A DNA stretch of 49,439 bases from Actinomycetes bacterium. GTDB lineage: Bacteria > Actinomycetota > Actinomycetes > Propionibacteriales > Propionibacteriaceae. The stretch is from contig JAJXWF010000004.1 of the NCBI GenBank assembly GCA_021781735.1, forward strand, positions 1-49,439, given 5' to 3'. This document shows positions 1 to 49,439 of this stretch, one piece after another (the stretch's first letter is position 1; each line of letters opens with the position of its first letter). The notes under the pieces were generated by a model. It did no database searches. It was not told where the DNA came from and worked only from the letters and a program-made list of their open reading frames with translations. Position numbers and translations under genes: made by a program.

Positions 1-785
1 AAATCGTCGGTCGGGCTGTGAAGAGGTACACCCGCCGCGACGACATCGTTCTGGCCACCAAACTGTTCCAGCCCATGCACCACGGACCCGGGGGAAGGGG
101 CCTGTCCCGGCGCGCGGTGATGGAGCAGGTCGACGCCTCGCTGACCCGGCTGGACACGGAGTACATCGACCTCTACCAGATCCACCGGTTCGACCCGTCC
201 ACGCCCATAGAAGAGACGATGGAGGCATTGCACGATGTCGTGAAGGCCGGAAAGGTGCGATATCTGGGAGCCTCGTCGATGTGGGCGTGGCAGTTCGCGT
301 CGATGCAGCACATTGCGGACCTGCACGGCTGGACGAGGTTCATCTCGATGCAGGACCAGTACAGCCTGCTGCATCGTGAAGAGGAGCGGGAGATGCTGCC
401 GCTGCTTGCACACCAGGGCGTCGGAAGCATCCCGCGGAGTCCCTTGGCCGGCGGACGGGCGGCCCGGCCATGGGGGGACAACTCCACTGTTCGGGCCTCA
501 GAGAACCGCCGGGTAGACCAGTACGGCCGTCCACTCTTCCTCGACGGTGACAAGGCCATCGTCGACGCAGTCGAGAAGGTGGCGGCCTCCCGCGGTGTCC
601 CGATGGCCCAGATCGCCCTTGCATGGGTGCTGAGGAACCCCGTGGTCAGCGCCCCTATTGTCGGTGCCACCAAGCCTCATCACCTGGCGGACGCGGTCGC
701 CGCCCTGGACATCAAGCTCACTGATGACGAGGTCATCGCACTGGAGCAGCACTACGCTCCCCGGACTCCTACCTACTTCCGGTAA
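1..785 (+). CDS. Aldo/keto reductase, 5' end outside the window
   Basis: NAD(P)H-dependent aldo/keto reductase, (beta/alpha)8 barrel, cytoplasmic. The open frame runs in from the left edge: the residues before the first internal ATG-like start (position 18) read IVGRAVKRY, which belongs to the conserved helix before the RDDIVLATK strand, so the true start lies upstream. Visible family marks are the barrel Lys in LATKLF, the YIDLYQIHRFD strand with the catalytic-region His, and the C-terminal cofactor segment PIVGATKPHHL followed by LTDDEVIALEQHY. The length from here (about 260 residues) fits loss of roughly 60-80 N-terminal residues to the window edge, not to decay. Substrate unknown. It may belong with the alcohol dehydrogenase/DUF2255/cupin locus that follows, but two genes lie between. 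Confidence 0.9.
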   Translation, partial: IVGRAVKRYTRRDDIVLATKLFQPMHHGPGGRGLSRRAVMEQVDASLTRLDTEYIDLYQIHRFDPSTPIEETMEALHDVVKAGKVRYLGASSMWAWQFASMQHIADLHGWTRFISMQDQYSLLHREEEREMLPLLAHQGVGSIPRSPLAGGRAARPWGDNSTVRASENRRVDQYGRPLFLDGDKAIVDAVEKVAASRGVPMAQIALAWVLRNPVVSAPIVGATKPHHLADAVAALDIKLTDDEVIALEQHYAPRTPTYFR

Positions 786-852
786 CACCGTCGGCCAGCC
801 AATCCGGTGCCATGCCCCTCCCTCGGCGGTGGATCAGCGTGGACAGGCGTCG

Positions 853-1278
853 TCAGTGCTGGTTGACGGTTCGGACCCACACTTCGGCCAGCCGATCCAC
901 TGCTGGCTGCAGTGTCATCGGCGGGTCTCGCCGGTAGATGCGTCCCCGTGCGCGGGTGGCGGGCAAGTCGAGCACGGCCGCCCACTCTTCGGCACTGTGG
1001 GGTTCCGCAGGCGCCGGCACCTCGACCGTTCGGACGACCGGCTTCTCCACCGCCTCGATCGTGCGGGTCACGACCTTGATGCCCGGGCTTTGCTCCCGCT
1101 TCGCTCGCCTCGCCTCCCAAGCCCGGTGACGACATGCCGAAGGACACCACGACGGCACACGGCCTCGCGCCGGCACAACGACAGCACGCCCACACCAGAC
1201 ACACTCGACCGTCTGTCCCGGGCGGCGCCGCTCCCGGCCAGTTCGGTAGTCGCCGGCCGACTCGTCGGCTATGGACAA
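853..1278 (-). CDS. Small Cys-rich (zinc-ribbon-like) conserved hypothetical protein
   Basis: About 140 residues. The N-terminal third holds two CxxC-type pairs, CVWCGR and WCPSACRHRAWE, spaced like a treble-clef or zinc-ribbon fold, followed by a basic helix (RRAKRE), a Val/Pro-rich linker and a helical C-terminus ending AEVWVRTVNQH. I recall similar short actinobacterial proteins with CAWCG and VPKWCSSACRHRAWE motifs, none with a known function. The start is uncertain: the open frame extends to 1410, but the segment upstream of about 1278 looks like antisense of the XRE gene. TTG at 1278 is the nearest possible start and overlaps the first codons of the divergent gene. No clear ribosome site. 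Probably nucleic-acid or metal binding (inference). Confidence 0.55.
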   Translation of the reverse strand: MSIADESAGDYRTGRERRRPGQTVECVWCGRAVVVPARGRVPSWCPSACRHRAWEARRAKREQSPGIKVVTRTIEAVEKPVVRTVEVPAPAEPHSAEEWAAVLDLPATRARGRIYRRDPPMTLQPAVDRLAEVWVRTVNQH

Positions 1279-2166
1279 TCGAGCGGAGGGGCGGGAGCTC
1301 CTGATGTCGCGCCGGGCCAGGCTGACCCCGGAACGGGCGGGTGTGCCGACCGGCATGAACCGCCGCGTCACTGGCCTGCGCCGCGCCGAGGTGGCGCTGC
1401 TCGCGGACATCAGCGTCGAGTACTACGCCAAGCCGGAGCGGGGTGCGATCGCCGGCGCGTCCTCATCGGTGCTGGACGCCGTGGCGAACGCCTTCCAGAT
1501 GGACGAAGCGGAACGGGCCCACCTCATGGATTTGGCCCGCGCGGCCGACGGAATCCCCACCTCCGGTCGTCCGGGACGCCGCACGGCCGCCAGCCCCGCC
1601 ACCCGCCCGAGCCTGCACTGGGCGCTGGAGGCGATCACGGGTGCTGCCGCGATCGTCCGCAACGCGCAGCTCGACGTTGTGGCGGTCAACGCCTTGGCCC
1701 GGGCCTTCTGCTCGCCGGTCATCGGGGACGCCGGGCGCACACCCAACCTGGACAGGTTCCAGTTCCTCGACCCGCATCCCGGGACTTCTACCCCGACTGG
1801 GACCTGTTCGCGGAGATGTGGGTGGCCGTCATGCGCGCGGAGGCGGGACGCGATCCGCACAACCCGGGGAGTCAAAGTCTCGTGGGTGAGTTGTCCACTC
1901 GAAGCGACACCTTCCGGCAGCTCTGAGGAGCGCACAACGTCCGCACCCACGGTGCCGGAACGAAGCGCTTCCACCATCCCGTCGTCGGGGAGCTGACCCT
2001 CGCCTACGAAGAACTCGCACTGACCGCTGACCCGGGGCACGTCCTGCTGATCTACACCGCCGAGCCCGGGTCGCCCTCGGCCGAACGTCTTCGCCTGCTC
2101 GCCTCGTGGGGAGCCGAGCATCCCCGGGAATCGGCGGTCCTTGGCAGCCCCGACCAAGAGATCTGA
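1271..2166 (+). pseudogene. XRE-family regulator with MmyB-like ligand domain, frameshift plus in-frame stop
   Basis: An N-terminal helix-turn-helix (GLRRAEVALLADISVEYYAK, residues about 37-56) is followed by the MmyB-type C-terminal domain typical of actinobacterial repressors of neighbouring dehydrogenases. The frame is intact to FQFLDP near 1777. The homologous continuation (RDFYPDWDLFAEMW) is in the next frame, as expected if one G was lost near 1781-1783 (GGG instead of GGGG). That second frame then meets TGA at 1924-1926 in FRQL*GAHNVR, where the family carries Trp (TGG), and continues unbroken through FHHPVVGELTLAYEEL to a stop at 2164-2166. Two independent lesions argue for a real pseudogene rather than one sequencing error. 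Such genes often control an adjacent exporter or oxidoreductase, which here are also decayed or retained piecemeal. Confidence 0.8.
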
Positions 2167-2187
2167 TCCGCCGGAGGAGATCGTCGG

Positions 2188-2224
2188 CTGTCTGGGGGTG
2201 TACTGCCGGTACACCCCCAGACAG
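2188..2224. terminator. Perfect 16-bp stem-loop, likely terminator
   Basis: CTGTCTGGGGGTGTAC (2188-2203), a 5-nt loop, then its exact complement (2209-2224). It lies 21 bases after the stop of the broken XRE gene and before the broken exporter. There is no U-tract, as is usual in high-GC actinobacteria. A terminator role is inferred from position and symmetry. Confidence 0.7.
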
Positions 2225-2256
2225 GGCGTTCCTCACGGCGTCCGCGTCGGCTTTTC

Positions 2257-3098
2257 TTGAAGGGCAGACGCGACGAAAGGAACGCATGGACGCGAGCCTC
2301 GCCAGACCCACCGCAGCCGACCGCCGACAGACGGTGGGGATGCCGGCTGCCTCTCCTGGTCTCGTTGCTGGTGCTGGTCGCGTCGTCCCTGGTGTGCGCG
2401 GTCGCGTCGAACATCGGCGTGATGATGGCCGCCCGGGCCGTCCAAGGATTCACCGGCGGATGGACGATGGTGATCGCGCGAAGCGTGGTCGTCGACCGGA
2501 CCTCCGGACCCCGGCTGGTCCGGGCGATGAACCTGTTGGCCGGCATCGGAGGCATCGCGCCGATCGTCGGCCCCTTGATCGGCGCGACGATCCTGCAACT
2601 GCCCAACTGGCGGATCACCTTCGTCGCGGTCGCCGCGCTCGCCGCGCTGATGTTGATCGCCGTCTGGTTCGTGCTGCCGGAGACGCTGCCACAACAGCGG
2701 CGCCACAAGGGCGGGCTCTCGAAGCTCCTGCACTCGACCCGGGCCGTGCTGACCGACCACCAGTACGTCGGCTACCTGCTGGTGGTCGGCTTCTCGATGG
2801 GCGTGATCTTCGCCTACGTCGCCACCTCGGCGTTCGTGCTCCAGTCGATGAACGGGCTGTCGCCGATCGTCTACTCCGTCATCTTCGCCACCAACGCCGT
2901 CGGGCTCACCATCGGCACACTCGTCTCGGCCCGGCTGGTGGGACGCGTCCCCACCCGCGCGGTCATCGCGACCGGGGTTGCTGCGACCGCACCGCCGTAC
3001 CGATGGCCGCGATCGTTCTCGCCCTGACCGTCGGATCGCTGCTCGCCCTGATCGTCGCCCGCCCCCAACCACACCAATCCCTGCCCGCGAGCCGCTGA
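2257..3098 (+). pseudogene. Bcr/CflA-type MFS drug exporter remnant
   Basis: The recognisable part starts near 2350 (LLVSLLVLVASSLVCAVASN, the TM3 region) and runs through the TM4-TM6 motifs ARAVQGFTGG and GPLIGATIL and the loop VLPETLP. TM1-TM2 and the DHA1 motif A are missing, replaced by a non-homologous Arg/Pro-rich lead. After IATGVAATA (near 2988) the frame breaks: the last helix (MAAIVLALTVGSLLALIVA, about 3004-3060) is in another frame and two to three helices between are gone. It is therefore 5'-truncated and internally deleted, and a functional transporter is not expected. A full-length relative lies at 25670-26911, which shows what has been lost. Confidence 0.8.
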
Positions 3099-3139
3099 CC
3101 ATCCCTCGCATCACCCACCCTCACCGAAAGGAACACGCC

Positions 3140-4171
3140 ATGCGTGCAGTCAAGTTGTACGGAGCCCGCGACGTCCGCGTCGACGACGTGCCGATGCCCA
3201 CCATCCGCGAGGACGGGGACGCGATCATCAAGCTCGCCGCCGCCTGCGTCTGCGGCTCCGACCTGTGGGCCTACCGCGGTATCGACCCGATCACCGACCC
3301 GATAACCGTCGGCCACGAATACTGCGGGGTCGTGCAGGAGGTCGGCCCGGCCGTCAGACACGTCAAGCCCGGCGACTTCGTCGTCGGCTCGTTCTTCGCC
3401 TCCGACGGCACCTGCGAGATCTGCCGGTCCGGCTATCCGAGCGGCTGCATCCACCGGCGCCCGATGGGGGCCGAGAACTGCCAGGCCGAGTACCTGCGCG
3501 TCCCGCTCGCCGACGGGACGCTGGTCGCCACCCCCGAGTTGCCGGACGCCGACCTCATCCCGTCCCTGCTCGCCGCGTCCGACGTGCTCGGCACCGGCTG
3601 GTTCGCCGCGAAGGCGGCCGAGGTCGGGCCGGGGAAGACCGTCGCCGTGGTCGGTGACGGAGCCGTCGGCCTGCTCGGCATTCTCGCCGCCAAGCAACTC
3701 GGAGCCGAACGGATCATCGCCATGAGCCGCCATCAGCCCCGCCAGCAACTGGCCCGCGAGTTCGGCGCCACCGACATCGTCACCGAACGTGGTGACGAGG
3801 GCGTCGCCCGGATCAAGGACCTCACCCACGGGTACGGCGCCCACTCCACCCTGGAAGCGGTCGGAACGCAGGAGGCGATGCTGCAGGCCATCCGCGCCAC
3901 CCGACGCGGCGGGCACGTCGGCTTCGTCGGCGTCCAGCACGGCGTCGCGATCCCCGGCGACGAACTCTTCTTCTCCCAGGTGCACCTGCACGGCGGCCCC
4001 GCCCCCGTCCGCGCCCACCTGCCTGAGCTCATCGACCTCATCATGAGCCGCACCATCAACCCCGGCCGGGTGTTCGACCTCGAACTCCCCTTCGACCAGG
4101 CCGCCGAGGCCTACGCCGCCATGGACGAACGCCGCGCCATCAAGGCCCTCCTCACCTTCGACAAGGAATGA
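3140..4171 (+). CDS. Zinc-dependent alcohol dehydrogenase (MDR family)
   Basis: 343 residues, full family length. An N-terminal GroES-like domain has the catalytic zinc ligands in CVCGSD (Cys about 38) and GHEYCG (His about 60). The structural-zinc loop is GTCEICRSGYPSGC, and the Rossmann fingerprint AVVGDGAVG lies near residues 172-180. The start is the ATG at 3140 behind GAAAGGAAC; the open frame to 2978 is only antisense-rich lead. NAD(P)-linked oxidation of an alcohol or reduction of an aldehyde in the cytoplasm is expected; the substrate cannot be read. The stop overlaps the next start by ATGA. Intact although both neighbours upstream are wrecked, so it may still be selected. Confidence 0.92.
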   Translation: MRAVKLYGARDVRVDDVPMPTIREDGDAIIKLAAACVCGSDLWAYRGIDPITDPITVGHEYCGVVQEVGPAVRHVKPGDFVVGSFFASDGTCEICRSGYPSGCIHRRPMGAENCQAEYLRVPLADGTLVATPELPDADLIPSLLAASDVLGTGWFAAKAAEVGPGKTVAVVGDGAVGLLGILAAKQLGAERIIAMSRHQPRQQLAREFGATDIVTERGDEGVARIKDLTHGYGAHSTLEAVGTQEAMLQAIRATRRGGHVGFVGVQHGVAIPGDELFFSQVHLHGGPAPVRAHLPELIDLIMSRTINPGRVFDLELPFDQAAEAYAAMDERRAIKALLTFDKE

Positions 4172-4554
4172 CGATGAGCGGGACCTGGGCCAGCGAGACC
4201 CTCGAGCGGATCATCACGGCCGATGACCTCAAGGTGTCGCCCCTGCGCGCGGACGGCAGCACCGACGGCACCCCGACCTGGATCTGGTGCGTCGCCGTGG
4301 ACGGGGACTTGTACGTCCGCGGCTACAACGGCACCGCCTCCCGCTGGTACCAGGCCGCGCGGGCGCGTCCGCACGGCCGGATCCACGCCGCGGGACAGAC
4401 GCACGACGTCACATTCGAACCCGCCCCCGCCGAACTGGCCGACCGGATCGACCAGGCGTACCGCGCCAAGTACGCCACCAGCCCCTACCTGCCACCCATG
4501 ATCGGCGCACGCGCCCGCGCCGCCACCCTGCGGATCACGCCCCACCACGCGTGA
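4168..4554 (+). CDS. DUF2255 family protein
   Basis: 128 residues. The family pattern is clear: W.WCVAVDGDLYVRGYNG followed by SRWYQAA and a C-terminal YRAKYATSPYL stretch. This is a small split-barrel, flavin-reductase-like fold of unknown function that often sits beside oxidoreductases. The ATG at 4168 overlaps the dehydrogenase stop (ATGA); a second ATG at 4174 is also possible. Coupled to the alcohol dehydrogenase and followed by a cupin remnant, an arrangement I recall from other actinobacteria. Role unknown. Confidence 0.85.
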   Translation: MTMSGTWASETLERIITADDLKVSPLRADGSTDGTPTWIWCVAVDGDLYVRGYNGTASRWYQAARARPHGRIHAAGQTHDVTFEPAPAELADRIDQAYRAKYATSPYLPPMIGARARAATLRITPHHA

Positions 4555-4564
4555 CCCCGGCTCA

Positions 4565-4598
4565 CCCCGAGCCACGGAACACCCCGAGCCACGGAACA
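4565..4598 (+). repeat. Two tandem copies of a 17-bp unit
   Basis: CCCCGAGCCACGGAACA occurs at 4565-4581 and again at 4582-4598 with no mismatch, just after the DUF2255 stop and just before the cupin remnant. It is probably a slippage duplication in decaying DNA. Confidence 0.8.
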
Positions 4599-4629
4599 CC
4601 AGGACCGATCAACACCGAAGGGAACACCC

Positions 4630-4860
4630 GTGCGGATCACCCGCACCTCCATCGACACCGCCAGGGGACCAGCTGACTGGTTCGCGGGGGATGTCCAGAT
4701 CGACGCCGTCGCCGCAGCCTGGATGCTGTCCGCCACTCGGAGCCTGCCGACGAGGAGGCGGACCTGGGTGCCGGCGGGGCGAGACGAGGACCGCGCGACC
4801 GCAGCGCGGGGCCCGTCAGGAAGAGGTGTGGTGATCCGCGGAAACTGCCACTCACACCGC
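4630..4860 (+). pseudogene. Truncated cupin-domain protein
   Basis: A GTG at 4630 with GAAGGGAA upstream opens a frame reading RTSIDTARGPADWFAGDVQI, the characteristic N-terminus of small cupins (quercetin-dioxygenase-like or carboxymuconolactone-linked) that follow zinc alcohol dehydrogenases and DUF2255 genes. Identity ends at about residue 31 (AVAA, near 4722). The rest (to about 4860) is an Arg-rich tail without the His-x-His metal motif or beta-barrel. Only the head of the gene survives, abutting the TetR gene, so a deletion junction near 4725 is likely. The 305-base stretch 4555-4859 contains only this remnant and the 17-bp repeat. Confidence 0.65.
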
Positions 4861-5516
4861 TAGTCGCCCAGCCCCGGGGGAGCCTCGACTGCGCGGGGCG
4901 GCGCGAGCAGCGACTCGAGTAGCATCAGCGCCTGGGTCTGGGGGGCGGCATCGTCGAGGAGTTTCTGCGATTGGAGGCCATCGGACGCGGCGATGACCAG
5001 GGCCGCGACGGTCCCGGGGTCCACGTCGGCACGGATGAGACCGGCAGCCTGGTTGCGGCGAACCCGCTCCGCGAGATTCGCCCGTGCCTGGGCGAACCGG
5101 ATCGTGGCGAACCGGGTGGCCTCCGGATGCCCTGATTCGAGCGCGGTGGCGACCAGGGTCGAGTAGAGCTGAACCAGGCCCGGCACCGTGTGATTGCGGC
5201 GGGCGGATGCGGCCATGACCTTGACGGCGGAGATGTCCGGGTCGTGTGGCTCATGCTCGTGTGTCTGCCGCTCGGCCTCGCGGTAGACCTCGACGAGCAG
5301 TGCCTCCCGCGAGCTGAAGTAGTGGGTGAGCGCGGCGTGCGAGACGCCGATCTCGCGGGCGATGGCGCGAAGGCTCGTCCCTTCGGAGCCCCGCCGAGCG
5401 AACACCTCGATGGCACGGTCGAGGATCTCCTGGCGGCGCGCCACACCCTTGGCGTAGGAGCCACGAGCGGCTGCCGACGGCCCACCCGGGTCCTGGGGAT
5501 TCTCGGCTTCGCGCAT
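4860..5516 (-). CDS. TetR-family transcriptional regulator
   Basis: 218 residues. The N-terminal TetR helix-turn-helix (residues about 20-66) reads RQEILDRAIEVFARRG, then SLRAIAREIGVSHAALTHYF. The C-terminal helical domain is of the TetR_C type (TVAALVIAASDGLQSQKLL). The start is the ATG at 5516; a much longer open frame upstream is antisense of the isomerase genes. It is divergent from the isomerase/dehydrogenase operon with a 102-base gap containing the palindrome at 5537-5558, so autoregulation and control of that operon are likely. The inducer is probably a sugar derivative (inference). Confidence 0.9.
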   Translation of the reverse strand: MREAENPQDPGGPSAAARGSYAKGVARRQEILDRAIEVFARRGSEGTSLRAIAREIGVSHAALTHYFSSREALLVEVYREAERQTHEHEPHDPDISAVKVMAASARRNHTVPGLVQLYSTLVATALESGHPEATRFATIRFAQARANLAERVRRNQAAGLIRADVDPGTVAALVIAASDGLQSQKLLDDAAPQTQALMLLESLLAPPRAVEAPPGLGD

Positions 5517-5536
5517 GACGCGGATTCTAGCGGTCC

Positions 5537-5558
5537 AAAACCGCCATTTGGAGGTTTT
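5537..5558. promoter_or_regulatory. Probable TetR operator, imperfect 22-bp palindrome
   Basis: AAAACC.CC....GG.GGTTTT lies between the divergent TetR and isomerase genes; 9 of 11 half-site positions are complementary. It is conspicuously A/T-flanked for this genome. The position and symmetry fit a TetR-type repressor site controlling both directions. Confidence 0.6.
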
Positions 5559-5618
5559 CGATGCTAGGCTCGACCGCGTCCAACGGCCTGTGCCAGGCCA
5601 CGACTCGAGAGGGAGCCA

Positions 5619-6425
5619 ATGTCGGCACTCACATCCATACAGCTGTTCACGTTGCGGGAGGCCATGGAGGCCGACCTCGACGCCACCCTGGCCGAGGTGG
5701 CCAGACGCGGGTTCACCGCGGTGGAGGCGTACAACTTCGTCGCCACCGCCCCCGAGCTCGCCGCGTCCCTGAAGAAGAACGGGCTCGTCGCCCCCACCGG
5801 TCACGCGTTCCTGGCCACGACCTACTTCGTCAACCCCGACGGCAGCGATTCGACCAGCCCGGTGCCCACCCCGGCCCAGGTGCTCGACGCCGCCGAGGTG
5901 CTCGGCATGACCACCGTCATCGATCCCTACACCCCACCCGCTCGCTGGCAGACGCGCGAGCAGATCGAGAAGACCGCCGAGCTGCTCAACGCCGCGGCCG
6001 AGCAGGCCTCGGCGCGAGGGCTGCGCGTCGGGTATCACAACCACAACCACGAGATCGAGGCGCGCATCGACGGCCAGATCGGCCTCGAACTGCTCGCGAG
6101 CCTCCTCGACCCGCGGGTCGTGCTGGAGGTCGACCTGTACTGGGTGGCCCGCGGGGGTGTCGATCCGGTGGCGCTGGTGAAGCGACTGGGCGATCGGGTC
6201 GTCGCCGTCCACGTCAAGGACGGCACGCTCGACGCGGAGGCGATCAAGGCCTACCCGCCGGCCGACCAGGTGCCCGCCGGGCAGGGGGTCGTGCCCCTCG
6301 CCGAGGCGCTCGCCGCCGCCTCGGCGCTCGAGTTCGCCATCGTCGAGTACGACGCCTACTACGGCGGCGACCTGTTCGACGCCGTCGAGGCGAGCCGCAA
6401 GTTCCTGGACCACGAGGAGGCGTGA
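5619..6425 (+). CDS. Sugar phosphate isomerase/epimerase (AP-endonuclease-2-like TIM barrel)
   Basis: 268 residues. A xylose-isomerase-like TIM barrel with the usual metal-site pattern: the YHNHNHE strand (residues about 138-144), EVDLYW (Asp about 175), AVHVKDG (His about 199) and a late IVEYDAY Glu. It opens with SIQLFTLREAME, typical of the IolE/IolH-like branch. ATG with GAGAGGGAGCC upstream. The first gene of a three-gene operon; its stop overlaps the next start (TGATG). With the following paralogue and a Gfo/Idh dehydrogenase it probably forms a route for an oxidised (keto-) sugar or cyclitol. The substrate is not readable. Confidence 0.88.
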   Translation: MSALTSIQLFTLREAMEADLDATLAEVARRGFTAVEAYNFVATAPELAASLKKNGLVAPTGHAFLATTYFVNPDGSDSTSPVPTPAQVLDAAEVLGMTTVIDPYTPPARWQTREQIEKTAELLNAAAEQASARGLRVGYHNHNHEIEARIDGQIGLELLASLLDPRVVLEVDLYWVARGGVDPVALVKRLGDRVVAVHVKDGTLDAEAIKAYPPADQVPAGQGVVPLAEALAAASALEFAIVEYDAYYGGDLFDAVEASRKFLDHEEA

Positions 6426-7159
6426 TGACCACGTTGAGTCTTCAGCTGTACACACTGCGCGACCAGCTGGCGGCCGATCGCGACGCAACACTGGCCGCGT
6501 TGGCGACGATGGGCCTCGACGAAGTCGAGCCCTTCGGCATCGAGAACTTCGACTGGCTCCCCCAGGCACTGGCGGAGCACGGCCTGAAGGCCGGCAGCGC
6601 CCACGCCGGCGTGACCAAGAACCCCGAGGGGGTGCTCGCGGCGGCATCCGCCCTCGGAGTGAAGACGGTGTTCCTGCCGAGTACCGACCGGGACGCCTGG
6701 AACACCGCGGACGGGATCCGTGGGGCCGCGGCCGGGCTGAACGCGCAGGTCGACCGGTTCGCCGGCGCCGGGGTGGCGCTCGGCTACCACAACCACGACT
6801 TCGAGTTCCGGGCTCCCGACGTGAACGGGGTTCCGGCCTACGACTTCTTCGTCTCGCTGCTTGACGAGCGGGTCGTGCTCGAGGTGGACACCTACTGGGC
6901 CGTGGCCGGGGGGCGGAGCGTGACCGGGCTGTTCGACAGCTACGGCGAGCGGATCACCCACCTGCACGTCAAGGACGGCCCACTGGAACCGTCGCGATCC
7001 GACGCGATCAACGTGGTGCTGGGCGAGGGCAGGATGGACATTCCCCCGATCCTGGACGCATCACCGAACCGCACCTGGGTGCTCGAGTTCGACCTCGCCG
7101 GCGCGGACCCGATCGACGAGGTGCGACGCAGCATCGAGTACCTGAAGGCGGCCCGCTGA
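6425..7159 (+). CDS. Second sugar phosphate isomerase/epimerase
   Basis: 244 residues, a shorter paralogue of the preceding gene (LSLQLYTLRDQL opening, GYHNHDFEF, EVDTYWA, HLHVKDG, VLEFD at the end), with the same metal-binding pattern. ATG at 6425 overlaps the upstream stop. Its own stop overlaps the next ATG at 7159 (TGATGG), so the three proteins should be made in fixed ratio. Two adjacent non-identical isomerases may act on successive intermediates or form a heteromer (inference). Confidence 0.88.
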   Translation: MTTLSLQLYTLRDQLAADRDATLAALATMGLDEVEPFGIENFDWLPQALAEHGLKAGSAHAGVTKNPEGVLAAASALGVKTVFLPSTDRDAWNTADGIRGAAAGLNAQVDRFAGAGVALGYHNHDFEFRAPDVNGVPAYDFFVSLLDERVVLEVDTYWAVAGGRSVTGLFDSYGERITHLHVKDGPLEPSRSDAINVVLGEGRMDIPPILDASPNRTWVLEFDLAGADPIDEVRRSIEYLKAAR

Positions 7160-8247
7160 TGGCCGTCGGAGTCGGCATCGTCGGGGCCGGGAACATCTCG
7201 ACGCAGTACCTCACCAACCTCACCACCTACCCCGACGTCACGGTGGTGGCGATCGACGACCTCATCCCGGAGCGGGCACAGGCCCAGGCGGAGAAGTTCG
7301 GCGTCCCCACCTGGGGCGGCGCGGGAACCGTCGTCACCCTGCCCGAGGTCGAGATCGTGGTGAACATCACGCCCCCGGAAGTGCACGTCGACGTGTCGCT
7401 CCAGGCGATCCGCGCCGGCAAGCACGTCTGGAGCGAGAAGCCGCTGGGCCTCAACCGTGCCGCGGCACGAGCGCTGCTGGACGAGGCCGCCGAACGCCAG
7501 CTGTGGGTCTGCTGCGCCCCCGACACCGTCCTCGGCCCGGGCATCCAGGCGGCCCTGAGGTCGGTCGGCGACGGGTCGATCGGACGCCCGATGGCGGGAC
7601 TCGCGATCATGCAGGTGCCCGGGCCGGACCTGTGGCATCCGGACCCCGCGTTCCTGTTCCAGACCGGCGCCGGGCCGGTGCTGGACATCGGCCCGTACTA
7701 CTTCACGTCGCTGGTCCTCGGCCTCGGGCCGGTCACCTCGGTGACCGCGGCCGGCGGCAAGGCGAGGGAGGTGCGGACGGTCATGGCCGGACCCAAGGCG
7801 GGCACCGACTTCCAGGTGACGGTCCCGACCACCGCCAACGTGCTGCTGCGGCACGCGTCGGGTGCCTCCTCGGTGTGCCTGTTCTCCTTCGACTCCGGCC
7901 AGGCACGCGCCGGGGTCCTGGAGTTCCAGGGCAGCACCGGCACCATCGTCGCACCCGACCCCAATGTCTTCGGCGGCTCGATCACCACCCACGCCGGCGG
8001 CAAGGCCACCAACACCACCACGGTGGAGGCGGCCGGAAACGGCCGGGGAATCGGCGTCGTCGACATCGTCCGGTCACGGGCCGCGGGGCTCCGCCCACGG
8101 CTCCAGGCCGACCTGGCCTTCCACGTCCTCGACATCATGCTCGCCGTGGAGGAATCCATCGCCAGTGGCGAGACGGTGGCGGTGACGTCCGCGGCACCCG
8201 CAGTCAACCCACTCCCAGAGGGCTGGGACCCCACGACGGCCGGGTGA
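7159..8247 (+). CDS. Gfo/Idh/MocA family oxidoreductase
   Basis: 362 residues. The N-terminal Rossmann fold has GIVGAGNIS, and the family EKP motif is present as SEKPLG near residue 95. The C-terminal alpha/beta substrate domain includes LDIGPYYFTSLVLGLGPV. Expected to be an NAD(P)-dependent sugar or cyclitol dehydrogenase. It is translationally coupled to the two isomerases and is the last gene before the strong hairpin at 8272-8306. The order isomerase, isomerase, dehydrogenase resembles inositol or 3-keto-glycoside catabolic sets, but no diagnostic partner (IolB, IolD, DUF1080) is in view. Confidence 0.9.
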   Translation: MAVGVGIVGAGNISTQYLTNLTTYPDVTVVAIDDLIPERAQAQAEKFGVPTWGGAGTVVTLPEVEIVVNITPPEVHVDVSLQAIRAGKHVWSEKPLGLNRAAARALLDEAAERQLWVCCAPDTVLGPGIQAALRSVGDGSIGRPMAGLAIMQVPGPDLWHPDPAFLFQTGAGPVLDIGPYYFTSLVLGLGPVTSVTAAGGKAREVRTVMAGPKAGTDFQVTVPTTANVLLRHASGASSVCLFSFDSGQARAGVLEFQGSTGTIVAPDPNVFGGSITTHAGGKATNTTTVEAAGNGRGIGVVDIVRSRAAGLRPRLQADLAFHVLDIMLAVEESIASGETVAVTSAAPAVNPLPEGWDPTTAG

Positions 8248-8271
8248 CACCGACCCTGAGAACGCGACGAT

Positions 8272-8306
8272 GATCGGAGCCGGCCGTCTGACGGCCGGCT
8301 CCGATC
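8272..8306 (+). terminator. Perfect 16-bp stem with 3-nt loop
   Basis: GATCGGAGCCGGCCGT, loop CTG, then the exact complement, 24 bases after the dehydrogenase stop. A strong intrinsic terminator of the isomerase operon. The rest of 8307-8732 (about 425 bases) before the oxidoreductase gene contains no gene I can support; it must hold the promoter of that gene. Confidence 0.85.
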
Positions 8307-8732
8307 TGTCGTGAGCCCGCCCAACCGGGTGCTCGCCGGCTCGACTGCTTCCCGATGACCCCGGCCTCGACGCCGCTGCCGGGCCCCGCGGTGATCGATG
8401 CCTCCCGAGTGGTCGGGGGGCGCGTTGCCGTGCCTCGCCCATTGCGCCCCGCGGCACACCTGGTGGAGCGCCGTCCGCGGCGGGATCCGTGATCGGATCG
8501 CCCGGGACGCTGTCCGGATCGACCCCCGAACGCGCGCCACAACGGCGATCGAGTCCGACTCCCGCAAGCCGACCAGCCGCGTCCACCGAACCTGGCGCGC
8601 GTCGGGGCCCCGGGAATTCCAGTGCGCCCACCACCTGATAGACATGAACCACCGAACGAGGCGACTTCCCGGCACACCGGTGTCGCCGCGACATCACCCC
8701 GTCCGGGCAATGCATCTGCGAGGGAGCAGGCA

Positions 8733-11700
8733 ATGACCCAGACGACGAGCGCACCGGCGTCAGCGCCGAAGACCACCGCCCCCCGGTTCCCGGGCGAGCC
8801 GGTGGTGATCAACGGCAACGGGGCGGTGGCCCACGTCATGAGCCACGTCTGCGGGGGCGTCATCGGCTTCCCGATCACCCCGTCCACCGAGATCTCCGAA
8901 CTCTACGAGGCCGCCCGCGCCGAGGGCCGACGCAACGTGTGGGGCAGGCACCCGTTCTTCTTCGAGCCCGAGGGTGAACACTCGGCCCAGTCCGGAGCGC
9001 TGGGAGCCGCCCTCACCGGCGGCCAGTACGTCTCCAACGCCTCCTCCAGCCAGGGCATCCTCTACGCGATGGAATCCCACTTCGTCACGGTCGGCAAGAA
9101 GATCGGCGGTTTCGTGCTGCAGATCGCCGCGCGCGTGGTGTCCAAGCACTCCCTCAACGTGATGGCCGGCCACGACGACGTCTACGCGCTGATGTCGTCC
9201 GGCTACACCATCCTGTTCGGCTCCAACCCGCAGGAGGCCGCCGACCTGGCTGCGATCGCCTACCGCACGTCGGCGCTGTCGCTGATCCCGGTGGCCAATG
9301 CCATGGACGGCTTCGCCACCAGCCACATGCTGTCCGAAGCCCGTCTTCCCGAGCCGGATCTGTTGCGCGAATACCTCGGCGACCCCACCGGGCGGATCCC
9401 CTGCCCCACCGTCGCGCAGGAGATGCTCTTCGGCGCCAAGGGCCGGGTCTTCCAGCTCGGCGAATACCTCACCCGGCAGGCCGGCGAGTTCGATCCTGGG
9501 GACGCCGACGTCCTGCGGTCCTTCCTGAGCGCCAAGGGCGATGAGATCGAGGCTGACAACGCCGGCGACCTCGTCCCGCAGACGCTGGTCTGGGTGCCCG
9601 AGGAACTGCACGGCAGCTGGCGGCGCCAGTGGGTGAACGCGCACCGGAAGGGCACCCGCCAACTGGTCCCGGCGCTGGTCGACGTCAACAACCCCGGCCT
9701 CACCGGGCCCGTGCAGAACCAACCCGACTTCCAGGCCGGTGCGGTCGACCATCGCACCCACTTCGCCTCGGCGGTGCCGCGCCTGGCCCGGCAGGCGATG
9801 GCCGAGTACGCAGACCTCACCGGACGCATCTACCACCCGGTGATGGCCTACGACTGCGACGACGCCGACGTGATCATGGTCGGCCTGGGGTCGGTCGTCG
9901 ACGACGTCCGCGCCGTGCTCCCCTACCTGCGCGCCCAGGGAATCAGGGCCGGGTTGGTGGCGGTCAAGTTGCTGCACCCCTTCCCCGACGCCGAACTGGT
10001 CGCCGCCCTCAAAGGCGCCCGGGCGGTGACGGTGCTCGAACGCTCCGACCAGCTCAACCTCACGGCCGCGGTCATCCAGGCGCTGTATCGCGCCAACGAC
10101 AACGTCGACGGCGTGCGTCACCCCGGCATCGAACCGCTCACGCGGATGCCCGAGATCACCACCGCGATCTTCGGGCTCGGCGGCCACGACCTGCAGCCGC
10201 GCCACCTGATCGCCGCCTACAAGAACATGGCCGACACGGTCGGCGGCGCTCCGGCACCCCTGATCTACCTGGGCTCGACCTTCTTCGATGAGGACGCCGA
10301 CGGCAGGATGCGAGAGCTTCAGGACACGCTGCGCTCGGCCTACCCCGAGACCGAACTGATGTCGCTGCCCACCGAGCCCAACCCGAACCTGCTGCCCGAC
10401 AAGGCCCTGCGCATCCGGTTCCACTCGGTCGGAGGCTACGGCACCATCGCCACCGGCAAGCTCCTCACCGACATCCTCGCCGGCGTCCTGGGCATGCACT
10501 CCAAATCAGCGCCCAAGTACGGGTCGGAGAAGTCCGGGGCCCCGACCAACTACTACATCACCCTCAGCCCCGATCCGGTGCTGCTCACCAATGCCGAACT
10601 CGAAGAGGTCGAGGTGGTGATCAGCCCCGACCACAAGGCCTTCGTGCACACCAACCCGCTCAAGGGCCTGGTCGACGGCGGCACCTTCATCCTCCAGTCC
10701 GACCTGAGCCCGGCCCAGGTCTGGCGGGAACTGCCCCGCCACGCCCGGCGGACCCTCCGGGAGCGCCAGATCAAGTTCGTCATCATCGACGCGTTCTCGG
10801 TGGCCAAAAAGCACGCGCCGACCCCCGACCTCGAGACCCGGATGATGGGCATCGCGTTCATCGGCGCGGTCGCCGCACACCTGGACGCCGTGTCCGAGGG
10901 CGCCTCCGAGGAGGCGATCCTGCAGAAGGTGCAGCAGCAGATCGAGAAGAAGTTCGGCCGCTTGGGCGAGGCCGTCGTCGAGGGCAACATGGCGGTCATC
11001 CGCGGCGGCATCCAGGCGGCCCGGCTGGTCGACTACGCCGACCCCGACCTGCAGGCGGTCGACGTCAAGGGCGAGCCGATGCTGATCCGCTCGGTCGCCA
11101 CCTCGGCGGCGATGTGCGGCACCGCCACCGCGGCCCGCTCCAGCGGCCTGTTCGACCCCGTCTACTACGAAGACCTGGCCGCCCGGCCGTTCCGCGAGGG
11201 CACCATCGGCGAGTGGCCGGTGCTGCCCGGAGCCGGCTTGTTCATGCCGCCCGGCAGTGCGACCTTCAAGGACAAGGGCCTGTTCCGCCGCACCGTGCCG
11301 ATCTTCGATCCCGATCCGTGCACCGGCTGCCTCGAGTGCGCGCTGGTCTGCCCGGACGCCGCGATCCCCAACACCGTGCACGAACTCCACGACCTGCTGC
11401 TCACCGCGATCGCTCAGGTGGACGCGACACCCGCCCAGATCGAGGCGCTCACGCATGAGGTGTACGGACTGGCCGAACGGGTCCGCGACGCCTACCGGCA
11501 CACGAAGGACCACCTCCCGTTCCACGAGGCGGTGGCCCGGGCGGCCGGAGGCATCGACGACGACCAGCCGTCGCTGCAGCGCAACCTGGCAAAAGTGGTC
11601 GACGTGCTGGCCACCTACCCGGTCGCGCGCACCCGTCCGTTCTTCGATGCGATGGAGTCCGAGCAGCCGGGCACCGGTGGGCTGTTCGCCGCGACGATCG

Positions 11701-13775
11701 ACCCGTGGAAGTGCACGGGCTGCCTCGAGTGCGTCGAGGTGTGCGGCCCCGGTGCGCTGACCTCCCGCGACCAGGATCCGGGCACCCTGACGATGCTGCA
11801 GGACCGCTTCGAGTTCCTCACCAAGGCCCCGAACACACCCGACCGATACTTCGAGGGTGCCGTCGATCCGGGCGGGGACACCAAACGGTTGATTCTCGAC
11901 CACGACAACTTCTACGCCACCACCGGCGGGCACGGCGGTTGCCGGGGGTGCGGTGAGGTCACCGCGACCCGGCTGGTCATGTCGGCCTCGCACGCCCTGG
12001 GAGACCAGCGCCGCAAGCTGCACCGCAAGCAACTGGACGCCCTTCTCGCCCGCCTGGTCGCCAAGCTGGAATCCCTCGGCGCCGACGAGACCGAGCGCCG
12101 CCAGCGGATCGAGCGCACCATCGCGCGGCTCGACCAGCGGCTGTACCTGTACGAGGGCGGGCCCACCGGCGACGGTCCGTCGTCGACGATCGTGGCGAAC
12201 GCGACCGGCTGCTCCAGCGTCTACGCCTCGACCATGCCCTACAACAACTTCACCGACCCGTGGGTGAACTCGCTGTTCCAGGACACCCAACCGCTCGCCA
12301 AGGGCATCTACGAGGGCGTCGCCGCACAACTCGTCGACGACGTCCGGGCGCTGCGTACCGCAGACCTCGAGCTCAACGATTCCTACGACCCGAGCATCCA
12401 CGACCGGCAGCTGGCCGACCTGCACTGGGATCGGTTCACCCCCGAGGAGCGGGCGTTGATGCCCACCGTACTGACCATCGGCGGGGACGGTGCGTCCTAC
12501 GACATCGGCTTCGGTGCGATGTCACGAATCCTGGCGAGCGACACCCCCGTGAAGATGGTGGTGCTCGACTCGGGTGTTTACTCCAACACCGGCGGGCAGA
12601 CCTCGACGGCCAGCTTCACCGGACAGGACTCCGACCTGTCCCGCGTGGGTACGGCCAATGAGGGCAAGCACGAGGGCCGCAAAGAGATCAGCCTGCTGGC
12701 CGCGTTCCATCCGAATGTGTTCGTCTGCTCGGCCTCCACGGCGTATCAGAACCACTACCTCACCAACACGATGGAGTTCCTCACCGTCGACGGTCCGGCG
12801 CTGATGGACGTCTACACCCCGTGCGGTGCCGAGCACGGCATCCCCGAATCGGCGTCGGCCGCCCGGGCGAAGCTGGCGGTGGAGTCCCGGATGAACCCGC
12901 TGTTCGTGCACGACCCCCGGCGCGGGACGACGCTGCACGAGCGGTTCTCGCTGGAGGGCAACCCGTCGATCGAGGAGACGTGGGCAACCACCACCCTCGA
13001 GTACCGGGACGCCGACGGCGCCCTGCACCTCATGGAGACCCCCGTCACCCCCGCAGAGTTCGCGCTCGGCGAGACCCGGTTCAAGAAGCACTTCCACCGG
13101 CTGAGCGCCGAGCAGGAGGGGGTCGCGGTGTCGATCCACGAGTACGTGGACCTGCCCGACGACCGGCGAGCCGCGAGCGTGCCGTTCATCTACGCCACCG
13201 ACGAGGACCAGCACCTGATCAGGGTCGCCTGCGACCCGGCGATCGTGCACCTGGTCGACGACCGGCGGCGCCACTGGCAGCAGCTGCAATACCTGGCCGG
13301 AGTGCACGTGGGGAAGCTGACCGCGGTGCACGCGCGCGAGGTTGCCGAACTGCGGGCACGGTACGAGGAGGCGGTCGCCGCCCGCGACGCCGGACTCGAC
13401 GACATCGCCCGCGCGATGTCCGAGCTCGCCGGCGCCGGCCGATCGTCCGGCGCGGGGGTGGCCTCGGCGCTGACCCTGTCGGTGCGCTCCGGCGCGACCG
13501 CGGCTCCGGCCGCCGAGCCGGCCGCCCGCGGCGCGGTGACGAGTCCGGCCCCGATCGTGCTGGCCGAGAGCAACATGGCGTTGTGCAACGACTGCGGCAC
13601 CTGTTATCAGGAGCTCCCGCAGCTGTTCGAGTCGACGCGGATCGTCGTCGACGGGCAGTCCCGCTCGGTGGCCCGGATGATCCCCGGGGCCCTGGACAAG
13701 GTCGAGATCACCCCCGACATGGAGAAGCGGATCGCCCGGGTGAAGGCCACCTGCGACGCCGAGATCATCCACTAG
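8733..13775 (+). CDS. nifJ: Large pyruvate:ferredoxin (2-oxoacid) oxidoreductase with extra C-terminal iron-sulfur domain
   Basis: 1680 residues against about 1170-1200 for ordinary single-chain NifJ. Order: thiamine/pyruvate domain (GFPITPSTE, residues about 44-52); transketolase-C-like domain with AVTVLERSDQ (about 430-440); gamma domain (SVGGYGTIATGKLL, about 565); two [4Fe-4S] motifs, CTGCLECALVC (about 863) and CTGCLECVEVC (about 991), separated by an unusual insert of about 115 residues; and the TPP domain with GGCRGCGE (about 1068), a charged helical insert, NATGCSS, GGDGASYDIG (about 1250) and SNTGGQ. A further 300-plus residues end in a ferredoxin-like CNDCGTC (about 1616) with a fourth Cys near the terminus. 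The start is the ATG at 8733 behind GGGAGCAGG. Oxidative decarboxylation of pyruvate (or another 2-oxoacid) to acyl-CoA with ferredoxin reduction is expected. The Nfn fusion follows 27 bases later. Confidence 0.93.
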   Translation: MTQTTSAPASAPKTTAPRFPGEPVVINGNGAVAHVMSHVCGGVIGFPITPSTEISELYEAARAEGRRNVWGRHPFFFEPEGEHSAQSGALGAALTGGQYVSNASSSQGILYAMESHFVTVGKKIGGFVLQIAARVVSKHSLNVMAGHDDVYALMSSGYTILFGSNPQEAADLAAIAYRTSALSLIPVANAMDGFATSHMLSEARLPEPDLLREYLGDPTGRIPCPTVAQEMLFGAKGRVFQLGEYLTRQAGEFDPGDADVLRSFLSAKGDEIEADNAGDLVPQTLVWVPEELHGSWRRQWVNAHRKGTRQLVPALVDVNNPGLTGPVQNQPDFQAGAVDHRTHFASAVPRLARQAMAEYADLTGRIYHPVMAYDCDDADVIMVGLGSVVDDVRAVLPYLRAQGIRAGLVAVKLLHPFPDAELVAALKGARAVTVLERSDQLNLTAAVIQALYRANDNVDGVRHPGIEPLTRMPEITTAIFGLGGHDLQPRHLIAAYKNMADTVGGAPAPLIYLGSTFFDEDADGRMRELQDTLRSAYPETELMSLPTEPNPNLLPDKALRIRFHSVGGYGTIATGKLLTDILAGVLGMHSKSAPKYGSEKSGAPTNYYITLSPDPVLLTNAELEEVEVVISPDHKAFVHTNPLKGLVDGGTFILQSDLSPAQVWRELPRHARRTLRERQIKFVIIDAFSVAKKHAPTPDLETRMMGIAFIGAVAAHLDAVSEGASEEAILQKVQQQIEKKFGRLGEAVVEGNMAVIRGGIQAARLVDYADPDLQAVDVKGEPMLIRSVATSAAMCGTATAARSSGLFDPVYYEDLAARPFREGTIGEWPVLPGAGLFMPPGSATFKDKGLFRRTVPIFDPDPCTGCLECALVCPDAAIPNTVHELHDLLLTAIAQVDATPAQIEALTHEVYGLAERVRDAYRHTKDHLPFHEAVARAAGGIDDDQPSLQRNLAKVVDVLATYPVARTRPFFDAMESEQPGTGGLFAATIDPWKCTGCLECVEVCGPGALTSRDQDPGTLTMLQDRFEFLTKAPNTPDRYFEGAVDPGGDTKRLILDHDNFYATTGGHGGCRGCGEVTATRLVMSASHALGDQRRKLHRKQLDALLARLVAKLESLGADETERRQRIERTIARLDQRLYLYEGGPTGDGPSSTIVANATGCSSVYASTMPYNNFTDPWVNSLFQDTQPLAKGIYEGVAAQLVDDVRALRTADLELNDSYDPSIHDRQLADLHWDRFTPEERALMPTVLTIGGDGASYDIGFGAMSRILASDTPVKMVVLDSGVYSNTGGQTSTASFTGQDSDLSRVGTANEGKHEGRKEISLLAAFHPNVFVCSASTAYQNHYLTNTMEFLTVDGPALMDVYTPCGAEHGIPESASAARAKLAVESRMNPLFVHDPRRGTTLHERFSLEGNPSIEETWATTTLEYRDADGALHLMETPVTPAEFALGETRFKKHFHRLSAEQEGVAVSIHEYVDLPDDRRAASVPFIYATDEDQHLIRVACDPAIVHLVDDRRRHWQQLQYLAGVHVGKLTAVHAREVAELRARYEEAVAARDAGLDDIARAMSELAGAGRSSGAGVASALTLSVRSGATAAPAAEPAARGAVTSPAPIVLAESNMALCNDCGTCYQELPQLFESTRIVVDGQSRSVARMIPGALDKVEITPDMEKRIARVKATCDAEIIH

Positions 13776-13802
13776 CGCGGATCACCCACGAGGCAGGTTG
13801 CC

Positions 13803-16565
13803 ATGACCGATCAGCTCACCGAGCAGAGCCCGCTGCTGGACCAGCAACTCGAGATCCTCAAGCGGCGGCTGCAGGCCGACCCGGGCCAATTCCGCGACGT
13901 GTTCATCTCCGAGGGCATGCAGGCGGTCGCCTGGCAGTTCGCCCAGCCCGACCTCTCGCCGGAGTTCACCGTCACCCTGTGGGACTCGCTGCGCCGGGCC
14001 GACGACGCGTCCAGGATCCTGATGCGGTTCATCTGGGCGCTGCCACTCGGGATGAAGCGCAAGTTCATCCGAGCGCTCGACGCCCACCTGTCCGAGCGCT
14101 ACCCGATGTTCACCGGGCTGTCGGTCGACTGGCCGGCCGACAACGCGATTCCGCCCTACATCCGCGAGCCGGGCGAGCGCGATCACGACTTCGAGCTGGT
14201 CAACCAGGGCTACCTGGGGTACATGAAGCTCGGCTACACCGCCGGCGACGTCGACCTGTTCGTGTGGCTGGAGGCGCTGCGCGACAAGCAGTGCGCCGAA
14301 AAGCCGTGCGAGGTCGGCATCCACCTCAACCGTCCGGGCGAGCCCGACCGGATTACGGGCGGCTGCCCGGTGCGGATCCACATCCCGCAGATGATGGAGC
14401 TGGTCGGCACCGGCCGGTTCCGCGAGGCGCTGGAGTTGATCGAGAGGATCAACCCACTGCCCGACGTCACCGGACGGGTGTGTCCGCAGGAGAACCAGTG
14501 CCAGGGCGTGTGCATCCTCACCCGGACGCCGATCGCCATCGGGCAGGTGGAGTGGTTCCTGCCGGAGCGGGAGAAGCTGGTCAACCCGGGCGGCGACGCG
14601 GTCCGCTTCGCGCAGCACGTCGACCCGTGGACCGCGGCCACCAAACCGCCGGTCGCGATCGTCGGGTCGGGCCCGTCCGGGCTGATCAACGCCTACCTTC
14701 TGGCCGCCGAGGGATTCCCGGTGACGGTGTTCGAGGCGTTCCACGCGCTCGGTGGGGTGCTGCGGTACGGCATCCCCGAGTTCCGGCTGCCCAACGAGCT
14801 GGTCGACGACGTGGTCGGCAAGATCCGGCTGCTGGGCGGTCGCTTCGTGTCCAACTTCGTGGTCGGCAAGACCGCCACCTTGGAACAGCTCAAGGCCAAC
14901 GGCTTCTGGAAGGTGTTCGTCGGCACCGGAGCCGGACTGCCGCGGTTCATGAACGTGCCCGGCGAGCACTTCAACTCGGTGATGAGCGCCAACGAGTTCC
15001 TCACCCGGGTGAACCTCATGCAGGGCCTGCGCTCCGACTACGAGACCCCGCTGCCGGTGATCGAGGGGAGGCGGGTGATCGTCATCGGCGGGGGCAACAC
15101 GGCCATGGACGCCGCCCGCACCGCCAAGCGGCTGGGCGGGCACGTCACCCTCGTCTACCGCCGCACCCGCACCGAGATGCCCGCCCGGGTCGAGGAACTC
15201 GAACACGCCCTCGAAGAGGGAGTCGACCTGATGGTGCTGCGCTCGCCCATCGAGTTCGTGGGCGACCCGCAGACCCACTTCGTCACCGCCGCCACCCTCG
15301 ACGTGATCGAACTGGGGGAGGCCGATGAGTCCGGCCGGCGGCGTCCGATCAGCACCGGGCGCACCGAGACGATCCCGGCCGACCTGGTGATCATGGCCCT
15401 CGGCAACACGTCGAACCCGATCATCCGCGACTCGGAGCCGGATCTGCGGATCAGCACGTGGGGCACCATCGATCTCGCCGCGGCGGGTTCGCAGCTGACC
15501 TCGATGCCCGGCGTCTACTCCGGGGGGGACGCCACCCGCGGCGGTTCGACCGCCATCAATGCCGCCGGCGACGGGCAGGCCGCCGCGCGCGAGATCGTCG
15601 GTCACATCGACGTGCCGCCCGACCGCATCCGGGCGATGGTCGCCCGGGCCGAGGCCTACACCGAGCGCGCCTCGACCGCGCAGACGATCGTGACCAAGGC
15701 CCACCTGGCCGACGGGATCGAGGAGTTCACCGTCCACTCCCCGCTCATCGCCATGGCCGCCCGCGCCGGGCAGTTCGTACGGGTGTTGCCGTGGGACACC
15801 GGCGAGTTGGTCCCGCTCACCCTGGCCGACTGGGATGCGGACGCCGGCACCATCTCGCTGTGCGTGCAGGGCATGGGCACCAGCAGCATCGAGATCAACC
15901 AGATGCGGGTGGGCGACGCATTCGCGGGCATCGCCGGGCCGTTGGGGCGTCCGAGCGACCTGGAATACTACGGCCCCGACCGCACCGTGGTGTTCGCCGC
16001 CGGCGGGCTCGGCCTGCCCCCGGTCTACCCGATCATGCGCGAGCACCTGTTCCTCGGCAACCACGTGACGCTGATCGCCGGGTTCCGCTCCAGGGACCTG
16101 CTGTTCTGGACCGGCCCCGATGAGCGGGTCGAACGCCTGCGCGCCCGGTTCCCCGACACCCTGGACATCATCTACACCACCAACGACGGCACCTTCGGCC
16201 GGGAGGGCTTCGTCACCGGACCGCTGCAGGATCTGCTGGACGCCGCCCTGGCCGGCACCCCGGCCCGTCCGGTGGCCGAGGTCGTGGCGATCGGCCCGCC
16301 GCTGATGATGCGCGCCGTCAGCGACCTGACCCGGCCGTACGGCGTCAAGACGGTCGCCTCGCTCAACTCGATCATGGTCGACGCCACCGGCATGTGCGGG
16401 GCCTGCATGGTGCCAGTCGTCGTCGACGGCAAGCCGATCCGCAAGCACGCCTGCATCGACGGCCCCGAGATCGACGCCCACCTCATCGACTGGGACAAGT
16501 TCCTGCCCCGCTTCGCCCAGTTCCGCGCCCAGGAGGCCGACAGCAGGGCCCGCCACGGGCTGTGA
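13803..16565 (+). CDS. Single-chain Nfn-type transhydrogenase: NfnB(GltD-like)-NfnA fusion
   Basis: 920 residues. Residues 1-155 match nothing I recognise. 160-280 is the GltD-type iron-sulfur domain (Cys 164, 169, 188; then C227-PQE-NQ-C233-QGV-C237). 285-310 is the FAD fold (AIVGSGPSG). About 425 is the NAD(P) fold (VIVIGGGNTAMDA). About 566 is VYSGGDATRGG. From about 625 comes an NfnA/PyrK-like reductase: beta-barrel, AAGGLGLPPVYPI (about 733), and the [2Fe-2S] segment ATGMCGAC..(K)HACIDGPE (about 861-885). In separate-subunit Nfn these halves bifurcate electrons between ferredoxin, NADH and NADPH. Here they are one chain, large subunit first. It is 27 bases downstream of the PFOR gene, so almost certainly co-transcribed. 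ATG with GAGGCAGG upstream. Confidence 0.9.
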   Translation: MTDQLTEQSPLLDQQLEILKRRLQADPGQFRDVFISEGMQAVAWQFAQPDLSPEFTVTLWDSLRRADDASRILMRFIWALPLGMKRKFIRALDAHLSERYPMFTGLSVDWPADNAIPPYIREPGERDHDFELVNQGYLGYMKLGYTAGDVDLFVWLEALRDKQCAEKPCEVGIHLNRPGEPDRITGGCPVRIHIPQMMELVGTGRFREALELIERINPLPDVTGRVCPQENQCQGVCILTRTPIAIGQVEWFLPEREKLVNPGGDAVRFAQHVDPWTAATKPPVAIVGSGPSGLINAYLLAAEGFPVTVFEAFHALGGVLRYGIPEFRLPNELVDDVVGKIRLLGGRFVSNFVVGKTATLEQLKANGFWKVFVGTGAGLPRFMNVPGEHFNSVMSANEFLTRVNLMQGLRSDYETPLPVIEGRRVIVIGGGNTAMDAARTAKRLGGHVTLVYRRTRTEMPARVEELEHALEEGVDLMVLRSPIEFVGDPQTHFVTAATLDVIELGEADESGRRRPISTGRTETIPADLVIMALGNTSNPIIRDSEPDLRISTWGTIDLAAAGSQLTSMPGVYSGGDATRGGSTAINAAGDGQAAAREIVGHIDVPPDRIRAMVARAEAYTERASTAQTIVTKAHLADGIEEFTVHSPLIAMAARAGQFVRVLPWDTGELVPLTLADWDADAGTISLCVQGMGTSSIEINQMRVGDAFAGIAGPLGRPSDLEYYGPDRTVVFAAGGLGLPPVYPIMREHLFLGNHVTLIAGFRSRDLLFWTGPDERVERLRARFPDTLDIIYTTNDGTFGREGFVTGPLQDLLDAALAGTPARPVAEVVAIGPPLMMRAVSDLTRPYGVKTVASLNSIMVDATGMCGACMVPVVVDGKPIRKHACIDGPEIDAHLIDWDKFLPRFAQFRAQEADSRARHGL

Positions 16566-16785
16566 GCGGGCCGAGGCGCCCGTCGATGATGTCGACGATG
16601 AGCAGCTTGTAGGCGGTGACGTTGTCGGGGTGGTCACCGTCGCACCAGACGTGGGCGTCCCGGTGACGGGCCGTCGGGCCGTCCTCGGCGCCGGCCCAGC
16701 GTCGGACCCGTCGATCGGCGGCGCCGCCGTCCCCGGCGCGATCCTGGTCCGCGAGCGGAAAGTCCTGGAATCGGGTGGTGGTCAT
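16564..16785 (-). pseudogene. Remnant of a phage-derived protein (prohead-protease C-terminal-like domain)
   Basis: ATG at 16785 with GGAGGACC upstream opens a frame whose first 74 residues (DRRVRRWAGAED, HRDAHVWCDGDHPDN, TAYKLLIVDIIDGRL) resemble the domain carried by actinophage capsid-maturation proteases and small stand-alone host homologues, where I remember WDG and WYD in place of GDG and WCD. The similarity stops at about 16564, exactly where the frame runs antisense into the 3' end of the Nfn gene, so the C-terminal half is missing. It is probably a truncated, non-functional scrap. The identification is from memory of the motif and not certain. Confidence 0.45.
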
Positions 16786-17240
16786 CGCTGGTCCTCCCGA
16801 TCTGTCGTGACCCGGACGTTCCGGGACACCGCGTGATGTGCCCCCGCGACCCCGCGCAATCCCACGCCCACCGCCGCGCCCCTCGAACCACTCGAGCCGC
16901 AGGACCAGAGCCCACGTCCGTCAGGCTCACGAGGGCATCTCCCCCGGCACGCCTGTTCCTCGTGGTCTCCGCTTTCACACCACCCTTTACGTGGTGGCCT
17001 TCGCCCTCACCTCCACCCCGTTGGACGTGGTGATCCCTGTGGGGGATCGATCGCTGGCGATAGGCAAAGGGACAGCTGAATGCAGAACTCGCGAGAGAGA
17101 TCACGGTTCGTCGCGGCCGGGGGCGGGTTCGTGGCAGCACCCAAACCCCCGGTCGATGAACATCCAGGTGTTCCCGGTCGGGTCAGGGACCCCTCGAGGT
17201 CGGCCCCCCGACGCTCGGCCGCGGGGAAGGCGCCCATGAC
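16786..17240. other. Gene-free stretch with scraps
   Basis: No intact gene. On the minus strand near 17130-17200 a short PDPTGNTWMFIDRGF segment resembles the last strand of a VOC/glyoxalase domain but has no body around it. The rest shows no reading frame with protein character. Confidence 0.4.
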
Positions 17241-17289
17241 AAGCGTCGGCAGCGACTCCCATCCGGACCCGAGCAATGATCAGCGCGAT

Positions 17290-18049
17290 CAGCTGATCGA
17301 GGATCTGCACCATTCGCGTGATCCCGCGCGACGACGTCGACGCCACGCGGAGGCGGTGACTTCGGGGATCCTTCTCGCCGCCATCGTCGGCCTCCTCTTC
17401 CAGAGCGTTCCGGCAACTGGCGCTGGATGCTCGGCGTCGCGGTCATCCCCGACGCCGCACTCGCCGTGGGCATCCTCACGGTGCCGCGAACTCCCCGCTG
17501 GCTCACACTCAACGGCCAGGAGCAGCGTGCCCGGAAGGTGCTCGAACACCTGCGGACCGATCGCGCCGCGCAGCGCATCGACGCCGAATTCGACGACATC
17601 GTGCAGGCGAACCAACGCGAGGCGGAATCGAGGGCACGGGACCTCGTGACGCCCAGACTGCGTCCACCGCTGATCATCGGCCCGGCCCTGACGATCTGCC
17701 AGCAGTTGTGGACATCACCACCGTGGTGTTCACGATCGTCGCCGACCTCCTGCGCGACCACATCGGTCGTTGCAGGCTCCTGCTCACCGCGATGGCGGCG
17801 CTCACCGTCGCCCTCGTCGTACTGGAGGTCTGCTTCTCGTTCTCGACGATCCAGCACCACGCGCCGTACCCGGACCTCGTCGGGCTCCCCGTGTACATCG
17901 CCGGGTTCGCCGTCGGCCTGGGCCCCGTCTCCTGGCTGGTGCTCGCCTTCGTCTTCTTCCTCGCCAAGGTGCCCGAGACGAAGGGCCGGGGGCTGGAGCA
18001 GATCCAGTCCGCGGTTCTCGACGAGGACGCCCAACGGCAGGCCGCCTGA
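17290..18049 (+). pseudogene. Sugar-porter MFS transporter, multiply broken
   Basis: Three pieces in different frames. (a) About 17355-17410: VTSGILLAAIVGLLFQS, the TM5-TM6 region. (b) 17415-17700: NWRWMLGVAVIP, then PRTPRWLTLNGQEQRARKVL, the classic sugar-porter PESPRWL loop with RTPRWL here, up to GPALTICQQL (TM7 start). (c) 17708-18049: a short helix, then TM11-TM12 and the end motif PETKGRGLEQI. TM1-4 and most of TM7-10 are missing. It is a ruin of a MFS sugar/proton symporter with no functional product expected. Both end motifs still match the family well, so inactivation is not very old. Confidence 0.75.
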
Positions 18050-18228
18050 GATGGGCGGACCCACCGTGCCGGCGGTTCGTGAGCCTGTCAGCCGACGCGT
18101 CCCCCGCGATGCCGAATCGAACCGGCGAACCGCTGCGCCGCAGTCCCGCGGGGATTAGCATCGCGACGTGCCGGGCCGACCCCGAGTGGAGGGCTGTCCC
18201 CCCGGCGCACCCACCGTCGAGGAGTGAA

Positions 18229-18864
18229 ATGTCCCGCACCCGGATCCACAACCTGTCGATCTCTGTCGACGGCTTCGCCACCGGCGAGCCCCAGTCGCTC
18301 GACGCACCGTTCGGGCACGCTGGTCACCGGCTGCACGACTGGATGTTCCGAACCCGGTTCTGGGACCCCGAGGGAATGGCCGGCGTCGACGACGCCTTCG
18401 CGCAGCGCCACAGCGACGGCATCGGGGCCGAGATCATGGGTGCCCACAAGTTCGGCCCCCCGGGCTGGCACGACGACCCCGACTGGAAGGGCTGGTGGGA
18501 CGAGAACCCGCCGTTCCACACCCCCACCTTCGTGCTCACCCATCACCCGCGGCCGTCCCTGGTGATGGACGGGGGGACGACCTTCCACTTCGTCGACCTG
18601 GCCCCGGCCGAAGCCCTGGAGACCGCGCGCGCCGCGGCGGGCGGCCTCGACGTCCGGATCGGGGGTGGACCGACGGTCGTCCGCGAATTCCTTGCGGCCG
18701 GGCTCGTCGACCACATGCACCTCGTCCAGGTGCCGATGGTGCTGGGCCGCGGCGTCCGTCTCTGGGACGGGCTGGAGGGTCTCGAGGCGGGCTTTGACAT
18801 CGAGGCCGTCTCCTCCCCCAGCGGGGTTACACACCTCACGTTCACCCGGAAGGACGTGTCCTGA
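18229..18864 (+). CDS. Dihydrofolate reductase family protein (RibD C-terminal-like)
   Basis: 211 residues. It shows the RibD_C/DHFR-like pattern: an opening NLSISVDGFATG strand, GAEIMGAHKFGP, FVLTHHPRPSLVMDGGTTF, then RIGGGPTVVREFLAAGLVDHMHLVQVPMVLGRG. Typical stand-alone length. Such proteins are NADPH-binding reductases of unknown substrate and rarely true folate enzymes. The ATG at 18229 follows GAGGAGTG; the upstream open frame to 17770 is non-homologous. The AraC gene begins 6 bases after the stop, implying one transcript. Confidence 0.88.
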   Translation: MSRTRIHNLSISVDGFATGEPQSLDAPFGHAGHRLHDWMFRTRFWDPEGMAGVDDAFAQRHSDGIGAEIMGAHKFGPPGWHDDPDWKGWWDENPPFHTPTFVLTHHPRPSLVMDGGTTFHFVDLAPAEALETARAAAGGLDVRIGGGPTVVREFLAAGLVDHMHLVQVPMVLGRGVRLWDGLEGLEAGFDIEAVSSPSGVTHLTFTRKDVS

Positions 18865-18869
18865 CCGCG

Positions 18870-19421
18870 ATGGCCGGCGGAGATTCGGCCCGAGCGGGCG
18901 CGTCGACCGTTCGGAACCCGACGGCGCTCAGCGGCGGGTTCCCGACAACATCGGCCGGCGCCGATGCTGTCGGGGGGACGGCCACCACGTCGAGCGCTGA
19001 CGCGCGCCTGCGCGACCTCGCGCTGCTGCGGCGGGTGCGGGACCGGATCGACCGCGAGTTCGCCCAACCGCTCGACGTCGAAGGGCTCGCTGTCGGCGTC
19101 CACATGTCGGCGGGCCACCTGAGCAGGCAGTTCCGGGGAGCGTACGGCGAGTCGGTGTACCAGTACCTCATGACCCGGCGGATCGAGCGGGCCATGGCGC
19201 TGCTGCTGATCGGGGAGTTGCGCGTCACCGACGTGTGCTTCGAGGTCGGGTTCTCGTCCCTGGGCACCTTCAGCACGCGGTTCTGTGAACTTGTGGGGGT
19301 GCCGCCGAGCGTGTATCGGGATCGGGGCGCCGACGTGATCGAGGGCATGCTGCCGTGCATCGCGCGACAAGTGAGCAAACCGGTCAGGAATCGAGAAGCC
19401 CGACTCGCCCCCGGGTCCTAG
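18870..19421 (+). CDS. AraC-family transcriptional regulator
   Basis: 183 residues. The AraC DNA-binding domain (residues about 50-150) has two helix-turn-helix motifs: AVGVHMSAGHLSRQFR and VTDVCFEVGFSSLGTFSTRF, followed by VGVPPSVYR. The first 45 residues are low-complexity Gly/Ala/Ser and an internal start is possible. There is no sensor domain, so it may act with or through the adjacent VOC protein, whose start follows the stop by one base. This regulator-VOC pairing is common in actinobacteria. Confidence 0.88.
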   Translation: MAGGDSARAGASTVRNPTALSGGFPTTSAGADAVGGTATTSSADARLRDLALLRRVRDRIDREFAQPLDVEGLAVGVHMSAGHLSRQFRGAYGESVYQYLMTRRIERAMALLLIGELRVTDVCFEVGFSSLGTFSTRFCELVGVPPSVYRDRGADVIEGMLPCIARQVSKPVRNREARLAPGS

Positions 19422-19431
19422 CGTGATCGAC

Positions 19432-19842
19432 ATGGAACTCACGATTCATGCCAGTGCACTGCCTCACATCGACCCGGACGCCTCGGTCGCGTTCTACCGC
19501 GATGTCCTCGGCTTCGAGGTGCGCCAGGACGTCGGCCAGGGCACGATGCGCTGGATCACTGTCGGGCCGGTGGGCCAGCCGAACACTTCGATCCTGCTCG
19601 CCCCGCCCGCCACCGATCCGGGGATCACCGCCGACGAGCGCCGGACGATCTCCGAGATGATGGCCAAGGGGACCTTCGGATGGATCCTGCTGGCGACCCC
19701 CGACCTCGACGAGGTCTTCGAGAAGGTTCAGGCCGCTGACGTCGAGGTGATTCAGGAGCCGACCCGGCAGCCCTACGGGATGCGCGACTGTGCGTTCCGC
19801 GACCCGGCAGGCAATCAGATCCGCGTCCAGGAGATTCGCTGA
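19432..19842 (+). CDS. VOC (glyoxalase/bleomycin-resistance) family protein
   Basis: 136 residues with the two beta-alpha-beta-beta-beta repeats of the VOC fold: DPDASVAFYRDVLGFEVR near the N-terminus and CAFRDPAGNQIRVQEI at the end. Metal-site candidates are the early His and the final Glu. ATG at 19432 is preferred (family starts MELTIH or MDMTIH); GTG at 19423, one base after the AraC stop, is an alternative. Function unassigned; possibly an effector-binding or detoxifying partner of the AraC regulator. Confidence 0.88.
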   Translation: MELTIHASALPHIDPDASVAFYRDVLGFEVRQDVGQGTMRWITVGPVGQPNTSILLAPPATDPGITADERRTISEMMAKGTFGWILLATPDLDEVFEKVQAADVEVIQEPTRQPYGMRDCAFRDPAGNQIRVQEIR

Positions 19843-19857
19843 GCCTGCCCCGGTCGG

Positions 19858-19896
19858 CGCGACCCGGTCGCGCGGTCTGCTCGGGGCCGGGTCGCG
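19858..19896. terminator. Hairpin between convergent genes
   Basis: CGCGACCCGG (19858-19867) and its complement CCGGGTCGCG (19887-19896) enclose 19 bases. It sits between the VOC stop (plus strand) and the ZIP-like stop (minus strand) and could serve both. Confidence 0.55.
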
Positions 19897-19914
19897 AGCA
19901 CAACCACAGCGGGT

Positions 19915-20760
19915 CTAGGCGCCCCCGGCGGTGACGATCATGTCGGTGGCGAAGCCGGCGACCAGGCCCAGGAAGACCCCCCAGACGAGCAGTTCGCGGC
20001 GTCCGAGCTTGTGGGCGACTCCGAGGAGTTGGATCACCACATACAGGATGGAGCCGGCGGCAAGGGTCAGGAAGACCACGCTCAGGGCATCGCTCGTGAA
20101 CCGGTGACCGATGAGGGTGCCGAGGAACGTCGGGCCGCCCCCGATGGCGCCCATCGTCAGCAGGAACGCCCAGCTGGGACGTTCGGCCTGTGCTGCCAGG
20201 GGTGCGACGATGCCGAAGCCTTCGGTGGCGTTGTGCAGTCCGAAACCGACGATCAGCAGTGTCGCCAGGCCGATCTCGCCGCGGGCCGCGCTGCCGCCGA
20301 TGGCGAGGCCTTCCGCGAAGTTGTGCAGTCCGATCCCGACCGCGATCAACAGGGACAGTTGCCGCGCCGACGACCAGCCGGATACCGCCCAGCGTCGCGC
20401 GGCAGCCTCCCCCGTGACCATCGCGCCGGGGGCGAATCTGCGGGAACTGCGGGTCAGGAACCGCTCGTAGTAGACCAGGCCGACCAGGCCCACCCCGATC
20501 CCGGCGAAGAACAGGGTGCCGAAGCCGATGACCGGAGCGACACCGGCCCGGTGATCGTGCAGGTTCGCCAGCGCGGCGTCGACCGGTTCGATGGCATGGG
20601 AGAGCACGTCCCACACCAGGAAGACCAGGATCCCCACGGTCACGGCGTTGAGGAACTGACGCAGTCCGGGTGCGGGACGGCGGAGCCGTCCCAGGGGCAG
20701 GCCGAGCAGGATGGTCATCCCGGCGATGGCGCCCAGGATCAGCGTGCGAGCTTCGCTCAT
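19915..20760 (-). CDS. ZIP-family divalent metal transporter
   Basis: 281 residues and about eight hydrophobic segments. The ZIP signature helices are present: GIGLHNFAEGLAIG (TM4, His-Asn and Glu metal ligands) and GFGLHNATEGFGI (TM5). A His-bearing loop (LHDHRAG) follows TM2. Inner membrane; imports Zn, Fe or Mn. The iron-box-like palindrome 34 bases upstream of the ATG suggests control by a DtxR/IdeR-type (or MntR) metalloregulator, which would point to Fe or Mn rather than Zn as the physiological signal. ATG at 20760 with GGGAGGAACACC upstream. Stands alone. Confidence 0.88.
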   Translation of the reverse strand: MSEARTLILGAIAGMTILLGLPLGRLRRPAPGLRQFLNAVTVGILVFLVWDVLSHAIEPVDAALANLHDHRAGVAPVIGFGTLFFAGIGVGLVGLVYYERFLTRSSRRFAPGAMVTGEAAARRWAVSGWSSARQLSLLIAVGIGLHNFAEGLAIGGSAARGEIGLATLLIVGFGLHNATEGFGIVAPLAAQAERPSWAFLLTMGAIGGGPTFLGTLIGHRFTSDALSVVFLTLAAGSILYVVIQLLGVAHKLGRRELLVWGVFLGLVAGFATDMIVTAGGA

Positions 20761-20791
20761 CGGTGTTCCTCCCGTTCGCAGGCGCCCCAGG

Positions 20792-20810
20792 GAAGGTTAG
20801 GTCAACCTAA
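20792..20810 (-). promoter_or_regulatory. DtxR/IdeR-type iron box upstream of the ZIP gene
   Basis: The core AGGTTAGGTCAACCT (20794-20808) matches the DtxR core AGGTTAGSCTAACCT at 13 of 15 positions; over the 19-base box I count 15 matches. A nested 14-bp perfect palindrome TTAGGTCAACCTAA lies at 20797-20810. Its position 34 bases before the start codon fits metal-dependent repression. Confidence 0.7.
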
Positions 20811-20865
20811 TGCTCCCCGGCAAAGTGGCGTGCGCGGGACCGGTTGACAAGGAACTCCGCCGTCG

Positions 20866-22038
20866 TCACAACCGGCCGGCGCTCGTCCCGCGATCCTCGA
20901 CGACCAGCCCCAAGGGGGAACCTCCGACCGCCGCCGGATCGAGCAGGGCGTCGGCCCACGGCTGCGGCTCCGTGCGGACGAGTTCGCCGGTGGCGGCCGC
21001 CTGATGGAGCAACAGGGAGAGGTAGTGATCCTGCGACGCGTCCGCCAGGCCGTAGAACGAGGGGCCGCCGCGCGTGTACCGGCCCATGTGTTCCATCGAC
21101 GTGGCGACCGCGATCTCGTCGTCGGACAACCGGGCGCCGGCGAACGGGTTGCGATAGACCCACCGGTCACCGAGCGAGATGCCCCGCAGCGAGTAGCCGC
21201 CGAGGTCGCCCTCCGATCCCGTCTGCTCGCGCCGGAGTTCCTGCGTGGTGGGCTCGTCGAGGCCGGTCAACCGGCGGACGTCCCGATCGGCGATCTCACC
21301 GCTGCCACCTCGCAGATCGACCCGGGGAACCCGGATGTAGGAGAAGTACTGCTCGCCGGCGAAGTCGTAGACGCCGAGCCTGTCCCCGAAGTCCACGAAG
21401 CCCACGGTGCGGGTCTCCTCGACCGTCCCGCGCTCACGCCGCGGCCCCGACGTGGTGAATCCGGCCTCGACGCTCGAGCGCACAACGGTGGCGCGGATCG
21501 TCGCGGGTTCGTCGCTGATCCGCAGATGGCGGCGCATCAGGCTGAACGCGTGATAGTCGTGGCACACGGCCAGCGACGCCATCGAGACATCACCGATGAG
21601 ACCGCCGTCGGTCACCGCGAGGCGCGCCGCGTGCAGGGGCTGGTACTGGTACTGCTCGGCGACCTGAACCCGCGCTCCCCGCGCGATCAGCCCGCCGACC
21701 CGCTGAAGACCGTCGAGGTCGCCGGCGGGCGGCGTCTCGCACAGCACCGGGAGCCCCGCATCGGTCAGCGTCTCCAACCAGGCGACGGTGGCGTCGCGGG
21801 GCACGGAAAGGACGACGAAATCGGGGCGGTGGGCCTCGACCAGGGCGTGGACGTTCGGGTAGGCGGCGACCCCCCACGCGGCCTCGACCTCCGCGGCACG
21901 GGCCGGCGAGCGCGTCACCACCCCCGTGAGGTGAAACCGCTCGCCGAGAGCGGCGGCAACGCGCCGGTAGAACAAGGTGCGCCAACCGGCGCCCACAACA
22001 GCGAAGCTGTACTCAGGTGTCTCGATGATCTCGTTCAC
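20866..22038 (-). CDS. Gfo/Idh/MocA-like protein with altered EKP motif
   Basis: 390 residues. The Rossmann start is AVVGAGWRTLFYRRV; a long C-terminal domain includes AEQYQYQPLHAARLA and HDYHAFSLMRRHL. The family catalytic EKP is ETP here (LCETPPA, Thr at about 102), so the usual lysine is absent. The protein may be a weak or specialised dehydrogenase, or non-catalytic. The start is the GTG at 22038 (GGAGACGAGGAC upstream); the open frame continues to 22131 without homology. The ABM gene ends 111 bases upstream on the same strand. Confidence 0.85.
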   Translation of the reverse strand: MNEIIETPEYSFAVVGAGWRTLFYRRVAAALGERFHLTGVVTRSPARAAEVEAAWGVAAYPNVHALVEAHRPDFVVLSVPRDATVAWLETLTDAGLPVLCETPPAGDLDGLQRVGGLIARGARVQVAEQYQYQPLHAARLAVTDGGLIGDVSMASLAVCHDYHAFSLMRRHLRISDEPATIRATVVRSSVEAGFTTSGPRRERGTVEETRTVGFVDFGDRLGVYDFAGEQYFSYIRVPRVDLRGGSGEIADRDVRRLTGLDEPTTQELRREQTGSEGDLGGYSLRGISLGDRWVYRNPFAGARLSDDEIAVATSMEHMGRYTRGGPSFYGLADASQDHYLSLLLHQAAATGELVRTEPQPWADALLDPAAVGGSPLGLVVEDRGTSAGRL

Positions 22039-22149
22039 GTCCTCGTCTCCCGTCGACCCGGGCCAGTTCCTTCCACCGTGGCAGATCCGGGACGCCGTCG
22101 CCCCACGGTCGAGCGACGGCGAGGAGGCCAACCCGGATGCTCGACGGCC

Positions 22150-22446
22150 TCAGCTGGTGACGTACCTCGTCGCCTGCCTCGGCTCGGCCATGATGGCGTC
22201 GACGGCGGCGCGCCAGGAGGCGTAGTGGTCCGTCCGGCGGTGCGCCGCCACGGCGTCCTCGGACACGTACCCCTCGACCAGCACGAACCGCGTCGGGTCG
22301 TCGATCTGCTGCAGCACGTCGAACCGGGTGACGCCCGGCTCCCGGCGCGAGTTCTCCGCGTTGGCCCTCGACGCGGCGAGGAAGTCGTCCTCACCGCCCT
22401 CGGTCACGTGCACGTGCACGAATGTCACGAACGCTTCCACCGCCAT
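22150..22446 (-). CDS. Antibiotic biosynthesis monooxygenase (ABM) domain protein
   Basis: 98 residues, a single ferredoxin-like alpha/beta barrel domain: AFVTFVHVHVTEG, the conserved RRE.GVTRFDVLQQ strand, FVLVEGYVSEDAVAAHRRTDHY. Typical of LsrG/YgiN-like small oxygenases or quinol-handling proteins; it normally dimerises. ATG at 22446 with GGAGGCCCC upstream. Likely co-transcribed with the Gfo/Idh protein downstream. Exact substrate unknown. Confidence 0.88.
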   Translation of the reverse strand: MAVEAFVTFVHVHVTEGGEDDFLAASRANAENSRREPGVTRFDVLQQIDDPTRFVLVEGYVSEDAVAAHRRTDHYASWRAAVDAIMAEPRQATRYVTS

Positions 22447-22655
22447 GGGGCCTCCTCGTCGGTCCTGGTATCCAGCCAACACCCGACGACCGCTCGTTGG
22501 CGAGCAGGACGCGGGGCAGGACCCGTTGGGCGCGGCGTCGGCTCGTCCTGCCGGGCCCTCCAGGGGCGTTCTCGACTCGCTGACCATCGCCCGACCCGCG
22601 GAGATAGTCTGATCGCGCTCCGGTCTCGTCGCGATCCCCAGCAGAGAGGTCCACC

Positions 22656-23963
22656 GTGCCTTCCAACAAGTACCAGCCGATTCCCTTCGTCCGGGTCTCT
22701 CACCCGGAGTGGACCGCAAACGCCACGATCTATCAGATCAACACCCGCCAATTCACTCAGGAAGGCACCTTCCGCGCGGCCGAGAGCGAGCTCACGAGAC
22801 TCAAGGATCTGGGCGTCGACATCCTGTGGATCATGCCGATCCATCCCATTGGTGAGGTGAACCGCAAGGGACGGCTGGGGAGCCCGTACGCGGTCAAGGA
22901 CTACTTCGGCGTCAACGCCGAACTGGGCACGCTCGACGATCTCCGGGCCTTCGTCACCGCCGCTCACGAGCTGGGGATGCACGTCATCCTCGACTGGGTC
23001 GCCAACCACACCGCGTGGGACAACCCGTTGACCACCGAACACCCGGAGTGGTACCTGCGCGATTGGAAGGGCGACTTCTGCCCGACGCCGTGGTGGGACT
23101 GGGACGACATCATCGATCTTGATTACCACGACCCAGCGCTGCGGGAGTACATGACCGGTGCGCTGAGCTACTGGGTTCGTGAGGCCGACATCGACGGCTA
23201 CCGCTGCGACGTGGCAGGTTTCGTGCCCGTCGACTTCTGGGAGACCGCCAGGGCTGAACTCGAGAAGATCAAGCCGATATTCATGCTGGCGGAATGGGAG
23301 TCCAAGGAACTGCATGCCGGCGCGTTCGACATGACCTATTCGTGGCATTGGAACGACACCGTCCACCGCATCTGCGGTGGCCTGCTCGACTGCTCAGCAC
23401 TGGAGGTCTACTACGCCTGGAACTCCAAGTTCTGGCCCCCCGAAGCCCAGCGCATGCTGTTCGTGAGCAACCATGACAAGAACGCCTGGGAGGGCACGGA
23501 GTTCGAGCAGTTCGGCGATGGCCTGCAGGCGGCCATGGTGCTGTCGGTCATCAGCGAGGGAATGCCGCTGGTCTACAACGGTCAGGAGGCAGGTTACGAC
23601 AAACGGTTGTCGTTCTTCGAGAGGGATCCGATCGAGTGGCGGGACCACCCGAACGGTGAGCTGTACCGTCGCCTCTTCGCGCTCAAACACGCGAACACGG
23701 CGCTGCGGAACGCTCCGTGGGGAGCACGAATGGTTCGGGTGCCCAACTCCGCCAAGGCCACGGTTCTGAGCTTCGTTCGGCGCAACGACACCGACAAGGT
23801 GTTCGCCGTGTTCAATTTCTCGCCGGACGCCGTCGCGACCACCTTTGCCGACTCGCTCTTCCACGGAACCTACCGCGACTACTTCAGTGGTGACTCCGTG
23901 GAACTGGGCGAGGATCTCGTTCTCGACCTCGAGCCCTGGGACTACCGCGTCTTCGTTCAGTGA
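22656..23963 (+). CDS. GH13-family alpha-glucosidase/amylase, cytoplasmic
   Basis: 435 residues with no signal peptide. GH13 conserved regions: DWVANHT (region I), GYRCDVAG with nucleophile Asp185 (region II), MLAEWE with acid/base Glu213 (region III) and FVSNHDKN with Asp274 (region IV). A short C-terminal beta domain ends in WDYRVFVQ. At this size and lacking extra domains it resembles intracellular maltodextrin- or sucrose-type hydrolases and transglycosidases more than secreted amylases. GTG start with AGAGAGG upstream. Not obviously in an operon; the ROK regulator converges from the other side. Confidence 0.9.
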   Translation: MPSNKYQPIPFVRVSHPEWTANATIYQINTRQFTQEGTFRAAESELTRLKDLGVDILWIMPIHPIGEVNRKGRLGSPYAVKDYFGVNAELGTLDDLRAFVTAAHELGMHVILDWVANHTAWDNPLTTEHPEWYLRDWKGDFCPTPWWDWDDIIDLDYHDPALREYMTGALSYWVREADIDGYRCDVAGFVPVDFWETARAELEKIKPIFMLAEWESKELHAGAFDMTYSWHWNDTVHRICGGLLDCSALEVYYAWNSKFWPPEAQRMLFVSNHDKNAWEGTEFEQFGDGLQAAMVLSVISEGMPLVYNGQEAGYDKRLSFFERDPIEWRDHPNGELYRRLFALKHANTALRNAPWGARMVRVPNSAKATVLSFVRRNDTDKVFAVFNFSPDAVATTFADSLFHGTYRDYFSGDSVELGEDLVLDLEPWDYRVFVQ

Positions 23964-23998
23964 CACCCGGTACAGCCGACTGTCCGGGACGGCGTCAC

Positions 23999-24300
23999 TG
24001 CGGTAGGGGTGTCCCCGGGACAGCCACCGACCGGTGCCCGCCGCCCCGGCGGTGTTGAGCCACGAGGAACAGCGCACCCGAAACGATGACCGGCGCCTGG
24101 ATGAGGCCGCTCGCCAACGTCCGGAGGAAGTCCGGCCCGGGACCGATCGCTTGCAGTACGACTGGCAACACGGTGACCGCCAGGTTCAGGTAGCCGGCCC
24201 CCCGGGGGACGCGAGAGCCCTGCGACGACCGCGGGAGCTCACACCAGCACCACGAGGGCCACGACGGGCCGGTACAGTGCCAGAGGTGGCCCGCGAGTTC
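23999..24300 (-). pseudogene. Probable decayed membrane-protein fragment
   Basis: On the minus strand a hydrophobic reading (LYRPVVALVVLV, then in another frame GYLNLAVTVLPVVLQAIG and LASGLIQAPVIVSGALFLVAQ) spans about 24295-24035 before a stop near 24001. Three would-be membrane segments in shifted frames suggest a ruined small membrane protein. I cannot name the family. Otherwise 23964-24388 contains only the hairpin at 24348-24381. Confidence 0.3.
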
Positions 24301-24347
24301 CTCGGAGCCATGGACGCTTGATCAGCGACCACTCCAGTTCCGCCCTG

Positions 24348-24381
24348 CCGGATCCCCGCCGGGTGCATGCCGGGGATCCGG
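24348..24381 (-). terminator. 11-bp stem-loop after the ROK gene
   Basis: CCGGATCCCCG (24348-24358) and CGGGGATCCGG (24371-24381) around a 12-base loop, 7 bases beyond the ROK stop codon. Probably its terminator. Confidence 0.7.
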
Positions 24382-24388
24382 AGGATCG

Positions 24389-25576
24389 TCACCCGCGCCG
24401 GACGGCCTCGCGGACGATCTCGAACGCGCCGCGAACCTCGGCGGTGTCGCCCAGCGTGCTCCTCTCGAGGCGCACGTTGCGGGCGATCACGGGAGGGGCC
24501 TCGACGGCGAGGCTCTCGGCGATTCCCCGGATGATGTGGTCGACCGCCTCGCCGAGCGTGGCGTCGACGATGATCGCCTCGGGGTCGAGGAACGTGCTGA
24601 GGTGCCCGAGGGGACGCCCGAGCATCCGGCCGATGTCGGCGAGCAATCGGTGGGCGCCCGGGTCGTGGGCGTCGGAGAGCCGGGTCAGGCCGGTCAGGTC
24701 GACGGGGTCGGTCCCGGCCGTCTCCGAGTACGGGAGGCTGAGGTCGCGCACCGCCATCCACAGGCAGCCCCGCCCGCCACAGTGACACAGGGGTCCGTTC
24801 CGGTCGAGCTGGAGGTGGGCGAGTTCGCCCCCGTACCCGTGCGCCCCGCGGGCGAGGCGACCGTTGGCGACCACCGCAGAGCCGATGCCGTCGTCGCCGA
24901 TCATGAGGTAGATGACGTTGTCGATCCGGTCAGGCCGGGCGTACTGCTCGCCCAGGGCGGCCAGGTTCGCGTTGTTCTCGGTGATGACAGTGAGGTCGAA
25001 GCGGTCTGCGAGGCGGGTGTCGAAGTCCTCGGCGTTGGTGACGTGGAAGCCCCGGGGCAGGCCGGGGAGCGACGAGTGCTCCCGCGGCGCCCCCATCCCG
25101 CGGAGGAATGGCGCCGGAACGCTGACGACGACCGTGTCGAGTGCCGAGCCGGGAATCGTCGCCGCCGCCCGGACGAGGGCGTCGACGACCTCCATGAGTC
25201 CCTCGGCACCGGATCGGGGATCCGGCGGGTCGCGGTCGATCCCGATGAGCCGTTCGCGGCGCACGTCGTAGAGGGACGCGGTGAGCCGCCCGTGGCGCCA
25301 GGCGAGGAGCCCGAGGAGGGCGGCCGCGCCCGAGACGCGGACGAGGTGGCGTCCCCGGCCCCTGGCGGCCCGGCCCCGTTCCCCGTCGACGGCGACGAGT
25401 CGTCCCTGCGTCATCAGCCTGCCCACCGAGCTCACCACCGTCGGTCGGGGCAGGTCGAGTGCGCGCGCCAACTCCGCGCGATCGACACCATCCGTGTACC
25501 GCGCATACCCGAGCACCCGCTCGTCCGTTCTGGTGATCACCACTAACGAATGATATCGATATATTTGCTCGCCCAT
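24389..25576 (-). CDS. ROK-family transcriptional regulator
   Basis: 395 residues. An N-terminal winged helix-turn-helix (ELARALDLPRPTVVSSVGRL, residues 35-54) is joined to a ROK sugar-kinase fold. The ROK zinc site is intact (HLQLDRNGPLCHCGGRGCL; His254, Cys264, Cys266, Cys271). The catalytic Asp of ROK kinases, normally in a NDAN motif, is Asn here (ENNAN, Asn202), so this is a sugar-sensing repressor and not a kinase. The start is uncertain: ATG 25576, or GTG 25543/25540; neither has a strong ribosome site. It is divergent from the Bcr/CflA exporter with an A/T-rich palindrome (25553-25562) lying inside the longer version of the gene, which favours the later GTG start. Confidence 0.87.
   Translation of the reverse strand: MGEQIYRYHSLVVITRTDERVLGYARYTDGVDRAELARALDLPRPTVVSSVGRLMTQGRLVAVDGERGRAARGRGRHLVRVSGAAALLGLLAWRHGRLTASLYDVRRERLIGIDRDPPDPRSGAEGLMEVVDALVRAAATIPGSALDTVVVSVPAPFLRGMGAPREHSSLPGLPRGFHVTNAEDFDTRLADRFDLTVITENNANLAALGEQYARPDRIDNVIYLMIGDDGIGSAVVANGRLARGAHGYGGELAHLQLDRNGPLCHCGGRGCLWMAVRDLSLPYSETAGTDPVDLTGLTRLSDAHDPGAHRLLADIGRMLGRPLGHLSTFLDPEAIIVDATLGEAVDHIIRGIAESLAVEAPPVIARNVRLERSTLGDTAEVRGAFEIVREAVRRG
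25553..25562. promoter_or_regulatory. A/T-rich palindrome ATATCGATAT
   Basis: A perfect 10-bp palindrome in the longest A/T-rich patch of the neighbourhood (AATGATATCGATATATTTG), between or at the edge of the divergent ROK and exporter genes. Candidate promoter/operator. If the ROK gene starts at 25543 or 25540 the site is wholly intergenic. Confidence 0.4.
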
Positions 25577-25669
25577 GGGTTCACCGCTGACTCTCCATCA
25601 GTTCCGAATTCACGCGTAGAGTCGGGGACGATTCGGGTCGGGTGCACCGATCCCTCGGGAAGAAAATGA

Positions 25670-26911
25670 ATGGTTTCGCTCATTGGCCGATCCTCCGCGA
25701 GGACGCCGTCGTTCCTGGCGCTCATGTTGATCACCGGGACCACCGCCCTGTCGACCGACACCTACATCGCGGCCCTCCCGCAGATGCAGGCCGACCTGGG
25801 TACGTCGACGGTGGTCGCCCAGCTCACCATGACCTCGTGCATCGCCGGGATGGCGCTCGGGCAGTTGATCACCGGACCCGTCAGCGACGCCCGCGGCCGC
25901 CGGGGTCTGGTGATCGCGTCCACCGTCGTATTCATGGTGATGTCGGTGGTGTGCGCACTGTCGGTGAACGGCTGGCTGCTGGTCGCTGTCCGCCTGGTGC
26001 AGGGAGCCGCCGCCGGCGGCGGGGCCGCGGTCGGCCGCGCGATCGTCACCGACACCTTCGCGGGCCGCGACGCGGCGGCGAAGTTCGGGACGCTCACAGC
26101 CGTCAGCCTGGTCGCGCCGGTCGTCGGACCGGCGATCGGTGGAGCGCTGCTGACGGTCGGAACCTGGCGGACGATCTTCTGGTTCCTGGCCGGCGTGGGC
26201 GTCCTGATGACCCTGGCCGCCGCGTGGGGCCTGCCGGAGACGCTGCCCCCACCCCTGCGGCATCCCGGCGGACTCCGGAACCTGATGCTGCGCTCCCGGC
26301 TGCTGCTGTCCGACCCCGAATTCCGCACTCCGGTGATCGTGCAGTGCCTGACGGTCGGGGGCTTCTTCATCTACATCGGCGGCTCCTCGTTCGTCCTGCA
26401 ACACGGCCTCGGGATCAGCGAGCAGGTCTATACCGCCGTGTTCGCCGTCAACGCCGGGGTGATGATGGCGTCGAGCGTGCTCTTCAGGCTTCTGGTCATG
26501 CGGCTCGGGCCGGTCGTGCTCCGCGGGATCGCCGTGATCGTGCAGACGCTTGCCGTCGGCGCGCTCTTCACCGCCGCCACTGTCGCCCCGGACCACCGAC
26601 CGGCCCTCCCGGTGGTCTGGGTCTGCCTGTCCGGGATGACCCTCGGGCTCGGCACCTACCTTCCGGCGAACTCCTCGATCGTTCAGCTCGTGGGGCGCAG
26701 GTTCGGGGGAACGGCGTCCGCGCTCGGCGGCGGGATCCCGTTCCTCGTCGGAGCGGCCATGACACCGCTCACCGGGGTGATCGGCCACCAGACGGTGCAC
26801 GCCATGGCCGGAGCGATGGTCGTCTTCTTCGCGCTGGCGGCCGCCGCCTCCGGACTGACGTATCGACGATCCGGGCGGCCCGGCAGCGCGCACGGCTCCG
26901 GGATGTGGTGA
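25670..26911 (+). CDS. Bcr/CflA-type multidrug efflux MFS transporter
   Basis: 413 residues and 12 predicted membrane segments. Marks: the TM1 DTYIAALPQM stretch; motif A as GPVSDARGRRG in the loop TM2-3; VRLVQGAAAGGG (TM4); APVVGPAIGGAL (motif C, TM5); and the GLPETLPPP loop. Proton-coupled export of drugs or small metabolites. ATG at 25670. It is divergent from a ROK regulator, which may control it, although ROK proteins usually govern sugar genes. It is a complete relative of the wreck at 2257-3098. Confidence 0.92.
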   Translation: MVSLIGRSSARTPSFLALMLITGTTALSTDTYIAALPQMQADLGTSTVVAQLTMTSCIAGMALGQLITGPVSDARGRRGLVIASTVVFMVMSVVCALSVNGWLLVAVRLVQGAAAGGGAAVGRAIVTDTFAGRDAAAKFGTLTAVSLVAPVVGPAIGGALLTVGTWRTIFWFLAGVGVLMTLAAAWGLPETLPPPLRHPGGLRNLMLRSRLLLSDPEFRTPVIVQCLTVGGFFIYIGGSSFVLQHGLGISEQVYTAVFAVNAGVMMASSVLFRLLVMRLGPVVLRGIAVIVQTLAVGALFTAATVAPDHRPALPVVWVCLSGMTLGLGTYLPANSSIVQLVGRRFGGTASALGGGIPFLVGAAMTPLTGVIGHQTVHAMAGAMVVFFALAAAASGLTYRRSGRPGSAHGSGMW

Positions 26912-27009
26912 CCGCACCCGCCGAGCCCGAGTCCGCGGCGCGGAGCGTCGCGACGGTGTAGGGCCCGCGATCCAAGGGCCCGGCCACAGAACGCACGCAC
27001 CGCCGTCAG

Positions 27010-27747
27010 ATCCGGAGGCTGGCTGCTCGGACGGGCGGTGTGGCGCTGCGCCGACTACCTCATCACGAGCCTGGTGTTCGTGGTCATCGGCTTCGAGCTC
27101 ACGGCGGTACTGAAAACGAGTCAGTTGAACTCCTCGACAGCACCCGTGGCGGTGCTGGTCGTCGGCGTGCTGGTGGTCGTGCGGTTCGTGTGGATGTTTC
27201 CCGCCGCGGCGCTCGCTCGCCTCGAGCCCCAGCGCTACAACGTGATGTCCCCCGACGGGACGAGGGAGACGGCGGTGGCGGCCTGGGCGGACATGCGCGG
27301 CGTCGTGACGGTCGCGAGCGCACTGGCGCTCTCCACGGGCACTGACCACGGACCGACCCTCCCTGAGCGATCGGAGATCGTGGTCGTCGGCCTCGCCCGT
27401 GTGCCGGCGACCTGCGGTGGAAGGCGGCCGCGACCCCACTGGACGACCTCCGTTCCCAGGGGTCCGAATCGGGCCCACAGGACGACAGACGTGCCCGACA
27501 CGGGGAGGGACGCGGTGATCTCGGTCTGGCGGGGCTATCTCGCGTGGCAGGCGGCGCTCGGGACGGCGCGCGGCCCGAGGGCGAGGACGTCGACCCCTGC
27601 CGCGAACTCGAACAAGCTGTCGCGCCGGGCCACCGGGGTCGAGCGCACTGTGGTGGTTCGAGCACGACGCCGCGGAGAAGTGAGCGCGAGGTCGCCGATG
27701 CCGTGCTGCAGGAGGTCGAGACGCGATCGGTGCGCGAGTTCAGCTGA
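27010..27747 (+). pseudogene. CPA1-type Na+/H+ antiporter, 5'-deleted and frameshifted
   Basis: The readable core WRCADYLITSLVFVVIGFELTAVL (two lines of the family's last helices) and AWADMRGVVTVASALAL, the conserved MRG motif of NhaP-type antiporters, occupy about 27035-27360. After that the frame is lost. The cytoplasmic tail reappears in another frame as GPEGEDVDP, then REVADAVLQEVETRSVREFS, ending at 27747. The first eight or so helices are absent. No functional product. It lies directly behind the intact exporter, with no shared function implied. Confidence 0.7.
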
Positions 27748-28083
27748 GGGATCGGCGCGCCGCGGCGGCGAGGAGCATTTCACGGCACGGAAGCGGGCGC
27801 GGCCTCGGCCGAAGAAGCCTGCACAGACAGGGCAGTCGCCTGCGAGACGGGTATCTTCGCCGGGCGCGGCGAGGCCGGGCTGGACCTGTCGACCACGGAG
27901 CGGTCGGGAGATCCCACCGGTCCTGGGCCGGCGCCGCCGGCGCGCTCCGTCTGGGCGATGCTGACCCAGCGCGAACCGGTGAGGTCCGCCATGGCCATGG
28001 GCCGACCGGCCCTGGACGCCAGGACGATCCGCGATACGGAGCGACGCCCTCCGCGCAGCGCGAGTGCCATGCTGATGCCACCG
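27748..28083. other. Stretch without a supportable gene
   Basis: 336 bases between the antiporter ruin and the hydrolase stop. A minus-strand frame of 96 codons (27780-28070) is Ala/Ser/Pro-rich with no recognisable motif or ribosome site, and I do not call it. Confidence 0.4.
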
Positions 28084-29097
28084 TCACCGCGCCGATGGTG
28101 GTGACCCCCCGAATCGACGCAGCGCTCCGGTCACCAACGACATGGCCCGTCGGGAGACGTCCGCATCGGGCGCCGCCGCGAGAAAGCCGTGGAAGGCTCC
28201 CGGCGCGTTGTACAGCTCGACGCTCCCGCCTGCGGCCAGCAGCCGCTGTCCGTAGGCGATGCCCTCGTCCCGCAGCGGATCCCGTTCCGCGGTCACGATG
28301 AGCGCCGGCGGCAGCCCGGACACATCGGCCACCCGACCGGGGGCCGCGTACGCCAGATCCTGCCAGGGACGCCCCGGAAGGTATTGCCGCCACATCGCGC
28401 GGCACGCGGCGCCGTTCCACCCGGGCGTGGTGTCGAACGCCACCATCGAACCGGTGGCCAGCTCCGGGTCGAGCACGGGATTGAGCAACACCTGGCACCC
28501 GAGGAGGTCGACGTGGCTGTCGCGGGCGAGCAGCGTGAGTGCCGCCGCGAGATTGCCGCCGGCGCTGCTGCCGACCACCGACACCCGGTCCGCACCCCCC
28601 GGCCCCGCCAGCCATGCCAGAGCGTGGGCGCAGTCGACGAGCGCCGCCGGGTAGGGGTTCTCGGGGGCCAGCCGGTAGTCGACCATCGCCACGACGCCTC
28701 CGGTCGCGCTGCTGATCTCGGCGCACTGGCGGGCACTGTCGTCGATGTCGCCGAAGACGAACGCCCCCCCATGCAGGTACAGCACCGTGCCGCGGACGTG
28801 CGTGGCCCGAGGCCGGTACAGGCGCATCCGGACCGCCCCACCGTGCACGGCCGGTCCCAGCCTGGCCACCATGGCATCCGCTCGTGGGGCGATCTCTGCG
28901 TCCCCGGGACCGATCTCCACGTCCTCGGTCGAAACTCTGAACGACCGCCGGACGAGATCCTCGTCGACGCCTGCCCGCTCTGCTCGACGCCGTTCCCGCT
29001 CGGGACGCGGATGGGTGACCGCCGAGGCCCGATCGCCCCCCGGCATCGCGGCCGCGAGGTCCGGATCGAAGCCCTCCGCGTCGCGGGTCGGCGTCAT
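28084..29097 (-). CDS. Alpha/beta hydrolase, hormone-sensitive-lipase type
   Basis: 337 residues. Oxyanion motif HGGA (residues 109-112), YRLAPENPYP, nucleophile elbow G-S-S178-A-G, and the C-terminal Asp (ERDPLRDEG) and His (GAFHGF) of the triad. An intracellular esterase or lactonase. It is translationally coupled (ATGA) to the enolase-superfamily gene upstream and is the last gene of the uptake operon. In this setting it may remove acyl or methyl esters from imported uronate derivatives, or open a sugar-acid lactone formed by uronate dehydrogenase (inference). Confidence 0.88.
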   Translation of the reverse strand: MTPTRDAEGFDPDLAAAMPGGDRASAVTHPRPERERRRAERAGVDEDLVRRSFRVSTEDVEIGPGDAEIAPRADAMVARLGPAVHGGAVRMRLYRPRATHVRGTVLYLHGGAFVFGDIDDSARQCAEISSATGGVVAMVDYRLAPENPYPAALVDCAHALAWLAGPGGADRVSVVGSSAGGNLAAALTLLARDSHVDLLGCQVLLNPVLDPELATGSMVAFDTTPGWNGAACRAMWRQYLPGRPWQDLAYAAPGRVADVSGLPPALIVTAERDPLRDEGIAYGQRLLAAGGSVELYNAPGAFHGFLAAAPDADVSRRAMSLVTGALRRFGGSPPSAR

Positions 29098-30257
29098 CGT
29101 GCCTCGGGCTCCGGCACTCGATTGGCCACGATGTAGTCGAGGTCGAGGTCAACCCCCAGGCCCGGCGCGTGCGACAGCAGCACCTGACCGTCCTCGAACG
29201 GGTCGACGATCGAATGCAAGTGGGGTGGTGGCTGGTCATAGTCGTAGTCGGGGTGCAGCAGCCCGCGCTCGTACCAGCGGGTGTTGCTCACCACCGACAG
29301 CACCGCGAGTGCGCCCGCCCCGCCGCCATGCAGTTCGCAGTCCATGCCGTGGGCCTCGGCCAGGTGGAACGCCTTCAGGGTCGGACCGATCCCCGGACCG
29401 CTGTCGACGCCGATCCGCAGGATGTCGCAGGCGCCGGCCGTGATCCAGTCAGCTCGGGACTGCGGACCGCCGGCGACGCTCTCCGGCCCGCACACCGGCA
29501 GATCGAGCTGATCGCACAGCCATCGATAGGAACCCATCGAGTACTCGTTCATCGGTTCCTCCATCCAGGCGAAACCCAGCCTCTCGACCCCGCGCCCGAG
29601 TTCGAGAGCCTCGATCCGGCTGTAGTAGTGGTGGCTGTCCAGCATCAGGGCGATGTCGGGGCCGACAGCTTCCCTGACCGCCGCGCAGGCCTTCAGGTCC
29701 ATCGCGACGTTCGGGGCGAACGACACGGGGGTCATCCAGGTGTGCAGCTTGACGGCCCGGTAGCCCTCGGCCACGAGCTTCTCGGCGAAGGTGGCGTACT
29801 CATCGGGGGTGGAGAGTCCGCCCGGCCGCTCGTCGCCGCACATGATGCTCCCGTACGCCGGCACCCTGTCGCGGTCGCCGCCGAGCAGCCGCCACACCGG
29901 AAGCCCGAGCTTGCGTCCGGTGAGATCCCACAGCGCCTGCTCCGCCGCCGAGATCGTCCGGTCGGGCAGCCGGCCGTAGCTGTTCCGCTGCTGATGCCAC
30001 AACGCCCGCCACAGCGACTCCCGGGCGAGCGGATCCTTTCCCATCAGCGCCGGTCGGACGTAGCCCTCCACCTGCTCAACCGTCACGTACTGGGGAGAGG
30101 TGAGGTGGTACCCGACGTCACCCTCGTCGTCGCGAACGGTCAGCAGCGCCATCGTGCTCGGGCTCGGTGGGCCCGGATGTCCGTGCCCCTCGCTGTCGCT
30201 CTGCATTCGTGAGATCGTCCGGAACCGCGTCGCGGTCACCTCGGTGATCTTGGCCAT
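29094..30257 (-). CDS. Enolase-superfamily (mandelate racemase-like) protein, K-x-H subtype
   Basis: 387 residues. The N-terminal capping domain is followed by the barrel. Metal ligands are Asp207 (LMLDSHHYYSR), Glu233 or Glu234 (WMEEP) and Glu259 (GPESVAGG). The second-strand base motif is K170-L-H172 rather than K-x-K, and a C-terminal His310 is in ELHGGG. Known relatives dehydrate sugar acids; this branch is, as far as I know, uncharacterised. The start is the ATG at 30257 (MAKITEV, GAGAGGGCAGGAC upstream). It sits in the ABC-import operon, separate from the galactarate-type dehydratase at 40130, so it may handle a different aldonic or aldaric acid. The 118-base gap upstream holds a hairpin. 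Confidence 0.85.
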   Translation of the reverse strand: MAKITEVTATRFRTISRMQSDSEGHGHPGPPSPSTMALLTVRDDEGDVGYHLTSPQYVTVEQVEGYVRPALMGKDPLARESLWRALWHQQRNSYGRLPDRTISAAEQALWDLTGRKLGLPVWRLLGGDRDRVPAYGSIMCGDERPGGLSTPDEYATFAEKLVAEGYRAVKLHTWMTPVSFAPNVAMDLKACAAVREAVGPDIALMLDSHHYYSRIEALELGRGVERLGFAWMEEPMNEYSMGSYRWLCDQLDLPVCGPESVAGGPQSRADWITAGACDILRIGVDSGPGIGPTLKAFHLAEAHGMDCELHGGGAGALAVLSVVSNTRWYERGLLHPDYDYDQPPPHLHSIVDPFEDGQVLLSHAPGLGVDLDLDYIVANRVPEPEAR

Positions 30258-30312
30258 GTCCTGCCCTCTCGTGTCAGCGTCTCGACCAGTCGGCGTTGTC
30301 AGTCGTGCAGCA

Positions 30313-30348
30313 TCGTCCCGCACCGGGCAGTTGCTCGCTGCGGGACGA
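30313..30348 (-). terminator. Hairpin between binding-protein and enolase-family genes
   Basis: TCGTCCCGCA (30313-30322) pairs with TGCGGGACGA (30339-30348) around a 16-base loop in the 118-base gap. It could attenuate transcription after the highly expressed binding protein, a usual device in ABC operons, or stabilise its 3' end. Confidence 0.5.
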
Positions 30349-30375
30349 CGCGTCGTGCGTGGTGCGGCGAATCGG

Positions 30376-31740
30376 TCACCCGCCGTTGTGACTCTTGTAG
30401 TTCTGCTGGGCCGTGGTGAACTCCGCGGCCCACTTCGTCACGAAGGCCTGGGCGGTCATACTCCCGTTCAGCACCTTCTGCCACAGGGGCGCCATGTCGA
30501 CGTCCATGATCGTGCCGAATTCGGGCAGATAGTGCGGGTCCTCGATGACGATCGTGTTCGGAGCGTCCAGCCGCTGCAGGGTGTTCTCCATCGCGGCGTT
30601 CTGCTTGACCCACGACTGGCTCTGGGCGTCGGTGTTCGCCGGAACCTGTTGCGCCTGCTGGTTCCAGTAACTGTTCTCGGTGGCGGAATCGGCGAATTCG
30701 ACGAACTTCCAGGCGGCCGCCTGATGCGCGCTCTTGGCGAAGATGGCCGGGCCATTGTCCCCCGGGAACACCTGCACCGGCGTCCCACTCGGGCCGATGG
30801 GCATCGAGATGCCGGCGAACTTGCTCGTTCCGAGGGCCTTCACATGGTTGCTGTAGGAGCCGAGGTTGTGCTGCATCATCGCCGCTTCGCCCTGGTCGAA
30901 CTCGGAGACCATCTGCTGGTAGCCATTGTTGATGTCGGCCTGCGGAGTCTCTCCGTTGCGATACAGGTCGGCCATCTGCTGGACGAAGCTCGCGGCCTGG
31001 CTCGAGCCGATGACGGCCTGGCCCGAGCCGTCGAAGAAGCTCTTGGGCGCGGTGTAGTACAGGAGGGCGTCGAGCAACTGCAGCGTCCCGCCGGCTCCTC
31101 CGCGCAGCGTGAAGCCGAACTGGTTGGCACCGCTGTTCGTCAGCGTCTTCGCATCCTTGAAGAAGTCGGCCCAGGTCGTCGGGGCGCTGAGGCCCGCCTT
31201 CTTGAACCAGTCCGTGCGGTAGTACAGCGTGTCGAAGGTCGTCGTCAGTGGCATCAGATAGAGCTTGCCGTCCGGTGCATCCGTGCGCGCCGACTTGAGC
31301 ATCGCCTGATCGATCTTGCCGTTCAGCGGGCTCGAGGAGTACATGCTGTCCAGCGGCACCAGCGCCTTCTGGGCCACGAGGGACGCCAGGTACTGCGAAC
31401 TGACCATGCCGACGTCGGGCGGGGATCCACCCGCGATGGCGGTGTTGTACTTCTGCTCGATGCTGCTGGAACCCACGCCCACGTAGTTCACCGTGATGTT
31501 CGGGTTCTGCTTCTCGAAGTCGGAGATGATCTTCTGCCACGCGGGCGTCCGGACCCCACCGTTGTCATCCCAGAAGGTGATGGCAACCTTGCCACCGGAG
31601 CCGGCGGCACTTCCGCTGCCGCTGGCAGTGCCGCTGCTGCAGCCGGCCACCAGGCCCAGGAGTACCGCACCAATCGCGGTGACTCCAGTGATTCCTCGGC
31701 GGCGGGTGGTCCACCATCCCCGCCCCTGTGCTCCTGCCAT
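30376..31740 (-). CDS. Sugar ABC transporter, lipoprotein solute-binding protein
   Basis: 454 residues. A signal peptide with twin basic start (TTRRRG), a hydrophobic core and the lipobox LVAGC (Cys34), then a Ser/Gly linker: a membrane-anchored CUT1-type binding protein. The mature domain shows VAITFWDDNGG, PDVGMVSSQYLASL and GKLYLMPLTTTFDTLYYRTDWF. The start is the ATG at 31740 behind AAAGGAACGACA (GTG 31755 less likely). The ligand is probably a uronate, an oligouronide or a sugar acid, judged only from the linked catabolic genes. No ATPase gene is present; a shared MsiK-type ATPase elsewhere is likely. Confidence 0.92.
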   Translation of the reverse strand: MAGAQGRGWWTTRRRGITGVTAIGAVLLGLVAGCSSGTASGSGSAAGSGGKVAITFWDDNGGVRTPAWQKIISDFEKQNPNITVNYVGVGSSSIEQKYNTAIAGGSPPDVGMVSSQYLASLVAQKALVPLDSMYSSSPLNGKIDQAMLKSARTDAPDGKLYLMPLTTTFDTLYYRTDWFKKAGLSAPTTWADFFKDAKTLTNSGANQFGFTLRGGAGGTLQLLDALLYYTAPKSFFDGSGQAVIGSSQAASFVQQMADLYRNGETPQADINNGYQQMVSEFDQGEAAMMQHNLGSYSNHVKALGTSKFAGISMPIGPSGTPVQVFPGDNGPAIFAKSAHQAAAWKFVEFADSATENSYWNQQAQQVPANTDAQSQSWVKQNAAMENTLQRLDAPNTIVIEDPHYLPEFGTIMDVDMAPLWQKVLNGSMTAQAFVTKWAAEFTTAQQNYKSHNGG

Positions 31741-31781
31741 TGTCGTTCCTTTCACTGTCGGTTGATCGGTATGCGGCGCGC

Positions 31782-32690
31782 CTAACCCTTCACTGCGCCC
31801 GCCGTCATTCCCTGGACGAGGTACTTCTGCACGAAGGCGAAAATGATGACGAGCGGCATCGCGGCGAGCGTGCCGCCCGCCGCCAACGCTCCGTAGTCGA
31901 CGTTGTATTCGCCGATCAGGTTCGCCAGACCCACGGGAATCGTGAAGTTGTGCTGGCTGTTCATGAACATCAGGGCGAACAGGAAGTTGTTCCAGCTCCC
32001 GATGAACGCGAAGCTTCCCGTCGCCACGATCGCCGGCCGGAGCAGCGGCAACATGATGACCAGGAACGATCGGAACCTCGAGCAGCCGTCGACCATGGCC
32101 GCCTCCTCGAGGTTCACGGGGATGTTGCGGATGAACCCGGCCATCAGCACGGCCGCCAGGGGAATCTGGAACACCGTGTCGGAGATGACCAGGCTCAACA
32201 GGTTGTCGATGAGGGACAGCCGCTTGAAGATCTGGAACAGCGGAATCAGCAGGACGACCCCGGGGACGAACTGGGTGCAGAGAAGCGCCAGGATCAGCAG
32301 TTTCTTGCCCCTGAATTCGAACCGGGCCAGCGCGTATCCCGCTGCAAGCGCGAGGATCACCGTCACGACGAGGGTCGACGCCCCGACGATCGCACTGTTG
32401 CGGAACAGGTACGCGAATCCCAAGTTGTTCCAGGCCGACGAGAAGTGCGACCCGGTCAGCGGCCAGGGGACGAATCCCTCGTGGTTGGTCGGCGTCACCG
32501 CGTAGACGACCATCCAGTACAGGGGGAGGAGGGTGAACACGACGAACAGTGTCAGCGGGCCGAACAACGACACCGCCCGCGCCGCCCGGGTGGGTGTCAT
32601 GGGACCGCGACGGGAGCGGGTCGCTCGGTTCGCCCCCGACGGGGGAGGGTCGGCGTGCTCGGCGCGTGCGCCCGAAGGGATCGTCGTCAT
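31782..32690 (-). CDS. Sugar ABC transporter permease, MalG type
   Basis: 302 residues and six membrane helices after a 35-residue polar lead. The EAA loop that docks the ATPase is clear (EEAAMVDGCSRFRSFLVIMLP), and the C-terminus ends VQGMTAGAVKG as usual for this subunit. ATG at 32690 has AGGAGAGGTGA upstream. GTG at 32699 would overlap the MalF-type stop but is too close to the ribosome site. Confidence 0.92.
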   Translation of the reverse strand: MTTIPSGARAEHADPPPSGANRATRSRRGPMTPTRAARAVSLFGPLTLFVVFTLLPLYWMVVYAVTPTNHEGFVPWPLTGSHFSSAWNNLGFAYLFRNSAIVGASTLVVTVILALAAGYALARFEFRGKKLLILALLCTQFVPGVVLLIPLFQIFKRLSLIDNLLSLVISDTVFQIPLAAVLMAGFIRNIPVNLEEAAMVDGCSRFRSFLVIMLPLLRPAIVATGSFAFIGSWNNFLFALMFMNSQHNFTIPVGLANLIGEYNVDYGALAAGGTLAAMPLVIIFAFVQKYLVQGMTAGAVKG

Positions 32691-32695
32691 GGCGG

Positions 32696-33613
32696 TCACC
32701 TCTCCTGCCCGAATCTGGTCAGGCGCAGGTAGAGACCGGAGAAGGCGAGCAGGATGACGAATGCCGCGACGGTCAGTGCCGCCCCATAACCGAAGTTGTG
32801 GGAAATGGTCGCCTCTTGAGCGATGTAGAGGGGCAGGGTCGTGGTGCTGTCCGCGGGCCCGCCGCCGGTGAGGGTGTAGAGCAGGTCGACATTGTTGAAC
32901 TCCCAGACCGCCCGCAACAGGGTCGACAGCACAATGGCGTCCTTGAGATGCGACAGGGTCACGTACCGGAACCGATGGAAGACGTTGGCCCGGTCGACTC
33001 GCGCCGCCTCGTAGAGTTCCTGCGGGACCGACTGCAGGTCTGCCAGCAGGAGGATCGCGAAGAACGGGATGCCTCGCCACAGCTCGGCGACCAGGGCGCT
33101 CAGGAATGCTCCATGGGTGGTGGCCAGGGGTGCCAGATTGCCGTTGCCGAGGCCAAGCAGTCGCTCAAGCTTGCCCAACCCGGTGACCGGGTTGTAGATG
33201 AGCAACCAGATCTCGGTGGTGAGTACGCCCGAGATCGCCCAGGGCGCGAAGACGATGGCGCGTGCCAGCCCGCGACCGCGGAACGTTTCGTTGACGACCA
33301 GGGCGAGTGCGAGACCGAGGATCAGCTGCAGTGACACCTCGCCCACCACCCACTCGGCAGTGAACTGCAGCGAACTCCAGAACTTGCTGTCGCGGAAGAG
33401 CAGTTGGGTGAAGTTGCCGAGCCCGGCGAAGCCGTTGTACCACGGCTCGGTGACGTTGTAGTGCTGAAGGCTGTAATAGAAGACCGTCGCGATCGGATAC
33501 GCGATGAACGCGACGAGAAGCAGAACCGTCGGCCCCAGGAGCAGGTACGGCGCGTAGTTGAACTTCCTCCGGCGCTGCATCGTCGCAGCGTCCACTGTCA
33601 GGGCGTGTGTCAC
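32696..33613 (-). CDS. Sugar ABC transporter permease, MalF type
   Basis: 305 residues and six helices: PYLLLGPTVLLLVAFIAYPI (TM1) and VQELYEAARVDRANVFHRF-like EAA loop (read here as VPQELYEAARVDRANVFHRF). The start is the GTG at 33613 with AAAGGAGACC upstream; the longer open frame is antisense of kdgD. It is second in the operon, 22 bases after the kdgD stop and overlapping the MalG-type gene region. Confidence 0.92.
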   Translation of the reverse strand: MTHALTVDAATMQRRRKFNYAPYLLLGPTVLLLVAFIAYPIATVFYYSLQHYNVTEPWYNGFAGLGNFTQLLFRDSKFWSSLQFTAEWVVGEVSLQLILGLALALVVNETFRGRGLARAIVFAPWAISGVLTTEIWLLIYNPVTGLGKLERLLGLGNGNLAPLATTHGAFLSALVAELWRGIPFFAILLLADLQSVPQELYEAARVDRANVFHRFRYVTLSHLKDAIVLSTLLRAVWEFNNVDLLYTLTGGGPADSTTTLPLYIAQEATISHNFGYGAALTVAAFVILLAFSGLYLRLTRFGQER

Positions 33614-33635
33614 CGTGGGTCTCCTTTGTCCATGC

Positions 33636-34586
33636 TCACGAGACGGCCCGAACGACGGGTTGATCCAGGGCCCACCGCGGCGCTCCCACGCGTTCGAGGC
33701 CCGCCTCGGTGATCGCCCGAAGCCGATCGAGGTCGTCAGCCGATGGGTCACTCAGTGGGGGCCGAACCGAGCCGACAGGGACGCCGCGCAACCGGAGACC
33801 CGCCTTGATCAGCGAGATCGCATATCCCTCTCGGCGGTGCCGAAGTCGCACGAACGGCGCATAGAAGACGTCGACGAGGCCCTCCACCGTGTCGGTGTCG
33901 CCGGCCTCGAGTGCGTCGTAGAACGCCATGGCGATCTCCGGCGCGAAGGCAAAGACCGCCGAGGAGTACAGCGCGACACCGATGCCCCGATATGCGGGCG
34001 CGTAGAGCTCGGCGGTCGGCAGGCCGTTGAAGAACTGGAACTCCTGCGGCCCCTGCTCGGCGCGCACTGCCCGCACGATGCGATGCATCACGTCGACGTC
34101 GCCCGCACCGTCCTTGAGGCCGACGACCTGCGGGTGCCTGCTCAACTCGGTCGCGGTCGCGGGCGTGAACTGCGCATTGTCCCGGTGGTAGAGGATGACC
34201 GGGAGCGACGTCGCGTCCAGCAGCTCGTGGACATACGCGACGAGCCCGGCCTGGGTGCCCCGCACCAGATACGGCGGCAGGACGAGCAGTCCGTCGGCCC
34301 CCTCCGCCTCGGCCCGCGCGGCGATCCGTCGGGCGAACGGCAACGGCCCACCGACACCGGCGAACACCGGGACCCGACCAGCCACCACCTCCACCGCGGA
34401 CCGCACGACCAGACCGTGCTCGTCCTCGTCGAGAGCGTGGAACTCACCGGTACCGCAAGCCGCGAACACCCCGCCCGCGCCGCACTCGAGCCCCGCGACG
34501 AGCCGCGTCCGCATGACGTCGTCGGCAACCGACCCGTCGTCGCCGAACGGCGTGACAGGGAAGAACAACACACCAGAGAGATTCAT
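33636..34586 (-). CDS. kdgD: 5-dehydro-4-deoxyglucarate dehydratase
   Basis: 316 residues, DapA/NAL superfamily. Family-specific marks: LFFPVTPF at the start, ACGTGEFHAL in place of the general GTTGE, VILYHRDN with Tyr133, and GLKDGAGD with the Schiff-base Lys158; then FFNGLPTAE and RGIGVALYSSAVFAFAP. It converts 5-dehydro-4-deoxy-D-glucarate to 2-oxoglutarate semialdehyde, CO2 and water. First gene of the operon kdgD, two permeases, binding protein, enolase-family, hydrolase. ATG at 34586 has no evident ribosome site and a leaderless or distant-leader mRNA is possible. The candidate operators at 34603-34639 lie just upstream. Confidence 0.92.
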   Translation of the reverse strand: MNLSGVLFFPVTPFGDDGSVADDVMRTRLVAGLECGAGGVFAACGTGEFHALDEDEHGLVVRSAVEVVAGRVPVFAGVGGPLPFARRIAARAEAEGADGLLVLPPYLVRGTQAGLVAYVHELLDATSLPVILYHRDNAQFTPATATELSRHPQVVGLKDGAGDVDVMHRIVRAVRAEQGPQEFQFFNGLPTAELYAPAYRGIGVALYSSAVFAFAPEIAMAFYDALEAGDTDTVEGLVDVFYAPFVRLRHRREGYAISLIKAGLRLRGVPVGSVRPPLSDPSADDLDRLRAITEAGLERVGAPRWALDQPVVRAVS

Positions 34587-34602
34587 GCACCGCGCCCGTT
34601 CG

Positions 34603-34639
34603 TGTTCACGTATGTGGACCAAGATCCGTATGTTGTACG
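34603..34639 (-). promoter_or_regulatory. Two candidate operators upstream of kdgD
   Basis: GTTCACGTATGTGGAC (34604-34619; halves GTTCAC and GTGGAC, 5 of 6 complementary) and CGTATGTTGTACG (34627-34639; CGTA...TACG). Read on the kdgD strand the first contains ACGTGAACA, which also occurs in the talarate-dehydratase/aldehyde-dehydrogenase intergenic region at 39986-39994. Likely sites for the IclR regulator of this cluster (inference). Confidence 0.45.
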
Positions 34640-35522
34640 ACTCTAGGGATCACCGGTTGCTTCGTCAACAGCCAATTGCGAGCACGCGGTGACCTCCGGG
34701 CCGCCGGGGCCGCCGGCGTGCGGGCGCCCCAGAGACACCCATGGGCGCCGGGATCGCCGTTCCCACGGACAGCCGGGCACAGGGGGAACCGCCCGTAATG
34801 GCAGGTGCGTCGCACCCCATTCACGGGACGTTTTGGTGGACACCGGATCCGCACGCCAAAGCACGCTCCGGCCAATTCGCCAACCGATTCAGCAGCTCGA
34901 TCACCCACTCATCGAGCCGGATCCGCCCGAGCGTGAAACCATCCACCCGTCGCATCCATCGACATGGCGAACGTCACCGCGACCCGGCGCCGGCCCGGTG
35001 GATATCGATCAGAACCCGGGGTCGCATGGAGCTCGGCAATGCGCGGGCGGAACGATTCACCGGTCTCACCACGAGGTCCCGGCAAGGTGACTTGCTCGGG
35101 CCCCCGCCCGTCGGCCGAATGGTGGTTCGTGGATTCCCAGTGGGATGCGATCGGCCGAAAGGCGGAATTCTGGCCATGAGACCACCGGGAGATCCGAGCG
35201 GCTGTCGATCCCTCATCAGCCTGCCACAATCATTCTCCCGAGGCTCATGACCGAGATATCGCACTCGACCCGGGCGGCCTCGCATTCGTCCTCCGACAGG
35301 ATCGGAAGTTGCTGCGCGAACCGCACCAGGAACGCAGAACAATTGACGAGGACGGCTCCGAAAATGACACGAATTCTCTCCGAATCCCGACACACGCCGA
35401 CCTACGACCCTGCGTCGGGTGGACGTGACCTTCCCACGCCGAGCGGCCCGTCCGATCGGAGGGCGGCCCACCGTGGCGAGCCGTAGGGCGGATGATCCCG
35501 GGAGGAACCGCCCGCTCGGGGC
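34640..35522. other. About 880 bases without a recognisable gene
   Basis: The interval between kdgD and the IclR stop. Reading frames of 70-170 codons on both strands overlap one another and show only Arg/Pro/Ser-rich composition with no family motif. The part 35230-35420 is less GC-rich than its surroundings. It may contain a lost gene, but nothing can be named. Confidence 0.5.
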
Positions 35523-36308
35523 TCAGATCGCCCGGCGTGCTGGAAGTATCAGCGCCTCGAGCCGTTGGGCGGCGTTCAACAGGGCCGCGATCATGCGTTC
35601 CTCGTGCTCCGGGGTCATCCTGGCGACCGGAACCGAGAGGCTGATGGCGTAGACCGGCTCGTTCTCGACGTGCAGGGCCACCCCGAGGCAGCGCAGGCCC
35701 ACGGTGTTCTCCTCGAAGTCAATGGCGTAGCCCCGCTCGCGGGTCTCGTGAAGATCGGCCAGCAATCGCGGGCGCTCGACGATGGTGTTCGGGGTGAGGG
35801 GTTCCAACCGGTCGGGGAGCAGTTCCTCGACCTCCGCGTCGGAGCGTTCGGCGAGCAGTGCCTTGCCCAGGGACGCCGCGTAGGCGGGCAACCGTCGCCC
35901 GGCCCGGGCCACTGGTCGCAGGTAGTGCTTGGACGCTCGGGTCGAGAGGTACACGACGTCCCTGCGGTCCAGGCGCGCCAGGTGCACCGTCTCTCCGGTC
36001 TCGGCCGCCAGCCAGTCCAGGGTGTCGCGGGAGAGCTGCACGACGACGTCGGTATCGATGTAGGCGGCGCCGACGAGCAGGGCGCGGATGCCGATGCGGT
36101 AGAGATTGCCGGAGGCGTCGGTCTCGACCCACCCACGGTGAACCAGCGTTCTGGTCAACGCGTGCAGACTGCTCTTCGGGTAGCCGAGGGCCCGCTGGAT
36201 GTCGGTCAGGCTGTGGGAGCCTTCGTGGGTGGCGAGGAACTCGAGCAGCTCGAGCGTTCGGACCGCGGACTTCACCTGCGGCGCCTGAGCGTGCGCCTCG
36301 TCCATCAT
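35523..36308 (-). CDS. IclR-family transcriptional regulator
   Basis: 261 residues. An N-terminal winged helix (SAVRTLELLEFLATHEGSHS, SLTDIQRALGYPKSSLHALTR; residues about 12-60) is followed by the IclR effector domain (GETVHLARLDRRDVVYL, SLGKALLAE, GYAIDFEENTVGLRCLGVAL). Start at ATG 36308 or the adjacent ATG 36305; the frame extends to 36416 without homology. IclR proteins with this layout control sugar-acid genes (KdgR-like). It follows udh on the same strand after a 153-base gap and is the only regulator in the uronate cluster. Confidence 0.92.
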   Translation of the reverse strand: MMDEAHAQAPQVKSAVRTLELLEFLATHEGSHSLTDIQRALGYPKSSLHALTRTLVHRGWVETDASGNLYRIGIRALLVGAAYIDTDVVVQLSRDTLDWLAAETGETVHLARLDRRDVVYLSTRASKHYLRPVARAGRRLPAYAASLGKALLAERSDAEVEELLPDRLEPLTPNTIVERPRLLADLHETRERGYAIDFEENTVGLRCLGVALHVENEPVYAISLSVPVARMTPEHEERMIAALLNAAQRLEALILPARRAI

Positions 36309-36461
36309 CGGTTCGATCCCTGTCCGCCCCCCGCGGAGCTCTTCCGCCTGTCCGACTGTCTGCTCGTTAATGGCAAGGCTCCGCTCGATGATCGTTACCC
36401 TCGGCGTCGATTCCACGCTGTCGGAACCGCTCGTCCGTCGACCAAGTCTCTCTCCGCCCGA

Positions 36462-37331
36462 TCAGGATCGACAACCCGGAGCGCCGATGTCACCCTGGGC
36501 CGGGCCACGGGGCACCGGTCCGAGGCCCAGTTCCTTGCGTGCTTCTCGAAACCCCGACGCACGAGCAGCCCGGTCGTCGTGCCTGGCGGCCTCCAGTAGT
36601 TCCTCCGCATACTCCTCGGCGTTGTCGCGCGGCCGATAGCCCAGGCGTCGCGCCGACTCGAGGTCCCACCGTGCCCGAGTGTTGTCGGAGATGCCGAAGA
36701 CGGTCGCGAACTGCAGATCGGGGGCGCTCAGGCACGCGTGGACGAGCGCCGCCTCGTCGCGGGCGCTCAGCCATGTGGCCAGGTGCCCGACGATCGTCGG
36801 CCGTTCCACGCACGATCCCAAGCGAATGCACGCCATTTCCATGCCGTATTCGTCGGCGTAGAACCGGGCGAGCGCTTCCCCGAAGGCCTTGGTCGCCGCG
36901 TAGAAGGAGTCGGGACGCACCGGGTCGTCCGGGCCGGTCATCCGATCACGGTCGGAGAACCCGATGACGTGATTGGTGCTCGCGAAGACGACCCTGGCGA
37001 CGCCCGCCCTCCGCGCCGTCTCGAAGACCCGGAACGTCGCGTCGAGGTTGTTCGAGAGCAGGTCCGGCCACGGTGCCTCCCCAGGGATCGCGGCCAGATG
37101 CACGATCGCCCGGACCCCACTAACGGCGGCCCGCAGCGTGTCGTCATCCAGCACCGAACCGACGAGACAGTCGTCGGTCTCAGCGTCGGGAATCGGACGC
37201 TGGTCGAGCAGGCGCAGCCGCCACCCGTAGCCGGGCAGATGGCGTCTCAACCTGCGCCCGACCTGACCCCCCGCGCCCGTGAGCAACACGGTTCGACCCG
37301 GGCCGGGCCCGCCCGCCGTCACTGTGCACAT
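36462..37331 (-). CDS. udh: Uronate dehydrogenase
   Basis: 289 residues. A short-chain (extended SDR) enzyme: NAD site TGAGGQVGRRLR, HLAAIPGEAPW, ASTNHVIGF, and catalytic YAATK (Tyr144, Lys148). Family-specific segments IRLGSC, HLATWLSARDEAALV, VFGISDNTRARWDLESARRLGY match bacterial uronate dehydrogenases. Oxidises D-galacturonate or D-glucuronate to the aldaro-lactone with NAD+. Its ATG at 37331 lies inside the end of the Gfo/Idh gene (13-base overlap). Third gene of the operon aldehyde dehydrogenase, Gfo/Idh, udh. Confidence 0.92.
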   Translation of the reverse strand: MCTVTAGGPGPGRTVLLTGAGGQVGRRLRRHLPGYGWRLRLLDQRPIPDAETDDCLVGSVLDDDTLRAAVSGVRAIVHLAAIPGEAPWPDLLSNNLDATFRVFETARRAGVARVVFASTNHVIGFSDRDRMTGPDDPVRPDSFYAATKAFGEALARFYADEYGMEMACIRLGSCVERPTIVGHLATWLSARDEAALVHACLSAPDLQFATVFGISDNTRARWDLESARRLGYRPRDNAEEYAEELLEAARHDDRAARASGFREARKELGLGPVPRGPAQGDIGAPGCRS

Positions 37332-38473
37332 CCACTCGACGCGGAGCCAGGCTCGGCGCCAGCCGCTGACGCGGTCGATGGCCCGGCACCCTGCGGGTTC
37401 TGCTCCGCCAGCCTGATCATCATCCCCCCGGAATCTCCCACGTGCACCGGCCGGCCCGTACGGGCCGAATCATAGAAGGCCTCGACCACGGCCAGAGTGC
37501 GCCCGGCCTCCGCCAGCGTGACCACCGGGGGGCGCCCGGTGTCGATCGCGTCCAGGAAGTCGACATACTGCCGCGCAAGGGCGACGATGTTCGACCCCGG
37601 GTCCCCACCGTCCGGCAGAACCTCCGCGGCCTGATTCCGCGCGAGCGGGCCCTCACCGGGGAGCGCGTGTGCCTCGGGTGCCGCGTGCAGGTAAGCCAGG
37701 CGGTCCCGTTCGATGATCGCCGACCCCCGGGTTCCGTGCACGTGGACGCGGGTCGAGGTGCCCGGATATGCGGCCGTCGTCGCGTGAACGGTCGCGAGGG
37801 CTCCGTTGTCGAAGCGGATAGTCGCGGCGGCGGCGTCCTCGACGTCGATGGCCTCGTGCGCCAGCGTCGCGGTGTCGGCGCTGACGGTGGCGGGCCGCCC
37901 CATCAGCCATACCACCAGGTCGATCTGATGGATCGCCTGGTTCATCAGCACCCCACCCCCGTCGGCCACACCGCTGCGCCGCCACACGGCCGAGTCGTAG
38001 TACTCCTGCGGTCGCCACAGCGCGACGCTTGCCAAGCCCGACGTGATCCGTCCGAGGCGTCCGGTGTCGATGGCACGCTTCACCGCGACGCTCGCCGGGT
38101 CGAACCGGTGCTGACTCACGACGGTTGCGGTGGCACCGCTATGCCGGGCTGCCGCACGGACCCGCGCGGCCGCCACACTGCTCGCCTCGAGGGGCTTCTC
38201 GATCATGACGTGCTTGCCGGCGCAAAGGGCCGCCACCGCGGCGTCCGCATGCCGCCCGCTCGGCGTGCACACCACGACGGCGTCAACGACGTCGGCGGCG
38301 AGAACCGCCTCGAGCGACGGGAAGGCCGTGGCGCCGTACTCGCGAGCCAGCTCGCGGGCCGACGCGAACCGGGAGCTGACCGTGGCCGTGACCTCGGCAC
38401 GGCCCGCCAGCGACGCGATCGTCGTGGCGTGAACCCGCCCCATTCCGCCGCATCCCACGATACCGAAGCGCAT
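37319..38473 (-). CDS. Gfo/Idh/MocA family oxidoreductase
   Basis: 384 residues. Rossmann motif FGIVGCGGMGRVH at the start, intact MIEKPLEA motif and VSQHRFDP. In the second domain, GGGVLMNQAIHQIDL has the usual catalytic-region His. NAD(P)-dependent dehydrogenase, expected to act on a sugar, uronate or inosose. The start is the ATG at 38473 with GGGGAGCGAGG upstream. It sits between the aldehyde dehydrogenase (12-base gap) and udh (overlap), so it is co-expressed. It may feed an alternative sugar into the uronate route. Confidence 0.9.
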   Translation of the reverse strand: MRFGIVGCGGMGRVHATTIASLAGRAEVTATVSSRFASARELAREYGATAFPSLEAVLAADVVDAVVVCTPSGRHADAAVAALCAGKHVMIEKPLEASSVAAARVRAAARHSGATATVVSQHRFDPASVAVKRAIDTGRLGRITSGLASVALWRPQEYYDSAVWRRSGVADGGGVLMNQAIHQIDLVVWLMGRPATVSADTATLAHEAIDVEDAAAATIRFDNGALATVHATTAAYPGTSTRVHVHGTRGSAIIERDRLAYLHAAPEAHALPGEGPLARNQAAEVLPDGGDPGSNIVALARQYVDFLDAIDTGRPPVVTLAEAGRTLAVVEAFYDSARTGRPVHVGDSGGMMIRLAEQNPQGAGPSTASAAGAEPGSASSGCAQ

Positions 38474-38484
38474 CCTCGCTCCCC

Positions 38485-39867
38485 TCAGCCGCACGGCGAC
38501 ACGGTGATGGTCCGGGAGCGAGTGTAGAAGTCACGCGCCGCCTTTCCCTGCTCCCGTGGACCATAGCTCGACGCCTTCTCACCGCCGAACGGTGCGTAGA
38601 AGTCGACGCCCGACGTGGCGGCGTTCACTCGGACCAGCCCCGCGTCCAATGTGTCGGCGGCCCGCAGGGCCACGTCGAGGTCCCGCGTGAAGACCGCGGC
38701 GGCCAACCCGTAGGGCGTTCCGTTCGCCAGGGCCACGGCAGCATCGACGTCGGGCACCTCGAACATGGCGCAGAGGGGCCCGAACACCTCCGTCTGCGCG
38801 ACGGGATGATCGGGGGCGATCCCCGACACGATCGTCGGGCTGACGAAATGCCCGGCCCGATCGAGCCGGGAGCCACCGGACAGAACCGAGCCCCCGCTGC
38901 GCCGCACGGCGTCGACCGCCCCCAGGACCGCCTCGCGCGCGCTCTCGGCGATCACCGGGCCGACCCGGACGTCGTCTCGGGCGGGATCGCCGACGGTCAG
39001 TGCCTCGACCGCGGAGACCAGGGCCTCTTCGAACGCGCGTCGGTCACCGACCACGATGACCCGACTGGTCGCCGTGCACTTTTGTCCCGCATACCCCATC
39101 GCGGCGTCGGCGATCGTGGCGGCGGCCCTGTCGATGTCGGCGTCCGGCAACACGATCGAAGCGTTGTGGCCACCCATTTCACATTGCGCCGGAATGCCGC
39201 GTCGGGCGGTCGCAAGGACGACGCTGCGGCCGGCGGCGACCGATCCGGTGAAGGAGACCACGTCCGCGTGCTCGATGATCGCCTGTGCGGTTTCCGCCGC
39301 TCCGGGGAGGACCTGGAACAGCCCCGCCGGCAGCGCGTCCTGGAAGATCTCCTCGAGCAGTTGCGCCACCGCGGTGCCAGGCGGCGCCGGCTTGAGAAGC
39401 ACGGCGTTGCCGTACGCAAGGGCGGGCGCCGCCTTCCACAGCGGGATGGCCGCCGGGAAGTTCCACGGGGTGATCAGCCCGGCCAGCCCGTGCGGAACAC
39501 GTCGCGCCATCAGCAGGCTGCGTCCGTCGGAGGACGGGAGCGTCTCGCCGTCCGGATCGAGGACCTGCTGCGCGTAATAGCGCAGGATGGCGACGGAGCG
39601 GGCCGTCTCGCCGCGCGCCTCAGTCACCGGCTTGCCGACCTCACGCACCATCAGTGCGGTCAGATCGTCGGCGTGCGCCTCCACCTGGGAGGCCATATCA
39701 TGCAGCGCCCGGGCACGGGCCGGGGCGGGTGTGGCGACCCACGCTCGCTGCGCCGCGCGAGCCGCATCGACTCGCGGTGCAACTTGTGCCGGGGTGACCG
39801 CGGCGAACTCGACGACGACGTCGGTGGGATCCTGCGGCGACGTGCTGGTTAAGCGGGTGACCGACAT
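38485..39867 (-). CDS. Aldehyde dehydrogenase, probable 2-oxoglutarate semialdehyde dehydrogenase
   Basis: 460 residues, full ALDH length. LITPWNFPAAIPLWK, NAVLLKPAP, FTGSVAAGR (NAD site), catalytic Glu230 in CEMGGHN and nucleophile Cys264 in GQKCTATSR; VFGPLCAMFEV near the end. ATG at 39867 with GAAGGAG upstream. The context (udh, kdgD, galactarate dehydratase) predicts oxidation of 2-oxoglutarate semialdehyde (2,5-dioxopentanoate) to 2-oxoglutarate with NAD(P)+, the last step of the oxidative uronate pathway. The sequence alone would fit several ALDH classes. Confidence 0.88.
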   Translation of the reverse strand: MSVTRLTSTSPQDPTDVVVEFAAVTPAQVAPRVDAARAAQRAWVATPAPARARALHDMASQVEAHADDLTALMVREVGKPVTEARGETARSVAILRYYAQQVLDPDGETLPSSDGRSLLMARRVPHGLAGLITPWNFPAAIPLWKAAPALAYGNAVLLKPAPPGTAVAQLLEEIFQDALPAGLFQVLPGAAETAQAIIEHADVVSFTGSVAAGRSVVLATARRGIPAQCEMGGHNASIVLPDADIDRAAATIADAAMGYAGQKCTATSRVIVVGDRRAFEEALVSAVEALTVGDPARDDVRVGPVIAESAREAVLGAVDAVRRSGGSVLSGGSRLDRAGHFVSPTIVSGIAPDHPVAQTEVFGPLCAMFEVPDVDAAVALANGTPYGLAAAVFTRDLDVALRAADTLDAGLVRVNAATSGVDFYAPFGGEKASSYGPREQGKAARDFYTRSRTITVSPCG

Positions 39868-39985
39868 GGACGTGGTCAACTCCTTCTCTGGCGCTGAGTA
39901 CTCTCCACCACGCCGCGAGCGACGCAACACGCCCCGATCGACGGTCCGGCATGGGAGCGTCATTCGACGGGTCGCCCGTCCACGG

Positions 39986-40010
39986 ACGTGAACAATGTTC
40001 GTATACTAAA
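39986..40010. promoter_or_regulatory. Palindromic operator between divergent uronate genes
   Basis: ACGTGAACAATGTTCGTATAC contains GAACA-A-TGTTC (39990-40000) followed by an A/T-rich TATACTAAAA. It lies about 120 bases from the aldehyde dehydrogenase ATG and 130 from the dehydratase ATG, so it could serve both. It shares ACGTGAACA with the region upstream of kdgD. Likely binding site of the cluster's IclR protein. Confidence 0.5.
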
Positions 40011-40129
40011 ACCTACGAGCGGGGTGGAACTCCGTCAAGTCCTCCCTCACCCGCCGGACCGGGCAGATCCCGCGGTGCTGTACACCCCGTCCGTCTGCCG
40101 TTTCCGCCCGTTGCCGACCCAGGAGCGTC

Positions 40130-41302
40130 ATGAGCACACCCACCACGGCGAGCGTCGCCACTGGCGAACACCCCGCAGTCCTCGATCGGATCGCGCGGGT
40201 CGAACTCTCCTCGATCAGGGTTCCCCTCCCCACCGCGATCAGCGATGCCAAGGTCTTCACGGGTCGGCAGAGACCCCTGACCGAGGTCGCCATCCTTCTC
40301 GCCGAGATCCGCACCGCCGAGGGCGGGGAAGGCATCGGATTCAGCTACAGCAAGCGGGCGGGCGGTCCGGCGCAGTTCGCGCACGCCGTCGAGGTCGCAC
40401 CCGAGCTCATCGGCGAGGACCCGGCGGACATCTCCCGGCTGTGGACGAAGCTCGTCTGGGCGGGGGCCTCGGTGGGGCGCAGCGGTGCGGCCACCCAGGC
40501 GATCGCCGCGATGGACATCGCGTTGTGGGACCTCAAGGCCAAGCGGGCGCGGCTGCCCCTCGCGAAGCTTCTCGGAGCGCACCGCGACTCGGTGCGCTGC
40601 TACGACACCTCCGGCGGTTTCCTGCATGAGCCGGTGGCGCAGATCGTCGACAACGCGCACCGCGTCCTCGACGCGGGCGTCGGCGGAATCAAGATCAAGG
40701 TCGGGCACCCGGACCATCAGGAGGACCTCCGTCGCGTCCGGGCCGTGCGGGAACGGCTGGGCGACGCGGTGTCGTTGATGGTCGACGCGAACCAGCAGTG
40801 GGACCGGACCACCGCGCAGCGGATCGGACGCGCGCTAGAGGAATTTCAGTTGGTCTGGATCGAGGAGCCCCTCGACGCCTACGACGCCGAGGGGCATGCG
40901 CTGCTGCGCCAGACGCTCGACACGGCCATCGCGTCCGGCGAGATGCTGACCAGTGTCGCCGAGCACCAGGAACTGATCCGCCTCGGCGCGGTCGACATCC
41001 TGCAGCCCGACGCCGCCCGCATCGGCGGAATCACCCAGTTCCTCCGCGTGGCCGCCCTGGCCGACCAGCGCCACATGGGATTGGCACCCCACTTCGCGAT
41101 GGAGATTCACGCCCACCTCGCCGCGGGCTACCCGCAGGAGCCGTGGGTCGAGCACTTCGATTGGCTCACGCCCCTGTTCGACGAGCGCTTGGACATCCAC
41201 GATGGCCGGATCCACCTGTCAGCCCGCCCGGGTCTCGGACTCACGATCAGCGACCAGGCCCGATCGTGGACGAGCGAGCGGGCGGTGATCGACGGCCGGT
41301 AG
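40130..41302 (+). CDS. Galactarate/L-talarate dehydratase (enolase superfamily)
   Basis: 390 residues. It strongly resembles the TalrD/GalrD group: PISDAKV-type opening (AISDAKVFTGRQRPLTEVAI), GFSYSKRAGGPAQFAHA, second-strand bases K188-x-K190 (GIKIKVG), metal ligands Asp219 (MVDANQQWD), Glu245 (WIEEPLDAYD) and Glu271 (ASGEML), and general acid/base His321 (LAPHFAMEIHAHLA). It dehydrates galactarate (and talarate) to 5-dehydro-4-deoxyglucarate, the KdgD substrate. Monocistronic on the plus strand, divergent from the aldehyde dehydrogenase operon across a 262-base regulatory gap. ATG at 40130, ribosome site GGAGCGTC. Confidence 0.92.
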   Translation: MSTPTTASVATGEHPAVLDRIARVELSSIRVPLPTAISDAKVFTGRQRPLTEVAILLAEIRTAEGGEGIGFSYSKRAGGPAQFAHAVEVAPELIGEDPADISRLWTKLVWAGASVGRSGAATQAIAAMDIALWDLKAKRARLPLAKLLGAHRDSVRCYDTSGGFLHEPVAQIVDNAHRVLDAGVGGIKIKVGHPDHQEDLRRVRAVRERLGDAVSLMVDANQQWDRTTAQRIGRALEEFQLVWIEEPLDAYDAEGHALLRQTLDTAIASGEMLTSVAEHQELIRLGAVDILQPDAARIGGITQFLRVAALADQRHMGLAPHFAMEIHAHLAAGYPQEPWVEHFDWLTPLFDERLDIHDGRIHLSARPGLGLTISDQARSWTSERAVIDGR

Positions 41303-41417
41303 CCAAGCCGCGTGATCGGGGGTCCGCAGGAGCCGGGACGGATCTTCGGGGCGCGGAGTGGATCTCCGGTTGCGGTTCCGGTGGTACGGAGGCGCCGCGG
41401 TCAGGCGCGAACCGGCC

Positions 41418-42425
41418 TCACGACAGCGCCAGACCGGCCAGTCCGGCGACGGCGATCACGACGCCGAGGGCGAAGCGCCGCGGCGGCCGGTACCCCTCGA
41501 GCCAGCGGGCGGACGGGATGGCGATGAGGGGAGCCAGCGCGGCGATCGCCTGCGCCACCCCGGGCTGCAGGTACTGCAGCGCCCAGACCATCGACGTCAC
41601 ACCGAGGATCGGGCCGAACAGGGCGTTGATGCCGACCCAGAACCATGGCCGGTCGGGCAGTACCCGTCCCACGCGAGGGTCGGGGGTGGTCCAGACCGCC
41701 CCCCACTCGGCCCCGCGGGACAGGGGGGTGAGGGACGCCCGCGCCCACGCGGCGCGGCGCCGCAGGACGACGGCCAGCGCCACCAGGGCGAGGGCGACCA
41801 CCAGGCCGCCGGCCAGCCGGTCGAAGGCCGCGGAGAAGACGAACGCGAAGTTCTTGCCCACGCTGACTCCGGCACCCCGGGCGTTCGCCACCTGCTGGGC
41901 GGCGAGCAGCGCCTTGCGGCTGAGGACGCCGCTGAACGCCTGGGCGAGAGCGGAGACCAGGGCAAACAGCAGCCCCGCCCGAAGCCGCGGATGACGGACC
42001 GCGCCGCGCACGTACGGCAGCAGGCCGAGGACGACCCCGGCCAGCATGATGAGGCTGAACACCAGATACGGGAGCGAGACGGCGTCGGCGAACCACACCC
42101 ACGCCAGCGCCCCGGCGACGATCGCGGCGGTCGTCTCGACGACGAGCGAGGCGAGCGGCGCCCCCAGCAGGGGAAGGGCGCGGAACATCGCGAATCCGCC
42201 CAGGCCGAAGCCGACGGCGCCGGCCAGCGCGAAGGCGGCGGCCTGGTCGCCGAGCCCGCGACCGACGGTGACGGCGAGGAGTCCGATCACCACCAGCGCG
42301 ACCACCAGGCGCCACACGTTGGCCCAGGCGAATCCCAGCAGCCGGATCGAGCGGCGCGCGCAGGCGGGCGTCACTCCGTAGCACAGGGCGGACAGGGACG
42401 CCGCCAGCACTCCGATCGGGATCAT
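41418..42425 (-). CDS. EamA/DMT-family transporter
   Basis: 335 residues and about ten hydrophobic helices in two EamA halves: IPIGVLAASLSALCYGVTPA, and a second repeat ending VWALQYLQPGVAQAIAALAPLIAIP. A polar insert of about 60 residues (near 215-270) separates the halves. Drug/metabolite transporter of unknown substrate. ATG at 42425 overlaps the hydC stop (ATGA), so it is translated as part of the hydrogenase operon. Any link to hydrogen metabolism is not obvious. Confidence 0.87.
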   Translation of the reverse strand: MIPIGVLAASLSALCYGVTPACARRSIRLLGFAWANVWRLVVALVVIGLLAVTVGRGLGDQAAAFALAGAVGFGLGGFAMFRALPLLGAPLASLVVETTAAIVAGALAWVWFADAVSLPYLVFSLIMLAGVVLGLLPYVRGAVRHPRLRAGLLFALVSALAQAFSGVLSRKALLAAQQVANARGAGVSVGKNFAFVFSAAFDRLAGGLVVALALVALAVVLRRRAAWARASLTPLSRGAEWGAVWTTPDPRVGRVLPDRPWFWVGINALFGPILGVTSMVWALQYLQPGVAQAIAALAPLIAIPSARWLEGYRPPRRFALGVVIAVAGLAGLALS

Positions 42426-42940
42426 CCGGGGACGTCCGCGGCGCGCACCGCCGCAACGATCTCGCGCACCCGTTCGGGGGTGAGGTCTCCGAAGGCCTCG
42501 GCGTCAGCGAGCAGGGCGGGCGGGGTGGCGCACATGCCGATGCAGTTCGCCCACTCGAGGGTGACCGCACCGTCGGGCGTCGTGGCGCCGACCGGGATGG
42601 CGAGTTCGGTCTCGAGTGTGGTGGCGACGTCGCGGGCGCCCGCCATGACGCAACTGAGCGTGTGGCACAGCCGGATCATGTGACGCCCCCGCGGCCCCGT
42701 TCCGAGGAACTTGTAGAACGTCACCACACCCTGCACCTCGGTCGGCGCGATCCCCAACCGATCGGCCACCACCTGGACGGCCAGGTCGCTGATCTCACCC
42801 CGGTCGGCGAGCAGGTCCTGCAGGAGCGGCAACAGCTCCCCCCTAGCCGAGCCGTGACGGGCCACCAGCGCGTCGACCGCGGAGACCAGGTCGGCATCTT
42901 CGGCGGCGAGGGTGTCGGGCAGAGGCGTCATGGCGCTCAT
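42422..42940 (-). CDS. hydC: NAD-linked [FeFe]-hydrogenase subunit HydC (NuoE-like)
   Basis: 172 residues, thioredoxin-fold [2Fe-2S] protein. Cluster ligands follow the NuoE pattern C92-x4-C97 (CHTLSC) and C133-x3-C137 (CIGMC). The N-terminal helical bundle includes ADRLGIAPTEVQGVVTFYKFL, typical of NuoE/HydC. It relays electrons between HydB and HydA in the trimeric enzyme. ATG at 42940 overlaps the hydA stop (ATGA) and its stop overlaps the transporter start. A much longer open frame through 43870 is out-of-frame hydA sequence. Confidence 0.9.
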   Translation of the reverse strand: MSAMTPLPDTLAAEDADLVSAVDALVARHGSARGELLPLLQDLLADRGEISDLAVQVVADRLGIAPTEVQGVVTFYKFLGTGPRGRHMIRLCHTLSCVMAGARDVATTLETELAIPVGATTPDGAVTLEWANCIGMCATPPALLADAEAFGDLTPERVREIVAAVRAADVPG

Positions 42941-44859
42941 TCCCTCCGATCGGTGGGCACGAAGGTGCCTCGGGCCGTGTAGCCGGTGTGGAGCAGGCGG
43001 TGACTGGTCGCGCCCCCGGGACCGTCGGTCAGCAGTTCGGCGTACAGCCGCTGGACGGCCGGGTTCTCGTGACTCTTGCGCGCGAGCCCGGCCGCGCCGT
43101 ACGCGGCGTCCTCGGCGTAGATCGCGCGGGCCCGGGCCCGGCGGATCTCGAGGCTCGTCGGGATCGGCTGGCCGCCGCCGCCCAAGCAACCTCCCGGGCA
43201 GGCCATGAACTCGATGAAGTGGCACGTCGAGAACGGGCCTCCGGCATGGATGTCGTCGATCACCCGGCGCGCGGTGGCCGTGCCGTGCGCGACGGCCACC
43301 CGGAGCGTCACGCCCCGCAGCCAGTCCCAGTCGGGGATGAGATGGGCGATGATCGACGGCACCGGGCCGACGGCGTCGGGGATCGTCAGTTCCACGAGCC
43401 GGACGTCGTCGAACCCGCGGACCGGGGTGATGTCGGCGTGGTCGTACAGGTTCTCGACGGGGGCCCCGGTGACCATTTCGAGGACCGTGCGCAGCGCGGC
43501 CTCCATGACTCCGCCGGTCGCCCCGAAGATCACCCCGGACCCGGTCGCGGTGCCGAACGGGTCGTCGAAGTCGCCCGGGGGCTCGCTCGGCAGGTCGATG
43601 CCCTGCCGACGCAGCATCCTCGCCAACTCGCGCGCGGTGAGGACGAGGTCGACGTCGGCGTAACCACTGTCGGTCATCTCGGGGCGGGACGCCTCGAACT
43701 TCTTCGCCACGCAGGGCATCAGCGCCACCGAGACGACATCGGCGGGGTCGAGGCCGTTGCGCTCGGCGTACCAGGTCTTGATGAGCGCCCCGAACATCTG
43801 CTGCGGGCTCTTGCAGGACGACAGGTGCGGTAGGTCGTCGGGGAACGCGTGCTCGAGGAACTTCACCCATCCGGGGCTGCAGGAGGTGAACATCGGCAGG
43901 GCGACGTCGGGCGCGCCCTGGACGAGGGCCCGGTGGAGCCGCTGGATCAGTTCGACGCCCTCCTCAATGATCGTGAGATCGGCCGCGAACGTGGTGTCGA
44001 ACACCTTGTCGAAGCCCAGTTCGTGGAGCGCGGTGGTGAGCTGCCAGGTGACCGGAGTGCCCGGCGCGAGCCCGAACTCTTCGCCGAGTGCGGCACGCGG
44101 CGCGGGCGCCGTCTGGATCACGACGTGCTTGCCGGGATCGTCGAGCGCGGCGCGGACACGATCGGTGACGTCGACCGCGGTGAGGGCACCGGTGGGGCAG
44201 CGGTTCACGCACTGTCCGCAGTTGATGCAGAACTCCGAGCCCAGGGGCAGGTCGGCGAAGGTCGTCACGTGGACGCCGGCCCCCCGCCCAGCGATCCCGA
44301 GCGCCCGGACACCCTGCAGCTCGGCGCAGGTGCGCACGCAGCGCAAGCACTGGATGCACTTGTCGGGGTCGAACACGATCGACGGTCCGCTGTCGTCGCG
44401 GACGAACAGGGGTTCGGTGCGCTCGCCGAAGCGGTACCGGTCGAGGCCGTACTCGGCCGCGAGGTCCTGCAGTTCGCAGCTGCCGTTGCGGGCGCACGTG
44501 CGGCAGTCGCCGTAGTGCTCGCCGAGCAGCAGGTCGATGATGTCGCGGCGGGCGGCGGCGACCCGCGGCGTGTGGGTGTGGATCTCGAGGTCGCGGGTGA
44601 TGGGGAACACGCAGCTCGGCTGCAGGGTCCGCTGCCCCTCGACCTCGACCACGCACATCCGGCACACCCCCGCGTCGGGCAGATCGGGGTGGTGGCACAG
44701 GGTGGGGATGCGCACGCCGCAGGTGCCGGCGGCGTCGAGGATCGTCGTGCCGATGACGACCTCGACCTCCCGCCCGTCGATGACGGCCCGGACGGTTGCT
44801 CCGCCCGGGCCGGGTGCGGTGGTCGGGGTCTTCGCGGCTGGGGGGACAAGAGTGATCAC
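42937..44859 (-). CDS. hydA: [FeFe]-hydrogenase catalytic subunit HydA with variant L1 motif
   Basis: 640 residues. NuoG-like N-terminus: [2Fe-2S] C55-x10-C66-x2-C69-x13-C83; His-ligated [4Fe-4S] H115-x3-C119-x2-C122-x5-C128; two ferredoxin motifs C168/171/174/178 and C211/214/217/221. H-cluster domain: L1 TSCSPGW (325-331), L2 MPCVAKKFE (381-389), L3 FMACPGGCLGGGGQP (551-565, Cys554 and Cys558). L1 reads C-S instead of the textbook C-C; the serine codon AGC is one base from TGC. The architecture is that of trimeric NADH/ferredoxin-linked (bifurcating) enzymes. Start GTG at 44859 with GGGAGCC. HydEFG maturases are not in the window. Confidence 0.92.
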   Translation of the reverse strand: MITLVPPAAKTPTTAPGPGGATVRAVIDGREVEVVIGTTILDAAGTCGVRIPTLCHHPDLPDAGVCRMCVVEVEGQRTLQPSCVFPITRDLEIHTHTPRVAAARRDIIDLLLGEHYGDCRTCARNGSCELQDLAAEYGLDRYRFGERTEPLFVRDDSGPSIVFDPDKCIQCLRCVRTCAELQGVRALGIAGRGAGVHVTTFADLPLGSEFCINCGQCVNRCPTGALTAVDVTDRVRAALDDPGKHVVIQTAPAPRAALGEEFGLAPGTPVTWQLTTALHELGFDKVFDTTFAADLTIIEEGVELIQRLHRALVQGAPDVALPMFTSCSPGWVKFLEHAFPDDLPHLSSCKSPQQMFGALIKTWYAERNGLDPADVVSVALMPCVAKKFEASRPEMTDSGYADVDLVLTARELARMLRRQGIDLPSEPPGDFDDPFGTATGSGVIFGATGGVMEAALRTVLEMVTGAPVENLYDHADITPVRGFDDVRLVELTIPDAVGPVPSIIAHLIPDWDWLRGVTLRVAVAHGTATARRVIDDIHAGGPFSTCHFIEFMACPGGCLGGGGQPIPTSLEIRRARARAIYAEDAAYGAAGLARKSHENPAVQRLYAELLTDGPGGATSHRLLHTGYTARGTFVPTDRRE

Positions 44860-44870
44860 GGTGGCTCCCG

Positions 44871-46055
44871 TCAGACGGGGACTCGGTCGGAGATCTCGGG
44901 ACCGAAGCGGTCGACGAGCGACAGGAAGAAGTTGGGACTGGACTGGCCCAGGCCGCACTTGGAGGCGTCCTTCATGGTGTGCCCGAGGCGGCGCAGTTCG
45001 CCGAGCCGCTCGGGACCGCACTCGCCGCGCTTGAGCGAGCGGACGCCCTCGAGCAGGACGGGATTGCCGAGGCGACAGGGCGTGCACTGCCCGCAGGACT
45101 CGTCGACGAAGAACTCGAGGAAGTTCTCGGCAACGTCGAGCAGGTCGCGGTGCGGGCCGAGCACGATGATCGCTCCCCCGGTGCAGAGATCCTCGTAACT
45201 GATCCCGCGGGAGAAGTCGGACGCCGGGACGCACACCCCGGACGCCCCGCCGACGACGACCGCGCGGGCGTCCTCGCCGCCGGAGGCCTCGAGCACCGCC
45301 CGGACGGTGACGCCGAACGGGAACTCGTAGACCCCCGGACGCGCGACGTCGCCGGAGACGCTCAGCAGCTTGGGCCCCGACGATCCGGGCGTGCCGATGC
45401 CGAGGAACCAGTCGGCCCCGCGGGCCAGGACCGCCGGCACCCACGCCAGCGTCTCGACGTTGTTGACGATCGTCGGCGCCTGGTACAGGCCCCGGACGAC
45501 CGGGTAGGGGAAGCGGTTGCGGGGTTCGCCCCGGCGTCCCTCGAGGCTCTCGAGGAGAGCGGTCTCCTCGCCGCAGACGTAGGCGCCGGACCCGAGCCGG
45601 ATGTGGATGTCGAAGCAGAACCCCGGGGTGCCGAGGATGTCGTTTCCGAGCAGCCCCGCGGCCCGCCGGCGCGCGAGGCAACTCTCGAGTTCGTCGCGCA
45701 GATAGACGTACTCTCCCCGCAGGTAGACCACCCCGCTGGTGGCCCCGATGGCCCAGGCGGCGATCGTCATGCCCTCGACCACGAGGTCCGGCACGACGCT
45801 CAACAGCGCACGGTCTTTGAAGGTGCCCGGCTCGCCCTCGTCGGCGTTGCACACGACGTGGCGACGCCCGTCCGGGGCCGGTGCCTCGGAGGCCAGCCTC
45901 CACTTGAGCCCGGTGGGGAAGCCGGCACCACCGCGACCTCGGATCCCGGAGCGGGTCACCTGCTCGACGACGTCGGCGGGGGTACGCGCCAAGGCCACGC
46001 GCAGCCCGATGTCGGGATGGACGCTCGCCAAGGTGAGTGGCGTCCGGATGATCAT
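44871..46055 (-). CDS. hydB: NAD-linked [FeFe]-hydrogenase subunit HydB (NuoF-like), short form
   Basis: 394 residues. FMN/NADH core: GIRGRGGAGFPTGLKW (residues 38-52), CNADEGEPGTFKDR (69-82), SGAYVCGEETALLESLEG (156-173); C-terminal [4Fe-4S] C321-x2-C324-x2-C327...C367. It lacks the N-terminal thioredoxin-like [2Fe-2S] domain and the C-terminal two-cluster ferredoxin domain found in long HydB such as that of Thermotoga. ATG at 46055 behind GGGAGGAGTCCCG. First gene of the operon hydB, hydA, hydC, eamA; the hydA start is 11 bases after its stop. Site of NADH (or NADPH) reaction. Confidence 0.92.
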   Translation of the reverse strand: MIIRTPLTLASVHPDIGLRVALARTPADVVEQVTRSGIRGRGGAGFPTGLKWRLASEAPAPDGRRHVVCNADEGEPGTFKDRALLSVVPDLVVEGMTIAAWAIGATSGVVYLRGEYVYLRDELESCLARRRAAGLLGNDILGTPGFCFDIHIRLGSGAYVCGEETALLESLEGRRGEPRNRFPYPVVRGLYQAPTIVNNVETLAWVPAVLARGADWFLGIGTPGSSGPKLLSVSGDVARPGVYEFPFGVTVRAVLEASGGEDARAVVVGGASGVCVPASDFSRGISYEDLCTGGAIIVLGPHRDLLDVAENFLEFFVDESCGQCTPCRLGNPVLLEGVRSLKRGECGPERLGELRRLGHTMKDASKCGLGQSSPNFFLSLVDRFGPEISDRVPV

Positions 46056-46165
46056 CGGGACTCCTCCCGCGAGACGCCCCGCGGCTCGTCGGTGAGCGCG
46101 GACGAGGCATCGCTGTCACCTCAGCATGTCACCGGGGCGGGTCGCCACGGGATGCCGAGAGCCAT

Positions 46166-46462
46166 TCAGCGGGGCACGAAGTCCAGTTCATGGAACTCGG
46201 CGACCTCACCTTGCCAGCGGTCCCGCACGAACGCGACGTGCGCTGGGTGCGCGGTGTAGGCGTCGTAGGCCTGCTGATCGGTGAACACCATCGAGAACTG
46301 CCACTCGAGGTCGCTCTTGTCGCCGACCTGCCTGTTGACCACGAAGTCGGCGACGCCGGGGATCGCGGCGAGCGTGGTCACGGCGCCGTCCAGGAAGTCG
46401 GCCTCGGCGGCCGATCCGCTCTCGTGGACAAGGCGGAACACGACGGTGTGCTGGATGGCCAT
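46166..46462 (-). CDS. Dabb-domain (stress-responsive dimeric alpha/beta barrel) protein
   Basis: 98 residues. It opens IQHTVVFRLV and has IPGVADFVVNRQVGDKSDLEW, then TDQQAYDAYTAHPAHVAFV, the Dabb signature with its conserved His. A small dimeric barrel protein of unknown substrate. ATG at 46462. It lies upstream of hydB on the same strand with a 110-base gap, so separate or weakly linked transcription. Confidence 0.88.
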   Translation of the reverse strand: MAIQHTVVFRLVHESGSAAEADFLDGAVTTLAAIPGVADFVVNRQVGDKSDLEWQFSMVFTDQQAYDAYTAHPAHVAFVRDRWQGEVAEFHELDFVPR

Positions 46463-46957
46463 GAGGGGGACTCCCTGCGGTGAGGTCGGTGCGCGGCGCG
46501 ACGCGCCGGCACCCATGCTGTCACAGTCCTGCCGCTGCGAGGCTCGTCCCCCCGGAGATCGGGCCCCCGGACATGGAGTTCCCGACTCCTGCCAGGGGGC
46601 GTACGGGGACGTCCCCCTCATCGATCTGGTCATTTGCTCTGGAATCGGGAATGGACTCGGGCGTAGCGTGAATCACAGCAGTCGCTCCAAGGGGGAATGC
46701 GACCGCGGGGGGTAACCGTTATGCGCAGATCCCAGCGCCGGGGCTGAGGTGTCCACCCCGGAGGCCGGCCCCACATCATCAACCGGCCTCGAATCCGGAC
46801 ACACCGACGGCCCTCGTGCGGGCCGCAAGGTTCCCCGTGACGTCCATTGCTGACGGCACGGAACGGAACCCGATGCGCGCCACGCGTCATCGGTGACGGG
46901 CGGCGTCGTCCCTGATCCTGTGAGGTCGCGACACTGTCGCGACATGGGGGATTCATC
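46463..46957. other. Intergenic stretch, probable promoter region
   Basis: 495 bases between the divergent Dabb and surface-protein genes. No reading frame with protein character. It contains the doubled GTCGCGAC palindrome next to the surface-protein start. I looked for a c-di-GMP riboswitch signature and did not find one. Confidence 0.5.
46925..46943 (+). promoter_or_regulatory. Doubled palindrome GTCGCGAC-ACT-GTCGCGAC
   Basis: Two copies of a self-complementary 8-mer, 3 bases apart, ending 14 bases before the ATG of the secreted protein and directly upstream of its GGGGGA ribosome site. It may form an RNA hairpin limiting translation or be an operator. Confidence 0.5.
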
Positions 46958-48892
46958 ATGCACTCGACACATCCGCGGCTGGTCGCCGGACTGGCGGCCG
47001 CCCTTCTTCTGGTGACCGGCTATTCGGCCACCAACAGCCCCACCGCCGCGGCGGTGAGCACCTACGGCGGGTGGTCCATCGACGGCACCGTGCCACCGCT
47101 GGACACCGAACCGGTCGTCTCCTCGTTCACCGATCCCTCGGGGACCGCGGAGCTGGGGCCGATCAACTCCAACACGACGAAGGTCAACGTCATCAACACC
47201 GCGCCACTGCCGATGCTCGGCATGACCAGCGTCCCGGCCAAGACTGACTTCAAGGAAGTCTGGGTCGGCACCAACCCGGTCAGCGGCCACCTGTGGTTCT
47301 ACTTCGGCTGGCAGCGCGCCGCGTTCACCGGCAGCGGCTACATCACCATCGAGTTCGGCAAGAGCGCGCCACCCGAGGCCTGCGACTATGTGAACAAGAC
47401 CGACTCGGAGCTCATCGCGACCTGCAACCCGTGGGCCAACCGGGCCGCGGGGGACTTCATGCTCGTGTGGGATCAGACGGGGCAGAGCAGAGTGGTCACC
47501 GTCCGCTCCTACGACGGGCGGGTCTGGGGTCCTGCACAGAACCTGGCGACGGATAGCTACGCCGCCGAGTTCAGCAGCGATGGGTATCGCGGAGAGGCGG
47601 CGGTCGATCTCAGCGCCAACAACCTGATCGACCTGAACAAGTGCGACAACATCGGCAACGTCATCCCCGGCACCATCACCGGCAACTCCGACAACGCCGA
47701 CTACAAGGACACGGTGCTCGAACCCATCGCCGCCGCGCTCAACTTCTCCAGTTGCGGCAGCGTGACGATCCGCAAGGCGACCAATCCGGCCAACTACGAC
47801 GCCAACTTCACCTTCACGCCCAGCTACACGGCGGTGGGAACTCCGGCCGCGCCCTCGGCCTTCGTCCTCAACGCGAAGGCGAACCCGTCATGGTCGGCGT
47901 CCAACGTGCAGCTCGGTGCTGAGTCGACGGTCGCCGAGTCGAGCCTGCCCGCGGGCTGGAACCTGCAGGACATCACCTGCGACTCCACCGACGGGTACCA
48001 GACCCCGACAAAGGACCTGGTCACCCACAAGATCACCTTCACGCTCACCACGGCGCTGAACAAGCTCGACTGCACCTTCACCAACAGAGCGACGGCCACG
48101 CTGACGATCAGCAAGGTGACCAAGGACGACACCGGCACGTTCGACTTCGCCTCGGTCGCCGGCAAAATCGACCTCGGCAGCTTCTCGCTCACCACGACGG
48201 CCATCGACACGGCGGTCTCCAAGGCGTTCCCGAACCTCAGTCCGGGGACCTATGGGGTAAGTGAGAGCGTTCCGACGGGCTGGGGGACGGTCTCGGCCAC
48301 CTGCTCGAACGGCGACAAGCCGGGGACGATCACCCTCAACCCGGGTGACAACGTGACCTGCACGTTCACCAACCAGCCGTTGTACGGCGCGATCGAGATC
48401 ACCAAGCTCGCGAAGAACGCCGCGCTCGGCGCCGGGAACCATCCGCTCGGCGGTGTCACTTTCACCGTCACACCGGGGAAGACCTCGGCGACGCTGACCA
48501 CCCCGGCGACCGACGACACCACCGGCACGGTATGCGTCGACGGATTCCGGTTCGGAACCTACACCGTCGCCGAGGACGCCGAAACGGCCCCCGGCTACGG
48601 CATCGAGGCTCCCAAGTCGGTGACCGTCGGCACGGCGTCCACCTGCGGCAGCGTTCCGTCGTCGCAGCAGCTGACCTTCGTGAACACGCCGCTGACCGAT
48701 GTCACGGTGTCGGTGGCCCCCCAGGTGACCGGCGCGACGGCATCGAAGATCACCTGCACCGCGAGTGACGGCACGACCGTGCTCGATCCCACACCGCCCG
48801 ACACAAGCCCGACCGCCTTCGACGACTCGTCGGAAACGGTCAAGGACCTCACGCCGGGCACCTACATCTGCACGGTGGTGATCGACCCGTAG
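46958..48892 (+). CDS. Large secreted protein with repeated SpaA/prealbumin-like domains
   Basis: 644 residues. Signal peptide (residues about 1-33: LVAGLAAALLLVTGYSAT, cleavage probably near AAA-VS). A unique N-terminal domain (about 35-255) follows, with CDYVN, CNPW and KCDN cysteines. Then come at least three Cys-containing beta-domains, each closing in a CTFTN- or LTFVN-type strand (near 375, 470 and 575), with openings LTISKVTKDDTG and AIEITKLAKNAA as in DUF5979/SpaA-like folds, and a last domain ending TYICTVVIDP. No LPXTG, sortase tail or membrane anchor, so it is secreted or non-covalently held. Surface adhesin or matrix role is inference. Ends before a strong hairpin. Confidence 0.82.
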   Translation: MHSTHPRLVAGLAAALLLVTGYSATNSPTAAAVSTYGGWSIDGTVPPLDTEPVVSSFTDPSGTAELGPINSNTTKVNVINTAPLPMLGMTSVPAKTDFKEVWVGTNPVSGHLWFYFGWQRAAFTGSGYITIEFGKSAPPEACDYVNKTDSELIATCNPWANRAAGDFMLVWDQTGQSRVVTVRSYDGRVWGPAQNLATDSYAAEFSSDGYRGEAAVDLSANNLIDLNKCDNIGNVIPGTITGNSDNADYKDTVLEPIAAALNFSSCGSVTIRKATNPANYDANFTFTPSYTAVGTPAAPSAFVLNAKANPSWSASNVQLGAESTVAESSLPAGWNLQDITCDSTDGYQTPTKDLVTHKITFTLTTALNKLDCTFTNRATATLTISKVTKDDTGTFDFASVAGKIDLGSFSLTTTAIDTAVSKAFPNLSPGTYGVSESVPTGWGTVSATCSNGDKPGTITLNPGDNVTCTFTNQPLYGAIEITKLAKNAALGAGNHPLGGVTFTVTPGKTSATLTTPATDDTTGTVCVDGFRFGTYTVAEDAETAPGYGIEAPKSVTVGTASTCGSVPSSQQLTFVNTPLTDVTVSVAPQVTGATASKITCTASDGTTVLDPTPPDTSPTAFDDSSETVKDLTPGTYICTVVIDP

Positions 48893-48926
48893 TCGAGCAC
48901 ATCGCCATCGGCGCAGTCCCAACCAG

Positions 48927-48962
48927 GGCCGTCCGTCCCGGGAACACCCGGGACGGACGGCC
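48927..48962 (+). terminator. Perfect 16-bp stem with 4-nt loop
   Basis: GGCCGTCCGTCCCGGG (48927-48942), AACA, and its exact complement (48947-48962), 34 bases after the stop of the secreted protein. Confidence 0.85.
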
Positions 48963-49109
48963 GTTCCCGGTGGTCAGTGGCCACGAATCGGGAGTGTCCG
49001 GTTCGGAGTCGACGACGACCCGTTCGGCGAGAGTGTCCGCTTGTGAGCCGAGGACGAACCCACCCGGACAGCGTCCGGTCACGACGCGGGACCCACGGCG
49101 GCCGGCGGG

Positions 49110-49355
49110 TCAGTCCCGCGGCGGGTAGACCCCCTGGACGCAGATCAGGTAGGCCGGGAACTGGCCGTCGCCGGCCGGGGACTCCAGCTTGGGCAACCCG
49201 AAGGTCGACTGCCCGTCGCCGCCGTACTGCGTGCCGAGCAGGGAGAACAGGGCCGTGTACTGCTGGATGGGCAACAGCCGCCCATCGCAGGGCAGCCAGT
49301 TAGTGGGGGCGAAGTTGCCGCCGAACAGCACGATCTGGGCGAGGTAGAAGTCCAT
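49110..49355 (-). CDS. Small phage tail-collar (microcystin-dependent-protein-like) protein
   Basis: 81 residues, complete. FGGNFAPTNWLPCDGRLLPI and ALFSLLGTQYGGDGQSTFGLP are the Tail Collar domain signature. The C-terminus LICVQGVYPP is that of the short stand-alone versions. ATG at 49355 behind GAAAGGAAC. Phage ancestors are tail-fibre parts. In bacteria these short proteins occur in multi-copy clusters of uncertain function, and the surrounding gene set may continue beyond the right edge. Confidence 0.88.
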   Translation of the reverse strand: MDFYLAQIVLFGGNFAPTNWLPCDGRLLPIQQYTALFSLLGTQYGGDGQSTFGLPKLESPAGDGQFPAYLICVQGVYPPRD

Positions 49356-49439
49356 GAGCGGGTTCCTTTCGGTGGAACGGTCGGGGGTGCCACGTCGCCC
49401 ATGGGCAGTCCACGGTGATGGACGGGACACGTCGCGCCG

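Follow-up and report, generated by a model that had tools for sequence, protein, structure and literature searches.

A PFOR-like oxidoreductase with a tethered ferredoxin is encoded next to a one-chain Nfn: a candidate pyruvate-to-NADPH module

The window analyzed here, a stretch of 49,439 nucleotides, belongs to a draft genome (G000) of 3.19 Mb in 285 contigs. Two adjacent genes code for a PFOR-like 2-oxoacid oxidoreductase and a one-chain Nfn (Table 1). A preliminary description of the same DNA had reported that a long PFOR, extended by a C-terminal ferredoxin domain, stands 27 bases ahead of a one-chain Nfn. Pfam searches confirmed the domains of both proteins (1680 and 920 residues, both on the forward strand), a Fer4_15 match at PFOR residues 1616-1680 established the ferredoxin domain, and the interval between the PFOR stop codon (TAG, 13773-13775) and the Nfn start codon (ATG, from 13803) is indeed 27 bases.

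Table 1. Features of the PFOR-Nfn gene pair (positions refer to the window)
Feature	Position	Strand	Remarks
PFOR-like 2-oxoacid oxidoreductase with C-terminal ferredoxin domain	8733..13775	+	1680 aa
POR_N domain	8859..9368	+	PFOR residues 43-212; Pfam E 9.7e-34
PFOR_II domain	9864..10079	+	PFOR residues 378-449; Pfam E 1.5e-13
POR gamma-type domain	10431..11012	+	PFOR residues 567-760; Pfam E 6.7e-28
Two [4Fe-4S] motifs (Fer4)	11301..11753	+	PFOR Cys 863/866/869/873 and 994/997/1000/1004; all invariant
TPP-binding core (TPP_enzyme_C)	12465..12629	+	PFOR residues 1245-1299; Pfam
Tethered single-cluster ferredoxin domain	13569..13772	+	PFOR residues 1613-1680; Fer4_15, E 4.6e-6
Spacer with Shine-Dalgarno-like GAGGCAGG ahead of Nfn start	13776..13802	+	27 bp
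One-chain Nfn, pattern C (NfnB/L part, then NfnA/S part)	13803..16565	+	920 aa; NF009415
Nfn N-terminal helical domain (NTD)	13803..14291	+	Nfn residues 1-163; unmatched in Pfam
Nfn distal-cluster motif D161-xx-C164-xxxx-C169	14283..14309	+	invariant in 67/67
NfnB/NfnL part	14358..15602	+	Nfn residues 186-600; Cys 188, 227, 233, 237 and proximal-cluster Glu250
NfnA/NfnS part	15681..16550	+	Nfn residues 627-916; [2Fe-2S] ligands D860, C865, C868, C884

The domains of the first protein follow the order expected of a PFOR (POR_N, PFOR_II, POR, two Fer4 motifs, and the TPP domain), with an insert of about 110 residues separating the two [4Fe-4S] motifs. Four further cysteines (1070, 1073, 1160, and 1364) are assigned to the proximal cluster and four more (1618, 1621, 1624, and 1674) to the cluster of the ferredoxin tail, the fold of which is predicted with a pLDDT of about 90. 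All 16 cluster cysteines (eight in the internal motifs, four proximal, and four in the tail) are invariant in 64 full-length PFORs. T49, E82, R134, and N1285 are likewise invariant in 64 sequences; their counterparts in an alignment with Desulfovibrio PFOR are Thr31, Glu64, Arg114, and Asn996, residues that we take to have catalytic and pyruvate-binding roles. Domain order, catalytic residues, and three internal [4Fe-4S] clusters are shared with the PFORs of Desulfovibrio africanus and Moorella thermoacetica (PDB 1b0p, 7plm, 6cin). In contrast to these proteins of about 1200 residues, the window PFOR comprises about 1680 residues, with the large inter-motif insert and a fourth cluster in its C-terminal ferredoxin. 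Against TIGR02176, the NCBI equivalog for PFOR, it scores 377.8 bits at a cut-off of 911. We therefore treat it as a member of a PFOR-like subfamily with pyruvate as the putative substrate.

The second protein matches NF009415 (PRK12779) with 1620 bits (cut-off 1519) over residues 7-919 of 920, and its NfnB part precedes its NfnA part. This places it among the pattern C fused Nfns, which occur in Actinobacteria and Proteobacteria, are about 200 residues longer, and have a reversed domain order (Liang, Huang and Wang 2019, PMC6405883). Some authors assign these proteins a basal position among the Nfns, and their properties have been termed uncharacterized (PMC6405883). The window Nfn agrees with this group in chain order, extra length, and host phyla. 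Pfam recognizes Fer4_20 and Pyr_redox_2 followed by DHODB-type FAD/NAD and [2Fe-2S] domains, and matches no family to residues 1 to about 163. The extra N-terminal domain (NTD) pointed out in the preliminary description is therefore present, but it is not peculiar to this gene, since it belongs to the catalogued family NF009415. The NTD alone scores 235 bits against this family, and in the window it is about 40 residues shorter than in most relatives.

The text on pattern C in PMC6405883 does not discuss a linked PFOR, a tethered ferredoxin, or an aspartate at the distal cluster, all of which are features of the present loci; PFOR is named there only in the legend to a gene-arrangement figure, and a functional unit with Nfn is not discussed. 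In the open-access literature, the scope of our search, we found no described PFOR-Nfn or PFOR-Rnf unit. Within this scope, the earlier statement that no complex of this make-up was known holds for the combination, but not for its Nfn part, which was known as pattern C. What is new here is the strength of the PFOR-Nfn pairing; the parts are not all new.

All 12 cluster ligands of Nfn are invariant among 67 Nfns, including Asp860 and Glu250, which aligns with E126 of P. furiosus NfnL. A site-differentiated glutamate at the proximal [4Fe-4S] cluster combined with an aspartate at the [2Fe-2S] cluster is a hallmark of bifurcating Nfn (PMC9503767), and the 67 sequences carry both. The distal cluster is different. 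Asp161 replaces the first cysteine of the motif in 67 of 67 Nfns, whereas ordinary NfnB has RCxxC, and the four-cysteine [4Fe-4S] motif of bifurcating Nfn (RCxxCx4C and a distant Cys) is absent. This cluster faces ferredoxin in NfnSL (PMC9503767), and in the present protein the NTD immediately precedes the corresponding motif. The aspartate might alter or weaken electron entry at this position. With NfnSL/NfnAB of Pyrococcus furiosus and Thermotoga maritima (PDB 5jca, 4ylf), the window Nfn has in common the fold of both halves, the proximal glutamate, and the Asp/Cys3 ligation of the [2Fe-2S] cluster. Those enzymes differ in that they consist of two chains, contain a four-cysteine distal motif, lack the NTD, and have free ferredoxin as their partner.

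An alignment of the NTD scanned against 84,980 genomes returned 197 relatives, the best 80 of which were fetched. Their hosts are Actinomycetota and alpha-, beta-, and gammaproteobacteria. In each of these loci (80 of 80, the best of 197) a tailed PFOR lies directly upstream of the NTD-bearing Nfn on the same strand, its ferredoxin tail having the form CxxCxxC...CDAEI; on some short contigs, L082 among them, the PFOR gene is represented by its 3' part only. The stop codon of PFOR and the start codon of nfn overlap by four nucleotides (ATGA or GTGA) in 77 of these best 80, which makes the 27-bp gap in the window atypical. Across 62 loci no other neighbor is conserved beside the pair, and PFOR and Nfn therefore appear to form a stand-alone two-gene module. 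The NTD was not found apart from the pair in 369 gammaproteobacterial and 396 actinomycetotal sampled genomes, and a search of plasmids gave no match. The pair occurs in 6 of 33 sampled genomes from the family of the window outside its own genus, always adjacent where the contigs allow this to be seen. Conversely, every evaluable long PFOR of the Nfn type has an NTD-bearing Nfn next to it in a small sample that comprised the window, the six further family genomes, and samples of alpha- and gammaproteobacteria (in G458 the end of the contig truncates the locus). The preliminary description had named as a refutation the wide occurrence of the two extensions in genomes without the partner gene, and the loci sampled here gave no such refutation. 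That all 80 NTD Nfns (the best 80 of 197) and all Nfn-type long PFORs that could be checked are paired strongly supports a dedicated pyruvate-NADPH module. Co-transfer as a unit, however, would also hold PFOR and nfn together.

The end of the PFOR gene seems to have a second role. The glutamate of the CDAEII motif is encoded by GAG in 77 of 78 loci, compared with 70% GAG elsewhere in these genes. Likewise, of the 68 loci with alanine at the corresponding position of the tail, 65 use the codon GCG for it (40% GCG elsewhere), and GGAG is found within 20 nt of the PFOR stop in 74 of 78 loci. Codon bias and GGAG position are as expected for translational coupling of PFOR and nfn, and suggest that the final codons of PFOR probably double as the nfn ribosome-binding site. 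The reading of the CDAEII tail as a cluster ligand only was refined to include this likely function of its codons. Furthermore, in almost every locus the reading frame of Nfn continues without interruption through the PFOR stop codon. A PFOR-Nfn fusion by programmed frameshift or read-through was rejected as an explanation, because the constant frame follows from the ordinary ATGA/GTGA overlap and the window differs from this layout.

One relative (L057:5406-10037, genome G221) has lost the ferredoxin domain of its PFOR by a clean in-frame deletion, and retains the PFOR core, Nfn, and the CDAEII end. Preservation of this end can be ascribed to the nfn ribosome-binding site that it would carry. 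The persistence of Nfn beside a PFOR without a ferredoxin domain indicates that the tether is not essential everywhere. This deletion and the PFOR score below the equivalog cut-off are the main evidence against the module.

The two proteins have diverged in a coordinated manner, with PFOR and Nfn distances correlating at r = 0.93. The shared trend was removed by regressing out the distances of the PFOR core, NfnL, and NfnS. The ferredoxin domain and the NTD then show a residual correlation of 0.36, and 0 of 2000 permutations gave a value as high. By comparison, 60 control windows from the PFOR core reached at most 0.28 against the NTD (mean 0.01), and windows just before the ferredoxin domain gave 0-0.13. 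The ferredoxin-NTD correlation is modest and falls to 0.24-0.25 inside each major group; it hints that the tail touches the NTD, but does not prove this. When the ferredoxin tail and Nfn were modeled by AF2 as one chain, with the in-frame TAG of the window read as Gln, the pLDDT was 81. Foldseek matched the Nfn halves to P. furiosus NfnI (5jca_L, E 7e-38; 5jca_S, E 3e-25). The NTD is predicted by AF2 to be helical (mean pLDDT 78.5), and a Foldseek search of the PDB returned no fold match for it better than E 5.

Ordinary PFOR and Nfn operate via free ferredoxin. By analogy, the coupling described here could be functional and translational only: PFOR would reduce free ferredoxin, Nfn would use it, and tail and NTD would contribute to stability, oxygen protection, or assembly. 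The existence of L057 without a ferredoxin domain fits this explanation, as does the window genome, in which an ordinary PFOR and an NfnB-like gene are neighbors. Nevertheless, we consider it rather unlikely, because it accounts neither for the restriction of the NTD to tailed-PFOR loci in the sampled genomes, nor for the invariant cysteines of the tail, nor for a ferredoxin domain that varies with the NTD instead of with the PFOR core.

Tailed PFORs are not limited to Nfn loci. Among 369 gammaproteobacterial genomes, 16 encode sister proteins of about 1660 residues, about 35% identical and equipped with a ferredoxin tail of the same kind; plasmids of Persicobacter and Gemmatirosa encode such proteins as well. 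Every one of them adjoins rnf genes, with complete contigs showing rnfB-PFOR-rnfCDGEA or a close variant and shorter contigs showing part of it; this is apparently a PFOR-Rnf unit. The respective loci (L179-L194, L145, L146) belong to Gammaproteobacteria, Bacteroidota (Persicobacter), and Gemmatimonadota (Gemmatirosa). In contrast to the window PFOR, the partner is the membrane Rnf complex rather than Nfn, and the proteins form a separate clade: a tree computed with a quick method gives full support to two sister clades, one Nfn-linked and one Rnf-linked, and places the ordinary PFORs apart from both, on a long branch. Tailed PFOR thus appears to be dedicated to the ferredoxin oxidizer encoded next to it, and the ferredoxin tail as such is not Nfn-specific. 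The earlier idea of a pyruvate-to-NADPH module gains from the exclusive gene pairing, but is weakened by the tail on Rnf-partnered PFORs and by the absence of the ferredoxin domain from L057.

Cohaesibacter, Propionivibrio, and Tetrasphaera have a third arrangement, in which nfnA-nfnB-korA-korB is accompanied by a gene for a protein of about 750 residues related to the C-terminal part of PFOR (five-gene operons at L207:162-7965, L208:121-8046, and L209:3-8082). The Cohaesibacter copy of this protein, the one that was scanned, ends in a Fer4_13 ferredoxin. The operon is a possible 2-oxoacid-to-NADPH counterpart, and it suggests that some hosts route other 2-oxoacids to Nfn as well. Might the PFOR-like enzyme itself act on a 2-oxoacid other than pyruvate? 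Its position far below the equivalog cut-off, its large inserts, and the separate kor operon with a tailed protein in some hosts are compatible with this reading. On the other hand, all PFOR domains are present and the equivalents of Thr31, Glu64, Arg114, and Asn996 are invariant, which makes a different substrate highly improbable.

Taken together, we think it probable that the two genes code for one dedicated two-protein electron-transfer module. In this module the PFOR-like enzyme would convert pyruvate and CoA to acetyl-CoA and CO2. Electrons would pass through the three internal [4Fe-4S] clusters to the fourth cluster, located in the ferredoxin domain that a flexible linker connects to the C-terminal end of PFOR. 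The tethered ferredoxin could then dock on the ferredoxin-facing end of the pattern C Nfn, the location of the NTD and the Asp-ligated distal cluster, from where electrons would proceed to the proximal cluster and on to L-FAD. There they would meet electrons from NADH, delivered via S-FAD and the [2Fe-2S] cluster, and NADP+ would be reduced. The net reaction would be pyruvate + CoA + NADH + 2 NADP+ -> acetyl-CoA + CO2 + NAD+ + 2 NADPH, or the reverse.

All of these steps are reversible in known enzymes, and the module could operate mainly backward, with NADPH driving the synthesis of pyruvate. Bifurcation of two NADPH at Nfn would send electrons to NAD+ and, via the tethered ferredoxin, to a PFOR that carboxylates acetyl-CoA, so that acetate or propionate-derived units would be assimilated. 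The conserved bifurcation-type ligands agree with this direction, and some hosts are phototrophs or form storage polymers (for example Rhodopseudomonas, Propionivibrio, and Accumulibacter). Several hosts, however, are fermentative actinobacteria in which the expected flux is pyruvate oxidation, and in 62 loci no gene for acetate assimilation is conserved next to PFOR and nfn. Although sequence does not decide the direction, we regard a mainly reversed module as unlikely.

For the forward direction we advance a more specific proposal, tentatively and with slightly less than even confidence. The pair may constitute a pyruvate-fueled, electron-confurcating NADPH synthase that works without soluble ferredoxin, in which PFOR and pattern C Nfn form one complex and the tethered ferredoxin swings between PFOR and the NTD/distal cluster. 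It would represent one branch within a broader family of "private-ferredoxin" PFORs; in the other branch, the tethered ferredoxin would feed Rnf ion pumps.

A 2-oxoacid oxidoreductase that passes its electrons to a flavoprotein reducing NAD(P), with no free ferredoxin in between, has precedents in Euglena PNO (a pyruvate:NADP+ oxidoreductase), Azoarcus evansii KorABC (a 2-oxoglutarate:NADP+ oxidoreductase), and phenylglyoxylate:NAD+ oxidoreductase. Euglena PNO contains a fused cytochrome P450 reductase-type domain. To our knowledge, the Kor and Pad enzymes consist of separate subunits and contain neither an NfnA half nor a tethered ferredoxin.

The proposed module would give the pattern C Nfns of uncharacterized function a testable role. 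It also suggests a source of NADPH in polyphosphate-, glycogen-, and PHA-cycling bacteria (Accumulibacter, Propionivibrio, and Tetrasphaera relatives), as well as in Rhodopseudomonas and Propionibacteriaceae. More generally, it points to a design in which PFOR aims its own tethered ferredoxin at one acceptor, Nfn or Rnf, rather than at a common ferredoxin pool. Such a design could insulate low-potential electrons, an old question in ferredoxin networks and metabolic engineering.

Some loci carry further variations. The ordinary PFOR in the window genome (L195, contig C6; 1246 residues) and the NfnB-like gene upstream of it (600 residues) are encoded by overlapping ORFs on the minus strand (3129-6866 and 6848-8647), and thus represent another PFOR-NADPH pairing. 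In Sodalis, Nfn (L122:9728-12862) bears a long repetitive extension rich in Ser, Asn, and Ala (SSQNA.. repeats) on the N-terminal side of the NTD. The Sodalis-like genome G260 contains, besides an intact pair, a free-standing gene for a ferredoxin tail of 164 residues (L210:6751-7242, minus strand), which may be either a ferredoxin released from PFOR or a copy in decay.
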